Shown here in pieces: positions 1 to 64,000 of a stretch of 64,000 nt of DNA (the first letter of the stretch is position 1; each line of letters starts with the position of its first letter). The position numbers and the translations under genes are program-made. Origin of the DNA: Microcoleus sp. FACHB-831 (GTDB lineage Bacteria; Cyanobacteriota; Cyanobacteriia; Cyanobacteriales; FACHB-T130); contig NZ_JACJON010000073.1 in the NCBI RefSeq assembly GCF_014695585.1, positions 1 to 64,000 of the forward strand, given 5' to 3'. The notes below the pieces were generated by a model. The model saw only the letters and a program-made list of their open reading frames with translations. It did no database searches and was not told the origin of the DNA.

Positions 1-110
1 AATCAATGGGATTACAGATGAAAATGCTCTCAACTGGTTTAATCATTGTGGTCTATTTTTAGAACCAATTAGATAATTTATTTTGTGGTACATCTGATTG
101 CAATTTGCTG
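1..110 (+). mobile_element. Right end of an IS630-family insertion sequence (partial)
   Basis: The first 76 bases encode what looks like the C-terminus of an IS630-type transposase. The next 34 bases run to the point where similarity to the neighbouring mannosyltransferase gene begins. The junction is a TA dinucleotide at 111-112, the target that IS630 elements use. The element's left end lies outside the window, so terminal repeats and the target duplication cannot be checked. Family assignment rests on the transposase tail and the TA junction. Confidence 0.55.
2..76 (+). CDS. IS630-type transposase, C-terminal 24 residues (partial, starts before window)
   Basis: Frame 2 is open from the window edge to a TAA at 74-76. 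Its peptide contains ALNWFNHCGL, which resembles the conserved WFxHCGY-type tail of cyanobacterial IS630 transposases. The DDE catalytic core would lie upstream, outside the window. The motif match comes from memory of the family and the fragment is short, so the call is moderate. Confidence 0.5.
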   Translation: MNGITDENALNWFNHCGLFLEPIR

Positions 111-629
111 TAACAACAGAAACAGTCCCTCGGTATAAATCACAGTTCCGTACAGAGAGAACGGACACCAAGCAAGGGCAGCAGTAGTCCACCGCGCCGC
201 GCTTTTGCCATGAAGCTCCTCTACCCAAGCGTACACAAGGACTAGCGCACCGAAAAAAGCCAGGTTGTTCACCAATGTTCCAGCCACTTCAAAGGGCAAG
301 CCAAGGGTCATTACTGCACGACTTAATAAGGGCAAAAGGGGGAAGAAGGCGACAGGATGCTGCTTACCATCATTAATGTATTCGTAACCTGTCGTTGCAA
401 TTATCTGATACCAACCACCATCCCAGCAAGAGAAAACTTCCCAGCCAATTGTTGGAGTAATGCCGCCTGGGGGAGCCGGAAGCAGCGGGGCAATTAGCAA
501 CATTGCCACTAATATTACCACTCGGCTCAATAGCCACATTGCAGCCGCAAATATTAAACCATTACCTAATAAAGTTTTGCCTTTGCTTACCCAAGACGCA
601 GAATTAGGCTCTAATAATTTTTCTTTCAT
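111..629 (-). pseudogene. Second copy of PIG-V-like mannosyltransferase, cut by an IS630-type insertion
   Basis: About 173 residues match the N-terminal part of the complete gene just upstream on the same strand, including the luminal-loop motif WDGGWYQIIATTGYEY and the FFPLLPLLSR segment. Similarity stops abruptly after EGLFLLL, where the reading frame runs into the inserted element and ends after ten unrelated residues at position 78. The start is ATG at 629, 9 nt after the stop of the complete copy. The copies are still close at the DNA level, so the duplication is fairly recent. The rest of this copy may continue on the far side of the element, outside the window. A working protein is unlikely because most of the membrane segments are missing. 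Confidence 0.75.
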
Positions 630-638
630 ACACTCTCT

Positions 639-1907
639 CTAAGCCACCCACAAATTTTGCGAAAATCGTACAGCAAAACTTGCCAATAATATGGCGAAAA
701 AGCCCATAATCGCATATCCCCAGCGAGGATACCGTTCGAGCAACACGCCAAATGCAACTGATAGCGAAACAATTCCATAAGCGTAGCGCTCGGCAGATGT
801 AGTTCTGCCAGCGTTGAGCAGCAATGCCAAAGAGAAAAAGCCGTAGGCTACGGCAACGCGGCTAATTTTAGCCCGCGAGTACCATAGCAAATATCCGCCA
901 CCAAAAACCATGACAGTTTTAATTAATCTGTCACCGACTACGAGCCACAAAAGCAACCATAAGGCATACAAACCATAGCCGACTTTGACAGAACCGAGCT
1001 TAGATCGCGATCGCCATAATAAAAATGCGATCGCGCAAACAGTCGCAACTATCACTACATGTAAAGGGTTTTTTATCGCACCAGTGTTGATATCAACTGG
1101 CCCAACTACAACTTGCCTCAGTATCTTGAACCAACCCTGCAAAAAACTCTCTTTTCCCCATGCTGACTGTACGTGAATAAACGCCAAGGGGTCTCCAAAA
1201 TTCATCCCACAATAGATGCTATATAAAAGCAGCCCCAAACCAGTAGCTAAACTGGCAATATATGCCATAGGCGGGCGGCGTTCTCTCCACGCCACGAGCA
1301 AAAAAGCTGGTATGAGCGCCATCCCCGTTGGACGCGCTGCACTGGCTAATGCACCCCAAAGGGCGACTTGCCCGTATTGCTGTTTGTCAAAGGCTCGCAA
1401 AGCTGCTGTACTTAACAGCAAAAACAGCCCCTCGGTATAAATCACCGTCCCATAGAGGGAGAACGGACACCAAGCGAGGACAGCAGTAGCCCACCGCGCC
1501 GCGCTTTTGCCATGAAGCTCCTCTACCCAAGCGTACAAAACGACTAGCGCACCGAGAAATGCCAGGTTGTTGACGATAGTACCAGCCACTTCAAACGGTA
1601 AGCCAAGGGTCATTACTGCACGACTCAATAACGGCAAAAGGGGAAAAAAGGCAACAGAATGTTCTTTGCCATCATTGATGTATTCGTAACCTGTCGTTGC
1701 AATTCTCTGATACCAAGCACTATCCCAAGCGGAGAAAACATCCCAGCCAACTGTCGCTGCGCTCCCTCCTGGTGGCGCTGGAAGGGCAGGGGCAATCAGC
1801 AACATGGCGATCGCGATGACAAGTCGGCTTAACAGCCACATGGCGGCGGCAAAGATTAAACCATTGCCCAATAAAGCTTTTTTTTCAGTTATCCGCTCTG
1901 TAGCCAT
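639..1907 (-). CDS. PIG-V/Gpi18-like membrane mannosyltransferase, 422 aa
   Basis: This is a polytopic membrane protein with about ten hydrophobic segments. The first extramembrane loop carries WDSAWYQRIATTGYEY, followed by AFFPLLPLLSR and later SAARPTGMA. These are the hallmarks of COG5542 (PIG-V-related) GT-C glycosyltransferases, in which the acidic loop residue after the first helix is catalytic. Bacterial members are predicted to move a sugar, probably mannose from a lipid-linked donor, to an acceptor on the far side of the inner membrane; donor and acceptor here are unknown. The gene is followed by a broken second copy and is probably the first gene of that unit. Family assignment is good; the reaction is inferred. 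Confidence 0.75.
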   Translation of the reverse strand: MATERITEKKALLGNGLIFAAAMWLLSRLVIAIAMLLIAPALPAPPGGSAATVGWDVFSAWDSAWYQRIATTGYEYINDGKEHSVAFFPLLPLLSRAVMTLGLPFEVAGTIVNNLAFLGALVVLYAWVEELHGKSAARWATAVLAWCPFSLYGTVIYTEGLFLLLSTAALRAFDKQQYGQVALWGALASAARPTGMALIPAFLLVAWRERRPPMAYIASLATGLGLLLYSIYCGMNFGDPLAFIHVQSAWGKESFLQGWFKILRQVVVGPVDINTGAIKNPLHVVIVATVCAIAFLLWRSRSKLGSVKVGYGLYALWLLLWLVVGDRLIKTVMVFGGGYLLWYSRAKISRVAVAYGFFSLALLLNAGRTTSAERYAYGIVSLSVAFGVLLERYPRWGYAIMGFFAILLASFAVRFSQNLWVA

Positions 1908-2136
1908 AAATAAGCTATGCGTGCCGCAGCCTCGGTTTGTAATATTTCAGATTTTCCAGAAATTGTGCCACGATCGGCTCAATTTGGCGACGAAATAATC
2001 TAAAGATTGAGGCTGGGGCGATCGCGCCAGCCTCAAACAGCTCGCGGCTGATATTATCAAACTGTCCGCATCCAAGCTGTAAAAACTCAAACAAATTCCC
2101 TAACTATCAAGTTTCAAAAGGAACGCAAATATTATT

Positions 2137-2865
2137 ATGAAAGGAATTATTCTTGCTGGCGGTCAAGGAACACGTCTTGCACCGCTGACTGAAGTTACTA
2201 ACAAGCACTTATTGCCAGTTGGTAAAGAACCGATGATCTGGCATCCAGTTAAGCAGTTAGTTCAGGCAAATATCTTAGATATTTTGATAATTACTTCCAA
2301 TACTCATATGGGTGATGTGGTTAACTCTCTTGGCTCTGGAAAGCGATTCGGCTGCGAGTTTACATATCGAGTGCAGGAAAATCCCAAGGGTATTGCAGAT
2401 GCATTATCCTTGGGCGAAAAATTTGCTCAAGGCCAAAATATTGTTGTGTTGCTAGCTGATAATATCTTTGAGTATTCAATTCGTCCCCATATCGGGGCTT
2501 TTCTAGAACAGGAGATTGGCGCCAGGGTGCTATTAAAGGAAGTGGGCGACCCAGATAGATTTGCTGTTGCTGCTCTTGATGAAAAGAAAATTATGGAAAT
2601 TGAGGAGAAACCTACAAAGCCCAAAACTAACTATGCTGTTGTAGGTTGCTATATGTACGATTCTCAAGTATTCGAGCTAATTCGTAAAATTAATCCGTCG
2701 CTGCGGGGCGAACTAGAAATTACTAATGTTAACGAGCTTTATCTAAAGCAAGGACAGTTGCAATTCAGTTTTATTAAAGGACGCTGGGCAGATGCCGGAA
2801 CTTTTGACTCTTTATATGAAGCTAATAGAATTTTGTTGTCTACCAATAATAATATTATTGAATAA
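2137..2865 (+). CDS. Sugar-1-phosphate nucleotidyltransferase, RmlA-like short form, 242 aa
   Basis: The protein starts with the nucleotide-binding motif GIILAGGQGTRLAPLT, followed by KHLLPVGKEPMI. It has the metal-binding region LLADNIF and ends its catalytic core with WADAGTFDSLYEA, the order found in glucose-1-phosphate thymidylyltransferases. It probably joins dTTP (or another NTP) to glucose-1-phosphate to give an activated sugar for surface polysaccharide. It lacks the extra C-terminal part of classical RmlA (about 290 aa) and is close in length to the short spore-coat-type relatives. It lies upstream of dxr in the same direction with a gap of about 150 bp, so the two may be separately transcribed. 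The exact sugar and nucleotide are not certain. Confidence 0.8.
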   Translation: MKGIILAGGQGTRLAPLTEVTNKHLLPVGKEPMIWHPVKQLVQANILDILIITSNTHMGDVVNSLGSGKRFGCEFTYRVQENPKGIADALSLGEKFAQGQNIVVLLADNIFEYSIRPHIGAFLEQEIGARVLLKEVGDPDRFAVAALDEKKIMEIEEKPTKPKTNYAVVGCYMYDSQVFELIRKINPSLRGELEITNVNELYLKQGQLQFSFIKGRWADAGTFDSLYEANRILLSTNNNIIE

Positions 2866-3012
2866 ATTAGTGTAATTAATATTGACAAATCAAAGCTAGT
2901 GTGTATGAGAAGCGATCGCCCGCTCGGAGCTATCTGGCAAGGGGTGGGATCTCGCGGAAAAATGAGTCCCAACCAATTTATATTGGAATTGCCCCTTAAT
3001 TCTTAAATAATT

Positions 3013-4221
3013 GTGAAAGCTATTACTCTGCTTGGCTCTACTGGCTCTATAGGCACTCAAACTTTGGATATTGTTGCTCAATACCCGGATCAGTTTCGGA
3101 TTGTCGGGTTAGCAGCGGGGCGCAATGTGACAATGCTGGCGCAACAGATTCGGCAGTTTAGGCCGGAAATTGTGGCTATCTGCGAAGAAGAGAAATTGGC
3201 AGAATTAAAGTCCGCGATCGCAGACCTCGACCCCCAACCCATCCTCGTCGCTGGTAGCGCTGGCGTCATTGAAGTTGCCCGTTACGGCGATGCTCAAAGC
3301 GTAGTTACAGGTATTGTCGGTTGTGCTGGTTTGCTACCCACAATCGCCGCCATAGAAGCTGGCAAAGATATCGCTTTAGCGAATAAAGAAACCCTGATCG
3401 CTGGCGGGCCAGTTGTTTTACCTCTTGTAGAGAAGTATGGCGTAAAACTACTACCAGCAGACTCGGAACATTCAGCGATATTTCAGTGTTTGCAAGGCGT
3501 TCCCAAAGGCGGATTGCGGCGAATTCTGCTTACTGCTTCTGGGGGTGCGTTCCGCGATTGGCCTGTAGAGAAGTTAGCAGAAGTTACGGTGCAAGATGCA
3601 TTAAAGCATCCAAATTGGTCAATGGGTCGCAAGATTACGGTAGATTCTGCGACGCTGATGAACAAGGGATTGGAAGTAATTGAGGCACACTTCCTGTTTG
3701 GAATGGACTACGACCATATCGATATTGTCATTCATCCGCAGAGTATTATTCACTCTTTGATTGAGTTACAAGATACTTCAGTTTTAGCTCAATTGGGTTG
3801 GCCTGATATGCGCTTGCCGTTGCTTTATGCTATGTCTTGGCCTGAGCGAATTTATACTGATTGGCAACAGTTGGATTTAGTAAAAGCTGGTAATTTAACT
3901 TTCCGAGAACCGGATCATAAAAAATATCCTTGCATGCAGCTAGCTTATGCGGCTGGTCGCGCGGGCGGTTCGATGCCTGCTGTATTGAATGCGGCAAACG
4001 AACAAGCAGTAGCCTTATTTTTAGATGAGAAAATTGGATATTTGGATATTGCGCGGGTGATTGAGAAAACGTGCGATCGCCACCAAATTGATAACTGTCC
4101 TAATCCTTCGTTAGATGACATTATAGCCGCAGATAAATGGGCAAGACAAGAAGTTTTAGCAGCTGTAGAGACAGGAAATGTCACTTCTAACACAGGGAAT
4201 CGTATTGTATCTGTTGGCTAG
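3013..4221 (+). CDS. dxr: 1-deoxy-D-xylulose 5-phosphate reductoisomerase, 402 aa
   Basis: DXR converts DXP to 2-C-methyl-D-erythritol 4-phosphate with NADPH, the first committed step of the MEP isoprenoid pathway that feeds carotenoids and the phytyl chains of chlorophyll. Visible motifs are the N-terminal NADPH-binding [15 protein letters not shown], the metal and substrate loop [12 protein letters not shown], the flexible loop [12 protein letters not shown], and [20 protein letters not shown] with the acidic residues after it. Length is normal for the family. The start is GTG at 3013, which places the Rossmann motif at residue 6, the usual position; no ATG lies nearer. Nothing in the sequence suggests a defect. 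Confidence 0.96.
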
Positions 4222-4265
4222 TAAGATAACTACTGTTTGAATGGCGTTAACTCGACCATACAAAT

Positions 4266-4979
4266 ATGATGCCGATATTTGAAGCAATTGAAAAAATTGC
4301 AGTTGCGATCGCATTGGTTGTAGCTTGTGTTTTGGGAATCCATAGCTACACTATGGTAAGCATTGGAATAGCAATTCTAGCGACGCTAGTTAGTTATTTT
4401 TATAAAAGGGAAACCAATGCTTACTGCACCAGAGGTATAGATCGCACTCACAAAGAAGACTATCAAGGAGCGATCGCAGATTTCACCAGGGCATTAAGAC
4501 GGAATCCCAAGTTTGTAGAAGCCTACAACAACCGAGGTATAGCTTGCTCTTCCTTGGGCGATTACGAGAAAGCAATTGAAGATTACAACCGCGCATTACA
4601 TCTCAATCCCAAGTTTGTAAAAGCCTACAACAACAGAGGTTTAGTTCGCTATCTTTTGGGCGATAAGGAGGGCGCAATTGAAGATTACAACCGCGCATTA
4701 AGCCAGAATCCTAACTTTGCAGATGCCTACGTCAGCAGGGGTCTAGCTCGGTCTAGCTTGGGTGATAAGGAGGGAGCGATCGCAGATTACAATCGCGCCA
4801 TTGAGATTAATCCTAATAATGCTGATGCTTACTACAATCGAGTTTACGTCTATTATGCGTTAAAAGATAACCAGAAGGTAAGTCAAGATTTCAAAAAAGC
4901 TGCACAACTATTTCTTGAACAAGAAGAGATGGATTTGTACGAAGCAGTTTTAGAGGATAGCAGGCAGTTTAATCAATAG
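4266..4979 (+). CDS. Membrane-anchored TPR protein, 237 aa
   Basis: Residues 1-50 form two hydrophobic segments, followed by five tandem tetratricopeptide repeats of 34 residues. The repeats have the classic pattern AYNNRG, then GDYEKAIEDYNRAL, then NPKF. TPR arrays form helical scaffolds for protein-protein contacts, here held at the membrane. Nothing shows which partner binds. Two adjacent ATGs (4266 and 4269) are equally possible starts. It begins 44 nt after dxr in the same direction, so co-transcription is possible, but no functional link is implied. The last repeat is degenerate, as is usual at the end of such arrays. Confidence 0.8.
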   Translation: MMPIFEAIEKIAVAIALVVACVLGIHSYTMVSIGIAILATLVSYFYKRETNAYCTRGIDRTHKEDYQGAIADFTRALRRNPKFVEAYNNRGIACSSLGDYEKAIEDYNRALHLNPKFVKAYNNRGLVRYLLGDKEGAIEDYNRALSQNPNFADAYVSRGLARSSLGDKEGAIADYNRAIEINPNNADAYYNRVYVYYALKDNQKVSQDFKKAAQLFLEQEEMDLYEAVLEDSRQFNQ

Positions 4980-5054
4980 GTAGATAGTAGTAAAATAGCA
5001 AAAAGACACGCTACCTGAAATCAAGGTTATTCTTGGCGATCGCGCTATGCCATC

Positions 5055-5212
5055 ATGACTAATCAACAACAAAATGAATACGACAGCCCTTGAAAAGAAG
5101 TTTTAGAACGCTACTTTCAACAATTTATGGGCTTCTTTTTCCCAAAAACGCACGCCCTCATAAATTGTTCGCAACCTTATCAATCTCTCGACAACGGATT
5201 TCAACAGGTTAC
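5055..5212 (+). pseudogene. Remnant of an Rpn-family (PD-(D/E)XK) nuclease/transposase-like gene
   Basis: Reading from ATG 5055 gives a peptide that resembles the N-terminus of the abundant cyanobacterial Rpn-family nuclease/putative transposase proteins. It has an opening rich in N and Q, then YDSP, a stop (TGA at 5091) where the family has Trp, then KEVLERYFQQFM, FFFPKTHA and LDNGFQQVT. After about 5212 the resemblance ends. The Trp-to-stop change is a single base (TGG to TGA). The catalytic nuclease core, which would follow, is missing, so this is a dead fragment. The assignment comes from pattern memory of the family. Confidence 0.55.
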
Positions 5213-5269
5213 ACTTCTTGCAAAAAGTCTACTATATAACTGCGCTCGCTCTCTTTTTGAGCATAAAAA

Positions 5270-5488
5270 ATGCCACCTGAATTAATCATCTTAATTATTG
5301 CATTAATTGTGTCTTGGCTGGTGTTCAGTGCATTGGTTAACCTGCTAAAGACAACTGTTAAGACGGCGATCGCGATCGCTGTTATTCTCTTCATTTTGCA
5401 GCTTTTCTTTGGTATTGGGCCAAATGACCTTTGGCAGAAACTACTCGAACTTCCCCAGGCAATTTGGCATCAGGTCACTGGTGGGTAA
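5270..5488 (+). CDS. Small membrane protein, 72 aa, unknown function
   Basis: Two hydrophobic stretches occupy residues 5-25 and 32-52. They are followed by an amphipathic end with NDLWQKLLELPQAIWHQ. No named family is recognised. The ORF starts at ATG 5270, just after the nuclease remnant, and ends about 80 bp before the peptidoglycan-binding gene on the same strand. Codon pattern and the ordered hydrophobic profile suggest a real gene, probably in the inner or thylakoid membrane. Confidence 0.6.
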   Translation: MPPELIILIIALIVSWLVFSALVNLLKTTVKTAIAIAVILFILQLFFGIGPNDLWQKLLELPQAIWHQVTGG

Positions 5489-5566
5489 AATCTAAGAAGC
5501 GCAAGCTTTTGCAGATTCATAGCATGAGGCTTATGGTTTTGCTCACATCCCCATTAGGAGAGATTT

Positions 5567-6646
5567 ATGGCTTTAAATATTAGTGCCCTGAAATTGCCCG
5601 TCATTCAAAAAGGCTCTAAAGGGGCTGCCGTCATTGCTTGGCAGCGGTTTTTAAAGGAAGCTCAATATCCTATTGCATCTGCCTATGGCGGGTTTGATAA
5701 CGTTACTGATGTATCTACACGCAGCTATCAAAAAAAGCAGGGATTATCTGTCAATGGAGTCGTGGACAACGCGACTTATGCCAAGGCTGTAACCCAGGGG
5801 TTTATATTCAAGGTTCCCAACTTCTCGACACAGATGTTGCTAGCTTGCATTCGCTTCGGCGAGGCAGAAATTAAAGACTTGCAAAGAACCTTGAACGCGA
5901 TCGCCAAACTCAATCCCTCTTTAGTAGCAGATGGCGATTTTGGAGCCAGAAGTATCCAAGGGTTAGCCCAAGTTTACAAGCAAAGAGACGTGCGTATCCG
6001 CGTTGAACTAGAACAACAAATCTCTAGCGCCACCAAACAGAAACTCGGTGCGGATCTCGACCCAGCTTTGGATATTCTCACCAGCTATGCCAAAATACTC
6101 AGATTTCGCCTCAGCGGACCGCATTGGATTAACTACTTCCCCACCAGCCGCTCTATTTCCACTTTGGCATCACCCTTCCGCGAAAGAGTGCAAGCTTTCC
6201 AAAAAGCCCTAATCGATGGGGGCGCACAAACAATCATAGCCGCTACCTATCGGCCTAAAGAACGCGCCTACATGATGCACTATGCAGCCAGGATTAGCCG
6301 AGGACAGATTGACCCAGAAGATGTGCCTTCTATGGCTGGCGTTGGTATTCAATGGGTACACTACCTTAGAGCAGGTTCGATTCAAGCCGCAGAACAGATG
6401 GTAGATGAGTATGGTATTGGTGGTAATCCCGTCGCCCTAGAGTCTATGCATACCCAAAAGCTGGCGATTGACTGGAATATTACCTGGGAAGGTACGCTCA
6501 AAATTAAAAATGGTAGCGGACGTATCGTTCAAATTGGCGCTCCCCGAAATGGAGCGAGCAATGAGGCTCTTTTTGCAGTGGGCGCATCATACGGAGTGTA
6601 TAAGCTAGATAACGATCCTCCCCACTGGTCATCTAACGGTCGCTGA
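5567..6646 (+). CDS. Peptidoglycan-binding protein with M15-like (D-Ala-D-Ala peptidase fold) C-terminal domain, 359 aa
   Basis: Residues 10-85 form a PG_binding_1-type repeat (VIQKGSKGAAVIAWQRFL, then YQKKQGLSVNGVVDNATY). A weaker second repeat follows around residues 100-135 (IKDLQRTLNAIA, then ADGDFGARSIQGL). The C-terminal half contains TYRPKERAYMMHYAARIS, ESMHTQKLAIDWNI and DPPHWSSNGR. The SxHxxxxAxD and final HW patterns are those of zinc-dependent M15/VanY-type peptidases, so it may trim wall peptides, although that is inference. No signal peptide is seen. An AGGAGAG-type ribosome site precedes ATG 5567. The absence of a signal leaves open a phage-lysin-like or tailocin-like role. Confidence 0.65.
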   Translation: MALNISALKLPVIQKGSKGAAVIAWQRFLKEAQYPIASAYGGFDNVTDVSTRSYQKKQGLSVNGVVDNATYAKAVTQGFIFKVPNFSTQMLLACIRFGEAEIKDLQRTLNAIAKLNPSLVADGDFGARSIQGLAQVYKQRDVRIRVELEQQISSATKQKLGADLDPALDILTSYAKILRFRLSGPHWINYFPTSRSISTLASPFRERVQAFQKALIDGGAQTIIAATYRPKERAYMMHYAARISRGQIDPEDVPSMAGVGIQWVHYLRAGSIQAAEQMVDEYGIGGNPVALESMHTQKLAIDWNITWEGTLKIKNGSGRIVQIGAPRNGASNEALFAVGASYGVYKLDNDPPHWSSNGR

Positions 6647-6714
6647 TATCTATTTGGGATTTTAGATTTTGGATTAATAGCTAATGGGGGATTGGTGAAG
6701 GTGACGAGCGATGA

Positions 6715-6743
6715 CCAATTACCAATTACCCCTTATCAATTAC
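6715..6743. repeat. Short tandem AATTACC-type repeat
   Basis: Units of CCAATTACC are repeated head to tail in the gap between two convergent genes, up to the stop codon of the thioesterase gene. The same motif occurs in reverse orientation at 12561-12580 inside modBC, and a related run lies near 15404-15432. Such heptamer-type repeats are common between genes in filamentous cyanobacteria. Confidence 0.6.
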
Positions 6744-7235
6744 CTAAAACGATAGCTTCACTAGCGCGTCTTTTACCGTTGGGGGTAGCTGTCTCATAAT
6801 CTTGCCCTTCTCCCGGTCAACAGCTACCAAAGTTACTCGTGCTGTGACATATAGCTCTTGCCCATCAAGGGATTGGATTTGGTAATCCCAATTAATTCGT
6901 ACACCGTCCATTGCTGCCATCCGCGCTCTTACCACAGCTGACATACCCATTTGAATTGAGCGGTGGTAACGAACCGAAAGCTCGACAACTGGCAAATCGC
7001 AGCCTAATGCTACCAAGCTAGCAAAATCGATGCCAATTGAGCGCAGGCATTCCACCCGTGCTTCTTCCATCCAGGTGACATAGGTTCCATGCCAAACATT
7101 GCCGGAATAGTCTGTGTTATGAGGTTGCGCCCGGACTGGGTATTCAAACCAGTTCTCAGTTGTTGCTGTTAGAGAGTGGCTTTGGATTGCGCCAGTGGGC
7201 GGCAGTTGAGGTGGGGTTTGTTGTTCTTCTGACAC
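6744..7235 (-). CDS. Acyl-CoA thioesterase, YbgC/4-hydroxybenzoyl-CoA thioesterase type, 163 aa
   Basis: This is a hot-dog-fold thioesterase. Residues 32-60 hold the family signature PHNTDYSGNVWHGTYVTWME, where the Asp is the catalytic residue of the 4HBT-I group and the following GxVxxxxY/W motif binds CoA. The rest (PVVELSVRYHRSI, then MRQLPPTVKDAL) follows the family in order. The length of 163 includes about 25 extra N-terminal residues rich in Gln and Pro, so an internal start is possible but no better ATG is seen. Likely reaction: hydrolysis of an acyl- or aroyl-CoA. In cyanobacteria a member of this group acts on DHNA-CoA in phylloquinone synthesis, but this protein cannot be assigned to that step from sequence alone. 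Confidence 0.75.
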   Translation of the reverse strand: MSEEQQTPPQLPPTGAIQSHSLTATTENWFEYPVRAQPHNTDYSGNVWHGTYVTWMEEARVECLRSIGIDFASLVALGCDLPVVELSVRYHRSIQMGMSAVVRARMAAMDGVRINWDYQIQSLDGQELYVTARVTLVAVDREKGKIMRQLPPTVKDALVKLSF

Positions 7236-7723
7236 TTTGCCAATTGTCTCTAGTACACGCTTGAGGCATTGTACCTCTAGAAGAGTTAGGCCAACACATT
7301 TGCTATTAGAGGCTGTTAGATATTATTGTTCAATTTAATAAAAATTTTCAGTTTTATAATAAAGATTAACCTACGCTAGATTGAAGTCAATCTGTACCCA
7401 GGAGAGCGCTTTGATATGGCGCGATCTCTCCTTGAAGAGGCTATACACTCTAAAATTATTGTTGGACAGTACACAAGTTTCTTTAGAAGAACTCCCGCTG
7501 AAGGATAAGGAGGGATTCTAAAAATTTTTACCCAATATCCATCTAGCAGTAAACGAAATTTAGGCCACGTCTATTCAGCTAATAATTGATGGATATTTTG
7601 AGGCTATTGATGATTGTCCTGACAAAATCAACACACTAAAGGCCAAGTCCTCAAAGCGATATTTGTGTAAATCTCGCTCCGCGACAATCATCACCCTCGG
7701 AGGGCCAATAACCTTTGCTCTCA
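7236..7723. other. Intergenic region, 488 bp
   Basis: This gap lies between the 5' end of the thioesterase gene and the 3' end of the cyclase gene, both on the minus strand. It includes an AT-rich stretch around 7325-7375 that could hold the thioesterase promoter and an imperfect hairpin near 7404-7433. No gene is recognised; short ORFs here show no coding character. Confidence 0.5.
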
Positions 7724-9274
7724 CTAAGCCCCAATCCTTGTACTTGCAAAGGAGCCAACGAGCCAATATGTCACCATTTCTCCCTTCCCTTTGACCTTGA
7801 TAGCGCCTCGTTTTTGGAACACATACTTATCCTTGAGTCGCTCATAGGTGGCTTCTGTTACCTGAATGCTTCCTGCTTGGCCGGAAGATTCCATGCGCGA
7901 AGCAATATTGACGGCATCTCCCCACAAGTCATAGATAAATTTCTTCGTGCCAATGACTCCAGCGACGACAATCCCTGTATTAATGCCAATGCGGATTTGA
8001 ACGTTCACACCTCCTTCGGTTCGCAAGCGCTCGATCGCAGCTTGCATCGCCAGTGCCATATCTGCGATCGCTTCGGCATGATCGGCTCTGGGAATTGGTA
8101 GCCCAGCGGCTACCATGTAGGCATCGCCAATCGTCTTGATTTTTTCTAATCCCAACTGTTGAGCCAGTGCGTCGAAGGTGCAAAAAATTTGATTAAGTAA
8201 ATTAACCAGCTCAATTGGTTTTAATCGAGCCGATAGGGGCGTAAACCCAACAAGATCGGCAAACATAATTGTCACCTCGTTGAATTGTTCAGCGATCGCA
8301 CCTGGATTTTGTTTGAGCTGCTTGGCGATTGCCTCTGGCAAAATATTGAGCAATAACTGTTCTGACTTTTGCGCTGAGTCTGCCAGTTGCTCTATGGCTT
8401 GTTCGAGTCGATCGGATTGTACTAAGATCGATTTCTCAAAAACATCTAGCAACTGCGTCAAAGTCACTACCTGGGATTTAAGCTGCGCTAGCTCCCGCTC
8501 AGTGTTTCTTGTGAATATTTGCCTAGAGGCTGGAGCAGATTCATCTTTTTGAGCGAAGACAGCTCCTCGATCGAAAGGCAGCAGTGCTGTCTTTACGTTC
8601 AGCGCCAGAGTGCTGAACATTTGAGCTGTGCTGTGAGGAATCTGGACTTTCAAGAACATGATGATTGCAAACAGATTGCCCGAAGGCAATAGACCACCGA
8701 ACCCCAACACAGACTTGATTCCGAATGGAATTACAAAGGAGTCCTGGGCGGGAATATAGGGGTTGCCAATCGCTTCAGGCACATAGAAAACGTTGTATTT
8801 CCTCTGCTCGATTTCTACTAAAAGATTCGGGTCGGGGTTGATAACTGTTTTTATATCTAAGCCAAGCTGTCTGATGAGTTGTGAGATCATCGGCATCTGA
8901 GCCACTACAGATTCGCTTGCCAGTGGAATAGCTTTGTGTCCAACGGATGTGTGTCTTGAGTTCCATTCCGTTTGTTCTCCTACCGTTGCCAGTGCAGTCA
9001 TGCACTTCATGACAGGCAAAGGGGGATAGTCGCCCAACATACTACGGGCATAGTCGGCAAGTTCGGCTTCTAAGTCTTCATAAGGGTGAGTTTTGAACAA
9101 ACGGACGAGGGCGCAGGATTTCTCACCAGTTGGCTTAGTACAGAAATTTTCGTAAAAATACCTAACAATTCTGTTACTCGCCTCTTCCATACTTTCAGCC
9201 CCCAAGCCGAAGTGGCGTAGAGCCAACCCGCATTCCACCATGTCCCTTAAAGTGAATCTCGTCAAGTCGTACAT
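7724..9274 (-). CDS. Class III adenylate cyclase with N-terminal GAF-like sensory region, 516 aa
   Basis: The C-terminal 180 residues are a class III nucleotide cyclase domain. It has VTIMFADLVGFTPLS with the metal Asp, KIKTIGDAYMVAAG where the Lys favours ATP over GTP, and YDLWGDAVNIASRME with the substrate Asp and the transition-state Arg. Before it lies the helical linker SEQLLLNILPEAIAKQL typical of signal-regulated cyclases. The N-terminal 270 residues look like a GAF-type sensor. The likely product is cAMP. The start is placed at ATG 9274, preceded by a GAGGAAG ribosome site; a longer reading from 9358 would overlap trhO. The ligand is unknown. Confidence 0.85.
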   Translation of the reverse strand: MYDLTRFTLRDMVECGLALRHFGLGAESMEEASNRIVRYFYENFCTKPTGEKSCALVRLFKTHPYEDLEAELADYARSMLGDYPPLPVMKCMTALATVGEQTEWNSRHTSVGHKAIPLASESVVAQMPMISQLIRQLGLDIKTVINPDPNLLVEIEQRKYNVFYVPEAIGNPYIPAQDSFVIPFGIKSVLGFGGLLPSGNLFAIIMFLKVQIPHSTAQMFSTLALNVKTALLPFDRGAVFAQKDESAPASRQIFTRNTERELAQLKSQVVTLTQLLDVFEKSILVQSDRLEQAIEQLADSAQKSEQLLLNILPEAIAKQLKQNPGAIAEQFNEVTIMFADLVGFTPLSARLKPIELVNLLNQIFCTFDALAQQLGLEKIKTIGDAYMVAAGLPIPRADHAEAIADMALAMQAAIERLRTEGGVNVQIRIGINTGIVVAGVIGTKKFIYDLWGDAVNIASRMESSGQAGSIQVTEATYERLKDKYVFQKRGAIKVKGKGEMVTYWLVGSFASTRIGA

Positions 9275-9327
9275 CTGACTTCCTCGTCGATTTGGAAATT
9301 GGGGTGCTGTTGAATACCGCTCTTGTG

Positions 9328-10152
9328 TCAAACTGGGCGATCGCAACAGTAGGGACAAGAAACATTCTCTTGATAATGAGGTGAAGTTTTATCGGCTTCG
9401 GAGATAGGATGCCCGCAACTTTGGCACATTTCATGAGTTCCTATCTCCAAACCTTCACGTAAAGCGACACGTTGATCGAAGACAAAACATTCCCCTTGCC
9501 ACAGACTTTCTTCTGGGGGAACTTCCTCTAAATACTTGAGAATGCCGCCTTTGAGGTGATACACCTCTTGGAAGCCTTCAGCCATCATGAATGATGTCGC
9601 TTTTTCGCAGCGAATGCCGCCAGTGCAGAATAAAGCAACTTTTTTATGTTTGCTCGGATCGAGGTCGTTGCGAACATAGTCGGGAAATTGGCGGAATGAG
9701 GCAGTTTTGGGATTTTGCGCTCCTTGAAAAGTACCAATCGACACCTCATAATCGTTGCGGGTGTCAATAATCGTTACTTCTGGATCTGAAATCAGTTCGT
9801 TCCACTCCTGCGGACTGACATAAGTGCCAACGCGATCGCTTGGATCGATTTCCGGTAATCCCAACGTGACAATTTCTTTCTTCAACCGCACCTTCATCCG
9901 GTCGAACGGCGGTGAATCGGCATAAGACTCTTTATGCTCCAAGTCAACCAGGCGGGGATCTGAACGTAAAAACGATAGCACCGAATAAATTGCCTGACGC
10001 GAGCCTGCAATCGTCCCGTTAATGCCTTCTGCTGCAAGCAATATCGTCCCTCTAATACCCTGTGCTTCGCAGTGCGACAACAAGGATTCTCGCTTTTCGG
10101 CAAAGTCCGGCAATTTGACAAATTTATAGAAAGTTACAACAACTTGGGTCAT
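9328..10152 (-). CDS. trhO: tRNA uridine(34) hydroxylase TrhO (rhodanese-like), about 274 aa
   Basis: TrhO (YceA) makes 5-hydroxyuridine at the wobble position of tRNAs in an oxygen-dependent reaction. The protein has the N-terminal ferredoxin-like UPF0176 domain ([19 protein letters not shown]). The rhodanese domain has the active loop [13 protein letters not shown]. The C-terminal cysteine motif is [13 protein letters not shown], ending in CPYCC. Length is normal. ATG 10152 is preferred; a TTG at 10164 would add four residues. The cyclase gene begins 53 nt downstream, so the pair could be co-transcribed. Confidence 0.9.
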
Positions 10153-10318
10153 TTCCCCGCTCAACTCGAAGGAGTAGAAATTTTTTACTCAGGTTTACAA
10201 CCTAACAGAGGCAAGCTTCAGGATGACATGCGTCTAAATATTTCTTCCTTTACCCCTTGTCTAATGGAATCATATGAGCTACTATAATAAAAGTGCATGA
10301 AGTTCCGGCTTCAAGCCT

Positions 10319-10391
10319 GGGGGTTTAGCTCAGTTGGTAGAGCGCCTGCTTTGCAAGCAGGATGTCAGCGGTTCGAGTCCGCTAACCTCCA
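10319..10391 (+). tRNA. trnA-UGC: tRNA-Ala (anticodon UGC)
   Basis: The 73-nt sequence folds as a full cloverleaf. It has a 7-bp acceptor stem (GGGGGTT with AACCTCC, one G-U pair), a D arm, and an anticodon stem CCTGC/GCAGG with loop TTTGCAA. The T arm is AGCGG TTCGAGT CCGCT and the discriminator base is A. The 3' CCA is not encoded. The anticodon TGC reads Ala codons. Confidence 0.97.
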
Positions 10392-10613
10392 TTAGAAATG
10401 ATACTACTACTTGTCCTGCGAACGCTTAGGTTTGGCAAAGAGCGATCGCTATGGCTATGGATGGCGATCGCATATCCTTCCAAACTTTCCACAACTTAGT
10501 GCTAAAGCTCTGACTTTCAGACCAGTGGATCGCTATCAGCAGATAGAGGATACCTAGTCTTTGCTGTTTATAGAATAGGTTTGAGTTCAAAACATAGAAG
10601 TCAGCATAAACCT

Positions 10614-11387
10614 ATGGCAGTAGAAAGCAGAGAAAGTTCATCCACCGACCAAGTGAGTGAAGCGATCGCGAAAGCAACTCAAGTAGCTAAGTTGGCTTCT
10701 GAGGCACTACAGTCTGCTACTGACAAAGTTACAAGCGCGACCACTCTTTTAGGAGAGTCTGTTACACCTACGGCGATGCGGTTAGTCGAGGAGGGAACGG
10801 AAAACGTAGGCAAATTCGTTACCCCAATCGCTGAAAACCCTTTCATAAAATATGCTGCCAAACTTCCAGGCCTTAACTTGCTCTTAGCTGGGCTGGGTCA
10901 AGTTGATGTGGATAAAGCTCAGAATGAAGTAGAAAAGCTGCGTCAAGAATACCCCTTAGAAACACCCGAACAGCTTGCCCACCGCATTATTGTCGATACT
11001 TCGCTCAAAGCAGGTGGAATTGGATTGCTAACCAACTTTGTACCTCCGTTGGCGCTAACTCTGTTTGCAGTTGATATAGCAGCAATCACCGCACTTCAAG
11101 CTGAGATGATTTATCGCATTGCTGCTGCATATGGATTTTCGCTAAAAGATCCAACTCGACGAGGCGAAGTCCTGGCAATTTTTGGTTTGTCTGTGGGAGG
11201 TTCTGGAGTCCTGAAGGTTGGGTTGGGCTTTGTGGAACTTCTACCTATAATAGGCGCTGTGGTTGGAGCATCAAATAACGCTGCTTTGCTTTACTCGCTA
11301 GGATTTGTTGCCTGCCGATTCTATGAACTAAAAATAAACTCTGTTGCTCGCACAACTGTGAGTGATGTTGGGAATGCTACTAACTAA
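10614..11387 (+). CDS. EcsC-like family protein, 257 aa
   Basis: The protein has a long helical N-terminal part (about 60 residues rich in Ala, Ser and Thr). It is followed by a region with hydrophobic glycine-rich segments (GGIGLLTNFVPPLALTLFAV, EMIYRIAAAYGFSL, ELLPIIGAVVGASNNAAL), the pattern of EcsC/DUF697-type proteins. It probably associates with the membrane. The biochemical role of the family is not established. The start is placed at ATG 10614; an upstream TTG would add 11 residues. It is convergent with modBC, with a strong hairpin between them. Confidence 0.6.
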   Translation: MAVESRESSSTDQVSEAIAKATQVAKLASEALQSATDKVTSATTLLGESVTPTAMRLVEEGTENVGKFVTPIAENPFIKYAAKLPGLNLLLAGLGQVDVDKAQNEVEKLRQEYPLETPEQLAHRIIVDTSLKAGGIGLLTNFVPPLALTLFAVDIAAITALQAEMIYRIAAAYGFSLKDPTRRGEVLAIFGLSVGGSGVLKVGLGFVELLPIIGAVVGASNNAALLYSLGFVACRFYELKINSVARTTVSDVGNATN

Positions 11388-11432
11388 TAGAAGCATTGAT
11401 ACTGAGCAACACAATACTTCTCTAACAAGGAA

Positions 11433-11481
11433 AACCTCACCCCAACCCCTCTCCTTGCAGGAGAGGGGTTGGGGTGAGGTT
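11433..11481. terminator. Perfect 22-bp inverted repeat, probable two-way terminator / palindromic repeat
   Basis: Two 22-nt arms rich in C on one side and G on the other pair without mismatch around a 5-nt loop (TTGCA). It lies between the stop of the EcsC-like gene and the stop of modBC, 4 nt from the latter. There is no U-run, so it may instead be a dispersed palindromic element that blocks read-through from both sides. Confidence 0.65.
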
Positions 11482-11485
11482 CCGC

Positions 11486-13279
11486 TTATTCCGACAGAAG
11501 AAACAGCCGCAGCGGATGCAGACGAATGTACCAGGGAAAAGGACGATCTTTGAGAGTAGCCCATTTTTCTTTAAAGACTTCTGCTTGCAGATGGTAGTCT
11601 TGGGGGCTGGTAGGCGAAGAATTTAACTTAATATATAGTGTCATCCGGTGCGGGGTTTCGCTTGTTTGAACCAACCAGCAGGGGAAAGTATTTTTTTGAT
11701 GGGGGTCGTCGGTAAAGGTTAGTTGATGGGCGCGAATTCCTATATGTGAAAGTGGAGCTGGGATTGGTTCAACTATCTGGAGAGTGCAACTCCAATCTAT
11801 CGCGTCTACCATTTGAGATTCCCTGACAACAGCGCGGGAGAAGTTCTTGCACCCCGTCAATTGGGCTACACCTACAGTATTTGGATGCTCGAAGATGTCA
11901 TGTTTAGAACCGTAAGCGATCGCTCTTCCTTGTTCAATTACCAATAAATCCCCGCAAACTCGGTAAGCTTCTTCTAAATTGTGGGTTACAAATAGGGTGA
12001 CGCCGGGGTAAGTTGAAAGCGTCGAAATTAGTTGCTTTTCTAGCTGACTTCGCAAGTGCGTATCCAGTGCTGAAAATGGTTCATCCAGCAGCAGCGCTTC
12101 TGGTTGACTTGCTAAGGCTCTCGCTAAGGCTACCCGTTGCTGCTGACCGCCTGAGAGTTGGTGCGGGTATCGGTCTGCTAATCCCTGCAACTGCAAAGCG
12201 GCGAGTTGAGTTTCTACCTGCTGTTTGATTATTAAAGCTGACGTGCCCTTTGGCAAACCAAAGGCAATGTTTTGAGCGACAGTTAAGTGAGGGAATAGGG
12301 CGTAATTTTGAAATAAAAAACCAATGCGGCGATCGCGACTGGGAATATTTGTCCCTGTTTGCGAATCGAACAACACCCGCCCGTTTAAAACAATGCGACC
12401 GGAGGTAGGCGTTTCTATCCCTGCAATGCTGCGAAGAATCATGCTTTTGCCAGCACCAGAAGCCCCCAACAATCCCAAGGGGTTTTCGTTGGCGCTGAAG
12501 GATAATTGCAGCAAAAAGCCAGGGAGTTGCTTTTGGATGTCTACAACAAGCCCGAAATTAGTAATTGGTAATTGGTAATTTGCGATTGGCGATCGTTCCC
12601 CAGTATTGTAGAGACGCCGATTTATCGCGTCTCCCTTTCCCCAAAAATTGGCAGCAATGATGGCGGATAGAGAAATGCTCATAATTACCAGCACCCACAC
12701 CCAGGCTTCATTCATGGCTCCCGCTTCAACGGCAAAATATATAGCCATTGGGATAGTTTGAGTTTGTCCGGGGATGTTGCCAGCCAGCATTAACGTAGCT
12801 CCGAATTCACCCAAAGCACGGGCGAAAGCTAGAGTAGTTCCGGCGAGAATCCCTGGCATTGCCAAGGGTAAAGTGATTCGCCAAAAGATTGTCCATTCCG
12901 AAGCGCCAAGAGTCCTGGCTACCCGCAGGAGATTAGCATCAATTTGTTCAAATGCTCCCAGTGCTGTTTTGTACATCAAGGGGAAGGCAACTACTGTGGC
13001 TGCAATAACTGCGGCGTACCAAGTGAAGACGATACTGAAGTTAAGCGACAGTAGCACTTGTCCAAGGGGGCCATTTTTGCCAAACAGCAGCAGTAATAAA
13101 AAGCCGACGACTGTTGGTGGCAAAATTAGGGGCGAGATAAAGATTCCCTCAACTACCGATTTCCATTTACCGACGCTAGTCAGCATCCAGTAAGCAGCGG
13201 CAATTCCCAGGAAGAAGGTAATTATGGTAGCGATTAAGGCGGTTTTGAGGGATATCCATAAAGGAGAAATGTCAAGCAT
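11486..13279 (-). CDS. modBC: Molybdate ABC transporter, ModB permease fused to ModC ATPase, 597 aa
   Basis: Residues 1-212 are a ModB permease with five or so membrane segments and the EAA loop RTLGASEWTIFWRITLPLAMPG. After a linker (about 213-245) comes the ModC ATPase. It has Walker A GASGAGKS, signature LSGGQQQR, Walker B ALLLDEPFSALD and the H-loop FVTHNLEEAY. A C-terminal TOBE-like region contains IGIRAHQLTF. It imports molybdate with the ModA protein encoded just upstream, 75 bp away. ModB-ModC fusions are known in cyanobacteria. The unusual point is the linker, which is encoded by sequences that elsewhere are intergenic repeats. Start ATG 13279 fits the permease N-terminus. Confidence 0.92.
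   Translation of the reverse strand: MLDISPLWISLKTALIATIITFFLGIAAAYWMLTSVGKWKSVVEGIFISPLILPPTVVGFLLLLLFGKNGPLGQVLLSLNFSIVFTWYAAVIAATVVAFPLMYKTALGAFEQIDANLLRVARTLGASEWTIFWRITLPLAMPGILAGTTLAFARALGEFGATLMLAGNIPGQTQTIPMAIYFAVEAGAMNEAWVWVLVIMSISLSAIIAANFWGKGDAINRRLYNTGERSPIANYQLPITNFGLVVDIQKQLPGFLLQLSFSANENPLGLLGASGAGKSMILRSIAGIETPTSGRIVLNGRVLFDSQTGTNIPSRDRRIGFLFQNYALFPHLTVAQNIAFGLPKGTSALIIKQQVETQLAALQLQGLADRYPHQLSGGQQQRVALARALASQPEALLLDEPFSALDTHLRSQLEKQLISTLSTYPGVTLFVTHNLEEAYRVCGDLLVIEQGRAIAYGSKHDIFEHPNTVGVAQLTGCKNFSRAVVRESQMVDAIDWSCTLQIVEPIPAPLSHIGIRAHQLTFTDDPHQKNTFPCWLVQTSETPHRMTLYIKLNSSPTSPQDYHLQAEVFKEKWATLKDRPFPWYIRLHPLRLFLLSE
12561..12580 (-). repeat. AATTACC-type tandem repeat inside the modBC linker
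   Basis: The run of TAATTGGTAATTGGTAATT is the reverse complement of the heptamer-type repeat seen between genes at 6715-6743. Here it is translated as part of the ModB-ModC linker (about residues 234-240, peptide NYQLPIT). Confidence 0.7.
12608..12634 (+). repeat. 27-bp GTAGAGACGC-type dispersed repeat, copy 1 (in modBC linker)
   Basis: The sequence begins GTAGAGACGCCGATTTATCG and is partly palindromic. It matches the copy at 13321-13347 in reverse orientation at 24 of 27 positions. It encodes linker residues around 216-224 of the ModBC fusion. Confidence 0.75.
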
Positions 13280-13320
13280 AAGACATTTAATTTTATTGGC
13301 CGCTGTTGACAGCCAAGGGT

Positions 13321-13347
13321 CAAGACGCGATAAATCGGTGTCTCTAC
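13321..13347 (-). repeat. 27-bp GTAGAGACGC-type dispersed repeat, copy 2 (between modA and modBC)
   Basis: This is the reverse-orientation partner of the repeat at 12608-12634. It lies in the 75-bp gap between modA and modBC. The two copies therefore flank the ModB half of the fusion gene as inverted repeats. Confidence 0.75.
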
Positions 13348-13354
13348 AAACTTT

Positions 13355-14152
13355 TTACCTCGCTATACCAAACCCGTATTTTTTAAATAAAGTTTTAGCG
13401 CGATCGCTCAACAAAAACTGGATGTATTCTCTAGCAGCAGCCATATTTTTGCTGCTCTTGAGTACTGCTACTGGGTAAACAATTGCAGAATGTAAGTTTT
13501 CTGCTGCTGTCGCTACCACTTTTACCTGTTGTGATGTTCTAGCATCTGTGCTATAAACAACACCTGCATCGGCGTTACCACTTTCTACAGCCGCTAGGAC
13601 TTGACGGACGTTGTTACCAAGCACAAATTTTGGTCGAACTTGCGACAAAATTCCCAAATTTTTAAATACTTGCTCGGCGTATTGTCCTGCTGGTACGCTT
13701 CTTGGTTCTCCCATAGCAATTTTCTTGACTTTAGAGCCTGTCAAGTCGCGAAAGTCGGCGATACCGGAATAATTTTTTGGCACGATCAAGACAAGGCTAT
13801 TGGTCAGCAGATTGCGGCGGGTATCGGTGAGTATCGTACCCTTTTCCTGTAATGCATCCATTTGCTTTGTAGCAGCAGAAATAAAAATATCTGCTGGTGC
13901 GCCGTTTTCAATTTGTTGCTGTAAAGCGCCAGAAGCACCGAAGTTATAGTTAAGGGTGACATTTGCCTTATTTTGTCGGTAAATATGCCCCGCTTGTTCG
14001 AGGGATTCTTTCAAACTGGCGGCAGCGGATACGAGCAAGTTGGTGTTTGCCTGTGCCACAACAGTAGACCGATCAAAAAATTTTATGCTACGTGCCAAGA
14101 GTAAAGTGGCAACTAGCGCGCAGATGAAGATAATAATTTGTCTGGTTTTCAT
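13355..14152 (-). CDS. modA: Molybdate-binding periplasmic protein ModA, 265 aa
   Basis: The N-terminal 20-25 residues form a hydrophobic signal or anchor. The mature part begins LLVSAAASLKESLEQ, with the Ser residues that hold molybdate. It continues through YNFGASGALQQQIENGAPADIFISA and AGVVYSTDA, all standard ModA positions. It captures molybdate (or tungstate) outside the membrane and hands it to ModBC, encoded directly downstream. The 14153-15581 region upstream has no recognised ModE site or molybdenum-cofactor riboswitch. Confidence 0.93.
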   Translation of the reverse strand: MKTRQIIIFICALVATLLLARSIKFFDRSTVVAQANTNLLVSAAASLKESLEQAGHIYRQNKANVTLNYNFGASGALQQQIENGAPADIFISAATKQMDALQEKGTILTDTRRNLLTNSLVLIVPKNYSGIADFRDLTGSKVKKIAMGEPRSVPAGQYAEQVFKNLGILSQVRPKFVLGNNVRQVLAAVESGNADAGVVYSTDARTSQQVKVVATAAENLHSAIVYPVAVLKSSKNMAAAREYIQFLLSDRAKTLFKKYGFGIAR

Positions 14153-14324
14153 AAGAAAGCCGTATTAGTTCCATCGAGTAGCGACACTTTTACGCCCGTT
14201 CGCATATGCTACCGCTTGCAAGCAACAATGTGAAATATATGCCAAAGCTATCCTCGCCTGAAGGTATATTTCCGGGATGCTCTTCTTCGTCAAAGGCTGC
14301 AAATTAAAAAAATTGCAGTAAAAT

Positions 14325-14570
14325 TTATACCTGTTCGCGGCTATTATGAGTAATCTGAGCAGACGAAAATTTTAGCTTGTCAAAATTCGGGTTGTGGGAA
14401 TCGGGGTGGTAAAGGTCTATGACAAAAATTACAGGCGGCTTTGCGCGATCGCTGTCTTCAAGAGGAGTTTCGATGGTTTTAATACCTGGTAAAATTTTTT
14501 CGAGCCAATTTTGCTCCTCGCGATCGCGGCTAGTCTCTAAAACCTGAGTTGAATATGTATTCTTTATCGT
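14325..14570 (-). pseudogene. Coding-like fragment without a start codon, unknown family
   Basis: The minus strand has an open frame from a TAG at 14573-14571 to a TAA at 14327-14325. It contains well-formed coding sequence such as NWLEKILPGIKTIETP, PPVIFVIDLYHPDSHNP and FSSAQITHNSREQV. No ATG or convincing GTG/TTG start with a ribosome site is present at its 5' end, so it is probably the 3' part of a broken gene. I do not recognise the family. Confidence 0.35.
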
Positions 14571-15581
14571 CTATTGCGTGACATCCTCCCCCGCTAACTG
14601 GCAAGCAGGCAATATCCCATATTCGAGAAACCAGCTTTTGAAGCTTATGATAAATGAAGGCGAGCGCTTGCTGGCTTTTGTGCTGAATAGCGTTGGAAAA
14701 AGGTAATATATTAAATCCAATCTCCGTCCCATTCAACCGCGCGATGCTAGCCCTTATGCTTCTTCAGCTTTTGTCCGTAGCATAGCCCGCGCCAGTACGA
14801 CACGAACAAACGGCTGGACTGTTGAGGGATAGATAATCATTTTTGAGCAACGATGCCAGAATATCTTTGACAATGGCAGGCGTATGATTTTAATATCGTA
14901 AACAATAGTAAGTATTTGAGTCCAGCCCAAAAACTCTCAGAGTTGGGGCTGGCTTTTATCAGGATTTGTTAATATTCAAGCTGGAGAAGGTCTGTTGATA
15001 TAAGCTAGCAGATCTGGTTTTCCACAAATAGCTAAATCATAGACCAGCTAAGGAATATAACTAGGTTGTCATACTGCCGTAAGGTAAGCAAGTTTTGGTT
15101 TCAGTAATTGAAGATCTGTGCGAACTTCACGCGATCGCTTAAGCGATTGCAGAGTAAAGTAGGCTGTTATAACGACTGCAACAGTAGTGCGGGCTGATAG
15201 AATACCTACTTATTTACTTGTGCTTATCAGTGCAAAGACGCAGTAGCGATGTTCGCGATCGCAATAGCCCCCTAATGTGCGTTAAACTGCGAAATCCTTC
15301 CAGAAAAGACAGGGATCGCTGATGCAACAAGGAGAACAATAAGCATCTATTACTACAGGTTGCTTCAAAACCAAAGCCTGAGTATAGGGTTATTGGTTTG
15401 CCAATAATGGGTAATAAGTAATGGGTAATGACGAATACCAATTCATATCTGTCTTAGGTAAAGGTATTGGCAACCTGCTGTGCAAGTTCAAGAAACAGAA
15501 AAGTTCTTATAAACAGTAGGTATATCGAAGTGGGTTATGATATTGTTAAATTGTTCAGAAAAATGTGTGATTGGGTGGATT
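14571..15581. other. Intergenic region, about 1.0 kb
   Basis: No complete gene is recognised. The stretch contains short coding-like fragments on the minus strand near 14750-14890, a good hairpin at 14922-14957, HIP1 octamers, and a TAATGGGTAA-type repeat at 15404-15432 upstream of the cyAbrB gene. It looks like a graveyard of decayed sequence plus the cyAbrB promoter region. Confidence 0.5.
14922..14957 (+). terminator. Rho-independent terminator-like hairpin with no assigned gene
   Basis: Arms CCAGCCC and GGGCTGG enclose a second pairing (AACTCT with AGAGTT) and are followed by CTTTT. The structure would end a plus-strand transcript, yet no plus-strand gene precedes it. It may be a relic or end an unannotated small RNA. 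Confidence 0.55.
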
Positions 15582-16001
15582 ATGGCAGAAACTGCAACTT
15601 CTCCATTAACTGGAAAAGCGCTACTCCAAAAAGTTAAGGGCAGTGACTTGCCCAGACGAGAGTTGGCTAAACTTTGCGGGTATTATACGAAAACGAAATC
15701 GGGTAGCGATCGCGTTAACCTGACAGATTTTTACGATGCCCTGCTGATAGCCAAAGGTATTCCTCTAGATCCAGAGAGCGAAAAGGATGGACGGGGCCGC
15801 GAAGCATCTTATCGCGTCAGCGTACACAAAAATGGTCAGATAGTCATAGGAGCAAACTACACCGCAGAAATGGGATTAAAACCAGGTGATGAGTTTGAAA
15901 TCCGCTTGGGATACAAACACATTCGCTTGGTGCAGATTGGTAGTAATGCATTAGCAGAAAATAGCGACGAAGGTGAAGATAGCGCTGATACAGAAGAGTA
16001 A
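15582..16001 (+). CDS. cyAbrB-type transcription regulator, 139 aa
   Basis: The protein belongs to the cyanobacterial AbrB family. It has PLTGKALLQKVK and DLPRRELAKLCGYYT near the N-terminus, then VNLTDFYDALLIAKGI. The AbrB-like DNA-binding motif at the C-terminal side is YRVSVHKNGQIVIGANYT followed by MGLKPGDEFEIRLGYKHIRL. Known family members (cyAbrB1 and cyAbrB2) are abundant DNA-binding proteins acting in carbon, nitrogen and redox control. I cannot decide which of the two types this is. ATG 15582 is chosen because it gives the usual MAE start; an in-frame ATG at 15537 would add 15 atypical residues. The acidic tail is typical. Confidence 0.88.
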   Translation: MAETATSPLTGKALLQKVKGSDLPRRELAKLCGYYTKTKSGSDRVNLTDFYDALLIAKGIPLDPESEKDGRGREASYRVSVHKNGQIVIGANYTAEMGLKPGDEFEIRLGYKHIRLVQIGSNALAENSDEGEDSADTEE

Positions 16002-16115
16002 ATAGATCCAGTTGGAACTATTTTGACGAGTGCGATCGCTCGCCCCTTTTAATCGCAGCGCAGATTTTTCTTATGCGAAAAACTGAATATCGCTAACGCA
16101 GAAAATCTCTGTAGT

Positions 16116-17183
16116 CTAAACTTCAGTAGCTACAGGTGCAATGGTAACTAGCTGGGTATCTTCATCAATCTCGATCCTAGCTAGCCCAAATTGCGCGATC
16201 GCCCACGCATTTGTTGTCAAATGCAAACTAATTTCAGCAGCCCGATATTGACTCGCCTCTGACGCTAAAGCAGTTGGCAATAGCAATTGATCTGCCAAAA
16301 ACTGATCGACTGGCATCCCAGTAGCGTGGAAATTTAGTAACTCTTCAGCCGCCATTTCCGCCACGCTTTCTGCTGGTACTCCTAGTTTTCCTACAGCACC
16401 AAAGCCAGCGCGACTATTTTCATACTCAGCAATCAGAGAAATTCCTGCTCCTGGCGCAATGCCTCGCGCGATCGTTGCCTCCACCTTCGCAGGAAGATTG
16501 GCTTGCTGTAACAAATTTTCTGCTCGGTTAGCCATCCTTTGCGGAATATGAGCAGGAAGTTTTGTCACAACAGCCGAACCCCGCACCTGTTGCAAAGCTC
16601 CCCGCTCTAGTAATTGAATACCGCGTAAAGGTACTCCCCCGCTACCCGTAACTCGCAATTCCACTTCGCCGTTGCCTTGAGGATACCAACCCCAAGAATG
16701 CAGTTGCACCTCTACTTGCACGCCCATCTGCTTGAGCATGGGTACATAGACTTGTTCGATGTAGGGGAAGGGAGGACTAAACGCGATGTGAGTTCCCCCC
16801 TTGAGCCTCACTATGGAGTCGCCATTCGCGAGTGCTAGGGGGAGTAAAATAGTCTGCAAAATCAGGGTAATAGCACCTGCTGAACCTGCGCCTGTGGTTT
16901 CGGTGACATCAAAGGTATAATTTCCCGCTTGCGGCGGACAAGTGGGGATGAATTCCAGCGTTGTTGAACGCACATGATCTCCATGCAATTCGGCTTTGCA
17001 GAGGGTAGCCGCCGCCCGCACGGCAGTTAAATGTTGAATTGCAAGTCCGGGATTTTTGCGTTTTGCCCGAATCTTCGTGATGCGAATTGGTTGACCTGTG
17101 ATGGTAGCTAAACTAAGAGAGGTGCGGAGGATCTGACCGCCACCTTCACCGTAAGAGCCGTCGATGTGAAGTATGTTAGCCAA
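16116..17183 (-). CDS. rtcA: RNA 3'-terminal phosphate cyclase, 355 aa
   Basis: RtcA uses ATP to turn an RNA 3'-phosphate into a 2',3'-cyclic phosphate. The signature IDGSYGEGGGQILRTSLSL is at the N-terminus. GAGSAGAITLILQ and KGGTHIAFSPPF follow, and the C-terminal HLTTNAW motif supplies the His that becomes adenylylated. Length is as expected. The gene is single, with no close partner. Archease lies 1.2 kb away on the same strand and rtcB 19 kb away, so the RNA-repair genes are grouped loosely. The start ATG 17183 gives the standard N-terminus. Confidence 0.94.
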   Translation of the reverse strand: MANILHIDGSYGEGGGQILRTSLSLATITGQPIRITKIRAKRKNPGLAIQHLTAVRAAATLCKAELHGDHVRSTTLEFIPTCPPQAGNYTFDVTETTGAGSAGAITLILQTILLPLALANGDSIVRLKGGTHIAFSPPFPYIEQVYVPMLKQMGVQVEVQLHSWGWYPQGNGEVELRVTGSGGVPLRGIQLLERGALQQVRGSAVVTKLPAHIPQRMANRAENLLQQANLPAKVEATIARGIAPGAGISLIAEYENSRAGFGAVGKLGVPAESVAEMAAEELLNFHATGMPVDQFLADQLLLPTALASEASQYRAAEISLHLTTNAWAIAQFGLARIEIDEDTQLVTIAPVATEV

Positions 17184-17508
17184 AGCGTGTTTTTAAGGCG
17201 GAAATCAGTGTCCACTGTAAGGTTATATTCACAACAACGCGATCGCCATATATCCCAGGTGGGGGTAATGTAATGTAGCCGCGATCGCGCTTATAAATTA
17301 ATAATGTGGATTAGAGAAGCCTAAAGTCTAGCCTTATCGCGTTTCTATAGATTATCGGGTGGTTAAGTCACCATTCCCTACAGATCTTTTACTGTATTCA
17401 ACAGTTCGCAGCGTACTTTAAGTTAATAGTCGTTAGCAGCGCGATCGCAGTCTATCTAAAGTGCGTTTCCCTTAAATTGAGTTATTTAATTTTTTAGGAA
17501 AATCTAAA
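17184..17508. other. Intergenic region, 325 bp
   Basis: This gap lies upstream of rtcA (minus strand). It contains several HIP1-core palindromes (CGATCG) and an AT-rich stretch near 17465-17500. No gene or RNA is recognised. Confidence 0.5.
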
Positions 17509-17538
17509 CGCTGGCACTCCCTTAAGGAAATACCAGCG
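17509..17538 (-). terminator. Rho-independent terminator of the 58-residue membrane-protein gene
   Basis: On the minus strand, CGCTGGTATTTCC pairs with GGGAGTGCCAGCG over 13 bp, including three G-U pairs, around loop TTAA. A T-rich run follows. It lies 24 nt beyond the stop codon of the small gene at 17562-17738. Confidence 0.75.
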
Positions 17539-17561
17539 CTTACAACTTCTATCGACTAGAA

Positions 17562-17738
17562 CTATAACCCAACTACTCCGTGATAGGCACTTGCAACCAG
17601 AGTGATAATGGTGATGACTCCCAGCACAATACTACCTATATATAGGACAGATGGTTTTTGAGGAACAGGCGTTTCGCTATCGCGCTGCACGGGAGCTTGT
17701 CCAGATTTGTTGAAATTTGTTGTTTCTTCAGTTTTCAT
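17562..17738 (-). CDS. Small single-helix membrane protein, 58 aa
   Basis: The ORF begins at ATG 17738 with an AGGA ribosome site 6 nt upstream. It encodes a polar N-terminal half (KSGQAPVQRDSETPVPQKP) followed by one membrane helix (YIGSIVLGVITIITLVAS) and a short tail. A terminator follows directly. The layout resembles the 66-residue protein at 34988-35188, which also has a VQRDS motif before one helix. Function unknown. It lacks the ExxNxR chlorophyll-binding motif of high-light-inducible proteins. Confidence 0.7.
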   Translation of the reverse strand: MKTEETTNFNKSGQAPVQRDSETPVPQKPSVLYIGSIVLGVITIITLVASAYHGVVGL

Positions 17739-17946
17739 GATTATCCTAGTTTATTTTTGCGATTGATTAAAAGAACTATCAGGGATTGCTAACCACCTTA
17801 CCCAAAAGCGAACAATACCTTGTCCGCTTAATACCTCACTTAATGAGGAGGGGTACAAAAAAATTACTTTTTCATATAATATTTCTCCCCATTCTTATAA
17901 TCCTCTTTCTAAAGTGATAAAATTTATACCATTTCCCAACGTATTA

Positions 17947-18024
17947 GTAATAAATTATCCCCCCCCTTGATACATATTGAGACAACCGCACAACACGTTA
18001 TTAAGGAGAGGAGGGGGTAGGGGG
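17947..18024. repeat. G/C-run palindromic element, copy A
   Basis: It begins GTAATAAATTATCCCCCC and ends GGGGGTAGGGGG, so the two ends are partly complementary and could form a hairpin about 78 nt long. It closely matches copy B 150 bp to the right at both ends, while the middle differs. Confidence 0.6.
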
Positions 18025-18098
18025 ATCGCACATTTAGCATAAATTTTAGTATTGCAGGACTAGATAAATATACAAAGCATCGCGGTTACAGATTATGG

Positions 18099-18177
18099 GT
18101 AATAAATAATCCCCCCTTATTTATAGTTAGTGAAATTATCGTATATCAGGGATTTAACAGATAAGGGGGTAGGGGGG
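18099..18177. repeat. G/C-run palindromic element, copy B
   Basis: It begins GTAATAAATAATCCCCCC and ends AGGGGGTAGGGGGG. Length and ends match copy A. Conserved ends with a free middle suggest a small non-autonomous mobile or structural repeat. Confidence 0.6.
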
Positions 18178-18408
18178 AGCAAATCTTGGTCAGGCAAATG
18201 GTGGATTAGTATTAGATAAATATCTAAAGTTTTTTTTATTTGGGCTTATATATAAAAAGAATGATGTATTTTGGGAAAATAGGGATAAGCGTTCAGCCAA
18301 AAGGTAATCGCAAGAGAGACGCGGAAAATTAGGGCGATCGCGTTGACTACTGGGGCTGAAATTGACCAACGCGCGATCGCGCTGGGTTTTCGTATTTGGC
18401 AAGGCGCC

Positions 18409-18840
18409 TTAAATATCGAGGATTACTATAGCAGTCCAACCATCATCGGTTTTTTCGAGTTGGAATTGGTGTAAAGTAACAGCTTTGACATCTACCCGTT
18501 GTTCGTGGCGATCGCGGTCTAGCTTTTCTCCCTTCGTAACCGCACTTAGCTGATGCAACCCATCTTTCTCGGAAATTTCAACCTGTTGCGCCCTCAGCAG
18601 AAGTAACTCGCTGTCTTTGTAGTAGATGAATTCTTGCAGAAAATTGAACAGCAACATATCTAGTTCATCATTTTCTAAGCTAAAACTGCGGGTTTCCTGG
18701 AGTGCGATCGCATCCAAATTATCAATCATCACATTAATAGTTGCATCACCCGCCGCTGTGAAAACCTCCTCCAGATCCTTTCCCCAAGCGCGAAAGGCAA
18801 TATCAGCAGTAGCAAAATCTTCTAGAAACTCATAAGACAT
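18409..18840 (-). CDS. Archease (RtcB cofactor protein), 143 aa
   Basis: Archease helps the RNA ligase RtcB by speeding formation of the RtcB-guanylate and allowing multiple turnovers. Family features seen are YEFLEDFATADIAFRAWG near the N-terminus with the conserved Asp after TA, LLFNFLQEFIYYKDSE in the middle, and the ending VKAVTLHQFQLEKTDDGW followed by the C-terminal DI with the second metal-binding Asp. The His usually before TAD is Ala here. ATG 18840 gives the usual MSYEFLE start; GTG 18855 would add five residues. RtcB itself is encoded 17 kb away. Confidence 0.88.
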   Translation of the reverse strand: MSYEFLEDFATADIAFRAWGKDLEEVFTAAGDATINVMIDNLDAIALQETRSFSLENDELDMLLFNFLQEFIYYKDSELLLLRAQQVEISEKDGLHQLSAVTKGEKLDRDRHEQRVDVKAVTLHQFQLEKTDDGWTAIVILDI

Positions 18841-18993
18841 AAGGCTATTGCTCACAATACGGTTTAGTTGTAGGTTGGGCTTTCGCTCAACCCAACAATT
18901 GTTTATATAGTTGGGTTTCGTTACCTCAACCCATCCTACTATTTCTGCACGGTGGCTGTTGCTCTAGACTTTCGATCGCTTGTAGGGTTAAAC

Positions 18994-19014
18994 TACGGTA
19001 AGTCTAGCGGAATT
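18994..19014 (+). promoter_or_regulatory. 21-nt leader motif shared with 29847-29867
   Basis: TACGGTAAGTCTAGCGGAAT is followed by T and lies directly before the probable start of the first TauE/SafE gene. A version identical at 19 of 21 positions lies 11 nt before the start of the membrane-protein gene at 29879. A shared leader or dispersed repeat is possible. Confidence 0.4.
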
Positions 19015-19023
19015 ATGTGTTTA

Positions 19024-19824
19024 ATGGAAAGTGCCTTATTACTGCCGCTGTTAAGCTTCCTAGTCGGCATCATCGTTGGTCTAACGGGAATTGGTGGTGC
19101 GTCTCTGATCACCCCGATGTTGATTTTCGTGTTCCAAGTACCGCCAGCGATCGCGGTGAGTTCTGATGTGGTGGCTGCCACCTTAATGAAGGTTATCGGC
19201 GGCTTCAAGCACTGGCAACAGCAAACGCTCGACCTGCAAATTGTTACATGGCTAGCTTTAGGGAGCGTTCCCGGATCGCTCGCTGGGGTGGGAATCTTAT
19301 ACCTGATTAAGCGTACTGGCGCTAGTAACCTGGATTTTATCCTCCTCCGCTTGCTCGGAGTAATAATGCTATTGGTCGCTTTGTTGGCGATCGCGCAATT
19401 GTTGGTGAAGAATTTTTTCCCCAACTTGAATTTACCCGAACCACCCAAGTTTGACTTAAAAACTAACGTGGGTCGCCTTCAAACTCTCGGTGTGGCAGCA
19501 GTTTTAGGCTGTGTAGTCGGTCTAACTAGCGTGTCCTCCGGTTCGATGTTTGCACTCGTCCTGATTACCTTTTTCCGCCTTGACTCTCGCAAGTTGGTGG
19601 GTACGGATATTTCCCAGGCGGCAATATTATTGCTTTTTACCTCCCTCGGACATATCTGGCTGGGGACAGTTAACTGGAGTCTGGTAATACCAATTTGGCT
19701 GGGTACGGTTCCTGGGGTTTTGGTAGGTGCAAAGCTCTGCAAAATCACGCCACCACACGGACTCCGGCTTGCGATCTACGCAATTTTAGTGATGGTGAGC
19801 TGGAAGTTAGTGAATCAAGCGTGA
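19024..19824 (+). CDS. TauE/SafE-family permease (first copy), about 266 aa
   Basis: The protein is polytopic, with two repeats of four membrane segments. Each repeat opens with a Gly-rich signature: VGIIVGLTGIGGASLITPML at the N-terminus and GCVVGLTSVSSGSMFALVL in the second half. This is the TauE/SafE (COG0730) pattern, a family of predicted exporters or importers of sulfite, sulfoacetate and other anions. The substrate here is unknown. In-frame starts exist at GTG 18952, ATG 19015 and ATG 19024; the last two place the first helix correctly, and the upstream extension is not family-like. It lies apart from the second TauE/SafE gene. Confidence 0.8.
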   Translation: MESALLLPLLSFLVGIIVGLTGIGGASLITPMLIFVFQVPPAIAVSSDVVAATLMKVIGGFKHWQQQTLDLQIVTWLALGSVPGSLAGVGILYLIKRTGASNLDFILLRLLGVIMLLVALLAIAQLLVKNFFPNLNLPEPPKFDLKTNVGRLQTLGVAAVLGCVVGLTSVSSGSMFALVLITFFRLDSRKLVGTDISQAAILLLFTSLGHIWLGTVNWSLVIPIWLGTVPGVLVGAKLCKITPPHGLRLAIYAILVMVSWKLVNQA

Positions 19825-20090
19825 GACAAACTTCCCAGAATGCACGGCATTTCCAGCTTGCGCGAATCGTCGAGGAGTCTGAGTTCCGAGAACTTCAAAA
19901 CTAATTTGTAGGTAAGCGTGTAAATTAGTCTGCCTCACCTGCATTCAAGATTCCTGGCAAGTTTTTGAGTTTAAATTTAGACTTCCTCCTGTCCTAGCAA
20001 GCTTATCAACACTGTAGCGATCGCCAAAACTGAAATTTATATCCACTACATATTTTGCCAAACTTAAAAATTAAATTTCTCTTTTATTTT

Positions 20091-20160
20091 ATTTTGAAGT
20101 ATTCCGATGATTTTACCGTAGATTGATTTTGAAGTATTCCGATGATTTTACCGTAGATTT
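20091..20160. repeat. 35-bp tandem duplication
   Basis: Two directly adjacent 35-nt units, each containing ATTTTGAAGTATTCCGATGA and ending ACCGTAGATT plus one variable base, are otherwise identical. The second copy is at 20126-20160. A recent slippage or duplication event is likely. Confidence 0.85.
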
Positions 20161-20687
20161 TATATAAGAAAAAATTCCGGTTTATCGTTTGTGCTACTTG
20201 CTTTTGAAAAAGACTTTAGGGTAATATTACAGTTCATCAAATAAAACGAGATTAATCGCAACCGCATCTATCTTTTGAAATAAATAATAAGAAGGTGAAT
20301 ATATATTAGGATTGCTTTAAAGGGAAAGGGCAGGAAAATATTTACTGGTATACCACCAGCTTAACTGATACACGCCTTAATTATTTCCAGCAAAGCCGCC
20401 TGAATGCTTATGAGAACTTTTAGGGAAATTACGTTGTTACAAATATTTGCATATAGAAAATGCAAAATTTACACATCTCTGTAATACTTGGCTAGAATAA
20501 TTTTTTAGACAAACACAAAAAATTTTTGGAGTGTTTACGAGAAGCGGGACTATCTCTTAAGCACGAATCGAATAGCGCAGAATACTTCTAAGTAACCTGC
20601 AATATTTGAAAAAAATATTTAACGAAAAAAGTTTTAGCAGCCGATAAATTCTCGATGTTGTTAATTGATGTTTATCATACAAATTTC

Positions 20688-20726
20688 ATCACTCTTAAGT
20701 GATATCTTTCGTATAACCAAAGATAT
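20688..20726 (+). promoter_or_regulatory. Adjacent inverted repeats upstream of CadD-like gene 1 (operator candidates)
   Basis: ATCACT-CTTA-AGTGAT (20688-20703) is followed at once by ATATCTTT-N9-AAAGATAT (20702-20726). Both are perfect short dyads, about 117 bp before the start codon. They could bind a dimeric regulator, but no protein is shown to bind. Confidence 0.4.
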
Positions 20727-20842
20727 AGGTACCCCTAAAACGCATTAAGGTAGTTAACCTAAATTAGGAATATCGCTAAATCCAATTAAAGCCATAACCA
20801 ACAGCGACTAATGACCAAGCATGAAAATCAGGACAGATACCA

Positions 20843-21544
20843 ATGAGCGGGTTAGTAACTGCAATTCCTACAGCGATAACCGCCTTCAGTGCTACCAACA
20901 TCGATGATATTGTCATCCTTCTGTTGTTTTTCGCACAGGTGAATGCGGCGTTTCGTCGTCGGCACATCGTTTTTGGTCAGTATTTAGGCTTCGCTGCTTT
21001 AGTTATCGCCAGCCTCCCCGGTTTTTTTGGTGGTTTAGTTGTGCCACGAGAATGGGTTGGGTTGCTTGGCTTAGTGCCAATAGCCATAGGATTGGGTTGC
21101 TTGCTGAATCGGGAAGAAGATTTATCCGATGAAGTCGAGTCAGAAATAGAGCAGTTTGATGACTCTCCAATTGCCAGTTTTCTTTCTCCCCAAACATACA
21201 GCGTGGCAGCAGTTACGTTTGCCAATGGCAGCGACAATATCGGCATCTACGTGCCGTTATTTGCCAGCAGTAGTTGGGAGAATCTTCTGGCGATAATCGG
21301 TGTTTTCTTCTCGTTGGTGGGAGTGTGGTGCTACGCTGCATATAAATTAACCAGCCAGCCTGCGATCGCGGATATTTTGACTCGCTACGGCAATGCTCTC
21401 GTTCCTTTTGTCTTAATTGGTCTAGGTTCCTTCATAGTGCTGGAAAGTAAATCTTTAAATTTAGTAAGTCTGCTTGCTAGTTGTCTGTGCTTGATGACTT
21501 TAGTCAAAAAAGATGAGGACTCGCCTGAGTTGGAAAATAATTAA
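20843..21544 (+). CDS. CadD-like (cadmium-resistance-type) transporter, copy 1, 233 aa
   Basis: The protein has six or so membrane segments with the family motifs ATNIDDIVILLLFFAQVN near the N-terminus and NGSDNIGIYVPLFASS in the middle, separated by an acidic loop (EEDLSDEVESEIEQ). CadD proteins belong to the LysE superfamily of exporters; founding members confer cadmium resistance in staphylococci. The cyanobacterial substrate is unknown. Copy 2 at 26140 is very similar through the first 90 residues and in its upstream leader. An AGGA site precedes ATG 20843. It is the first gene of a run with TauE/SafE and DUF1634 genes, 59 nt and then 1 nt apart. Confidence 0.82.
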   Translation: MSGLVTAIPTAITAFSATNIDDIVILLLFFAQVNAAFRRRHIVFGQYLGFAALVIASLPGFFGGLVVPREWVGLLGLVPIAIGLGCLLNREEDLSDEVESEIEQFDDSPIASFLSPQTYSVAAVTFANGSDNIGIYVPLFASSSWENLLAIIGVFFSLVGVWCYAAYKLTSQPAIADILTRYGNALVPFVLIGLGSFIVLESKSLNLVSLLASCLCLMTLVKKDEDSPELENN

Positions 21545-21603
21545 AACTTAAATAAAAAACTATATTGCCTTATTTCTGTGCATCACCAAAAGAGGAATAA
21601 ACT

Positions 21604-22440
21604 TTGAACATACTAGAATTTTCCCTTCTTATTTTCATTGGCTCCTTTATCGCTGGTTTGTTAGGTTCGCTAACTGGGTTAGGGGGTGGTGTAGTTATTG
21701 TCCCCCTCTTAACTTCGGTATTTGGTGTTGATATCCGATACGCTGTCGGCGCTTCCCTAGTCTCTGTAATCGCTACTTCCTGCGGCGCAGCATCTGCCTA
21801 CATCAAAGAAGGCTACACAAATTTGCGAATAGGAATGTTTCTAGAAGTAGCGACAACAACCGGAGCTATAGTAGGAGCTTTAATTGCTACCTTTGTTTCT
21901 GTAAAAGCGCTTACAGTCGTGCTTGCAGTTGTCTTACTTTATTCAGCTTACCTGTCTGGGCAACCCAAACCAGAAACCCCTGAAAGCGAGTCAACTGACC
22001 CCATCGCAATTCATCTGAGACTCAATAGCACTTACCCAACTCCCAATGGATTGATGTCTTATCAAGTTCATTCTGTCCCGGTTGGGTTTGGCGTGATGTG
22101 GATAGCTGGGGTGCTTTCCGGGTTGCTGGGTATTGGTTCGGGAGCGTTTAAAGTACTGGCGATGGATCAAGCCATGCGTCTCCCGTTCAAAGTTTCCACA
22201 ACCACCAGCAATTTCATGATTGGCGTGACAGCCGCAGCATCGGCGGGGGTTTATTTGGCGCGGGGTTACATCGATCCAGGATTGTCAATGCCCGTGATGT
22301 TGGGCGTGTTGCCTGGTGCTTTGTTGGGGGCAAAAGTTTTAGTAGGAGCTAAGACTCAACTTTTGAGAAGTGTCTTTAGTCTCGTACTCGCGCTGATGGC
22401 TTTCAAGATGGTTTACAACAGTCTAAGTGGGGGCATTTAA
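21604..22440 (+). CDS. TauE/SafE-family permease (second copy), 278 aa
   Basis: Residues 10-32 carry the signature AGLLGSLTGLGGGVVIVPLL and the second half repeats it as AGVLSGLLGIGSGAFKVLAM. A hydrophilic loop of about 35 residues separates the two halves. The start is TTG at 21604 with an AAGAGGAA site 8 nt upstream. The DUF1634 gene follows 1 nt after its stop, and this gene pair is a recurrent association in bacteria, so the two probably act as one transport unit. The carried ion (sulfite, sulfonate or other) is not shown. Confidence 0.85.
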   Translation: MNILEFSLLIFIGSFIAGLLGSLTGLGGGVVIVPLLTSVFGVDIRYAVGASLVSVIATSCGAASAYIKEGYTNLRIGMFLEVATTTGAIVGALIATFVSVKALTVVLAVVLLYSAYLSGQPKPETPESESTDPIAIHLRLNSTYPTPNGLMSYQVHSVPVGFGVMWIAGVLSGLLGIGSGAFKVLAMDQAMRLPFKVSTTTSNFMIGVTAAASAGVYLARGYIDPGLSMPVMLGVLPGALLGAKVLVGAKTQLLRSVFSLVLALMAFKMVYNSLSGGI

Positions 22441-22441
22441 A

Positions 22442-22939
22442 ATGTATGAAATTGATTCTGGTCGTAGAAATTTCGATCTGGTAATAGGTGGTGGTGAGGA
22501 GGATTTACTCCCCTTGCAACAGGAAACCCCAACCTGTGAGGTTGATAGTAAGAAGAAGATCGCGAAAAAATCGAGCGATCGCCAGCTCGAAAAGTTGATT
22601 GGCAATCTCTTAAAATACGGGGTTACTATTGCTAGCGCTATAGTTTTGCTAGGTGGCGTCCTCTACTTAATTCGTCACGGTTCTGAACCTGCTGACTACC
22701 ACATTTTTCGAGGAGAACCAGCCGAGTTTCGCTCTCCAGCGGGTGTGGTGACAGCTATTTTATCCGGTAGCCGCAGAGGCATCATTCAATTTGGGCTTCT
22801 GGTATTAATTGCTACTCCCATCGCTCGCGTGGCAATTTCTCTGTTAACTTTTCTACGGCATCGGGATTTTACTTACGTTATCGTGACTTTGTGCGTACTG
22901 GCTGGGCTAATTTACAGCCTGATTGGAGCTTATCCTTAA
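22442..22939 (+). CDS. DUF1634 membrane protein, 165 aa
   Basis: A polar N-terminal 55 residues precede three membrane helices. The family pattern is seen in LEKLIGNLLKYGVTIASAIVLLGG-type first helix (residues about 50-75), RHGSEPADYHIFRGEPAEFR in the loop, and FGLLVLIATPIARVAISLLTF later. DUF1634 proteins sit beside TauE/SafE permeases and are predicted partners. ATG 22442, 1 nt after the preceding stop, is favoured over an overlapping GTG at 22427. Confidence 0.82.
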   Translation: MYEIDSGRRNFDLVIGGGEEDLLPLQQETPTCEVDSKKKIAKKSSDRQLEKLIGNLLKYGVTIASAIVLLGGVLYLIRHGSEPADYHIFRGEPAEFRSPAGVVTAILSGSRRGIIQFGLLVLIATPIARVAISLLTFLRHRDFTYVIVTLCVLAGLIYSLIGAYP

Positions 22940-23081
22940 AATTTTTAGGGGGTACGCTTTGAGTCATATTTATTGGATGTTTGTCTAACATCGCCGATGC
23001 CGCTATAAACTACCCAATTATCTTCGGTATCTAAACCACAAGTAAGGCTGGCTGATTAACATTCTGGTAAGTTTTGGTGAT

Positions 23082-23372
23082 TTAACTGCTAACTTTAAAT
23101 TGGGTAAGTAGCTCGATGTTTTGTTGCAGCCACTGTGCCACAGAAGTTTTTAGTGGTTCAACCATTTCAACAGGGAAGATTGCTAAAGAGCCAGCGATTA
23201 TTAAGCTAAAGAGGCCAATAGTCAAAGCTAAAAATCTCCCAAAGCATCCTGGATTGACTTCAGCAAAGCCCAGTCTAGAGTTTCCTACAACAGCCAGTGT
23301 CAGAAAAACCAAACCGACGATCAAAAATACAGTAGTTAAAGGAGGACTAGCCATTTCACTTAGGAAATTCAT
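23082..23372 (-). CDS. Small membrane protein, 96 aa, unknown function
   Basis: Two membrane helices (TTVFLIVGLVFLTLAVVG and FLALTIGLFSLIIAGSLAIF) are joined by a loop with NPGCFGRF. The tail is amphipathic. No family is recognised. It is on the opposite strand to the TauE/DUF1634 run and in the same direction as the LysR gene 120 bp away, so it could be transcribed after lysR. Confidence 0.6.
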   Translation of the reverse strand: MNFLSEMASPPLTTVFLIVGLVFLTLAVVGNSRLGFAEVNPGCFGRFLALTIGLFSLIIAGSLAIFPVEMVEPLKTSVAQWLQQNIELLTQFKVSS

Positions 23373-23493
23373 AACGTTTTTTAGGTAAGTAAGCTTTTTT
23401 ATTATAGCTATTCTTAGATGGCTATCGACCTAGCAGAAATTCAAGTTTTGGCAGCGATCGCGCATGGCTTTAAGCCATAAGATTAGCCTAAAC

Positions 23494-24420
23494 TTATGTA
23501 ATTAACATCTGTTCAAAGGCTCTAGAAATTCGAGTTTGAAAACGCTGTTTGTGCTTTAGCTTTAAAACAGGTTGGACTATTTCAGCAGATACCTTGTAAC
23601 CTTTCCGACTATCTTTAACTTTAAGCGAGCAAAGTGACGATATTTGCAGTTCTTTTTTTACCATCAATTCAGGTAGAGCTGCTGCACCTACGCCACTCTC
23701 TACCACGGCTTTCACCATCTCGCTACTGCTCAAAACTAAAATCACATTCAAGTCAATTGGATTGATTCCCCAACTTTGCAAAGCTTGCTCAAACATTTGC
23801 TGGGCGCCAGATCCAGACTCGCGCATTACCCAATCTGTTGTAGAAAGATCCTCTAAGCAAATCTCTGATCGTTCAAACCAAGGGTGAGATTTGCCAACAA
23901 CAATTTGTAAGCGATCGCTCCCAACCACTTCTTGTTCTAGCAAACCCTTAAGCGATGCTTTTACTTCTCCCGTCACCAAGCCTAAATCAAACAGTCCCGT
24001 CGCCGTTCCTGCACAAATTTCCTCTGCATTGGCGAGAGTACAGTTAACAAAGATACCCGGATATTGACGTTTGAAGTTGCTGATCTTATCAGGTAGCCAA
24101 TAGTTACCAATAGTGAGACTAGATCCCACCCTTAACTCACCCCGTTGTAACTCGTTTAATTCTCGCAGACCCCGTTCCGTCAAAGCAACTTGATCGATAA
24201 TTCTTTGGGCTTCGACTTGGAGCAATTTTCCAGCTTCAGTTATCTCAATGTGACGACCAATACGATGGAACAGTTTTACGCTATATTCCTGCTCTATACT
24301 TTGGATTGCCGCACTCACAGCAGGCTGAGTAATATAAAGTGCTTCTGCTGCACGGGTAAAGTGCAAATGTTCCGACACAGCTAGAAAAATTCGCAACTGG
24401 TCAAGCGTCATTCCCGCCAT
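23494..24420 (-). CDS. LysR-family transcription regulator, 308 aa
   Basis: The N-terminal helix-turn-helix (LDQLRIFLAVSEHLHFTRAA, then LYITQPAVSAAIQSIE) and the following periplasmic-binding-like ligand domain are standard for LysR. The ligand domain starts near residue 90 with GELRVGSSLTIGNYWLP. The overall pattern is closest to the CysL/CbbR/CmpR group of anion- or carbon-responsive regulators, but the inducer is not known. It is divergent from the APC permease gene with a 189-bp gap holding a T-N11-A type site, and it probably controls that gene and perhaps the CadD/TauE genes. M1 (24420) and M4 (24411) are both possible starts. Confidence 0.88.
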   Translation of the reverse strand: MAGMTLDQLRIFLAVSEHLHFTRAAEALYITQPAVSAAIQSIEQEYSVKLFHRIGRHIEITEAGKLLQVEAQRIIDQVALTERGLRELNELQRGELRVGSSLTIGNYWLPDKISNFKRQYPGIFVNCTLANAEEICAGTATGLFDLGLVTGEVKASLKGLLEQEVVGSDRLQIVVGKSHPWFERSEICLEDLSTTDWVMRESGSGAQQMFEQALQSWGINPIDLNVILVLSSSEMVKAVVESGVGAAALPELMVKKELQISSLCSLKVKDSRKGYKVSAEIVQPVLKLKHKQRFQTRISRAFEQMLIT

Positions 24421-24462
24421 TGCGAGTCCTCCTAAAACGTCGCGTTCAAGATTTAATCACTT

Positions 24463-24485
24463 TTATTTATTGATTTAACAAATAA
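24463..24485. promoter_or_regulatory. LysR-type T-N11-A operator candidate
   Basis: The dyad TTATTT-N11-AAATAA lies 43-65 bp upstream of lysR and about 125 bp before the APC gene. Its arms and 11-nt spacing match the general LysR box. This is the natural autoregulatory position for a divergently transcribed LysR gene. Confidence 0.55.
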
Positions 24486-24609
24486 TACCATTTGATTATC
24501 TGAGGAGGAACTATTAAATTTAAAAATAACCCTTCTGCACCGGGTTCCCTACTTGCAGAACCCACGAATTTAACTCAAGCGATCGCTCGGTTGTAAAAGG
24601 AGATTTTGC

Positions 24610-26100
24610 ATGACCAAGAAAAAGCAAATAAATCACACTAATAACGGCTTAAAACCAGACTGTCTTCCCTTCGGAGAAGTCCTCGCTCAATCAATGGCTG
24701 TCCTTGCCCCCACTACAATCCCAGCATCAAATTTGGGCTTGATCGTGGCACTTTCAGGCAACGGCACCTGGCTAAGTTTCGCCATCGGTATGATTGGTCT
24801 AGTGTTTGTAAGTATCAACATCAACCAGTTCGCCAGTCGCTCGGCGTCTCCAGGTTCGCTGTATTCTTACATCGCCAAAGGTCTTGGCCCGACAGCAGGC
24901 GTTATATGCGGCTGGAGTTTAGTTCTGGCTTATTTGTTTACAGGAATGTCGGTTTTGTGTGGCTTTGCCAACTTTAGCGACGCCTTGCTCGGTCATGTGG
25001 GAATCCATCCCTCAACCATTACAATCCTAGCGATAGGTGCTGGTGTTGCTTGGTATGCAGCTTACAGAGATATCCAGCTCTCAGCAATGGCCATGCTGTG
25101 GATGGAAGCAATATCTCTAGTCTTAATTGCGACGCTGGGGATCGTTATCTGGGCGCATAAGGGCTTTGTTATTGACATGAGCCAACTGACTTTGAAAGGG
25201 ACAACCCCTGGGGGAGTGGCGATGGGGCTTGTGTTAGTGGTGTTCGGCTTTTCTGGCTTTGAAAGTGCTACTTCATTGGGTGATGAAGCGAAAAATCCAT
25301 TGAAGTCGATCCCTAGAGCGGTTATGGGCAGCGCTATCCTAGCAGGTCTATTCTTCATTTCCATGACTTACATTGAGGTGCTTGGTTTTAGCGGGACGGG
25401 AGCATCGCTTGCCGAAAGTGAAGCACCCCTGGGCTTTTTGTCGCAACAAGTGGGAATGGGTTGGCTCGGAGAGTTGATTGCAATTAGCGCTCTGTTTAGC
25501 TTCTTCGCTTGCGTCCTCGGCAGTATTAATCCGGCTGCTAGGGTGTTCTTCACGATGGCGCGTCACGGTCTGTTTCCTTCTTCCCTGGGTCTGGCCCACT
25601 CATCCAATAAAACTCCGCACGTCGCTATTACGATGTCATCGCTGATCGTGTTCCTGGTGCCCGCTTCGATGTCCCTGTTTCACGTCAAGCTATTTGACTG
25701 TATGGGTTACTTGGGAGCAATTTGCACTTATGGATTTTTAACGGTATACATCCTGATTTCGATTGCGGCTCCCGTTTACCTGCACAAAATCGGCAAACTG
25801 CGTCCCCTCGATGTAGTGTTCTCGATTTTGGGCGTTGGGTTTATGGCGATCCCCGTTATGGGCAGTGTGGGAATACCCGGTAGCAATATTTTCCCAGCAC
25901 CAGAAGCCCCTTACGATGCGTTTCCTTACTTGTTCTTGCTGTACTTGGTTACTACTTGTGGATGGTTTGTAATGCAAAGACTCCGGTCTCCAGATATTGT
26001 GCGGTCGATGGAGAATGGCATTGAAGAAATTCATGCAAGATTTGCCACCCCCAACCCAGCGGTAGTTCCTTCACCAGTTGCAGACGAACCCCAACCATAG
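24610..26100 (+). CDS. APC-superfamily permease, 496 aa
   Basis: The protein has about 12 membrane segments. The first helix region reads PTTIPASNLGLIVALSGNG, and GFSGFESATSLGDEAKNP in the middle is the conserved amino-acid/polyamine permease segment (helix 6 and following loop). The C-terminal 40 residues are polar. Substrates of APC proteins are amino acids and amines; which one is not evident. It has a strong AAAGGAG site before ATG 24610. CadD-like gene 2 starts 39 bp after its stop, so the run to 28215 may be one operon driven from the lysR-APC intergenic region. Confidence 0.82.
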   Translation: MTKKKQINHTNNGLKPDCLPFGEVLAQSMAVLAPTTIPASNLGLIVALSGNGTWLSFAIGMIGLVFVSININQFASRSASPGSLYSYIAKGLGPTAGVICGWSLVLAYLFTGMSVLCGFANFSDALLGHVGIHPSTITILAIGAGVAWYAAYRDIQLSAMAMLWMEAISLVLIATLGIVIWAHKGFVIDMSQLTLKGTTPGGVAMGLVLVVFGFSGFESATSLGDEAKNPLKSIPRAVMGSAILAGLFFISMTYIEVLGFSGTGASLAESEAPLGFLSQQVGMGWLGELIAISALFSFFACVLGSINPAARVFFTMARHGLFPSSLGLAHSSNKTPHVAITMSSLIVFLVPASMSLFHVKLFDCMGYLGAICTYGFLTVYILISIAAPVYLHKIGKLRPLDVVFSILGVGFMAIPVMGSVGIPGSNIFPAPEAPYDAFPYLFLLYLVTTCGWFVMQRLRSPDIVRSMENGIEEIHARFATPNPAVVPSPVADEPQP

Positions 26101-26139
26101 CCCGTACAACGCCAGCAAGAAAATTAAGGACAGACACAA

Positions 26140-26853
26140 ATGAGTGGATTAGTAACTGCAATTCCTACAGGATTAACAGCTTTCAGTGCTACCAATATTG
26201 ATGATATTGTCATCCTGACGCTGTTTTTCTCGCAGGTGAATGCTGCTTTTCGTCGTCGGCACATTGTTGTCGGTCAGTATTTAGGGTTCGGTACGCTGGT
26301 TTTAGCTAGCCTCCCCGGTTTTTTTGGCAGCTTCATCGTACCCCAGCCCTGGATTGGCCTGCTGGGAATCGTTCCGATTGCGCTTGGGGTCGGTCGCTTG
26401 TTGAATGGGGAAGATGAGGAGTCGGAAGGCGAGGAAGAACCTCGAGAGCCTAAAAACTCTCTATTTACCAGCTTTGTGTCTCCCCAAACATACAGCGTGG
26501 CAGCCGTTACAGTGGTTAATGGGAGTGATAATATTGGCATTTACGTGCCGTTGTTTGCTAGCAGTACTTGGGAAAGCCTTTTGGTGATTCTGGGCGTGTT
26601 CTTCTCGTTGGTGGGAGTTTGGTGCTACGCTGCTTATCAATTAACCCGGTTGCCTGCGATCGCTGCTCTCCTAACTCGCTACGGGAATTATCTCGTTCCC
26701 TTTGTTTTAATTGGGTTGGGTGTTTTAATTTTGGTGGAAAGTCACACCCTCGAAAGCCCGCTGTTAACGATAATTACTATAGTTGCCAGTTGTTTGTCTT
26801 TGATGGCTATAGGTAGAAATAACTGGCGATCGCCTGAAGTACAAAAGAATTGA
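26140..26853 (+). CDS. CadD-like transporter, copy 2, 237 aa
   Basis: The family motifs ATNIDDIVILTLFFSQVNAA and NGSDNIGIYVPLFASS are present. The N-terminal third is nearly identical to copy 1, and the leader GGACAGA-CA-ATG is shared too, so the duplication included the ribosome-binding region. The cytoplasmic loop (EEDESEGEEEPREPKN-like acidic stretch) has diverged. It is third-last in the APC-CadD-CadD-secreted run. An AAGGA site precedes ATG 26140. The exported ion is unknown. Confidence 0.82.
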   Translation: MSGLVTAIPTGLTAFSATNIDDIVILTLFFSQVNAAFRRRHIVVGQYLGFGTLVLASLPGFFGSFIVPQPWIGLLGIVPIALGVGRLLNGEDEESEGEEEPREPKNSLFTSFVSPQTYSVAAVTVVNGSDNIGIYVPLFASSTWESLLVILGVFFSLVGVWCYAAYQLTRLPAIAALLTRYGNYLVPFVLIGLGVLILVESHTLESPLLTIITIVASCLSLMAIGRNNWRSPEVQKN

Positions 26854-26875
26854 ATGAGGTCACAAATATAACGTC

Positions 26876-27520
26876 ATGAGTTGGTTTGCCACAGCGATCG
26901 TTGCCGGATTCACATCCTTTGCCGCAACCAACATCGATGACATTATTATCTTGATGCTCTTCTTTTCGCAGGTTAATTCTTCCTTCCGCCCCAAGCATAT
27001 CGTTAGCGGTCAGTACCTTGGATTTACTGTTTTAATTGTTGCTAGCCTTCCCGGTTTCTTTGGTGGCTTAATCGTTCCCAAAGCTTGGATTGGACTTCTA
27101 GGTTTACTTCCCATTGCCATTGGCATCACTCATCTAGTGAATCGGGAAGATGAGGAAAAGCAAGTACAGGAAGTACCAGCAGGAGCAAACCGCACGCACG
27201 CGATCGCCAGCCTGTTTGCTCCCCAAACTTATCAAGTTGCAGCTGTAACTTTTGCTAATGGCGGAGACAATATTGGCATCTACGTGCCTTTGTTTGCTAG
27301 CAGCGATCTAGCGAGTTTGGGAATAATCTTAAGCGTGTTTTTCTTGCTCATAGGAGTCTGGTGCTACATTGCTTACAGATTAACCCGTCAACCTGCTGTT
27401 GCAAGTGTTTTAACTCGTTACGCTAAGGCAATCGTTCCATTCGTTTTAATTGGGTTAGGGATTTACATTTTGATTGAAAGTGGTAGTTATCAACTATTGC
27501 CGCTGTTTCAGTCTAGGTAA
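26876..27520 (+). CDS. CadD-like transporter, copy 3, 214 aa
   Basis: This paralogue is more divergent but keeps ATNIDDIIILMLFFSQVN and NGGDNIGIYVPLFASS. It is shorter at the C-terminus than copies 1 and 2. It starts 22 nt after copy 2. Two neighbouring CadD-like genes could encode a heteromeric exporter or have different substrates; the sequence does not decide. Confidence 0.82.
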   Translation: MSWFATAIVAGFTSFAATNIDDIIILMLFFSQVNSSFRPKHIVSGQYLGFTVLIVASLPGFFGGLIVPKAWIGLLGLLPIAIGITHLVNREDEEKQVQEVPAGANRTHAIASLFAPQTYQVAAVTFANGGDNIGIYVPLFASSDLASLGIILSVFFLLIGVWCYIAYRLTRQPAVASVLTRYAKAIVPFVLIGLGIYILIESGSYQLLPLFQSR

Positions 27521-27573
27521 GTTTTGACAAGTTTTAGATTGGAAAATTAATAACTTCAAAAAGGAGACATTTC

Positions 27574-28215
27574 ATGAAACTCTGGAAAATTGTTCTAGTC
27601 TTCGTGGTGCTGATAGCGAATTTAGCGATCGCGCAACCCTCATTCGCAGACAGACCTAAACTGAGCAAAAGTGCTGACTATATCGAGGTGACTCAAAACC
27701 TTGATAATCTCTTGAACGCGCAGAATTCACAAACTCAGCCTGATGGTTTGACACCCGAACAACTGCAACAGCAAATCGCTCAATTGCAGTTCCAAAAATA
27801 TATCCTGGAAACAGGAAAAAGCTGGGGACAATGCCGCAATGAAACAGGAAAAACCCTCGCTGTCTACGGGCCAAAACCAAAAAAATCTGATTCCCCCTAC
27901 GACAATGCCCTTTATCTTCTAGCGGATGGTCAGACAACTAACGAGAAGTGGGATTGCGATGGCGTTTATCTGCCAAGTGACGTGCAATTGGCAGGTTTAA
28001 ATCCTGCTGACGCACAACAATCTTCGGGTGGCGTGGCTGTGAAGATAGTTGATGGAACTCAGCTAGTTGCTAAGACCAATCCACAAACTGGCGCAGTTGA
28101 ACTAAACATCCCTCCTGCTAAAGTTTTCCAAGCTGGTCAAGCCAACTGGTTTATGCCCGATATATCCCAGCAAGCCATCAGCATGCAAATTCCCACCGCG
28201 CCAATTGATGATTGA
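27574..28215 (+). CDS. Secreted protein of unknown function, 213 aa
   Basis: A clear signal peptide (about 26 residues, ending PSFA before DRPK) is followed by a Gln-rich helical stretch (TPEQLQQQIAQLQFQKYI). A domain with two Cys comes next (WGQCRNETGKTLAVYGP, then EKWDCDGVYLPSDVQ). The C-terminal half is rich in Pro, Ala and Gln. It has an AAGGAG site and starts 53 nt after CadD-like copy 3. Its place at the end of the transport run suggests a periplasmic part of the same system. No family recognised. Confidence 0.65.
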   Translation: MKLWKIVLVFVVLIANLAIAQPSFADRPKLSKSADYIEVTQNLDNLLNAQNSQTQPDGLTPEQLQQQIAQLQFQKYILETGKSWGQCRNETGKTLAVYGPKPKKSDSPYDNALYLLADGQTTNEKWDCDGVYLPSDVQLAGLNPADAQQSSGGVAVKIVDGTQLVAKTNPQTGAVELNIPPAKVFQAGQANWFMPDISQQAISMQIPTAPIDD

Positions 28216-28578
28216 ACTTCACGCATCTATGGGGCTTCTATAACTGCTTTTGAGCAGTAGGATCTTAGGGCTACAGCCAGAGAGTGCAAAACTATTAAAG
28301 TCTGGCTGATAGCCCTCCAAAATTAAAAATTATGAGTTAAGTTTTACCCGATCGATATATTGCACTTTTTAAAGTTATTTATTTAATACAAATTATCTTT
28401 AAATATGCTCTTTATTTACCCCCCTGTCCAGCCTACCCCGAAGCCTGTGCGGGACTACAAAAGGTCGAATTAAACTCAAGTTGATGGAGAATCGGGATCG
28501 CCTCTAACCCTGCGGGAGCAACAAAAAGTCAGCGCTCCGCAGAGGTAATTACTCATAGAGCTGACTGCATTTTTAATT
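28216..28578. other. Intergenic region, 363 bp
   Basis: The region contains the hairpin at 28267-28316 and an AT-rich stretch (28320-28420) that may hold the promoter of the next gene. No gene is seen. Confidence 0.5.
28267..28316 (+). terminator. Long hairpin after the transport island
   Basis: AGGGCTACAGCCAGA pairs with TCTGGCTGATAGCCCT, with one bulged T, over a 19-nt loop. It lies about 50 nt past the stop of the secreted-protein gene. No U-run follows, so termination is probable rather than certain. Confidence 0.6.
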
Positions 28579-29733
28579 ATGAAAATACTGTTACTAAGCG
28601 TCCATCCACCAGAAGGCGGCGGTTCAGCCTACTCTAGCCAAGAACTTGCTTGTGGATTACGCAGGCTTGGGCATGAAGTTTTGCACATTTCGCCCTACAA
28701 ATCGGCAGTTTTGGGCAGCGAATATCCTGGATTAATTTGGTTTCCGGCGGACTTTCCGGCGGATCTAAACATTAGTCCAAAGGCTCAATCAGATATCGAT
28801 TATTACGTGCAATCGGCGTATCGAAATCATGGCCCTTTCGATTATGTCATTCTGGGTCGCGAGTCTTTTCTTTGGCATCTCCCCGCTGTTCGCCGCGTTC
28901 ATCATAATAAGCCAGTCATACTAATATGCCGGGGAGCTTATATTAATCGCCTTGCTTCTAGCGACACAATTGAATCGTCGCTTAAAGAAAAACTGATCGA
29001 TCTTTACAAAGGTTGCGATCGCATTATTTGTATAGCCCGCCATCTTGTCGAATCTCTCGACCGTGTAGTTGGGGTCAACAATACCGTTTTCTTGCCAAAC
29101 CCGATCGATCTTCCCTTTTTAAACGCTACCGATCCGCCAGCTCCTAGCGAGCAAATTCGTTTGCTAATGGCTGCCCAAATAAAGCCTAGAAAAAGACCGT
29201 TGGATGCTGTTGAAATTATACGGATTCTAGTAGAGCGTCAAATTGATGTCCACCTGACTATTTGTGGCGATGGATCTGATATGCCAAAGATGTTAAATCT
29301 TATCGCTCTCTACGGTCTAGAAAAACACATTCTCGTCAAGGGTCGCGTCGCTCGGCAAGAAGTTTTGGATTGTCTCAATAGTGTAGAAACAGTTCTGCTT
29401 TGCTCGGATAACGAGGGACGACCTCGCGTTCTTCAAGAAGCGATCGCCGCTGGAAAGGGAATCGTTGCTTACGACAATCCTGGCTCCCGCGAGGTAGTTA
29501 ATGAATGGTTAAATCAGTGGCCTCATGCTCGTCTTGTCGATATTGGAGATAAGTCAGCCGCTAGTCAGGCAATTCTAGATTTGGCTTGCTCCTTGCGGTC
29601 AAAACCAGAACCCCTGTCTCCGCCACAACTACCCCAGGCTATTGAAGTGCTTTATGAGTATGAATCAATGCTCAAAAGCTTGAAAATGCCACGCACCCCA
29701 ATTAGAGCAAATCTGCAACCAAGCGCAAAGTAG
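28579..29733 (+). CDS. Glycosyltransferase, GT4 (group 1) type, 384 aa
   Basis: The N-terminal Rossmann half begins MKILLLSVHPPEGGGSAYSS, with the Gly-rich acceptor loop. The C-terminal half has LLMAAQIKPRKRPLDAVEII, LTICGDGSDMPKM and the donor-binding region LCSDNEGRPRVLQEAIAAGKG, which corresponds to the EGxxxxxxEAxAxGxP motif of GT4 enzymes. It probably adds a sugar to a surface polysaccharide or lipid in the cytoplasm. Donor and acceptor are unknown. It stands alone, with a terminator-like hairpin downstream. Confidence 0.85.
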   Translation: MKILLLSVHPPEGGGSAYSSQELACGLRRLGHEVLHISPYKSAVLGSEYPGLIWFPADFPADLNISPKAQSDIDYYVQSAYRNHGPFDYVILGRESFLWHLPAVRRVHHNKPVILICRGAYINRLASSDTIESSLKEKLIDLYKGCDRIICIARHLVESLDRVVGVNNTVFLPNPIDLPFLNATDPPAPSEQIRLLMAAQIKPRKRPLDAVEIIRILVERQIDVHLTICGDGSDMPKMLNLIALYGLEKHILVKGRVARQEVLDCLNSVETVLLCSDNEGRPRVLQEAIAAGKGIVAYDNPGSREVVNEWLNQWPHARLVDIGDKSAASQAILDLACSLRSKPEPLSPPQLPQAIEVLYEYESMLKSLKMPRTPIRANLQPSAK

Positions 29734-29774
29734 CCTAGCGTGCCCGTCCTTTGGCGTTGCCGTAGCGCCTTATA

Positions 29775-29806
29775 AGCACAGTCCTGTAAGACTCCAGGGC
29801 TGTGCT
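29775..29806 (+). terminator. Rho-independent terminator of the glycosyltransferase gene
   Basis: AGCACAGTCCTG pairs with CAGGGCTGTGCT over 12 bp (one G-U pair) around an 8-nt loop. TTTATT follows. It lies 42 nt past the stop codon. Confidence 0.75.
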
Positions 29807-29846
29807 TTATTGCTGCACTAGACTTTTACGCAGTGTTAAGATAAAG

Positions 29847-29867
29847 TACGGTAATCCTAGCGGAATT
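29847..29867 (+). promoter_or_regulatory. 21-nt leader motif shared with 18994-19014
   Basis: TACGGTAATCCTAGCGGAAT is followed by T and lies 11 nt before ATG 29879. It matches the motif before the first TauE/SafE gene at 19 of 21 positions. Confidence 0.4.
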
Positions 29868-29878
29868 TAGTATATCTC

Positions 29879-30340
29879 ATGGAGAACACCAAAAAAGTCC
29901 CTGAAGAGTTGCGCCTAGCAGGAGAGGTAAGCGCCGAGCAGTTACAACAGCCCAGTCTTGCCCCGTTCAAGGACGTGTTGTTTAAAAAGTTAAGAGGCGG
30001 ATTCTTCCTAGTAATTGGATATTTGCTGTCACCGCTATGTTGGTGGAACGATCTGTTTTTTAATCTGCCAATTGCTTATTTTTTTGGGTATATGTGTAGT
30101 TGGTTTTCCCCAGATTTACTAATACCATGCTCGATCTTGGGGTACTGGCTTTCTAATATTGTGGGAATTCTCTTAATGCAAGCCGGGGCTATGGATGTTT
30201 TTCAAGGCCAGCCCAAAGAGCGCAACCTTAAAAAAGAGTTATTGACGGGTCTAGCTTCTTCAACCGTCTATACCATTGTGATTTTGGCATTGATACAATT
30301 TAAGATTCTCGATGCTCCGGTTTTATTTTCTGGTAGTTAA
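29879..30340 (+). CDS. Membrane protein of unknown function, 153 aa
   Basis: The polar N-terminal 45 residues are followed by four hydrophobic segments, with aromatic-rich loops such as LLSPLCWWNDLFFNLPIAYF. No family is recognised. It is convergent with the prohibitin-like gene, 81 bp apart. Confidence 0.6.
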   Translation: MENTKKVPEELRLAGEVSAEQLQQPSLAPFKDVLFKKLRGGFFLVIGYLLSPLCWWNDLFFNLPIAYFFGYMCSWFSPDLLIPCSILGYWLSNIVGILLMQAGAMDVFQGQPKERNLKKELLTGLASSTVYTIVILALIQFKILDAPVLFSGS

Positions 30341-30421
30341 TGGGAATAAAAGAGTATCTAGCCCTACGCGATCGCTGCTGGAAACCCCAGATTTAAAAAC
30401 TAGGATGCTATACCAATAAAA

Positions 30422-31231
30422 TCACTTTCCAGCAGCTTTGGCGAACTGGCTCAAATCCATAAATTTTGGCCCCCCCTTACCAACAATTAACGGCAGATTT
30501 CCATTCCATTTTTCTATTGCTTGTTTTTGCAATAACTCCGTTGTCAAAGTTTCGCGCACCAAGCTTTGTGCCTCAGCCTCTCCTCTTGCTAAATTCACCT
30601 TAGCTTCAGCTTCTTTTGAGGCTTTCAACGCTATAAATTCTGCCCTTTTTGCTTCCTGTTCGGCAATCTGTTTCGCCTCTACCGCCTCGCCAAATTGCTG
30701 CGAGAAATGGACGTGAACCAGGGAAATATCATCAACCGAGATATGATAGCTATTTAGCCTTGCGGTCAATCCCTCGTCTAATCCAGCTTTCACTTCTCCA
30801 CGCTTGGTAATTATTTCTTCAGCAGTGTACTTTGCTATTACTGCCTTTAGAACTTCTTTAACAGCTGGGTTGATAATCCGTTCGACGACTGCATTTTCGT
30901 CCCCAATTTCTTGATAAATGGCATTTGCTTCCTGTGGAATAATATGCCAGTTGAGAGCTACATCGGTAAAAACATCCTGGAGATCCTTCGAGGACGCCTC
31001 GGCGGAAATTTCCTGTTTTTGCACCCGGATGCTCAACTTTTTCACTGAATTTGCTAGAGGGATAATTAGGTGAATTCCTTCGCCTAGTATTGTGTCTTGC
31101 ACTTTACCAAACTGCATCAAAACGCCGCGTTCGCCAGCGCTTACAACTGAAAAAGGTGTAAATACTATAGCTAATAGCAATAAAAATGCAGTTAGTTTAC
31201 CAGCCTTAGAAAGCGATTTATTTTTTTTCAT
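30422..31231 (-). CDS. Prohibitin / SPFH-domain membrane protein, 269 aa
   Basis: One N-terminal membrane helix is followed by the SPFH domain. It has GERGVLMQFGKVQDTILGEG, ISAEASSKDLQDVFTDVALNW and the later coiled-coil region EAVEAKQIAEQEAKRAEF and EAKVNLARGEAEAQSLV. This is the prohibitin order. Such proteins form large rings in membranes that organise proteases and other complexes; in cyanobacteria they sit in plasma or thylakoid membranes. The gene is next to the membrane Hsp70-like pair in the same direction but 306 bp apart. Confidence 0.88.
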   Translation of the reverse strand: MKKNKSLSKAGKLTAFLLLLAIVFTPFSVVSAGERGVLMQFGKVQDTILGEGIHLIIPLANSVKKLSIRVQKQEISAEASSKDLQDVFTDVALNWHIIPQEANAIYQEIGDENAVVERIINPAVKEVLKAVIAKYTAEEIITKRGEVKAGLDEGLTARLNSYHISVDDISLVHVHFSQQFGEAVEAKQIAEQEAKRAEFIALKASKEAEAKVNLARGEAEAQSLVRETLTTELLQKQAIEKWNGNLPLIVGKGGPKFMDLSQFAKAAGK

Positions 31232-31537
31232 AGATGATTGGGAACATCGATTTTAATAAATTATCATAGACAATACCAAATATTGCTTCCATCTACTATT
31301 CAACATATAAATTAAAATATCAAAACGCGACAAGCTTGCTTAATACTTGCCGCTAAAACTTGCGTGTTTTATTCCATACTTGGTTGTAAATCTTTGACGC
31401 ACAATCTCTCGGAGCCAATTGCAGAGGTACGCTTAGCGATCGCGCCTTTGTTTGTTCGAGTTGTGCGATCGCTTTACTACATCTATGCTGCGCTGCGATC
31501 GCCTTATTATAGAAACTAGACGATCGCGTTCGCGACC
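31232..31537. other. Intergenic region, 306 bp
   Basis: The right half is dense in HIP1-type CGATCG palindromes (five within about 90 bp near 31437-31530). No gene is seen. It includes the likely promoter of the prohibitin-like gene. Confidence 0.5.
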
Positions 31538-33514
31538 CTATTGAATCAGAATTACTGCCTCTTGAGCCTTGTTATTTAGAGCCTTTTTTAACTCTTGTCC
31601 CACTTTCTCAATTAGTTCGTCAAAAGCTCCCCGATTCTGAGTCAGTTGTTCCTTCATAACCTTCTCTAACTCAGGCTTTGTTTGTTCGCACGTACTGTCG
31701 ATCTTGCTGTCGCTCAATAAATTAGAACGCATCCAACTAGGAATATCCACAGTTGTCTTAATTGTGTCTTGAATCCTGCTCCTAGTTAGCTCCACCCCAG
31801 CAGCAAGAACTGAGGCTCCATATACCAGTGCAATTGGCCAAGTCAAATGCCCCGTTAATATCAGAGCGATGATGCTACCGATAGTGCTTCCACCAATTAC
31901 TACACTGACTATAAATGCAACCGTATCGGCAAGAAGAGCATCGCCAATCGACAACTCCGGATTAACTACACCAGCGTCGATGCCCTCCTCAAACCTCAAG
32001 CTGCTTCTAGATATCTGGAACTTGCGACAAAGGGGGTCGGTTTCTGCGGCTAAATCGGGTTGGATTTTGCTGTTAAACCAAGTGACAGATTGATTTTTAA
32101 TTATCTGCTGCGCCTGAGTGCTTTTGAGCCACTGTTCTGCCCGACTTTTCATAGAAGTTTCCAAGTCAGCCAAAGTGCGTATTTTGTTTTTTTGCCAGTC
32201 TTTCAAACTTAGTTTGACTGCGTTTTCAATCAGGCTATCTGACAGCGGCTTACTCAACAATTCGATTAACTCTGGGATATGTTTCTCGACGAGTTCGTTC
32301 AGCTTGTTTGAATCGAACAGTTTGTTGAGTTCTTCTTTAAATGCAGCAGCACGCAAATCCCATCTTCCTACCCGCGCTAAACCTAATGCAATGCATTGCT
32401 CCGGATTCGAGTCAGGACGAACCTGAGTTTCCGGTTCTGGGAAAATTTCCTCGCAAATTTCACGAGTAAACTTCATGCGAGACGCACCGCCAGTCATCAG
32501 CAGAACTTTGGGTACAATGCCTTGTTTTGCTAACTCTTCCTTCGCCTCGCTGACTGCATCGCGAAACGCCTGAATCCAACTTTTATTCCCCAGTTCTGGC
32601 AAAGGCTTGTTTAAGACCTCTTGCGCGATCGCTTTGTTAACTTGGGGTATAAAATAAATCTGTTCGTTGATAGACTCAAATCCGCGTGCAAATGATTGTG
32701 GAGAGCTGTATAACTGTTCGTTAGAAAAATAGTCTTCCTTTGCTTTGCGACAAGCAAGTTCGCAACGAGCTTGATGGTGCGGATATTCTTCAAATACTCT
32801 TTCAAGTAACGCTTTCTGCTCGTGTTTAGCCACAGTTCGCGCAAAAATTGCCTTGTCTAGCAAGGATGCTCCCAGAGAGTTACTCCCAAAATCTATGGGT
32901 ATCTCGTACAAACTCTTAACAAGCGTAAAATCCGTAGTTGAGGAGCCAATATCAACTATTAGCACCGCAGATTTGAGTTTGTCATATTCCAGTTTCCCGG
33001 CTTCCTTGGCTTGCATGAAAGCAGCCCGCGACTCCGGTACAACGCTCAATATGGGAATGCCAGCTTCTTTAAGTAACTTTTGATATTCCTCGCGATCGTT
33101 AGCTGACCATCCTGAAGGACACCCAACGTAAAATTGGCTGGTTTCCCCACCTTCAATTTGTTTGCTTTCTTTTAAAAGATTGTAGTAAGTTTCCAGGAAG
33201 CTGCGGATAGTCTTCCTATAATTTAAATCGTTGTTTGGTCTTTCCTTGAAAGAAATTTTGAGTTGAGTAACGCCAGCTTGAATTAATGCTTGCTCGCCGA
33301 CAAGATAGCCTAAATCGGGATGCCAGCCAAGAGCCGTAATTTGAATTTTCTTGCTATTAACTTCAAGCATCTCCGGCGGCTCGACGCTCTCCACATTCGC
33401 TTTAGCCACAGCTGTTTCGCCGTGCCCCAAATCGAACCCAATTGTTTCTAAAACTTGCATATTGTCTTGAAATAGATAATAGGTATTAACTGTTAGGGGA
33501 AAGCATTTTTCCAT
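31538..33514 (-). CDS. Membrane-anchored Hsp70/actin-like ATPase, 658 aa
   Basis: The N-terminal 390 residues follow the actin/Hsp70 ATPase fold. It has ETIGFDLGHGETAVAKA (phosphate 1), LKSAVLIVDIGSSTTDFTLV (phosphate 2) and KVLLMTGGASRM (adenosine motif). A helical region follows, then two membrane segments at about residues 530-575, and a charged helical C-terminal tail of about 80 residues. Ordinary DnaK has a beta-sandwich peptide-binding domain after the ATPase; none is visible here. The start is ATG 33514 with an AGGGGAA site; ATG 33460 would remove 18 residues. It lies 21 bp after its partner gene. A membrane-remodelling or membrane-protein quality role is inferred only. Confidence 0.7.
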   Translation of the reverse strand: MEKCFPLTVNTYYLFQDNMQVLETIGFDLGHGETAVAKANVESVEPPEMLEVNSKKIQITALGWHPDLGYLVGEQALIQAGVTQLKISFKERPNNDLNYRKTIRSFLETYYNLLKESKQIEGGETSQFYVGCPSGWSANDREEYQKLLKEAGIPILSVVPESRAAFMQAKEAGKLEYDKLKSAVLIVDIGSSTTDFTLVKSLYEIPIDFGSNSLGASLLDKAIFARTVAKHEQKALLERVFEEYPHHQARCELACRKAKEDYFSNEQLYSSPQSFARGFESINEQIYFIPQVNKAIAQEVLNKPLPELGNKSWIQAFRDAVSEAKEELAKQGIVPKVLLMTGGASRMKFTREICEEIFPEPETQVRPDSNPEQCIALGLARVGRWDLRAAAFKEELNKLFDSNKLNELVEKHIPELIELLSKPLSDSLIENAVKLSLKDWQKNKIRTLADLETSMKSRAEQWLKSTQAQQIIKNQSVTWFNSKIQPDLAAETDPLCRKFQISRSSLRFEEGIDAGVVNPELSIGDALLADTVAFIVSVVIGGSTIGSIIALILTGHLTWPIALVYGASVLAAGVELTRSRIQDTIKTTVDIPSWMRSNLLSDSKIDSTCEQTKPELEKVMKEQLTQNRGAFDELIEKVGQELKKALNNKAQEAVILIQ

Positions 33515-33535
33515 ATGGTTTCCCCTTTTGCCTTT

Positions 33536-34432
33536 TTACTTAATTGCTGGCTCAATTACCCGACCTCGGCGGAGTAAGCGATCGCCCTTAAACAAAGCAG
33601 GAGTTATGGTCACGTAATCTTTAGCGTCGCGATCGATATTTGGCTCAAAGTCAAAATGTTCGCGATCGCTCTGCCCTTCTTCCGGTCGATAAATCTGCAC
33701 GCGAATTCCCTGCTCCATCAAAATTTGTGGCAGAAGTTTAGTCAGCTCCAGCGCCATCTGCGGTCTTTCAAGAAATGACGCACCCGTTAACCTCTGAATA
33801 ACATTCAAGAGTTCTGGAAGTTCTTCTATACCGCTATCTTCGAGCGGCTTTTTCACTTCTTCAGTACGAGCAACTGCAACATCTATTGTATTCAGCGCAT
33901 CGGCTATGTTGTCTAAAAGGACTTTGCTATCAACCCGCACGATAGCTTGCGGTACTTCCACAGCTACAGCAGCAACTGAATTTTTTTCCTCCTCGTCTTT
34001 GTCAAGTTGCAGCGCAACTTCCAGTCCTACAAGCAGAGACATCAGCAATATCGCCATCCAAGCGCCAGAAGTAGTTCTAGACAAAGAGAACAAAGTGCTG
34101 AAGATGCCCGTGCAGATGAGTGCTTGTAGCACTTTCAAAATTAAACTTTTAGCGGAAAACCCTTTAGATCGAGCGGGTATTTGCGTCGTCTCTGGTTGCA
34201 AAACTTGCGTCTCGTTTGCAGCACTCAGGCTAGCGATGGACTGCCGCGTCGCATCCAGGAACAAGGACGCCAGACGTATCTGAGATACATTTAGTTTACC
34301 CGTGTAATTTTTCTCAAGTCCGTCGAGGCGGTTCTGAACTAACTCAACTACTTGATTGAGACTGGTTGCCTTGTCGATTTCTGTCTCAAGTTCGCTCCGT
34401 TCTTTGCCAAAAAGCGTCGATAGTGTTTTCAT
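33536..34432 (-). CDS. Membrane protein partner of the Hsp70-like ATPase, possibly GrpE-like, 298 aa
   Basis: The N-terminal part is a long helical region. Residues 97-117 and 123-143 are membrane segments. The middle contains a helical stretch with a VLLDNIADALNTIDVAVART core. The C-terminal 40 residues (KDYVTITPALFKGDRLLRRG, then VIEPAIK) resemble the beta domain of GrpE, the nucleotide-exchange factor of DnaK. This likeness, and the position 21 bp before the ATPase gene in the same operon, suggest an exchange or regulatory subunit. The likeness is weak, so the GrpE label is tentative. Confidence 0.55.
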   Translation of the reverse strand: MKTLSTLFGKERSELETEIDKATSLNQVVELVQNRLDGLEKNYTGKLNVSQIRLASLFLDATRQSIASLSAANETQVLQPETTQIPARSKGFSAKSLILKVLQALICTGIFSTLFSLSRTTSGAWMAILLMSLLVGLEVALQLDKDEEEKNSVAAVAVEVPQAIVRVDSKVLLDNIADALNTIDVAVARTEEVKKPLEDSGIEELPELLNVIQRLTGASFLERPQMALELTKLLPQILMEQGIRVQIYRPEEGQSDREHFDFEPNIDRDAKDYVTITPALFKGDRLLRRGRVIEPAIK

Positions 34433-34987
34433 CGCTTACCAAGACTTTAGCGTTGCCCAAAAGCAGAATGATTTGTCGTCTTACTCAATTTTCGCCTAAA
34501 TTCTACAGCAAAATTCATGCATCTAGAATAAATGTATGGTCGCGACCATTAAGAAGGTTTTAATTATACATATAATTATGGCGCCGCAGCGCTTTTTTAA
34601 GTTATGTGGGGTTTACGGTAATATGCAAATTTTTCTGCCTTTTTTAATTATAGTAATTGGGTAGCGAATATCTCTATTTGTTGAAGTGTGTAAAACCGTA
34701 CATAAAATATTTTGGTAGTAACTAACAAATAACTTTATTCTACCGCAGGGAACAGTTTAATACCTTGCTCAACAAAAACAAGCGATCGCTTGTTTGCATG
34801 ACCAGAAGTAAAAATCGCTGCTCCACTCGCCGACAGGTTTTGTGTATACCTAATTACAATAAACCCTCATTCCCAACTAACACCTCTGGCAGAACTAATT
34901 TCATACCAAGGTAGTTCTTAAGAACGAGGCAGCGCCAGAGGGATTCCTACAACATAGACAGCAGGCACTTCTTACAAAAACCTAGCT
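34433..34987. other. Intergenic region, 555 bp
   Basis: This divergent gap lies between the GrpE-like gene and the small membrane-protein gene. It is AT-rich (34570-34740) and contains the palindrome GTTCTTAAGAAC at 34914-34925. No gene is supported. Confidence 0.5.
34914..34925. promoter_or_regulatory. Perfect 12-bp palindrome upstream of the carotenoid-linked operon
   Basis: GTTCTTAAGAAC lies 62 nt before the start of the small membrane-protein gene. Position and symmetry fit an operator, but no regulator is known for it. Confidence 0.35.
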
Positions 34988-35188
34988 ATGACATCCAAAG
35001 AAACCACAGAAACGCCAAATAAAAAATCAGAAGACAAAAATTCTGAGCCAATTACGCAGGTACAACGGGATAGTGTAATTACCCGTGAAGACTTGCCAGC
35101 TAAGCCATTTCGCATCGGTGTCACCCTAGTAACACTAGGGGCACTACTGCTTTTTTTTGCTTTTTACTTCGGCATCATCAACGTCTAA
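34988..35188 (+). CDS. Small single-helix membrane protein, 66 aa
   Basis: The N-terminal 40 residues are polar (KKSEDKNSEPITQVQRDSV). One membrane helix follows (IGVTLVTLGALLLFFAFYFG) and the protein ends GIINV. The VQRDS motif before the helix and the general plan match the 58-residue protein at 17562-17738. It lies 16 nt upstream of the lycopene-cyclase-type gene, so the two are probably co-transcribed and could interact in the membrane. Function unknown. Confidence 0.65.
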   Translation: MTSKETTETPNKKSEDKNSEPITQVQRDSVITREDLPAKPFRIGVTLVTLGALLLFFAFYFGIINV

Positions 35189-35204
35189 AGTATTGCTAGC
35201 GAAC

Positions 35205-35939
35205 ATGAGTTATTCCGCGTTTCACCTTATTTTTATAATACCTCCCATACTCCTACTAGCATGGTTTCAGCGACAACCTCTAGCTGGTATCGGAGGAATT
35301 AGAGCATGGATGGGTCTGCCGTTAATTGCCGTTGTGGCGTTTGTTTATACGACACCTTGGGACAACTATTTGGTTTGGCGCGAAGTGTGGAATTATGGCG
35401 CTGGGCGTGTGGTGGGTACGATTGGCTACGTGCCAGTTGAAGAATATTTGTTCTTCCTACTTCAGCCACTTTTAACAGGTCTTTGGCTCTACTGGCTGTT
35501 TCCTCGCGCAAGCGAACCAATGGAACAGGAAGATAACGTTTGGCTGCGAATAATTGGTTTTATTTTATGGGCAGGTTTAAGCATTGCCGGAGGCTTGATG
35601 CTGCAATGGGATAAAACTGTTTATCTTGGGCTAATCTTGGTTTGGGCAAGCCCAATTTTAGCTCTACAGTGGGCAATTGGTGCAAATCAAATTTGGGCTA
35701 CAAGATACACTTGGCTGATGGGCACTCTGATACCTACGATTTATTTGTGGATTGCCGATCGCATCGCTATAGGGCAGGGTATTTGGAGTATTTCTGAAAC
35801 ATACAGCACTGGATTTAAGGTGTTAGGTTTGCCTATTGAAGAGGCAATATTCTTTTTAGTCACTAACCTGCTAGTAGTTCAGGGACTCTTGCTGCTGCTA
35901 ATACTAGGAAATGCGCGATCGCCAGTACAACAAACTTAA
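35205..35939 (+). CDS. CrtYc/CrtYd-type lycopene cyclase (fused two-repeat form), 244 aa
   Basis: The protein has six to seven membrane segments made of two lycopene-cyclase-domain repeats. The first has TTPWDNYLVWREVWNYG and VPVEEYLFFLLQPLL. The second has ADRIAIGQGIWSI and LPIEEAIFFLVTNLL. The P(V/I)EE motifs are the catalytic acidic signature of CrtYc/CrtYd. Such enzymes form beta-ionone rings on lycopene in actinobacteria, archaea and fungi, whereas cyanobacteria usually use CrtL or CruA. The product here is unproven, and a related carotenoid or retinal-linked ring reaction is possible. ATG 35205 is chosen; an upstream TTG frame overlaps the small gene. Confidence 0.75.
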   Translation: MSYSAFHLIFIIPPILLLAWFQRQPLAGIGGIRAWMGLPLIAVVAFVYTTPWDNYLVWREVWNYGAGRVVGTIGYVPVEEYLFFLLQPLLTGLWLYWLFPRASEPMEQEDNVWLRIIGFILWAGLSIAGGLMLQWDKTVYLGLILVWASPILALQWAIGANQIWATRYTWLMGTLIPTIYLWIADRIAIGQGIWSISETYSTGFKVLGLPIEEAIFFLVTNLLVVQGLLLLLILGNARSPVQQT

Positions 35940-35991
35940 TTTAAACGGTTGCTAACTATCTGCAACATAATTTTTTTGTAGGAGAACGGGA

Positions 35992-37452
35992 ATGGCTGTT
36001 AAAGAATTTTTAGAAAAGATTTCTGATACTGTTTGGGAAATTCCTGTTTCCTACAAAGAGGGGATGCGCGTTCCCGCTCGGATTTATGGCACAGAAAAGT
36101 TAATTCAAGATTTGGACGAAGCTGTTTACGATCAAATTACCAACGTCGCCACGCTTCCAGGAATAACGAAGTACGCTTTATGTATGCCTGACGGACACTT
36201 TGGGTATGGTTTTCCCATTGGTGGCGTAGCGGCGATGGATGTGGAGAAGGGAGGCGTTATCTCCCCTGGCGGTATCGGTTTTGATATCAATTGTGGAATG
36301 CGATTGGTAACAACAAACCTCACCTACCATGAAGTCAAACCTTACATCAAAAAGCTGGTAGATAGGCTGTATGAAAGAGTTCCGGCTGGAGTGGGAAGCA
36401 CTGGTTTTGTGAAGCTTTCGCGGAAGGACTTTCGCAACGTTGTAGAGCAAGGCGCTCAGTGGTGCGTTGAAAATGGCTATGGGTGGGAAGAAGATTTGGA
36501 ACTGATGGAAGAAAACGGCTGCATTAAGGGTGCCGATTCTGCAAAAATCAGTGAAAAAGCCATCGATCGCGGTTTTAACCAAATCGGAACTTTAGGTTCT
36601 GGAAACCATTATTTAGAAATTCAAGTTGCGCGAAAACAAAACATTTTCGATCCTGAGTTAGCCAAGACTTTAGGAATTACCATGCCGGATCAGGTGGTGG
36701 TGATGTTCCACTGTGGAAGTCGCGGATTTGGTCATCAAGTGGCGACTGACTACCTGCAAAATTTCCTAAAAGTGATGGAGAGTAAGTATGGAATTAAAAT
36801 TCTGGATCGAGAGTTAGCTTGTGCGCCTTTTGATTCTCCTCAAGGTCAGGCTTATTATGCTGCGATGAAGTGCGGCATTAATATGTCTTATGCCAATCGC
36901 CAGGTTATTTTGCATCGCATACGCGAAGTATTCTCTGAAGTATTGGAACGCTCTGTTGAAGATCTCGGCATGCATATGGTGTATGACGTAGCGCACAATA
37001 CGGCAAAACTAGAGCGCCATATGGTGGATGGAAAAGAGCGATCGCTCCTCGTACATCGTAAAGGCGCAACGAGGGCTTTTGGGCCAGGAATGGCTGATGT
37101 TCCAGAAAGATATAAGAGCATCGGTCAACCAGTTATTATTGGCGGCAGTATGGAGACAGGATCGTATTTATTAGTTGGCGTCCCTACTGGCGATCAAACT
37201 TTCTTCAGCACTGCTCATGGAAGCGGAAGAACCATGAGTCGCACCAAAGCGCGAAAAACATGGCGCGGAGATACACTCCTAAAAGATATGCAAAATAAGG
37301 GCATTTATGTCCGCAGTACCTCAATGTCTGGACTAGCAGAAGAAGCGGGTGCAGCTTACAAAGATATCGATGATGTTATCGAAGCGGCTGAGTTAGCTGG
37401 AATTAGTAAAAAGGTTGTGCGGTTAACTCCTATTGGAAACATCAAGGGATAG
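35992..37452 (+). CDS. rtcB: RNA-splicing/repair ligase RtcB, 486 aa
   Basis: RtcB joins RNA 2',3'-cyclic phosphate or 3'-phosphate ends to 5'-OH ends with GTP and two metal ions, usually Mn2+. Visible motifs are GGIGFDINCGMRL with the metal-binding Asp and Cys, GSGNHYLEIQ and FHCGSRGFGHQ with metal His residues, and FFSTAHGSGRTMSR with the His that carries GMP. The length is normal for the bacterial family. It is followed 3 nt later by a COG0523 GTPase and so shares an operon with it. Archease (18409) and RtcA (16116) are encoded in the same window. Confidence 0.96.
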   Translation: MAVKEFLEKISDTVWEIPVSYKEGMRVPARIYGTEKLIQDLDEAVYDQITNVATLPGITKYALCMPDGHFGYGFPIGGVAAMDVEKGGVISPGGIGFDINCGMRLVTTNLTYHEVKPYIKKLVDRLYERVPAGVGSTGFVKLSRKDFRNVVEQGAQWCVENGYGWEEDLELMEENGCIKGADSAKISEKAIDRGFNQIGTLGSGNHYLEIQVARKQNIFDPELAKTLGITMPDQVVVMFHCGSRGFGHQVATDYLQNFLKVMESKYGIKILDRELACAPFDSPQGQAYYAAMKCGINMSYANRQVILHRIREVFSEVLERSVEDLGMHMVYDVAHNTAKLERHMVDGKERSLLVHRKGATRAFGPGMADVPERYKSIGQPVIIGGSMETGSYLLVGVPTGDQTFFSTAHGSGRTMSRTKARKTWRGDTLLKDMQNKGIYVRSTSMSGLAEEAGAAYKDIDDVIEAAELAGISKKVVRLTPIGNIKG

Positions 37453-37455
37453 TTT

Positions 37456-38340
37456 ATGCAAATACGCACGCCGCTAACAGTTATTACCGGGCCATTAGGA
37501 AGTGGAAAAACTACTCTGCTTCGTCACATCCTCGACACTTATTCTAAAAAAATCGCCATTTTGATGAATGAATTTGGCGAGATTGCAATTGATGCCAAAA
37601 TTATTGCTGGAAAAAATGTCGAGATGGCGGATCTTGGCGGCGGCTGCGTTTGCTGTTCGCTTCTAGGTGAATTTGAAGCTGCTGTTAATGAAATTATTGA
37701 TACCGTTGACCCTGATATTATTGTAGTGGAGACAACAGGAGTAGCGGAGCCTGATGCTCTTGTTTTTGATATTCAAGAAAGTTTAACAACAGTGCGACTC
37801 GATGGGGTTGTCACGGTTATCGATGCAGATGCAATGATAAAATATCCCAGTGTCGGTCACACAAGTCGGATTCAAATTAAAGCAGCAGATACGATACTTT
37901 TGAATAAAGTCGATCTGGTGTCTGAAAGCGAGTTAAAAGCAATAGAAGAGAAGTTACGCTCTTTTAATGAAGTCGCTTCAATTATTCGCACCTCTCGCGG
38001 TAAGGTAGATCCAGATTTGCTTTTTGGTATTGGTCGAGAGCGAGTGCAACCGCAACCCCATCACGTTCACCAACCCGAATTTGAATCTTTTAGCACTACC
38101 AGTACGGCTACTTTCAATCGCCAGCGGTTTGAGGAATTTGCTGACAGCCTTGGAGCAGATGTTTATCGGGCTAAAGGTTTTATAAGATTTCCAGAAGGAA
38201 TTTATCTGTTTAATTTTGTGGCTGGGCGTTGGGATATGGAGCCATTTGAACAAGAAGCGACCCAGTTGGTTTTTATTGGCAAACTGGTAAGCGAGAGAAA
38301 AGAAGAAATTATCGCTCGATTAAAATTGTGCGAGCAATAG
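37456..38340 (+). CDS. CobW/COG0523 metal-chaperone GTPase, 294 aa
   Basis: Walker A (VITGPLGSGKTTLLRHIL), the CXCC metal site (LGGGCVCCSLLG), the switch region ETTGVAEPDALV and the NKVD guanine motif are all present. A C-terminal CobW_C domain ends the protein. It has His-rich residues near 200 (QPQPHHVHQPEF) that may bind metal. COG0523 GTPases load zinc, cobalt, nickel or manganese into client proteins. Its gene starts 3 nt after rtcB, so RtcB, a metal-dependent ligase, is a natural candidate client. That link is inference. Confidence 0.88.
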   Translation: MQIRTPLTVITGPLGSGKTTLLRHILDTYSKKIAILMNEFGEIAIDAKIIAGKNVEMADLGGGCVCCSLLGEFEAAVNEIIDTVDPDIIVVETTGVAEPDALVFDIQESLTTVRLDGVVTVIDADAMIKYPSVGHTSRIQIKAADTILLNKVDLVSESELKAIEEKLRSFNEVASIIRTSRGKVDPDLLFGIGRERVQPQPHHVHQPEFESFSTTSTATFNRQRFEEFADSLGADVYRAKGFIRFPEGIYLFNFVAGRWDMEPFEQEATQLVFIGKLVSERKEEIIARLKLCEQ

Positions 38341-38918
38341 TTGAGTGAAGATACCTTTAACTCCCCTTAAAAATAGCAGGGCTATTTCTTGCGACAAGCC
38401 ATAATATTTTGTCAATATATAGCCGAAAAAAGTGCGTGCATACAAACCATTTTAGCGGTCTTTTCGCACCTATAAAAGGTAGATTTAAAAGTCCGTCCGA
38501 TTTGCCGTCGGTTAGAAAGTCGAGTACGAGCGAACCTCTTCCTCTGTATGTTGGTTTATTAGTGACAAAGCTAAAAGCAAGGCTCAAGAAAGCGCGCACC
38601 GTCCGATTTACACGGTCAATGCAGTCATAGTATTAAACCAATTTCGCTACTGTTCAGCCCAGCTAGAGCAACAGCCATTGTGCAGTCGCAGAGGGTAACT
38701 TCAAAGACAGCGGAGGCGATCGCGTCGCGCCAACTCTTAATGGTAAAGTTTAACTAATATGCTGGTGATCCAAGCCTCTCTTTAGTAGCTGTAGCCTTGA
38801 CTTTTAGTAATCTGGGGGTTTCTAGGCGTTGGTAATTAGAGATTGTCTTGTCAGCAATAACTTATTCTAAATATTGAACGCCTGTTTGAAGAAATAACAG
38901 GCACAAAAGCTTAACTCG
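38341..38918. other. Intergenic region, 578 bp
   Basis: A plus-strand frame at 38409-38630 and a minus-strand frame opposite it show no ordered features, so no gene is called. The last 150 bp probably carry the promoter of the sulfotransferase-ABC-PAP2 operon. Confidence 0.5.
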
Positions 38919-40283
38919 ATGAAAAAAATAGATTTAGTTTTTAGAACAGTTGGAGAAAGAACATCCAAAATTGCCTTAGAGCTGGCTATCAAGAATATTC
39001 AGCCTGCTCAAGTGCATATTTTTGAAAATGTTAAGCCTTTTTCCCTAGCTGTTCAGCAAATGCTCAAGATTGACTATGCTTGCGATTTTGTTGTATTCAT
39101 GGATGCCGATTGCTTGATTATGGAGGATATGACGTTTTTCCTCCAAGGAAATACCCTACCTTATATAGATTGTTACGTCCGGGATAAATTTCGAGGGCAG
39201 ATACATTGCGGCGTACACATCGTAAGAATAGATGTCGTACAAGCAATGAAAAAAGTACAAGAGCCGACCGACGATCCTAAATATGTGCTAAGACCTGAAT
39301 CTAGAATTAGGGATTTGGCTATGAGCCAACTTAACTTAGATAAAGTTTTTAAGTCGTTTAAAATTTTCCATGACTTCTGCCAATTCTACAGAGATGTTTT
39401 TGTTAAATATGCCTTAAGGGAGTTAAGAAGTCGCACTGATTATCATCAAGCTAAATTAAAAGCCTATCAAGAAACTTGGGAAATGCAAGACGACGATTTA
39501 GATTTTAAAGTAGCTAACTATGCAGTTGCCTACGCCAGAGACCAACTACCGTTCGCAGCCTCCGTGCAAGAAATGGCGAAATTTATTGAATATTTACCTA
39601 ATATTGCTAGCATCGAACTTGTTAAACGAGGAATTCCTGAAAAAGAGCCTTTAACTTTACAAGAGGTAGAAGAGTTATCAGCAAGTCTAAATATTAAAAA
39701 GCCGTTCGACACTAATAAAAGGAAAATTTTTGGTATTGGGTTGAGCGGAACTGGAAATGAAAGCTTAACCCTAGCAGTCAATATGCTGGGTTTCAATGTA
39801 GCAAGCGCACCCGACGACGAAGTAACTTTGAAAGAATTGATAGCAGGTAACTATGGCTTGACTATTTTAAAAGAATTTGATGGAATAACGGATATAACTG
39901 TTGCACCATTTTATGCTCAGTTAGATGAACTTTTTCCAGACAGTAAGTTTATCCTAACTATACGCGATAAAGAATCCTGGCTCAAAGCTGTAGAAGCACA
40001 ATTCGGGCAACCTGTATTTGAAGGTTTACCCAGTAATGAAAATACAATGCTACTCAGAAAAAGGCTTCGTACTGCTGTTTATGGTACTTATAATTTTGAT
40101 AAAGAACAATTTTCTTACGTTTACGACCTGCACTATAAAAATGTTGTTGAATATTTTACATACCGTCCCGAATCTCTGCTAATACTTAATATTTATGCTG
40201 GAGAAGGCTGGGAAAAGTTATGCACGTTTTTAAAATCGCCTAGTTTAGATAAACCATTCCCGTTCATGAATAAGAGGAATTAG
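38919..40283 (+). CDS. Two-domain glycosyltransferase-like / sulfotransferase-like protein, 454 aa
   Basis: The N-terminal half is GT-A-like, with a metal-binding DxD in FVVFMDADCLIME. The C-terminal half begins around residue 265 with KIFGIGLSGTGNESLTLAV, the PAPS-binding loop of sulfotransferases, and continues with FPDSKFILTIRDKESWL, the 3'-phosphate-binding region. Together it could glycosylate and sulfate the same surface polymer or lipid, although the substrates are not shown. The usual GLSKTGTTS loop has GLSGTGNES here, so the key Lys of the loop is Gly, and sulfotransferase activity is uncertain. It starts the operon; the ABC gene follows 2 nt after its stop. Confidence 0.65.
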   Translation: MKKIDLVFRTVGERTSKIALELAIKNIQPAQVHIFENVKPFSLAVQQMLKIDYACDFVVFMDADCLIMEDMTFFLQGNTLPYIDCYVRDKFRGQIHCGVHIVRIDVVQAMKKVQEPTDDPKYVLRPESRIRDLAMSQLNLDKVFKSFKIFHDFCQFYRDVFVKYALRELRSRTDYHQAKLKAYQETWEMQDDDLDFKVANYAVAYARDQLPFAASVQEMAKFIEYLPNIASIELVKRGIPEKEPLTLQEVEELSASLNIKKPFDTNKRKIFGIGLSGTGNESLTLAVNMLGFNVASAPDDEVTLKELIAGNYGLTILKEFDGITDITVAPFYAQLDELFPDSKFILTIRDKESWLKAVEAQFGQPVFEGLPSNENTMLLRKRLRTAVYGTYNFDKEQFSYVYDLHYKNVVEYFTYRPESLLILNIYAGEGWEKLCTFLKSPSLDKPFPFMNKRN

Positions 40284-40285
40284 AA

Positions 40286-42142
40286 GTGAAAGCAGATTTA
40301 GTTCTTAAGGTTGCTACAAACGATCCTGGTAAACTGCCGGAAAGAGTCTCGGTTAAAATACTATTGCAGCGTCTTTTTACTTATATTGGGCGCAACAAGT
40401 CACCGTTAATAGTGGCTTTGATAATGGTTCTTGGGCTTTCGTTCCTTCAGATTCTTATTCCCCAGATTACGCGCTATGCAATTGATTTTGTCATTCCTGA
40501 AAAAAGATTTGATTTATTGCCTTGGGTAGCTGGAGCAATTTTATTGATTTCGCTGCTGGTTGGCATTCTCAACTTCTTCCGCAGTTACATGATGTCGGTT
40601 TTTGGTCAGAGGACAATTGACAACCTCAGAAACGACCTTTACAAACACCTCCAAAAGCTTTCAATCAGCTTTTTCAATAACCAGCGGACGGGAGATTTGA
40701 TGACGCGGTTATCTCAAAACGTAAATACGATTGGGAATTTAGTTACCGCTGACATTGCTGATATTTTGGCTGATAGTTTCACATTTGTAGCGATCGCTGC
40801 TTATCTTCTCAGTGCAGATTGGCAACTGACGGTGCTTCTGCTAATAACTTGGCCTCTGATAGTTTACCTTACCCAGGTTTTTGGCAAATCTATGCGAGGC
40901 GCTTACTGGGATGTTCAACTACAAGCCGCCGCTGTCAACGATAGTCTCCAAGATACGATAACTAATATCAATATAATTAAGTCTTTTGGCAATGAAAATT
41001 ATGAAATAGATCGTTTTTCACAGCAGAGTCGTAACTATATGGATGCTAACATTCGTGCTGTGCGTCTTTGGTCGATTTTCTTTCCTCTCATTGACATATT
41101 AAACAACCTCAGTAGCGTTATTGTGCTTGTGTTCGGTTCGTGGGAAGTGATGGTTGGTCGGTTGACTATCGGTGAATTAGCAGCTTTTTTGGCCTATATC
41201 AATCAAATGAATCAACCGATCAGGCGTTTTAGTAAAGTGATTAATTTACTTCAAAGAGTTGTTGTTGCATTAGATAGGATTTTTGAAATACTTGATACCA
41301 AACCAGAGGTGATTGAGAAAGAAGATGCAGTTAATCTGACATCTGTGAAGGGTAGCATTAGATTTGAAGATGTTGAGTTCGCCTACAGGGATGGTGAGAC
41401 TATTCTCCGTAACTTTAACTTGGAAATTAAACCAGGAATGACAGTTGCTTTAGTTGGTTCCTCCGGTGCAGGAAAAAGCACTGTTACTAAATTAGCTGCT
41501 CGTTTTTACGATCCTCAAAAAGGCAGCGTTTTTATTGATGAATGCGATCTAAGAGATGTGAGTTTAGAGTCGCTGCGATCGCACATGGGAATTGTTTCTC
41601 AAGAAACTTTACTTCTATACGGCACGGTGCGCGATAATATTGCCTATGGAAAGTTAGACGCTACAGATAGAGAGATTGAAGACGCAGCGAAAGCAGCCAA
41701 TGCTCATGAGTTTATTATGAGCTTTCCTGATGGTTATAACTCACTAATAGGCGAGCGCGGTGTAAATTTATCAGGAGGACAGAAGCAGCGTTTAGCTATT
41801 GCTAGAGTTCTGCTTAAAAAGCCTCGCATTATTGTGCTTGATGAAGCAACTTCGGCATTAGATACTGAGTCGGAACATCTAATTCAAGCATCTTTGTCAG
41901 AGTTGTTTAAAGGTCGTACTACTTTAGCGATCGCTCATCGACTTTCAACCATCCAGAAGGCAGATACGATCGTTGTGATGGAAGGAGGTAGCATCTTAGA
42001 AACTGGCACTCATTCTGAATTACTCTCTAAAGGTGGAAGATATGCCCATCTACATGACATACAATTTTCACAGCAATACAGCGTGTCAAATCGCTCGGAG
42101 ATTCAACTAGAAAAACTTGAATCTCCAACAGTAGTAATGTAA
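40286..42142 (+). CDS. ABC exporter (MsbA-like half transporter), 618 aa
   Basis: The N-terminal 330 residues contain six membrane segments. The ATPase follows with Walker A ALVGSSGAGKSTVTKL, Q-loop GIVSQETLLLYG, signature NLSGGQKQRLA, Walker B IIVLDEATSALD and H-loop AIAHRLS. It works as a dimer exporting lipid, glycolipid or peptide. The start is GTG 40286 with an AAGAGGAA site. Its place between the glycosyl/sulfotransferase gene and a PAP2 phosphatase gene suggests export of a lipid-linked, modified glycan, with the lipid phosphate later removed. That is inference. Confidence 0.88.
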   Translation: MKADLVLKVATNDPGKLPERVSVKILLQRLFTYIGRNKSPLIVALIMVLGLSFLQILIPQITRYAIDFVIPEKRFDLLPWVAGAILLISLLVGILNFFRSYMMSVFGQRTIDNLRNDLYKHLQKLSISFFNNQRTGDLMTRLSQNVNTIGNLVTADIADILADSFTFVAIAAYLLSADWQLTVLLLITWPLIVYLTQVFGKSMRGAYWDVQLQAAAVNDSLQDTITNINIIKSFGNENYEIDRFSQQSRNYMDANIRAVRLWSIFFPLIDILNNLSSVIVLVFGSWEVMVGRLTIGELAAFLAYINQMNQPIRRFSKVINLLQRVVVALDRIFEILDTKPEVIEKEDAVNLTSVKGSIRFEDVEFAYRDGETILRNFNLEIKPGMTVALVGSSGAGKSTVTKLAARFYDPQKGSVFIDECDLRDVSLESLRSHMGIVSQETLLLYGTVRDNIAYGKLDATDREIEDAAKAANAHEFIMSFPDGYNSLIGERGVNLSGGQKQRLAIARVLLKKPRIIVLDEATSALDTESEHLIQASLSELFKGRTTLAIAHRLSTIQKADTIVVMEGGSILETGTHSELLSKGGRYAHLHDIQFSQQYSVSNRSEIQLEKLESPTVVM

Positions 42143-42166
42143 TCAATTTATTGATAGCTTTTGCAA

Positions 42167-42937
42167 ATGTTTAAAGCCAATTTTTGGAAGCTTATCCAAT
42201 CCTTCCTAAACTTTCTAAAACAGTTGCTAATTGCCCATTGGCGCTCCCTGCTGGTGCTATTAATAGGCGTGTATTTACCTTTGCAGGTTTTTGGCCTGCT
42301 TGCACTAGAGGTATGGGAGAATGAAGGCGGGTTTTCTTGGGATGAACTAATTCTATTAGCAATTCACACTACATCACATTCGCAGCTAGATGTTGTTGCA
42401 GTAACTCTAACTAAGCTTGGGTCGGTTTGGACTGTGTTTCCCATTGTTAGCGGGATTGCCCTTGTGTTTTTAATCTACAGACGGTGGCGATCGCTTGCCT
42501 ATTTGCTCACTACCGCGCTAGGAAGCACTATCATCAACCGCACAGTCAAAATAATAATGCATCGAGTGCGTCCCCAAATATGGGAATCGCCTTCTCCAGA
42601 GTTTGATTACGCATTTCCCAGCGGTCATGCAATGACGAGCATGACTTTAGTAGCAGCTTTGGTAATTTTAACTTGGGGTAGCCCTTGGGTCGTGCCAATT
42701 CTAATATTCGGTAGCGTGTTTGTTGTTGCTATTGCCTGGACGCGGCTTTATTTGGGGGTTCACTTTCCTAGCGACATTTTGGCAGGATGGATGGTGTCGG
42801 TAGCTTGGGCAATTGGGGTTAGCCTGCTTATTAAGCCGCATTTAACTAAAGCGATCGCTGTTAATGATGATGATACTTTAGATGAAAATGAAACTTCATT
42901 AAGTCCTGAAGAAACACATTCATTAAACGAGAATTAA
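42167..42937 (+). CDS. PAP2-family membrane phosphatase, 256 aa
   Basis: Six membrane segments carry the three PAP2 motifs: KIIMHRVRP (KxxxxxxRP), PSGHAMTS (PSGH), and WTRLYLGVHFPSDIL (the RxxxxxHxxxD core). These enzymes remove phosphate from phosphatidate, undecaprenyl diphosphate or similar lipids on the outer face of the membrane. The gene is 24 nt after the ABC exporter, and ATG 42167 is chosen over a TTG six bases upstream. The acidic C-terminal tail is not conserved in the family. A bidirectional terminator follows. Confidence 0.85.
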   Translation: MFKANFWKLIQSFLNFLKQLLIAHWRSLLVLLIGVYLPLQVFGLLALEVWENEGGFSWDELILLAIHTTSHSQLDVVAVTLTKLGSVWTVFPIVSGIALVFLIYRRWRSLAYLLTTALGSTIINRTVKIIMHRVRPQIWESPSPEFDYAFPSGHAMTSMTLVAALVILTWGSPWVVPILIFGSVFVVAIAWTRLYLGVHFPSDILAGWMVSVAWAIGVSLLIKPHLTKAIAVNDDDTLDENETSLSPEETHSLNEN

Positions 42938-43084
42938 AATGTAATTTTTGTCAATATCTCATCAATCCGCGCTGCTGAAAAATGCTTCTTGTATAAAGGC
43001 AAATCCTCCAAGCTATGCATATTCGCTCCGAATGAAAACGGCTATAACTTTCCAAGTCTCCTTAAATGGCCAAAAAGAGGAATA

Positions 43085-43134
43085 GAGGTTCAGAGTTTAG
43101 CCAGATAGTTAGCTAAATTCTGAACCCCTCTTTT
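43085..43134. terminator. Two-way terminator between the PAP2 and subtilase genes
   Basis: GAGGTTCAGAGTTTAGC pairs with GCTAAATTCTGAACCCCTC (one mismatch and a two-base bulge). TTTT follows on the plus strand and A-rich sequence precedes it, which would serve the minus strand. It lies between two convergent stop codons. Confidence 0.75.
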
Positions 43135-43150
43135 GCTTATCTAAACAGCT

Positions 43151-46100
43151 TTATGCAAACTCCGAGCGTCCAGTATAAAGATTGGCAAGTTGGTTGTTAC
43201 GGCTCAGTGCTACTGCACGACGCACGGCGGCATCTGCATTAGCCAACCCATTACCAAAAGTATTATCCCGGCCCTCTGTTCCTAAATCCATCGCTGTATC
43301 GATGAGGATTTGACGCAATTCTCCTCCAGTTAATTCAGAGTTGACGCTCCAAACTAGGGAAGCAATTCCAGCCATGTTGGGATTAGCAGCAGAAGTGCCG
43401 TTAAAAGTCATATTTACGCTGCCATCTGGTTCCATCGCTGGTGAGTCTGTTGCTGCCATCAGCGTCAGGCTAGAGCCATAGTTAGAGTAATATGCTCTGT
43501 TTACAGAAGTAGCATTTGACAAGCCGTTTACGGTCGATGCGCCTCCACGTTCAAGTGCCCCTACAGACATTACATTACTGTGAGTTGTTTGGAGCCTAGC
43601 AACCCCACCACTAAGTACTGGGTCGCTAGTCGTATTGTCTATATCGACGCCACCGTTGCCTGCGGCGATCGCGAACAGCGCAATATCAGAATTATCTTCG
43701 ATCAACTGCTCAAGTTCCGCTTGCGTGCCACCATCATTTAGCCAATACTCGCCTTGAATGCCGCCTTGGAAGACAAGGCGCTGATTGTTGGCTCTTGCGT
43801 AAGCGATCGCGTCACTAATTGCTTGCTGCAAAGAGACACCATTGTAAACGTCATTCACGTATACATTACTGTTCCAGTTGATGCCAGCAACACCCGAACC
43901 ATTATTAGCAGTTGAAGCCATAATACTGATCGATTGATGCCCATGTCCCGCAGGGTTGTAGTTATCATCATCAGTCGAATCTGTAATCAAGCGGTTTGTT
44001 GAAATGTCCACAACATTACCAGTGTTACCAACAGCGGTCAGCACGCCTGAATCCACAGATGACAATAATACGTCACTGGCTCCTTGAGTAAACCGCCATG
44101 CACTATCTACATCAGATACATGGAGATTCCACTGAGCAGGGAAGTAATTATCATTAGTACGAACTTGCAGATCTAAGGTTGCCTCATCTATAAAACGCAG
44201 GTTTTCAATACCTTGGAAGTAGATTTCTCGACCATCAGCTAGAGTTAGATAGTCAAAAGCTGTACCCCTGAATATTGCTTGATTGGCTGTTGAAGACAAT
44301 GGATTGAAAGAGGTAAGGCCGATGCCATTTATACTCGTGACACTAGAACGCGAAATGCCTAAGAGGTTCAGCGTATCCGTCCCGCCACGCCCAACAAAGA
44401 CGTTACCCGTCCCTAGCGCAGCAGAATAATTCAGCGTTTCACCAGCAAAAGTTCCATAGCTAGTATTGCTGCTTTGGTTCCAAGACAAAATGCTTAAAGA
44501 TTGGGAAGAAGAGAAGAATTCTTGACCGCTGGTAGTGCGAGCAACGGCACGTAGTTGATAATTACCACCAGTTAGGCTGGAAAAGTTACCCAAGTTGAGC
44601 AAAGCGTTAGATAAACTAGCTTCACTCCAAGTTCCTAGAGTAGATACAACGCTACCGTTACTCAAGGCTTCCAAACGCACGTTTGACAAAGATAGCGTAT
44701 TTGCCAAGTTATAGCTAAAGCGCGTCGCTCCACCCTCAAAGATGGTATTAAAAGTGTTGTCCCCAGAAGCATCAACTAAACTGAAGTTGTTGAATATTGG
44801 GTCATAATCGGCAATGTTAACAATGGCGCTAGTCGTCGTACCCAGGCTATAACCATTGTCCGCAGCTAGGTTAAGGACAACTGTCTCGTTACCTTCTGCA
44901 ATGCTGTCATACATAACACCAATGGGCAGTGTCACGCTACTAGCACCTACGGGTATGACAATGCTGTTAGTGAGATTGCTGTAGTCGGTGCCATTAGTAG
45001 CACTGCCGCCGACAGTGTAGTTAACTGTAAGTGCATTGGCTGTGCTGCCACTACGGCTAATTCTGAATTCACCTGGATTAGACGTTTGTCCATCTAAGGT
45101 TTCGATAGCATTGGGGTCAGTGGCACTGATATTTAAGGTTGGTAGGGTAGAAGTAGTCAAGCTATAGTTGCCCGTAGCGCCACTATTAAAACTGGTGGCT
45201 CGCACCGCGTAACTGATGCCCTCTTCGACGGTGAATCTTAGATAGGAATTCGTACCCCCGCCACTGTCATTGTCGGCAGCGATCGCCTCACCCGTGCTTT
45301 CATTTACCAATTGCAGGTAAGCATCAAATTCGGCATTGAGGTTGATTAGGATAGTCTCGCCCACCGTTACCCCACTCAGCTGATAGTCATCTCGGAAGCG
45401 ACCAGTCTGCGTAGGGTTGTCGGAGTCAGTGTTACTCAATGTCCCACTTATGGTTTGGTTGCCACTGATGTCGTTGTCACCAATGGTGACGGTGGCTGCG
45501 TTAGCGCTTCCTATACCGTAGGCACTAGAAGTGGCTAAACTGAGGCTAACTGTTTCGTCGCCTTCTACACTTCTGTCATTGATGACATTAATCGGCAGCG
45601 TCACGCTGGTTTGGCCGACTGGGATGACGATGCTGTTAGTTATATTGCTGTAGTCCGTGCCATTAGTAGCACTGCCGCCCAGGGTGTAGTTAACTGTTAG
45701 AGCATTGGTTGTGCTTCCCGTGCGAGTAATGGTGAATTGTCCTGGATTGGCTGTTTCTCCATTAACTACTTCTAGGGCATTGGCGTCTGTGGACTGGATG
45801 GTGACTGTTGGCAGTGTCGTGGTAATTAAGCTGTAGTTGCCCGTAGCGCCACTATTAAAACTGGTTGCTCTTACTAGGTAATTGATGCCGTCTTGGACTG
45901 TGAATGAAAGTTGGGAATTAAGACTTCCGCCACTGTCATCGTTATAGGCAATTACCTCACCCGTGCTTTCATTTACTAATTGCAGGTAGGGGTCAAAAGA
46001 GCCGTTGAGGTTGATTCGGATCGTCTCGCCCACTGTTAGCCCAGTCAACTCATAGTCATCTCGATAACTACCAGTCCGCGCGGGGTTGTTGGGGTCGGTG

Positions 46101-48034
46101 TTACTCAATGTCCCACTTATGGTTTGGTTGCCACTAATGTCGTTGTCACCAATGGTGACGGTGGCTGCGTTAGCGCTTCCTATACCGTAGGCACTAGAAG
46201 TGGCTAAACTGAGGCTAAGTGTCTCGTTTCCTTCTACACTTCTGTCATTGATGACATTAATCGGCAGCGTCACGCTGGTTTGACCAACTGGGATGACGAT
46301 GCTGTTAGTGATATTGCTGTAGTCCGTGCCATTAGTAGCACTGCCGCCCAGGGTGTAGTTAACTGTTAGAGCAGTGGCTGTGCTGCCTTGGCGCGTGAAG
46401 GTGAATTGTCCGGGATTGGCTGGTTGTCCATTAACTACTTCGAGGGCATTGGCGTCTGTGGGCTGGATGCTGACTGTTGGCAGTGTCGTGGTAATTAAGC
46501 TGTAGTTGCCCGTAGCGCCGCTACTATAGCTGGTGGCTCTTACTAGGTACTTGGGGCCATCCTGGACTATGAATGAAAGTTGGGAATTAAAACCTTCGCC
46601 ACTATCATCGTCAAAGGCAATTACCTCACCCGTGCTTTCATTTACTAATTGCAGGTAGGGGTCGAATTCGGCGTTTAAGTTAATTCGGACTGTCTCGCCC
46701 ACCGTTAGCCCAGTCAACTCATAGTCATCTCGATAGCGGCCAGTGCGGGTGGGGTTGTTTGGGTCGGTGTTACTTAATGTTCCAGTTACGGTTTGGTTGC
46801 CACTGATGTCGTTGTCAGCAAGGGTGATGGTGGCAGTGTTGCTAGTACCGATGGTGTAAGCGTTAGAAGCGCTTAAGGTGAGTAGCGCTGTCTCGTTTCC
46901 TTCTACACTTCTGTCATTGATGACATTTATCGGCAGCGTCACGCTGGTTTGACCAACTGGGATGACGATGCTGTTAGTAATATTGCTGTAGTCCGTCCCA
47001 TTGGTGGCACTGCCGCCGATGGTGTAGTTGACTGTCAGTGCAGTGTTTGTACTACCTTGGCGCGTGAAGGTGAATTGTCCGGGATTAGCTGATTGTCCAT
47101 TAACTACTTCGAGGGCATTGGCGTCTGTGGACTGGATGCTTACTGTCTGTCCGTCTGTCTGTCCATTAGTGGCATTAAAATTTACCACCAACTCCTTTTC
47201 TTGAGCAGACATTCCCACTAACGCATTCAAGCCAAGTTGTGTCAGTTGATTACCTTTAGTCAATGCCGTTGCCTGGTTAGGATTCTGAGCCCCAAAGTGC
47301 ATCACAATCTTGGTTTCCCCAGGATTCAAGCTCAGGTTGTAGCCGTAGTTCAAAAAACCGATTGGACTGGAGACACTCGTCGGTCGCAAAGCGCCCTCAC
47401 CCGCTATCACATGCAACATTGTGGGGTCGAATATGCTATCGCCATCATCGGTGACAATCCAGTTATCGGCAGTTGTGAAGTTGGTGTCACCGTTGGAAGT
47501 CCTTACCACTAAAGTGCCGCTATCTGAACCCAGGTTTGTGTTCAGATCCACTGTGTAGTTGAGAATACTACTGCCGGGATTGGTGACTATTTCTAGGAAC
47601 CGGGCAAATGCTTGGTCGGTGGGTATATAAATTTTCCGGGTTACAGAAGCGCCGTTAATTGTCGCTGCACCTATGACTATTTCCCGTCCGTTATCTTCTG
47701 TGGTGCCAGTTGCAAAGTTAGGGAAGCCATTGAGTGACATGCCCCCGTCATAAGCATCACTGGTGCCGTCAATAATGTTCCCATTTTGTTGGATGTCCCA
47801 CAGGTAATTGCCTCCATCAATGAGGTTGAGCGGCAAGGTTGCAGGTGGCTGATTAGCTGCGATCGCTTCGCTATAACTGGAGCTAGATCGGCTACTAATT
47901 TGGTTTAGTGGGTCAGCCAGTCCCGGCAGGACTCCTGATGGTGCTAATAATGAATTCAATTGTATAGATGTAGGCTGGATCGAGCTTGCACCTAGTGGAC
48001 TCTGACGATCTTTAGATTCCAATCCGCTTAACAT
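43151..48034 (-). CDS. Giant surface subtilase with Calx-beta and PPC-like repeats, 1627 aa
   Basis: The order is: an N-terminal region of about 290 residues; four Calx-beta units; three pre-peptidase C-terminal-like (PPC) units between them (core DDYELTGLTVGETVRINL, then YLQLVNESTGEVIA); a spacer; and a C-terminal S8 protease domain. The protease triad is visible: Asp1328 in LLSSVDSGVL, a His in GHGHQS (1364 or 1366) and Ser1547 in FNGTSAANPNMAG. No classical signal peptide is seen, which suits type I-like export. The four Calx units repeat with an exact DNA period of 669 nt. It may mature or shave surface proteins; the target is unknown. Confidence 0.85.
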   Translation of the reverse strand: MLSGLESKDRQSPLGASSIQPTSIQLNSLLAPSGVLPGLADPLNQISSRSSSSYSEAIAANQPPATLPLNLIDGGNYLWDIQQNGNIIDGTSDAYDGGMSLNGFPNFATGTTEDNGREIVIGAATINGASVTRKIYIPTDQAFARFLEIVTNPGSSILNYTVDLNTNLGSDSGTLVVRTSNGDTNFTTADNWIVTDDGDSIFDPTMLHVIAGEGALRPTSVSSPIGFLNYGYNLSLNPGETKIVMHFGAQNPNQATALTKGNQLTQLGLNALVGMSAQEKELVVNFNATNGQTDGQTVSIQSTDANALEVVNGQSANPGQFTFTRQGSTNTALTVNYTIGGSATNGTDYSNITNSIVIPVGQTSVTLPINVINDRSVEGNETALLTLSASNAYTIGTSNTATITLADNDISGNQTVTGTLSNTDPNNPTRTGRYRDDYELTGLTVGETVRINLNAEFDPYLQLVNESTGEVIAFDDDSGEGFNSQLSFIVQDGPKYLVRATSYSSGATGNYSLITTTLPTVSIQPTDANALEVVNGQPANPGQFTFTRQGSTATALTVNYTLGGSATNGTDYSNITNSIVIPVGQTSVTLPINVINDRSVEGNETLSLSLATSSAYGIGSANAATVTIGDNDISGNQTISGTLSNTDPNNPARTGSYRDDYELTGLTVGETIRINLNGSFDPYLQLVNESTGEVIAYNDDSGGSLNSQLSFTVQDGINYLVRATSFNSGATGNYSLITTTLPTVTIQSTDANALEVVNGETANPGQFTITRTGSTTNALTVNYTLGGSATNGTDYSNITNSIVIPVGQTSVTLPINVINDRSVEGDETVSLSLATSSAYGIGSANAATVTIGDNDISGNQTISGTLSNTDSDNPTQTGRFRDDYQLSGVTVGETILINLNAEFDAYLQLVNESTGEAIAADNDSGGGTNSYLRFTVEEGISYAVRATSFNSGATGNYSLTTSTLPTLNISATDPNAIETLDGQTSNPGEFRISRSGSTANALTVNYTVGGSATNGTDYSNLTNSIVIPVGASSVTLPIGVMYDSIAEGNETVVLNLAADNGYSLGTTTSAIVNIADYDPIFNNFSLVDASGDNTFNTIFEGGATRFSYNLANTLSLSNVRLEALSNGSVVSTLGTWSEASLSNALLNLGNFSSLTGGNYQLRAVARTTSGQEFFSSSQSLSILSWNQSSNTSYGTFAGETLNYSAALGTGNVFVGRGGTDTLNLLGISRSSVTSINGIGLTSFNPLSSTANQAIFRGTAFDYLTLADGREIYFQGIENLRFIDEATLDLQVRTNDNYFPAQWNLHVSDVDSAWRFTQGASDVLLSSVDSGVLTAVGNTGNVVDISTNRLITDSTDDDNYNPAGHGHQSISIMASTANNGSGVAGINWNSNVYVNDVYNGVSLQQAISDAIAYARANNQRLVFQGGIQGEYWLNDGGTQAELEQLIEDNSDIALFAIAAGNGGVDIDNTTSDPVLSGGVARLQTTHSNVMSVGALERGGASTVNGLSNATSVNRAYYSNYGSSLTLMAATDSPAMEPDGSVNMTFNGTSAANPNMAGIASLVWSVNSELTGGELRQILIDTAMDLGTEGRDNTFGNGLANADAAVRRAVALSRNNQLANLYTGRSEFA
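44817..47150 (-). repeat. 669-nt tandem repeat array in the subtilase gene
   Basis: The same word (encoding GGSATNGTDYSN) begins at 44992, 45661, 46330 and 46999, exactly 669 nt apart each time. This corresponds to 223-residue Calx-beta plus PPC units, three full and one partial. Strong DNA identity suggests recent expansion or homogenisation. Confidence 0.9.
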
Positions 48035-49037
48035 TGGTTAGCTCTCCTGAAAAATATACTAAGTATTTACACGGAGCTTAAGCTCCCGTCCAAATGCGAT
48101 TGTTATAGATGCAACTACCCTGCTCAAGTTGGCGAAGCCTTATTTAGGGGGCTATTCTTCCTCAAAACTTGCGATCGCCAGTTTTTTTCCTATCTGTTCG
48201 GCTTGATTGTCATTAACAATCAAAACTTGATGATTAACGCTTGAGAAAAATAGCGTTTTATTTTAAGCAAATAGCCCAATAAGCCAGAAACACAGTTTAT
48301 TTAAAACCATCAACTTTTTTAGAAAACAACATCAATAATTAAGCAAGCACCATCTAGCAGCGAATGCTCTATTTGGATAAGCATCTTGCTTTTTCCATGT
48401 TGATGTCGAGTTGAGAAATACTAAAAATTAATTCCAGCGTCAACCTTACCAAGAAGCCTTCTTGGTATGCAATACGCAAACTTTAATTAATCAACTAAGC
48501 TAGCTGCGATCGCCAGCCTATAGTCCTCTAGTACCTCAACGTCGATATTTAAACTCGCATTCCCCTTAGTTGCTCCCCCTTTGTCTTTAACTCATCCAAA
48601 AAAGTAGCCTATTATGCAAAACTTTAAATATTAATTTTTGTAAAAAAATCGCATAAATGTCTGGAGATTAGTATTTTAAAAAGCACAACAGAAAATTACC
48701 CCAGGACTTCATTACCCGTGCCAAAACCTAACTTTTCTCCGTCAGGCTTGAACATACAATTACCCTGGTTTCCAGCGCGACTGGTTATCAACAGGGTATG
48801 TTTAATGACAATTAAGCCTGATATAATATTTGCTTTGCCCAAAAAATAATGGCTTGTAGTGCGTGATTCCGCTTATTTTATTGGGCGCGAGTTGTTAGGT
48901 GACAAGTAGTTGTGTGTAGGTTTACATAGAACGTAAAATATCTTTACAAAACCTTGATAGTGGCTTATGGGGTTGATTGCTGAGGAAGCACTCATAACAA
49001 GGGCAAAATCAAGCCAGACAGCATCGGCGATCGCCTG
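48035..49037. other. Intergenic region, about 1.0 kb
   Basis: This is the upstream region of the subtilase gene. It is AT-rich, with a perfect 10-bp dyad at 48447-48467 and no supported gene. The length suggests a regulated promoter. Confidence 0.55.
48447..48467. promoter_or_regulatory. Perfect dyad upstream of the subtilase gene
   Basis: TACCAAGAAG-C-CTTCTTGGTA is a 21-nt palindrome with a single central base, about 413 bp upstream of the subtilase start. It may be an operator, or a small hairpin in a long leader. Confidence 0.45.
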
Positions 49038-49604
49038 TTATTTTTTATTAATTCTGTCGAATAATTCTCTATTAATTCTGTCGATTACCCTAACAGCCAC
49101 GAACTCAGGCTCGGTTATGATAACTCTTTCAGCCGCTCCATCTTGTCGATAATAAATCAAAGCGAGCGGTTTGTGTCCGGGCTGATAGAGATCCGATTCA
49201 GATTTCAAGAAATACTTTATGCCCTCTTTACTTATCCCTGGTTGTAGAGATATTTTAGCGGGCACCCCCAACTCTTGGGGTGTCGAACTCATTAAAACTT
49301 TATTGTCATCTGCGTCTACAACTACCAGCCGAGTAATTTCAGTTTCTGTCGGCTTTTTAGAATTATTATTAATATTTAATATAATCTTCGCATAGCTACT
49401 AACTTTGGGATCAGCCACGCTGGAGGCGAAGAATTTCACTGTTATACTGGCGCGATCGCTCTCAATGTTCGTTAAGTTGTTTTGCGCTTGCACATTCACA
49501 ACAGGCGCTAATGTTGTGGAATTGCTTGGATTTGCCATCATATTATATGAAGTCACAAAGCCGATTGCCATTTTGATACAAGCCAGATAAGTTATTAAAT
49601 CCAT
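49038..49604 (-). CDS. Protein of unknown function, possibly exported, 188 aa
   Basis: The N-terminal 25 residues are moderately hydrophobic (MDLITYLACIKMAIGFVTSY) and could be a signal or anchor. The rest has a beta-rich pattern (ITVKFFASSVADPKVSSYAK, then ITRLVVVDADDNKVLM) and ends in EPEFVAVRVIDRINRELFDR. No family is recognised. It lies upstream of the subtilase gene on the same strand, but 1 kb away. Confidence 0.55.
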   Translation of the reverse strand: MDLITYLACIKMAIGFVTSYNMMANPSNSTTLAPVVNVQAQNNLTNIESDRASITVKFFASSVADPKVSSYAKIILNINNNSKKPTETEITRLVVVDADDNKVLMSSTPQELGVPAKISLQPGISKEGIKYFLKSESDLYQPGHKPLALIYYRQDGAAERVIITEPEFVAVRVIDRINRELFDRINKK

Positions 49605-49667
49605 TTAATAACTCCTTTGAACCCTTGTTAATGAGCCTATGGACATTGATTGAAATTATAGTAATAA

Positions 49668-49713
49668 AGCGCTCAACTCTGTTATCGTATTGAGGGTTTT
49701 AGAGTTGAGCGCT
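49668..49713. terminator. 13-bp perfect inverted repeat with 20-nt loop
   Basis: AGCGCTCAACTCT pairs with AGAGTTGAGCGCT. It lies downstream of the exporter gene. Long loop and no U-run, so terminator function is only possible. Confidence 0.45.
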
Positions 49714-49733
49714 GGGTTATTAAGGTTACGTTT

Positions 49734-49767
49734 AGATACCCGACTTCGCAGGAGTTGTCGGGTATCT
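49734..49767. repeat. 11-bp perfect inverted repeat, GATACCCGAC type
   Basis: AGATACCCGAC pairs with GTCGGGTATCT around a 12-nt loop. It is 20 nt from the previous hairpin. It may be a dispersed palindromic element or an attenuator. Confidence 0.5.
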
Positions 49768-49972
49768 CGCCTTCTCGAATCATTTAGGATTGCTATACCA
49801 GCATTAATTTTCGCCATACAGATCAACCCCGCGATCGCATAGTTTGGGGTCGCATAATTTCTATATGTTTAACTGCTTCCCTGCGTAAGAGCGTGTTTAT
49901 TAATGATGGGTAAGCAGTAATTAAAACTTACCAAATTTAGCAGCTAGATTTACTGAAAGATTCAGCAACTAT

Positions 49973-52810
49973 TTACATTGATGCCTGTTGGCGTTGATAC
50001 AATGACCAGTACAACCCTTTCTTTTGAATCAGTTCTTGGTGCGTTCCTTGCTCCATCAGCACGCCTTTCTCTAGCACCAAAATCAAATCTGCTCGCTTCA
50101 ATGGTTCAAATCGGTGAGCAATCATAAACATAGTTCGATTTGCAGAAACACGCTGTAAATTCTGCAAAACTTGTTGCTCAGTTTCGCTATCCAACGCGCT
50201 AGTAGCTTCGTCTAAAACTAATATTGGCGCTTGCGAAAGGAACAAACGAGCAAGAGCAATGCGTTGTCTCTGTCCTCCCGATAAAGCTGTACCCCGTTCT
50301 CCCACATTGTTCTCGTAGCCGTGCGTAAGGTCGCTGATAAAATCGTGAGCAGCAGCTAGCCTCGCAGCGTCTACAACTTGCTCTGCGGTAATGTCTGGAT
50401 TTCCCAGAGTGATATTTTCTAGGATAGAGCCGTTGAATAGAAAATCCTCTTGCAACACTACACCAATTTGTTGCCGCAAAGAGCCTAAATCAGCACTTTT
50501 TATATCAAATCCATCGATAAGAATACGCCCTGATTCTACTTGATAAAGCCGTTGCAGAAGCTTAGAAAGGGTACTTTTACCCGAACCGCTACGACCGACA
50601 ATTCCTACAAACATCCCAGGCTGAATGGTGAAGGTAATTCCCCGCAAAATTGGTTCTTGATCGGGTCGATAGCGGAAGAAAACTTGTTCAAAATTAACTT
50701 CACCTTTCAAGGGCGGTAAAACTAAACCCGCGCCTGGTTCAGCTTCGGGTGCAACGTTGAGAATATCTCCAATTCTGTCTACTGAAAGCAGAACTTGTTG
50801 GAGATTTTGCCACAGTTGAACTAATCGCAAAAGTGGTCCGGTTACTCTGCCCGAAAGCATTTGAAAAGCGACTAGCTGACCGATGGTTAATTTCTGTTCT
50901 ATAACTAATTTGGCTCCAAACCAGAGAATGAGTAAGCTGGACAAATTGGTGAGAAAGTCACCAATATTGCTGCTGATATTGGAGGTTGTGGAAGCTTTGA
51001 AGCCAGTGCGGATGAAGCGTGCAAATAGACCTTCCCAGCGATCGCGTGCTGTATTCTCTGCTGCATGAGCTTTTACTGAATGAATCCCCGTTACTGTCTC
51101 GACTAGAAAAGATTGACTGTCAGCGCTGCGGTTAAACGTTTCATTCAGCCAGTTGCGTAAAATTGGTGTCGAAACCAATGTCAAAATCGCAAATAACGGA
51201 ATTACCGCCAAAGCAACTAAAGTGAGTTTGACATTGTAGTAAAACATCAATGCCAAATACACAACCGTAAAGATGCTGTCTAAAATAACAGTTAGCGCAG
51301 TTCCGGTGAGAAACTGACGGATATTTTCTAGTTCCTGAACTCGCGCAACTGTATCTCCTACCCTGCGAGATTCAAAATAAGCTAGGGGTAGACGCATCAA
51401 GTGCCGAAAAACTTGAGCTGATAGACTTAGATCCAGACGACGGGCAGTGTGAGTAAAAATGTAGAGGCGCAAAATTCCCAATATTGCCTCAAAAGAAGAG
51501 ACACCAAGGAGAGCGATCGCCATTACATCTAAAGTAGCCAAACTCTCCTGCACCATCACCTTATCAATAATCACCTGAGTGATTACTGGCGTCGCCAAAC
51601 CCAACAGTTGCAACGTGAAAGATGCCAACAACACCTCTATCAGCAACTGTCGGTAACGCCAAACCGCAGGTAAAAACCAGCCAAGGTTAAATTTTTCTTG
51701 TCGCTGGATAGGTTCAACTTGCCACAGCTTCCCATTCCAACCAGCTTCCAGCATTGTCTGGGAAATTATTTCGCAAGTCTGACCGGGATTGAGAGGGTCG
51801 GCGATAATCAGAGAATTACCCCTCACCTCGTAGACTACAATCCACTCAAGCTGGGGTTTCCGACCATTAGCGGGTGCGGCGAGTTGCCATTGCAGCAAAG
51901 CTGGAAAAGTTAGCTGTCGCAAATCTCGCTTTGATGTAACTAGGCGTCGCAGTTGCAGCCCCAATTTTTCCCCAGCTTCCACAACATCTCTGGGGCGTTT
52001 TCCCCTGAGTTGGCGTTGCACCCATTCCAACGAAGCGGGGTTCTGCAACTGTTGCGCCACCATTGTTAAGCAAGCAGCAGCGGTATTTAAGCTAGAGACA
52101 AAAGGATAATTCTGTGCGGGCGATCGCCCCTGTTTTCTGATTACGTTTGCAGGCGCAGTTGTTTGTTTTGCGTCCTGTACCGTTTCTTCCCTTCCGACTT
52201 CTCCCCCTTGATGGGGTGGAATTAGGGGGGGTGAGATAGGGCGCTGTTCCTCACTTGCAGGAAGTGGGGGAGTCGAGTTGATGGCGATCGCGGGCAAGTC
52301 GATTGGGGGTTGTTCTGGCTGTAGAAGCGCTAGCAAAGCGGTACTTTGTTGGGCATTCCAAAAGCTATCGATTTCTGCTGATGAAACTTCAGCCCACAGA
52401 GCAGCATCCCACGCCACTACAATTACTTCTTTGCTAGAAGCTACAGCTTTGAACTGTCCGGGATACTCTAGCAAAGTGCCGAACCAGTTACCCGCCTCTA
52501 AAGTTGTCACCACGGGCGATGCAGGAGCCGCCCCGGCGACTGCTCCTTCTTCCCTCAAGCGAACTTTACCAGAAACAACTAAGAACTGGTCTTTGGGATT
52601 GTCCGCCGACCAAATTTTTTCTCCAAGCTTATAGCGCCGAATTGAGGCTCGATCTTTAAGTAGAACTTGCTGTTGGGGAGTCAGCCAGCAAAAAGGTGGC
52701 TCGTCCCCAGGTATAGAAGCAATAATTTCACTTCGTAGAACTTCAGCATCTACAAGGTTCAGTCCGGTTGAACCTTGACGGTCATTTTTTTGATTTTCTC
52801 TGCTAGCCAT
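49973..52810 (-). CDS. Type I-like ABC exporter with cyclic-nucleotide-type and degenerate C39 domains, 945 aa
   Basis: The order is: a cNMP-binding-like domain (residues about 25-150, FLVVSGKVRLREEG); a linker of about 80 residues; a C39-peptidase-like domain (about 236-370); six membrane segments; and an ATPase with Walker A GIVGRSGSGKST, signature LSGGQRQRIALA and Walker B ILVLDEATSALD. In the C39-like domain the catalytic Cys position is Thr (SLNTAAACLTMV) and the catalytic His is not in place, so it should not cleave leaders but may bind substrates, as in HlyB. Linker residues 192-203 come from a repeat-like element (PPLIPPHQGG). It overlaps the preceding parvulin-type gene by 52 nt. Confidence 0.85.
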   Translation of the reverse strand: MASRENQKNDRQGSTGLNLVDAEVLRSEIIASIPGDEPPFCWLTPQQQVLLKDRASIRRYKLGEKIWSADNPKDQFLVVSGKVRLREEGAVAGAAPASPVVTTLEAGNWFGTLLEYPGQFKAVASSKEVIVVAWDAALWAEVSSAEIDSFWNAQQSTALLALLQPEQPPIDLPAIAINSTPPLPASEEQRPISPPLIPPHQGGEVGREETVQDAKQTTAPANVIRKQGRSPAQNYPFVSSLNTAAACLTMVAQQLQNPASLEWVQRQLRGKRPRDVVEAGEKLGLQLRRLVTSKRDLRQLTFPALLQWQLAAPANGRKPQLEWIVVYEVRGNSLIIADPLNPGQTCEIISQTMLEAGWNGKLWQVEPIQRQEKFNLGWFLPAVWRYRQLLIEVLLASFTLQLLGLATPVITQVIIDKVMVQESLATLDVMAIALLGVSSFEAILGILRLYIFTHTARRLDLSLSAQVFRHLMRLPLAYFESRRVGDTVARVQELENIRQFLTGTALTVILDSIFTVVYLALMFYYNVKLTLVALAVIPLFAILTLVSTPILRNWLNETFNRSADSQSFLVETVTGIHSVKAHAAENTARDRWEGLFARFIRTGFKASTTSNISSNIGDFLTNLSSLLILWFGAKLVIEQKLTIGQLVAFQMLSGRVTGPLLRLVQLWQNLQQVLLSVDRIGDILNVAPEAEPGAGLVLPPLKGEVNFEQVFFRYRPDQEPILRGITFTIQPGMFVGIVGRSGSGKSTLSKLLQRLYQVESGRILIDGFDIKSADLGSLRQQIGVVLQEDFLFNGSILENITLGNPDITAEQVVDAARLAAAHDFISDLTHGYENNVGERGTALSGGQRQRIALARLFLSQAPILVLDEATSALDSETEQQVLQNLQRVSANRTMFMIAHRFEPLKRADLILVLEKGVLMEQGTHQELIQKKGLYWSLYQRQQASM
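51750..51750. other. Placeholder position inside the C39-like domain (approximate centre)
   Basis: The C39-like domain of the exporter spans about 51700-52100. Its domain boundary is approximate because it is inferred from motif order rather than from alignment. Confidence 0.3.
52201..52235. repeat. C/G-run repeat-like element inside the exporter linker
   Basis: CTCCCCCTTGATGGGGTGGA followed by ATTAGGGGGGGTGAG has complementary C-run and G-run ends, like the intergenic palindromic elements near 18 kb. It is translated as PPLIPPHQGGE in the linker between the cNMP-like and C39-like domains. Confidence 0.55.
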
Positions 52811-53541
52811 TGCTCAAAAAGCTCATTTTGTAGTCCTTCTTTTAGTTGAGCATCTTCTAATGAAGCTGGGAGAAACTGCTCAACTCGAAATAGAGCATAA
52901 CGTCCTTCCAGTTCTATCGGCCCTACTAAGTTTCCCGGGCTGGCAGAATCAACCGCAGCCCTTAGTTTATCTGGCATTGAACCTCGACTGACTGGCCCCA
53001 TCATGCCGTTGACAATGCGATCTTCTGTGAGGGAATATTCTTTGGTTAGTGGCTCAAAGCTGGCTCCTTCATCGATTTGGGCGTGTAGCTCCTCAGCTAG
53101 TTCCGGAGAGGCAACAACTAGACGAGATAAAACTACCCGATCGAGAAAGAGTTTGCGCTCAATAAAATATTCTTGCAGTCTAGGTTCTGCTATTTGAGCT
53201 TTCAGCATAGCTAACTTATAGCCATAACTCAACTGCTTGTGGAAAGTCGGATAGTCTGTACCGTTACGAGCCAGCCATTCGCTGAAAACTTTCGGGTCAG
53301 CCAGTTGGTTTTGCAAGCGAAAATCGATAACTGCCTGCTCAGTAGCAGCGGTAGCGTCAAACGATCGCGTTTGCAGTTCTTTTTCTATGATGTACTGGCG
53401 TAGTATATCTCCGATAAAAGTCCCTAGTTTGCCCGAGGCTTGCAGATATTGCAGGGCTTGCCCAAGGGAAACGGGCTGGTCATCAACGATTAGAAATGAT
53501 TCAGCTGGCATGAAGAAATTACTTAGAACTCCCACAACCAT
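52759..53541 (-). CDS. Parvulin/SurA-like peptidyl-prolyl isomerase-type protein, 260 aa
   Basis: An N-terminal SurA-type helical region (LIVDDQPVSLGQALQYLQ, then IIEKELQTRSFDAT) precedes a rotamase-like part. The latter has EELHAQIDEGASFEPLTKEY, MMGPVSRGSMPDKLRAAV and LVGPIELEGRYALFRVEQFL, the PpiC order. It could fold or hold substrates for the exporter encoded downstream, whose gene it overlaps by 52 nt. In cyanobacteria such pairs are common. M1 at 53541 and M11 at 53511 are both possible starts; neither gives an export signal. Confidence 0.8.
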   Translation of the reverse strand: MVVGVLSNFFMPAESFLIVDDQPVSLGQALQYLQASGKLGTFIGDILRQYIIEKELQTRSFDATAATEQAVIDFRLQNQLADPKVFSEWLARNGTDYPTFHKQLSYGYKLAMLKAQIAEPRLQEYFIERKLFLDRVVLSRLVVASPELAEELHAQIDEGASFEPLTKEYSLTEDRIVNGMMGPVSRGSMPDKLRAAVDSASPGNLVGPIELEGRYALFRVEQFLPASLEDAQLKEGLQNELFEQWLAEKIKKMTVKVQPD

Positions 53542-53644
53542 TATCTTCCGATAATCGAGAATTGCACCCTAATACTAGAGATAGCTAGCAATAAGTCTTT
53601 CATTAATATGGTGGCGATCGCGCTATGGCTATTGCTGACATTAA

Positions 53645-53672
53645 AAATGCGTAGCAAAGCCGCTACGCATTT
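53645..53672 (-). terminator. Terminator of the ELW-repeat gene
   Basis: AAATGCGTAGC pairs perfectly with GCTACGCATTT around a 6-nt loop. On the minus strand it is followed by a T-rich run. It lies about 57 nt past the stop of the ELW-repeat gene. Confidence 0.75.
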
Positions 53673-54815
53673 CTTTATACTAAACAAACCTCATTCAACT
53701 AGCTCAACCAGCCAAGCTGGCGACCCAACTAAAGAACCCACACCTCACGTCCGTTCACACCATCATCGGCTGTAAAGTACAGGCTGCCATTGACATTCGT
53801 GAGATTTGCAGGAGTGGAACTGCCCGATCCTAAATTAATATCTCTGACCATCACAGTCCCGGAGTAAGTACCGTCGCTCATCCACAACTCAGTCCCCCCA
53901 GATGCAGCAGAGGCCGTAAAGTATAGATTCCCGTCGATATTGGTGAGATTAGCAGCAGACGGAATATCTTTGACGATAACAGTCCCCGCCTCCGTGCCGT
54001 CACTCTTCCACAGCTTCGACCCGTTGCCATCATTTAGCGTGAAGTATAAAGTGCCCCCCACGTTAGTCAGATTGCCAAAAGATGAAGTGCCAGAAGCAGG
54101 CGCAATCTTTGTCACCAGCTCCGTCCCCGGCTGAGTACCATCGCTCTTCCAAAGTTGATACCCGTTCGCTCCGTCGTAAGCAATGAAGTAAAGGCTGTTA
54201 CCGACCTTGGTGAGGTTTAGAGGTGACGAACCACCAGCACCAGAGTAGATATCGCTTACAATAATTGTGCCAGCAGCAGTGCCATCGCTCTTCCACAGCT
54301 CTATCCCATAGTTCGGGTCGTAGGCTGTGAAGTAGAGGTTGCCATCTATATTAGTGAAATTGGCTGCTACCGAATTGCCTGCACCTGGGTTGATGTCTTT
54401 TACGATAACAGTGCCAGCAGCAGTGCCGTCGCTCTTCCAAAGTTCTGTTCCGTTCGCTCCATCATTAGCGGTGAAGTACAAAATGCCATTGATGTTGGTG
54501 AGATTTTGAGGGGAAGAACTACCAGTTCCTGAAACAATATCTTTTACCATCACAGTTCCGGCAGCCGTGCCATCACTCTTCCACAGCTCGGTTCCGTTGG
54601 CTCCATCATTAGTTGTGAAGTAGAGAATGCCATTGACATTAGTTCTGGCTATGGCAGGAGGCAAACTGCCATAGCCAGAACTAATGTCTTTTACCATCAC
54701 AGTCCCAGCAGCCGTGCCATCAGTCTTCCAAATTTCTCTGCCGCTGACCCCGTTCTCGGCGGTAAAGTACACGATGCCATTGACGTTAGTGAGATTGGCA
54801 GGAGAAGAACTGTTA

Positions 54816-55697
54816 GGGCGTGTTTTCAAACTACAACCACAAAAGAATAGAGGCGATCGTAATCATGGCTGTATAATTTGCAGCAAGTTTCTCATATCGG
54901 GTAGCGATACGTCGAAATTGCTTGAGTCGATTGATAGCGCGTTCAACAACGTTGCGTTGACGATAGATTTCACGGGCTAAACGGACCGCTGCGCGGTTCA
55001 TTCGATAGTCGTGGAATTGTCAGACGGATACCGCGACGACGTAAGTAATTACGTATGCGACGACCTGTGTAGCCTTTGTCTCCAACTAATCGGAACGGGC
55101 GTAAACGTGGACGACCTCGCCCAGAACGCTTAACAGCACCTTGTTCCATTAATTGTTCAAGAAAAATTGACTCGTTACGCTGACCTGGACTAAGCAGAAA
55201 AGTTATCGGTTTACCTTTCCCTTCACAACGTATGTGTATTTTTGTACTGAAACCACCCCGATAACGACCTAGTTTTTCGTCTTCTTCGCCCCTTTTTTTC
55301 CACCAGCAGCATGTTGGTGGGCACGAATCACGCTGCCATCGACGTAATGAACCTCCCAGTCTAGCTTTCCTTGTTTGTCTGCCTCGGCTTGTAGGTTTTC
55401 TAAGACTTGGTTCCAAATCTCAGCTTTTTGCCACCGATAAAACCGAGTTGCCACACTTTGCGACTTTCCATAACGTTCTGGCAGGTCTCGCCACGGTGCC
55501 CCAGTTCTTAGTATCCAGAGGATGCCATTAATCACCTGTCGGTGATCGTGATTGGGCTTACCTGTTTGCGGTTTTTGCGGTGGCAGTAGCGATTTTAACA
55601 AATCCCACTGCTCGGTAGTTAAGTCTCCTCGATTCATCAACACACCCTGCCTGCGAGCGCGTCTTTTTTAGGATACAACGAGTTTGAAAACACGCCC
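54816..55697 (-). mobile_element. IS5-family (IS427-like) insertion sequence, 882 bp
   Basis: The ends GGGCGTGTTTTCAAACT (54816) and its exact inverse (55681-55697) form 17-bp perfect inverted repeats. TA flanks both ends (54814-54815 and 55698-55699), a 2-bp target duplication. It carries one split transposase on the minus strand. It is inserted into the ELW-repeat gene without loss of host sequence. Confidence 0.92.
54831..55643 (-). pseudogene. IS5-family transposase in two frames, with an extra frameshift
   Basis: The first frame (55643-55269) has LTTEQWDLLKSLLPPQ, GAPWRDLP and the first catalytic Asp in HYVDGSVIRAHQH. The second frame (55416-54970) resumes after an A7G-type slippery run (-1 shift, normal for this group) and holds the second Asp in LVGDKGYTGRRI. 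It ends early at NEPRSGPFSP. The last part, with the catalytic Glu in YRQRNVVERAINRLKQFRR, continues in another frame after one extra base near 54978. The reading ends at TAG 54833-54831. As written, the transposase is inactive. Confidence 0.85.
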
Positions 55698-56066
55698 TAG
55701 TAGATAAGTTGAGACTTTTAGGAGTAACGGCATCATTTAACCCTGACTCCCAATTCACGTCAGACGTTGCAGCGAGGTATGCAGAGCTGGACAAGAGTTT
55801 ACCATCCATCAACCACACGGCATTGTCCCCCGTCGCATAGTTGCGCCAGAGGATATCTGCTTTGCCATCCCCGTTGAAGTCGGAATTGTTAACACTCCCC
55901 CCGTCTATTGGGGCTGATGCCAAAACCGAGGGTGCAGAACTGCTCAACCCGTAACCGACGTATCTGCGTTAAGTCCAGGAGCAACTGATGCTTTTGACGC
56001 CTGTGCTTGCCAGTCCAGTCCACCAACAGTTAGGTTTTGTTGCAGCAGTTCTGATGCAGAAGCCAT

Positions 56067-56486
56067 GGAAGTCCTTCCGGTTGCGTTTGGCACAACATTA
56101 TAAGTGTTTATACGGTGTCCGCATCATAACCTTGGCGAAATAATTTAAAGTTTTAATAAAGCTGGGCTGTCCGCTGCTAGAGTTGCAATGCCTCAATGCC
56201 ATCAGTTGAGAACCACATGAAGATAGCACATACCAATACGCACTCATAGCGATCGCTGTTGGATTTATTGACAAAATTCTCTATAGGTGAATAGCGAGAT
56301 TATAACTATTGCTGTAGACTTTTACACACAAATGTGAATGGGTTGGCAGGTGGAGCGATCGCCATCAAAAAGGAAAAGGGCGATCGCACTATAAAGCGAT
56401 CGCCCTTTGATATGTAGCCCCGGAGGGCAATTTATACGTGCTAACCCCTTAGACAGAACTTAGCTTTAAGCCAGAAACGGGGGAGC
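56067..56486. other. Intergenic region, 420 bp
   Basis: The region contains the HIP1-built hairpin at 56375-56408 and, toward the right part, the leader of the broken ELW gene. No other gene is seen. Confidence 0.55.
56375..56408 (-). terminator. Terminator of the 1797-aa gene, built from two HIP1 copies
   Basis: AAAGGGCGATCGC pairs perfectly with GCGATCGCCCTTT (13 bp) around an 8-nt loop. On the minus strand a T-rich run follows. Each arm holds a full HIP1 octamer. Confidence 0.75.
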
Positions 56487-59400
56487 CTAGATGCTCCATA
56501 TCTGATCTCCGTTAACCCCGTCATTGGCTATGAAGTACAGAGTGCCATTGACGTTGGTTAGCTGGTCAGGGTTCGACCCGAGAACTCCTGGGTTGAGGTC
56601 TTTAACAATGACTGGTCCCTTTATGCCATCGATCTTCCACAATTCAGTTCCGCTCAGAACTGGTTGCTTAGTAACAGGGTCTTCGATTGTGCCATTGGCT
56701 GTAAAGTACAGAGTGCCATTAACATTGGTGAGCTGGTCAGGGTTTGAATTGAGGCTCCCCACTCTGAGGTCTTTGACCAAGGTCGGTGTCGTGCCGCCGG
56801 TGGTCTGCCACAGTTCGCGCCCGTTGGTAGCGTCAGTGGCTGTGAAGTAAAGTATGTTACCGACAGCAGCGAGGTTGGTTGGCGAGGTACCGGTCATCGC
56901 GACTATGCTCGTTCCCGCATCACTGCCGTCAGTCTGCCACAACTTGGTCCCGTTGCCATCACTAGCTGTGAAGTACAACGTACTCCCCACCAATGTGAGA
57001 TTCGCAGGAGACGAACTGACAGCCCCAGCAATGATGTCTTTTACTATGAATGTCCCCCCTGGGCCGGTCTTCCACAACTCGCGCCCGTTGGTTGCATTAG
57101 TAGCCGTGAAGTACAGCGTGCCATTAACATTGGTGAGATTTTCAGGAGAGGAACTGCCAGCCCCGGGGTTGATGTCTGTTACTCTGACCGTGCCGAGTGT
57201 CGTGCCGTCGCTCTTCCACAGCTCAAATCCGTTGTTTCCATCACTAGCTGTGAAGTACAGCGTGTTACCCACAACGGTGAGATTGGTAGGAGACGAACTG
57301 CCAGTCCCAGCGATGATGTCTTTGACCAAGACCGTGCCGAGTGTCGTGCCGTCGCTCTTCCACAGCTCAAGTCCGTTGGCTGGATTAGTAGCAGTGAAGT
57401 ACAAAGTGCCATTGAAGTTGATGAGATCGGCGGGGTCTGAACTGCCAGTCCCTACAAAGATGTCTTTGACTAGCGTCGTTATACCCATGATGTCGGTCTT
57501 CCACAGCTCAAGCCCGTTGCCAATAGTGTTCCCACCCCCGTCTTTAGTTGTGTTATCGGCCACGAAGTACACCGTGCCATTGACGTTGGTCATTAAGGAA
57601 GGAGACGAACTCCCAAGCCCCGGTACGATGTCTTTTACCATATTCGTACCTTGAAGACTGCCGTCGGTCATCCAAAGCTCGTTCCCAAAGGTTTTATCGG
57701 TTGCTGTGAAGTAGAGGGTGTTATTGCTGCCAGCGGCGAGAAAGTCAGCAGCGGCCCCAGTAGACCCCTCGTTAACATCTTTTAACAGTACCGTGCCTGC
57801 CGTTGTGCCATTGCTCGTCCACAGCTCAACTCCGTTAATTTGATTATTGGCAGTGAAGTAAAGGGTGTTCTTGAAGTTAGTGAGATTGGTAGGAGACGAA
57901 CTGTTAGCCCCCAGTACGATGTCTTTGACAATCGTTGTGCCTGCTGGGGTGCCATCGCTCTTCCACACTTCAGGCCCGTTGACATCGTTATCGGCCACGA
58001 AGTACAACACGCCATTGACGTTAGTGAGATTATTAGGGTTAGATCCGAGAGTATTTCCAGTCGTACCGCCAGCCACCACATTGATGTCTTTCACCATCAC
58101 TGTGCCCGCTGCCGTGCCGTCGCTCCTCCACAGCTCGTTCCCCTTGAGTCCGTCATTGGCGACGAAGTACAACACGCCATTGACGTTGACAAGATTATTA
58201 GGAGAAGAATCTAAAGTCCCCGAACTGGAAGGAGTGGTGTTGATGTCTTTTACCATCACTGTGCCCCCAGTAGAGCCATCGCTCGCCCACAGTTCAGCTG
58301 CGTTGGTTCCGTTATTGGCGCTGAAGTATACCTTGCTACCGACAGCAGTTAGATACAGGGGAGTTGAACTGTTTATTCCAGGATTGATGTCTTTTACGAT
58401 AGCCGCAGAAATGCCATCGGTTTGCCACAGCTCAGTTCCCTCGGTCTGGTTACCGGCTGTGAAGAACAGCCTGTTACCCGCAACCGTGAGATTGGTGGGA
58501 TTTGAACCGGCAACTCCAGAGTAGATATCTTGTACCATCTTCGTGCTCGCCGTCGTGCCCTCGCTCACCCACAGTTCGCGCCCGTTGGCTGCGGTATTTG
58601 CTGTGAAGTACAACTTGTTATTGAAAGCAATGAGATTATCAGGAGAGGAACTGCCAGATCCTGGGTTGATGTCTGCAACCATCGCTGTTCCCGCCATCGT
58701 CCCGTCGCTCGCCCACAACTCAAGCCCGGTCGTCCCGTCATTGACTGTAAAGAACAGCTTGTTACCGACAGCGGTGAGATTGGTAGGAGCCGAACCGGTA
58801 CCACCCGCTCTGATGTCCTTGACCATTACCGTCCCTCCCGTCGTGCCGTCACTTCTCCACAGCTCTCTACCACTTACACCGTCATCGGCTGTGAAGTACA
58901 GTATGCCCCCCACGTTGGTGAGATTGTCAGGGGCCGAATTGTTAGGCGATCCGGTAGTAGTCGTACCTGCGAAGATGTCTTTAACCAGAGTTGTCCCTGC
59001 TGTCGTACCATCGCTTCTGAACAACTCAGTGCCAACGTTCTGGGTAACGCCTTTAGCGTCAGTCGTTGTGCCATTGGCCGTGAAGTACATATAATTCCCT
59101 GCAACAGTCAGCTGTTGAGGTAAGGAAGATTTACTTCCTGGGTTGATCACCTTGGTCAAGCTTAATTCCCGCTTAACTGTAATCGTGGCAATTTCCACTG
59201 CGGTGCTGAAGGCTGTTATTCCACCGTTTACGCTAGTATCAGCCGTACCGCCATTGATGCCGCTGGTCTGATCCCAAGCGCGGAAAGTAATTGTTGCATC
59301 GCCAGCAAAGTCTGTTTTGGGTACAAAGCGCAGCTTAGCGTTCGTTGCCACCAATCTCGACGAACTTACAGATACAGGGCCAACCGCCGTCCAGCTTGCA

Positions 59401-61880
59401 CCATTGTCAACAGAGAACTCCCAACTGCCGTTGGCGTTGTCTGCCGCTGTGATTGCAACTCCTTCTACTGGTGCCGGTGTGATGTCTACATCGGTAATGG
59501 AGTCGCCGATAATGTCAGCAACAAGTGTGCCTGTATTGGTATTGAGGGGCTGGTTCTGCTTAATTGTTGTAAGTACGGGCGAACCGCTGTTGTCTAGGAC
59601 AGGCGCATCGTTTACTGGGATGACATTGAATTGAAAGGTAGTGTTGCCAACTGTGCCACCTGCGCCATCAGACACGGTGAAGTTGAAGCTATCGCTGGTA
59701 GTCTCGCTACCGTTGTGTTGGTAAGAGAGCAGTTTGTTGTCAATATCCGCTTGGGTAAACTTTGCACCTGCAACGATCGCTTTGCCGCTATTTAGCAGAG
59801 TACCGTTAGCTAGTCCGCCAGTACCGAGTGTATAGATCAGCTGTGCAGGGGTGTTGTCCGGATCTGTAGCTTTGAGATTGATTGTGTTGATAGTCCCCGT
59901 CTCCCCTTCCTTGAGCGACATACCCGGATTTGCATTCAACACAGGTATATCGTTAACTGGGACGACATTGAATTTGAAGGTGGTATTGCCAACTGTGCCA
60001 CCTGCGCCGTCAGACACGGTGAAGTTGAAGCTGTCGCTGGTAGTCTCGCCACCGTCGTGCTGGTAAGCGAGTAGTTTATTGTCAATATCTGCTTGAGTAA
60101 AGGTTTGACCTTGGGCCAGAGCTTTGCCGTTATTTAGCAGCTTACCGTTAACTGGTCCACCTGCACCGATTGTATAGAGCAGCTGTGCAGGGGTGTTGTC
60201 TGGGTCGGTAACTTTGAGATTGATCGGGTTTATAGTTACCGTTGCACCTTCATTCAACGAGATACCCGGATTCATATTCACTGCGGGTATGTCGTTAACT
60301 GGTTTGACATTGAAGTTGAAGGTGGTGTAGCCAATAGCGCCGCTACCACCGTCAGACACGGTGAAGCTGAAGTTGTCGCTGGTAGTTTCGCTACCGTTGT
60401 GCTTGTATGTTACTAACCCCTTGTCGATATCGTCTTGGGTGAAGGTCGAATCTTTAGCAAGGGCGATGTTGCTCTTTAGCAGGCTGCCCTGAGTTACACC
60501 AGAAAAAACTTTATAGGTAAGTTGTCCAGCTGTTTTACCAGGTTCGCTAACCGATAGCTGGGTATTGCTGATTGTCCCTCCTGCGCCTTCATCGACAGCC
60601 AGACTGCTGTTTTTATTTAGCAATATCAGATTGCTGGTAGATACGCTCAGATTATAGAAAGTGTTCTGGTCTGGACCTGGCAAGACGCGGATATAGTAAG
60701 TGCCTGCGGCTAGGCTTTTAGCAATTGATTCGTTTGCAGTGCCAGCGTTACCGGAACCAGCGATCGCAGTACCATTACTGTCGAGCAGTTGCACGTCAGC
60801 ATTTGCACCCAAGTCGCTGAGTGCTAAATTGAAGCTACCCCCAGCCCCTAGAGTAAATTTGTAGTAGTCATTCCTGTCAGAACTGCCCACCCAATCAGAA
60901 TAGGTGCTGGTGGTTGGGCCAACTGTGATGTCGCGGGCATAAGCCAACTTGTTATTCGCGTTGTCTAAAACTCCATTATTTAGACCTATCTCCCAGTTAA
61001 GGTCGCTTACCGTGCTTGGGTACTCTAGGCCCGATAGCTTTATACCATTCATAAGCCATATGGCATTTTGGCCTGTTGTATAGTTGCGCCAGACTAGATC
61101 CGTTTGGCCGTCGCCGTTGTAGTCCCCCGTCCCCGCCATGATCCATTTAGTGTCTTCTACAGCGGTGGTGTACTGAACATCAAGCAGCGTTGTACCATTC
61201 ATCAGCCAGATAGCATTGGCTCCATTCGCATAGTTGCGCCACACTATATCTGCTTGGCCGTCACCGTTGAAGTCGCCCGTTCCTGTTGGTTTCCAGCTGA
61301 CTTCTGGGTTTTGGTTGATGTCTTTAACGTCAAGCAACTTTGTCCCGTTCATCAGCCATGCCACATTTCTCCCCGTCGCATAGTGACGCCAGAGTATATC
61401 CGTTTTTCCATCGCCGTTGAAGTCGTCCGCTCCCTCTATTCTCCAGGTGGGGTCATCGACGACGGGGAAATCCGCAGTAGTGCTAACGATAATTGTGCCA
61501 TTCATCTGCCACAAGGCATTTTGCCCCGTCTCATAGTTGCGCCATATTAGGTCGTCTTCTCTGCCATCACCCGTGAAGTCGCCTGTTGCTTGTAGTTTCC
61601 AGTTCGGGTCCGTTACAACGGGATTGATATCAGTCGTGTTTGAGTAGGTCGAGCCATTCATCTCCCAGGCAATAGTGCGTCCTACTCCATAGTTGCGCCA
61701 GAGCAGATCGGCTTTGCCATCTTGGTTGACATCGTAGCCTACTTTGGGGGTAGGAGCAGGGGGGGCAATATTAGGTGCAGAACTGCTTGAAGTGTAGCTG
61801 GGAACGCTCAGTCCGGGGGCAACTGGCGCTGTTGGCTGCTGTGCTTGCAGTGCCAATTGTTGATCTGATGTAGATGTCAT
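56487..61880 (-). CDS. Giant FG-GAP / CSPG / ELW-repeat surface protein, 1797 aa
   Basis: The order is: a 50-residue leader; five FG-GAP-type repeats with Ca-binding cores (DFNGDGKTDILWRHYATGRN type); a PPC-like domain (KFTLGAGGSFNLALSDLG); three CSPG/cadherin-like units (GQTFTQADIDNKLLAYQHDG, then TTSDSFNFTVSDGAGG); a further beta domain; and about 17 ELW units (ELWRSDGTTAGT, then VKDI) that probably build beta-propellers. No signal peptide is seen. It is a likely extracellular adhesin or matrix protein; the exporter at 49973-52810 is a candidate for its export. Long frames on the opposite strand are shadows of the repeats. Confidence 0.85.
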   Translation of the reverse strand: MTSTSDQQLALQAQQPTAPVAPGLSVPSYTSSSSAPNIAPPAPTPKVGYDVNQDGKADLLWRNYGVGRTIAWEMNGSTYSNTTDINPVVTDPNWKLQATGDFTGDGREDDLIWRNYETGQNALWQMNGTIIVSTTADFPVVDDPTWRIEGADDFNGDGKTDILWRHYATGRNVAWLMNGTKLLDVKDINQNPEVSWKPTGTGDFNGDGQADIVWRNYANGANAIWLMNGTTLLDVQYTTAVEDTKWIMAGTGDYNGDGQTDLVWRNYTTGQNAIWLMNGIKLSGLEYPSTVSDLNWEIGLNNGVLDNANNKLAYARDITVGPTTSTYSDWVGSSDRNDYYKFTLGAGGSFNLALSDLGANADVQLLDSNGTAIAGSGNAGTANESIAKSLAAGTYYIRVLPGPDQNTFYNLSVSTSNLILLNKNSSLAVDEGAGGTISNTQLSVSEPGKTAGQLTYKVFSGVTQGSLLKSNIALAKDSTFTQDDIDKGLVTYKHNGSETTSDNFSFTVSDGGSGAIGYTTFNFNVKPVNDIPAVNMNPGISLNEGATVTINPINLKVTDPDNTPAQLLYTIGAGGPVNGKLLNNGKALAQGQTFTQADIDNKLLAYQHDGGETTSDSFNFTVSDGAGGTVGNTTFKFNVVPVNDIPVLNANPGMSLKEGETGTINTINLKATDPDNTPAQLIYTLGTGGLANGTLLNSGKAIVAGAKFTQADIDNKLLSYQHNGSETTSDSFNFTVSDGAGGTVGNTTFQFNVIPVNDAPVLDNSGSPVLTTIKQNQPLNTNTGTLVADIIGDSITDVDITPAPVEGVAITAADNANGSWEFSVDNGASWTAVGPVSVSSSRLVATNAKLRFVPKTDFAGDATITFRAWDQTSGINGGTADTSVNGGITAFSTAVEIATITVKRELSLTKVINPGSKSSLPQQLTVAGNYMYFTANGTTTDAKGVTQNVGTELFRSDGTTAGTTLVKDIFAGTTTTGSPNNSAPDNLTNVGGILYFTADDGVSGRELWRSDGTTGGTVMVKDIRAGGTGSAPTNLTAVGNKLFFTVNDGTTGLELWASDGTMAGTAMVADINPGSGSSSPDNLIAFNNKLYFTANTAANGRELWVSEGTTASTKMVQDIYSGVAGSNPTNLTVAGNRLFFTAGNQTEGTELWQTDGISAAIVKDINPGINSSTPLYLTAVGSKVYFSANNGTNAAELWASDGSTGGTVMVKDINTTPSSSGTLDSSPNNLVNVNGVLYFVANDGLKGNELWRSDGTAAGTVMVKDINVVAGGTTGNTLGSNPNNLTNVNGVLYFVADNDVNGPEVWKSDGTPAGTTIVKDIVLGANSSSPTNLTNFKNTLYFTANNQINGVELWTSNGTTAGTVLLKDVNEGSTGAAADFLAAGSNNTLYFTATDKTFGNELWMTDGSLQGTNMVKDIVPGLGSSSPSLMTNVNGTVYFVADNTTKDGGGNTIGNGLELWKTDIMGITTLVKDIFVGTGSSDPADLINFNGTLYFTATNPANGLELWKSDGTTLGTVLVKDIIAGTGSSSPTNLTVVGNTLYFTASDGNNGFELWKSDGTTLGTVRVTDINPGAGSSSPENLTNVNGTLYFTATNATNGRELWKTGPGGTFIVKDIIAGAVSSSPANLTLVGSTLYFTASDGNGTKLWQTDGSDAGTSIVAMTGTSPTNLAAVGNILYFTATDATNGRELWQTTGGTTPTLVKDLRVGSLNSNPDQLTNVNGTLYFTANGTIEDPVTKQPVLSGTELWKIDGIKGPVIVKDLNPGVLGSNPDQLTNVNGTLYFIANDGVNGDQIWSI

Positions 61881-62075
61881 TGATTTCCTCCGATCGAGTT
61901 TGGCTCAATCCTGTAAGTACTTATATCTATTTATGGCTACTCGATCCTAATGGACACCCCTAATGTTTTGCCAACAGTATTAATGCGGTATTTGTGAATT
62001 ATTACAAAATCTTTAACCGCATAAAATATTTTTGAATTTGGCGTCAAGCTTGATTACCCACTACTTGTGGTAGAT

Positions 62076-62097
62076 GCATTTTTAAAACTAAAAATGC
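62076..62097 (-). terminator. Short hairpin at the end of the DUF92 gene
   Basis: GCATTTTT pairs with AAAAATGC around a 6-nt loop. It overlaps the stop codon of the DUF92 gene. Weak AT-rich stem, so function is uncertain. Confidence 0.4.
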
Positions 62098-62909
62098 TAT
62101 AGTAACCAACGCCATAGCAAAGCAAACATCAGGGCGGCGAGCGCGCCTATAAATGTATTAATTACATTCACTAATTCATTCGTTAGATAGATGTATTTAG
62201 CTTGCAGTGTGGCTCCAATTACGCTTTCTATATTGGTGGCAATGAATGCTGCTAAAAGGCACCAAAGCACGCCTAGCGAATCAATCAAGCCCACTCCCCA
62301 ACCAAGAAGTGCGATCGCTGCTGACCCCACTACCCCAGCTAATGTACCCTCTAAACTTATTGCACCTTCTGTCCCCCTCGCTACTGGTTGTAATGTGGTA
62401 ATCAAAAATGTCCGCTTACCGTAGGCTTTCCCTACTTCACTAGCGCAGGTGTCGGAAAGCTTGGTGCTGAAACTTGCAACATAACCCAGTAATAGCAGAC
62501 GCACAATATCATTAACAAGTTCCCGATCTGCACAAATTTCTACAAAATTAAAGCAACTAATCGGTACAACGAGAACGAGCAAGGCACACAAAGCAGCAGT
62601 AAAAGCAGAACCCCAAACATTTTCTGGCCCCCGCGCTCCCGACCGTTTTTCTGCAATTCCCTCGGCTTCTTTTATATCCATGCCAATGCGCGTGACTCCA
62701 GAGCCAACAAGGAAATAAAACAATACCACTACATATCCTTGCCAACCCAAAGTACCCCAAATAAGAACGCCTAGCAGCCAGCCGTGCAATAAACCTGCTG
62801 GGGTTAGTAACTTTTTGGGAGCTACGAAGGCGATCGCTAGTAACGCCGCGTTCAATGCGATCGCAACTAACCAGGGATTTTCAAAATTAATATTAGGTAG
62901 CATAAGCAT
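62097..62909 (-). CDS. DUF92/TIGR00297 membrane protein, VTE6 (phytyl-phosphate kinase) homologue, 270 aa
   Basis: The protein has about seven membrane segments and the family motifs KLLTPAGLLHGWLLGVLIWG, SGVTRIGMDIKEAEGIAEKR and SDTCASEVGKAYGKRTFLIT. GTEGAISLEGTLAG and NIESVIGATLQ follow. The plant homologue VTE6 is a phytyl-phosphate kinase that recycles phytol from chlorophyll into tocopherol, and cyanobacterial homologues are thought to do the same. The carried reaction here is by homology. It is divergent from the glyoxalase-fold gene. Confidence 0.82.
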   Translation of the reverse strand: MLMLPNINFENPWLVAIALNAALLAIAFVAPKKLLTPAGLLHGWLLGVLIWGTLGWQGYVVVLFYFLVGSGVTRIGMDIKEAEGIAEKRSGARGPENVWGSAFTAALCALLVLVVPISCFNFVEICADRELVNDIVRLLLLGYVASFSTKLSDTCASEVGKAYGKRTFLITTLQPVARGTEGAISLEGTLAGVVGSAAIALLGWGVGLIDSLGVLWCLLAAFIATNIESVIGATLQAKYIYLTNELVNVINTFIGALAALMFALLWRWLL

Positions 62910-63022
62910 ATCGATTGCAGCTTCTCACTTTTGCCACAATATTAAGAGCCAAACCATTAAATCGTCTAGCCTGCTAGTTGGGCAGAACATTTGTAAATGC
63001 CAACTTTAATTGTCTATAGCAC

Positions 63023-63463
63023 ATGCTTACTATGAACCAAGTCCTATTTCATCTCGCCTTCCCCGTTACCAACATCGCCCAAACTAAAGCTTTCTACGCC
63101 GATGGATTGGGCTGCGAAGTCGGGCGCGAATCTCCCAGCTCGATAATTCTCAACCTCTACGGTCATCAGATTGTAGCTCACGTTACCCATGAACCGCTTG
63201 CCCCCCAGCGCACTATTTATCCCAGACATTTTGGGCTAGTCTTTACACAAGAAGCTGATTGGGAGAACCTTTTAGCACGGGCGCAAGAGAAAAAATTGAA
63301 TTTTAGAGAACAGCCTAGACGCCGATTTGAGGGCTTACCCACCGAGCATCGCACCTTCTTTCTAGAAGATCCGTTTCATAACTTGCTGGAGTTTAAATTT
63401 TACTGTCATTCTGAAGCGATTTTTGGCGATCGCGAATTTGCTCTGGTGGGCGATCGCGTTTGA
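63023..63463 (+). CDS. VOC (glyoxalase/bleomycin-resistance-fold) protein, 146 aa
   Basis: The protein begins QVLFHLAFPVTNIAQTKAFY, the first VOC beta-alpha unit with its metal His. The second unit has RHFGLVFTQEADWENLL, and EHRTFFLEDPFHNLLEFKFY gives the last Glu-type metal ligand. VOC proteins include dioxygenases, isomerases and resistance proteins; the reaction here is unknown. Two starts (63023, 63032) are possible. Its last 71 nt overlap the convergent lipase-like gene. Confidence 0.75.
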   Translation: MLTMNQVLFHLAFPVTNIAQTKAFYADGLGCEVGRESPSSIILNLYGHQIVAHVTHEPLAPQRTIYPRHFGLVFTQEADWENLLARAQEKKLNFREQPRRRFEGLPTEHRTFFLEDPFHNLLEFKFYCHSEAIFGDREFALVGDRV

Positions 63464-64000
63464 TTGGTTGGGAAAGTGCGATCGCTATTGCATCCAAACT
63501 CCTGCGGTCTGTCACCATCCAAGCATGACCCAAAACTGGCACTTGCACTTCTCGACCTACAGGCATTTTTGAACTGGTGGGCGGAACGATCATTAGATCG
63601 TAAGGCGTCCAGATAGATGTAAAATTCACCTGCTCCAGCATGGCTGCATCTTGATTTAAATCCGCTAGAAAAGCACTTTTAGGACGCATTTGAACGCAGC
63701 CAGGGCCAGAGCGCAAGTAGCCCGTTACAGTTCCGTTGTGGGGCGAAGAGACTGTAATAAAGCGCCCTACGCGGTTAATTCCCCCTAGTCTCTGAACATA
63801 ATAGCGGCTGACGATTCCGCCCATGCTAAAACCAACAATATCCAACTGTTGTTCGGGATCGAAGGTCTTGGCGATCCACTTGGCGACTTGTTCGGCTAGT
63901 TTGTCAAGACCCGCGTCTCCATTATTCGGTATGAGATCTAGGTCGTACACGTACCAACCCTTGCCCGTCAGGTAGTAAGCCATTTTCTTAAATATGGCTG
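63393..64000 (-). CDS. Lipase-like alpha/beta hydrolase, C-terminal part (5' end beyond window)
   Basis: The frame is open to the window edge (AIFKKMAYYLTGKGW at the start of the visible part), so the gene begins outside. The nucleophile elbow is VGFSMGGIVSRYYVQ (Ser in GFSMG) and SSPHNGT follows in the usual place for triacylglycerol-lipase-like proteins. The late HAWM, about residue 160 of the visible part, probably supplies the catalytic His. The substrate may be a lipid ester. The 3' end overlaps the convergent VOC gene. Confidence 0.78.
   Translation of the reverse strand, partial: AIFKKMAYYLTGKGWYVYDLDLIPNNGDAGLDKLAEQVAKWIAKTFDPEQQLDIVGFSMGGIVSRYYVQRLGGINRVGRFITVSSPHNGTVTGYLRSGPGCVQMRPKSAFLADLNQDAAMLEQVNFTSIWTPYDLMIVPPTSSKMPVGREVQVPVLGHAWMVTDRRSLDAIAIALSQPIKRDRPPEQIRDRQKSLQNDSKI

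Follow-up and report, generated by a model that had tools for sequence, protein, structure and literature searches.

Organization of the locus

Two adjacent genes on the reverse strand of a 64,000-nucleotide stretch of DNA from Microcoleus sp. FACHB-831 (the whole of which is referred to here as the window) encode an Hsp70-like ATPase and a membrane protein that is referred to here as its partner. The ATPase ORF (31538..33514) has 658 amino acids as read. The partner ORF (33536..34432) has 298 amino acids and lies upstream on the same strand with 21 bp between the two genes, the spacing given in the first-pass annotation of this DNA. The start codon of the ATPase gene is uncertain. The ATG at 33514 has a Shine-Dalgarno-like sequence (AAGGGG), whereas the ATG equivalent to residue 19 (33460), where the conserved part of the protein begins, is the start in 32 of 35 complete relatives, and residues 1-17 lie outside the alignment in all 35.

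A prohibitin-like gene (30422..31231, reverse strand) matches Band_7 with an E value of 1.7e-36. The first-pass annotation had noted it as the next gene on the same strand, which is correct, but a link between this gene and the pair was rejected. No match to it was found at E 1e-5 among ORFs of at least 90 amino acids at the 196 other loci fetched (many of them short), and it is taken as an incidental neighbor and not as part of the module.

An Hsp70-type nucleotide-binding domain

Hsp70 is one of the most familiar ATPases, and the peptide-binding domain is regarded as its output. The window ATPase contains an Hsp70-type nucleotide-binding domain (32345..33448, reverse strand) that is recognized by profile alignment and conserved motifs. 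A family profile of 10 rows (window included) aligned with 12 Hsp70 sequences (probability 97.8%, E 1.3e-12); the comparison set consisted of four sequences with strong Pfam HSP70 matches and the eight longest ORFs at weak matches of the window ATPase, whose identity was not checked one by one. A profile of 31 rows (the window and 30 of the 35 complete relatives) matched Hsc70 (5aqm) at E 3e-5 over positions 69-361, with MreB second. Further alignments contained 11 chosen rows each, and two loci, L039 and L044, were omitted from the alignments as cut or split. The actin/Hsp70 ATPase fold proposed in the first-pass annotation is thus confirmed by profiles and is of the Hsp70 type.

The motif positions are highly conserved. 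Among 27 positions inspected, 21 are invariant across all 73 aligned full-length rows (one of which, L073, represents only part of a fused ORF), including D10, G12, F71, K72, E143, D170, G172, T175, D177, and G324 (counting residue 19 as 1). Each of the other six differs in 1 to 6 rows. We take the invariant positions to correspond to catalytic positions of Hsp70 (K72 by inspection of the alignment). Because most of these motif positions are invariant across relatives, the window ATPase is probably active.

The window ATPase on its own reaches only models below their cut-offs, namely MreB_Mbl (Pfam, E 4.8e-6) and HscA (E 2.5e-5), and a Pfam scan gave no match to PF00012 or to Dynamin_N up to E 1. 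PADLOC matched neither the ATPase nor the partner. Pfam HSP70 finds eight places in the same genome, the window locus not among them, and separate Hsp70s and GrpE are encoded elsewhere in that genome. Two relatives, L078 and L184, do pass the gathering score of PF00012 (23.4 and 24.5 versus 20.6). Structure prediction of both proteins, which had been suggested as a check, yielded poor models, with a mean pLDDT of 46.0 for the ATPase (31-row alignment) and 48.7 for the partner (35-row alignment, including all 34 complete partners). The 50 listed of the 398 Foldseek matches of the ATPase model all belong to the Hsp70 family (best E 5.8e-4), which is supporting evidence only, as one of the 398 has an E value of 0.001 or less and the TM-scores are approximately 0.2-0.3.

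The C-terminal region of the ATPase

An alpha-helical region (31931..32344, reverse strand), with helices in the low-confidence model, extends from the ATPase domain to a hydrophobic hairpin. Four of its residues (W422, W444, C478, and K480) are identical in 11 of 11 rows. The hairpin (31787..31930, reverse strand) is recognized in the sequence as two hydrophobic stretches and occupies the place of the substrate-binding domain of Hsp70. At least one hydrophobic window is present in the last 190 residues of 70 of the 72 distinct full-length relatives. One of the two rows without such a window is the fused-ORF fragment L073. L078 (the same as L060) is without the hydrophobic hairpin.

No substrate-binding domain with a lid was seen in the family in scans with the HSP70 and HscA models, since the best HSP70-model stretches stop by position 374 of 599 (356 of 600 for HscA). 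The alignment of the ATPase with Hsp70 continues to DnaK position 462, with no meaningful similarity there by inspection. The two helices near the C-terminus and the missing peptide-binding domain of the first-pass annotation are both borne out by these results.

The partner protein and its resemblance to GrpE

The partner contains a two-helix hydrophobic stretch (34004..34147, reverse strand) that is evident in its sequence. A hydrophobic window occurs at residues 70-210 in 66 of 71 partners and at least two occur in 59 of 71, in agreement with the description of this gene as encoding a two-helix membrane protein. In some distant relatives the stretch gives weak, below-cut-off glycine-zipper matches.

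The C-terminal region of the partner (33548..33928, reverse strand; ending KGDRLLRRGRVIEP) is weakly GrpE-like, with hhalign E values of 0.009-0.037 and probabilities of 1-4%. The last approximately 60 residues are in register with the end of GrpE (KGDRLLRRGRV versus LGERILRHAMV). When 73 partners were compared with GrpE and its paralogs, the E value was 0.0093 (probability 4.4%) and none of 200 column-permuted controls equaled it; a second comparison of this type gave an E value of 0.010 with none of 200 permuted controls as good, and a comparison with fewer partners gave 0.013 with one of 300 controls as good. These better figures (E 0.009-0.013) are biased toward a match because the paralogs were added for looking like a bridge between the partner and GrpE. 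Against GrpE alone, the 73 partners gave an E value of 0.023 (probability 2.1%), which was equaled by 4 of 200 permuted controls, and with fewer partners the value was 0.037, a level reached by at least 10 of 300 controls. The whole partner aligned with GrpE at E 0.063 (probability 0.9%). Pfam GrpE (PF01025) matched none of 12 partners scanned, and hmmsearch with GrpE placed partners in the top of its hit list, beside unrelated ORFs, at a nonsignificant 1-4 bits (E >1).

The comparisons are suggestive of a resemblance between the partner C-terminus and GrpE and do not amount to GrpE membership. The in-register alignment, which beats most permuted controls, upholds the GrpE-like C-terminus of the first-pass annotation in part, while the probabilities of 2-4% and the lack of Pfam GrpE matches do not; owing to the weakness of this resemblance, the original observation is only partly confirmed. 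The partner is a candidate nucleotide-exchange factor, a role about as probable as its opposite.

Distribution, pairing, and selection

The ATPase has relatives at E <1e-30 in 14 of 386 genomes of a phylum-wide cyanobacterial sample. Eleven further genomes have only weak matches (4.5e-7 to 9e-4), which probably reflect ordinary Hsp70s. A partner profile recovers the identical 14 genomes, plus a weak match in G156 (5.7e-4), and the coordinates place the two genes at most 1 kb apart in all 14. Of 83 distinct ATPase loci, a number that includes partial views of the same genomes, 70 have the partner on the same strand at a distance of at most 1 kb. Seven of the 13 partner-less loci are cut by contig ends or are partial views (L011, L044, L057, L127, L128, L129, and L191) and one is a tandem copy (L190). 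The other five are distant relatives with no recognizable partner (L184, L186, L192, L194, and L195), two of which have a shortened ATPase ORF. The window's own genome has one match per gene. From these sequence comparisons, the pair looks obligate.

Within the order to which the window belongs, the ATPase is present at E <1e-15 in 77 of 388 genomes, and it is found in five of six genomes of the family. Many cyanobacteria of one order thereby gain an uncharacterized two-gene module. One copy is carried on a conjugative Calothrix plasmid, and the clade of the window is mostly chromosomal. The dN/dS of the ATPase is 0.09-0.11 in all six computable comparisons, a seventh being saturated; that of the partner is 0.16-0.24 in all four comparisons with the window, and three Nostoc pairs give 0.06-0.27, with dS near or past saturation in most of these comparisons. 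The deep-profile searches covered cyanobacteria. A scan of genome contigs relied on exact matches to short patterns from the window protein, which detect close relatives only. No match was found in phages, and a search of viral contigs with a short-pattern prefilter recovered none.

Genomic contexts of distant relatives

The loci of the distant relatives were picked largely for their divergence and show that a context occurs, not how often. Four of these ATPases are 28-38% identical to that of the window. In seven genomes, representing eight loci, a same-strand gene for a HerA-type ATPase is no more than 1 kb away, a count that is not a rate since the loci were chosen largely for divergence. 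A metallopeptidase-like ORF is found further on at six of the eight loci (L075, L076, L078, L187, L190, and L195). At L185 and L194, the neighboring HerA ORF is short. Two cyanobacterial plasmids carry the same set of HerA, small-protein, and peptidase genes downstream of a gene for an AAA protein or for a GTPase, and Hsp70-domain proteins are encoded still further upstream. The close HerA subfamily (>50% identity) is present in 3 of 386 genomes, each time adjoining the ATPase-partner pair. The HerA query used detected no HerA relative in the window's own genome.

Other contexts occur as well. One ATPase relative carries a fused TIR domain (TIR_2, E 1.9e-20). At L183, the ATPase relative is followed by the partner and then by two dynamins (E 6.4e-24 and 6.8e-18), the first of which is matched by PADLOC as LeoA (2.0e-30) and LeoBC (1.1e-23). 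On an E. coli plasmid, a distant HerA relative is located downstream of two dynamins. The clade of the window has no linked effector. Many Nostoc loci have neighbors in common, with one neighbor family at 24 of 46.

In a tree of 27 chosen rows (some trimmed, with context labels assigned by the analyst), the window falls within a clade of 10 stand-alone rows (100/100). Another stand-alone group has a HerA-linked group as its sister (97/93), other HerA-linked rows lie elsewhere, and at least two changes of context label are needed. L186 is labeled stand-alone in this tree despite having no recognizable partner. Linkage to HerA may be ancestral, a reading that is uncertain because of long branches (long-branch warnings apply to DnaK, L191, L184, L186, L078, and L185).

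Proposed function and alternative explanations

There is high confidence, on the strength of sequence comparisons, in the core of the proposed explanation, in which an Hsp70-type membrane ATPase and its partner form a module. By analogy with the way the ATPase domain of Hsp70 moves its substrate domain, ATP binding and hydrolysis would cause the hairpin and helical domain, singly or as an oligomer, to move at the membrane. The GrpE-like C-terminus of the partner could reset the cycle by nucleotide exchange or could hold the ATPase at the membrane. Distant relatives are found in operons with HerA-type ATPases, fused to TIR, or beside LeoA/LeoBC-type dynamins, which suggests that the module originated as an NTP-driven switch in conflict (defense) systems or was recruited to such a role. 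The stand-alone clade of the window may retain the switch without a linked effector. The full explanation, that the two genes form one obligate membrane ATPase module with a switch derived from conflict systems, is evenly poised between right and wrong. A conflict role for the clade of the window itself is less likely than not, and the absence of a linked effector, the lack of a HerA relative in the window's own genome, the shared neighbors in Nostoc, and the high conservation would also fit a housekeeping role. If the explanation is true, a membrane hairpin and an obligate partner on an Hsp70 ATPase would mean that the same switch drives membrane work. The fusions and operons of the relatives link the Hsp70 switch with conflict systems of the TIR, HerA, and dynamin kinds.

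A housekeeping function, along the lines of the first-pass annotation, is one alternative. In this view the module would exert force on membrane proteins or reshape them in quality control or folding, perhaps with prohibitin and FtsH. The Hsp70 ancestry of the ATPase, the hydrophobic hairpins in both proteins, the strong purifying selection on the pair, and the mostly chromosomal location of the window's clade, with presence in five of the six genomes of its family, are consistent with such a role. It is unlikely nonetheless, as a substrate-binding domain was not seen, the prohibitin-like gene is matched at no other fetched locus, the module is patchily present even within its order, and the relatives occur in conflict-type contexts. 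The earlier interpretation as a whole is partly supported, while its suggestions on membrane-protein turnover and thylakoid shape gain no support from this analysis. A filament protein of the ParM/MreB type with a membrane anchor is far less probable still. The single sequence has MreB as its best PDB match (E 0.0058), MreB is second in the profile search, and NCBIfam BeeR (E 6.3e-4) accompanies the Pfam MreB_Mbl match, but the latter falls below its cut-off (26.1 versus 27 bits) and both the profiles and the listed Foldseek matches favor the Hsp70 family.

The ATPase may alternatively be analogous to dynamin, that is, a membrane remodeler in which an Hsp70-type ATPase replaces the GTPase and a helical stalk and hairpin belong to an ATP-driven oligomer. 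The order of its parts (ATPase domain, helices, hydrophobic hairpin, helix) resembles such a layout, and dynamins adjoin both L183 and the HerA relative of the E. coli plasmid. The C-terminal region of the ATPase aligns with one of the L183 dynamins at a score of 30.2, which was equaled by none of 60 shuffles and none of 166 membrane-protein controls. At 7% identity, however, this match falls in plain helices, a property to which the controls were not matched, the scores of three other dynamins were equaled by 14, 26, and 4 of 60 shuffles, and the fold is not predicted with confidence. An Hsp70-GTPase fusion (L123) and a DUF697-like protein (L076) also beat all 60 shuffles, over only 28 and 15 columns. 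There is a hint in these alignments of homology to the dynamin stalk, and a dynamin-like mode of action is possible though doubtful. Such a mode overlaps with the preferred explanation and does not exclude it.

Relation to known systems

Like Hsp70/DnaK and GrpE, the pair combines a nucleotide-binding domain that has phosphate and adenosine motifs with a partner whose C-terminus is weakly GrpE-like; it differs in that no substrate-binding domain was seen and in the hydrophobic hairpins of both proteins. No paper on this gene pair was found among the results listed in a search of open-access literature (without preprints or most subscription journals), which is not proof of absence. Kaur et al. 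(2020; PMC7159879) describe HSP70-GrpE pairs, predominantly from actinobacteria and firmicutes, in conflict systems centered on GAP1-N2 GTPases and accompanied by FNIII proteins; some of these pairs have an additional HSP70 that lacks the peptide-binding domain. Such operons, with Hsp70 beside GrpE and with some Hsp70 domains lacking the peptide-binding domain, recall the pairing of the Hsp70-type ATPase with its weakly GrpE-like partner described here. Unlike them, this family is cyanobacterial and has membrane hairpins, its own partner, and its own context, and linkage to HerA, TIR, or dynamins is limited to distant relatives, with the window standing alone. On reading of the neighboring ORFs, neither a GAP1-N2 GTPase nor an FNIII-repeat protein was noticed.

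It may tentatively be proposed that membrane Hsp70-type ATPases and membrane GrpE-like exchange factors constitute the NTP-driven switch in cyanobacterial conflict systems of a new class that acts at membranes in a dynamin-like manner, with a HerA pump and metallopeptidase, TIR, or dynamins as effectors and the window as a stand-alone member, although this broader proposal is more probably wrong than right. The LeoA/LeoBC dynamin-like proteins (PMC4159319) are likewise NTPases thought to act at the membrane. They are GTPases of the dynamin type, whereas the window ATPase has the Hsp70 fold, and genes of their kind adjoin the relative at L183.

The Hsp70-like ATPase and its membrane partner occur in a cyanobacterial operon (L076, positions 4676-13171 of this fetched locus; other L-numbered loci are cited likewise) together with a HerA-type ATPase, small proteins and a metallopeptidase-like ORF. 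Operons of this kind are also found in L075, L078, L187 and L190, with a gene set that varies such that not every component is present at each locus. In two plasmid loci (L122 and L123), an AAA protein or a GTPase occupies the position preceding HerA. L123 also encodes a single 861-aa protein (2916-5501) that combines HSP70, GTPase and DUF697 regions (the last below cut-off), and a HerA-type ATPase lies a few genes downstream. The ATPase and partner share another stretch (L183, 1-9000) with two LeoA/LeoBC-type dynamins.

An Hsp70-like ATPase with the hydrophobic hairpin is fused to a TIR domain in L184 (5162-7591), where the partner was not recognisable within the 14 kb read. A 1078-aa ORF in L075 (6771-10007) is a head-to-tail fusion of two Hsp70-like ATPase domains, with hydrophobic windows confined to the C-terminal vicinity. 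The Hsp70-like domain of L182 carries a fused canonical Hsp70 domain on its N-terminal side.

The pair is also present on a contig labelled Candidatus Gracilibacteria (L042; ATPase 71% identical to that of the window), which is probably misbinned and cyanobacterial in origin.

By inspection, GrpE paralogs in L114, L115, L116 and L118 have a helix-turn-helix-like N-terminus, and a Dps-like gene adjoins the paralog in L114, L115 and L118. L117 (2718-7001) encodes a GrpE-like protein of 403 aa, whose Pfam match (3.2e-5) falls below the cut-off, and directly after it a protein that, again by inspection, combines an apparent NYN domain with an apparent Hsp70 domain.
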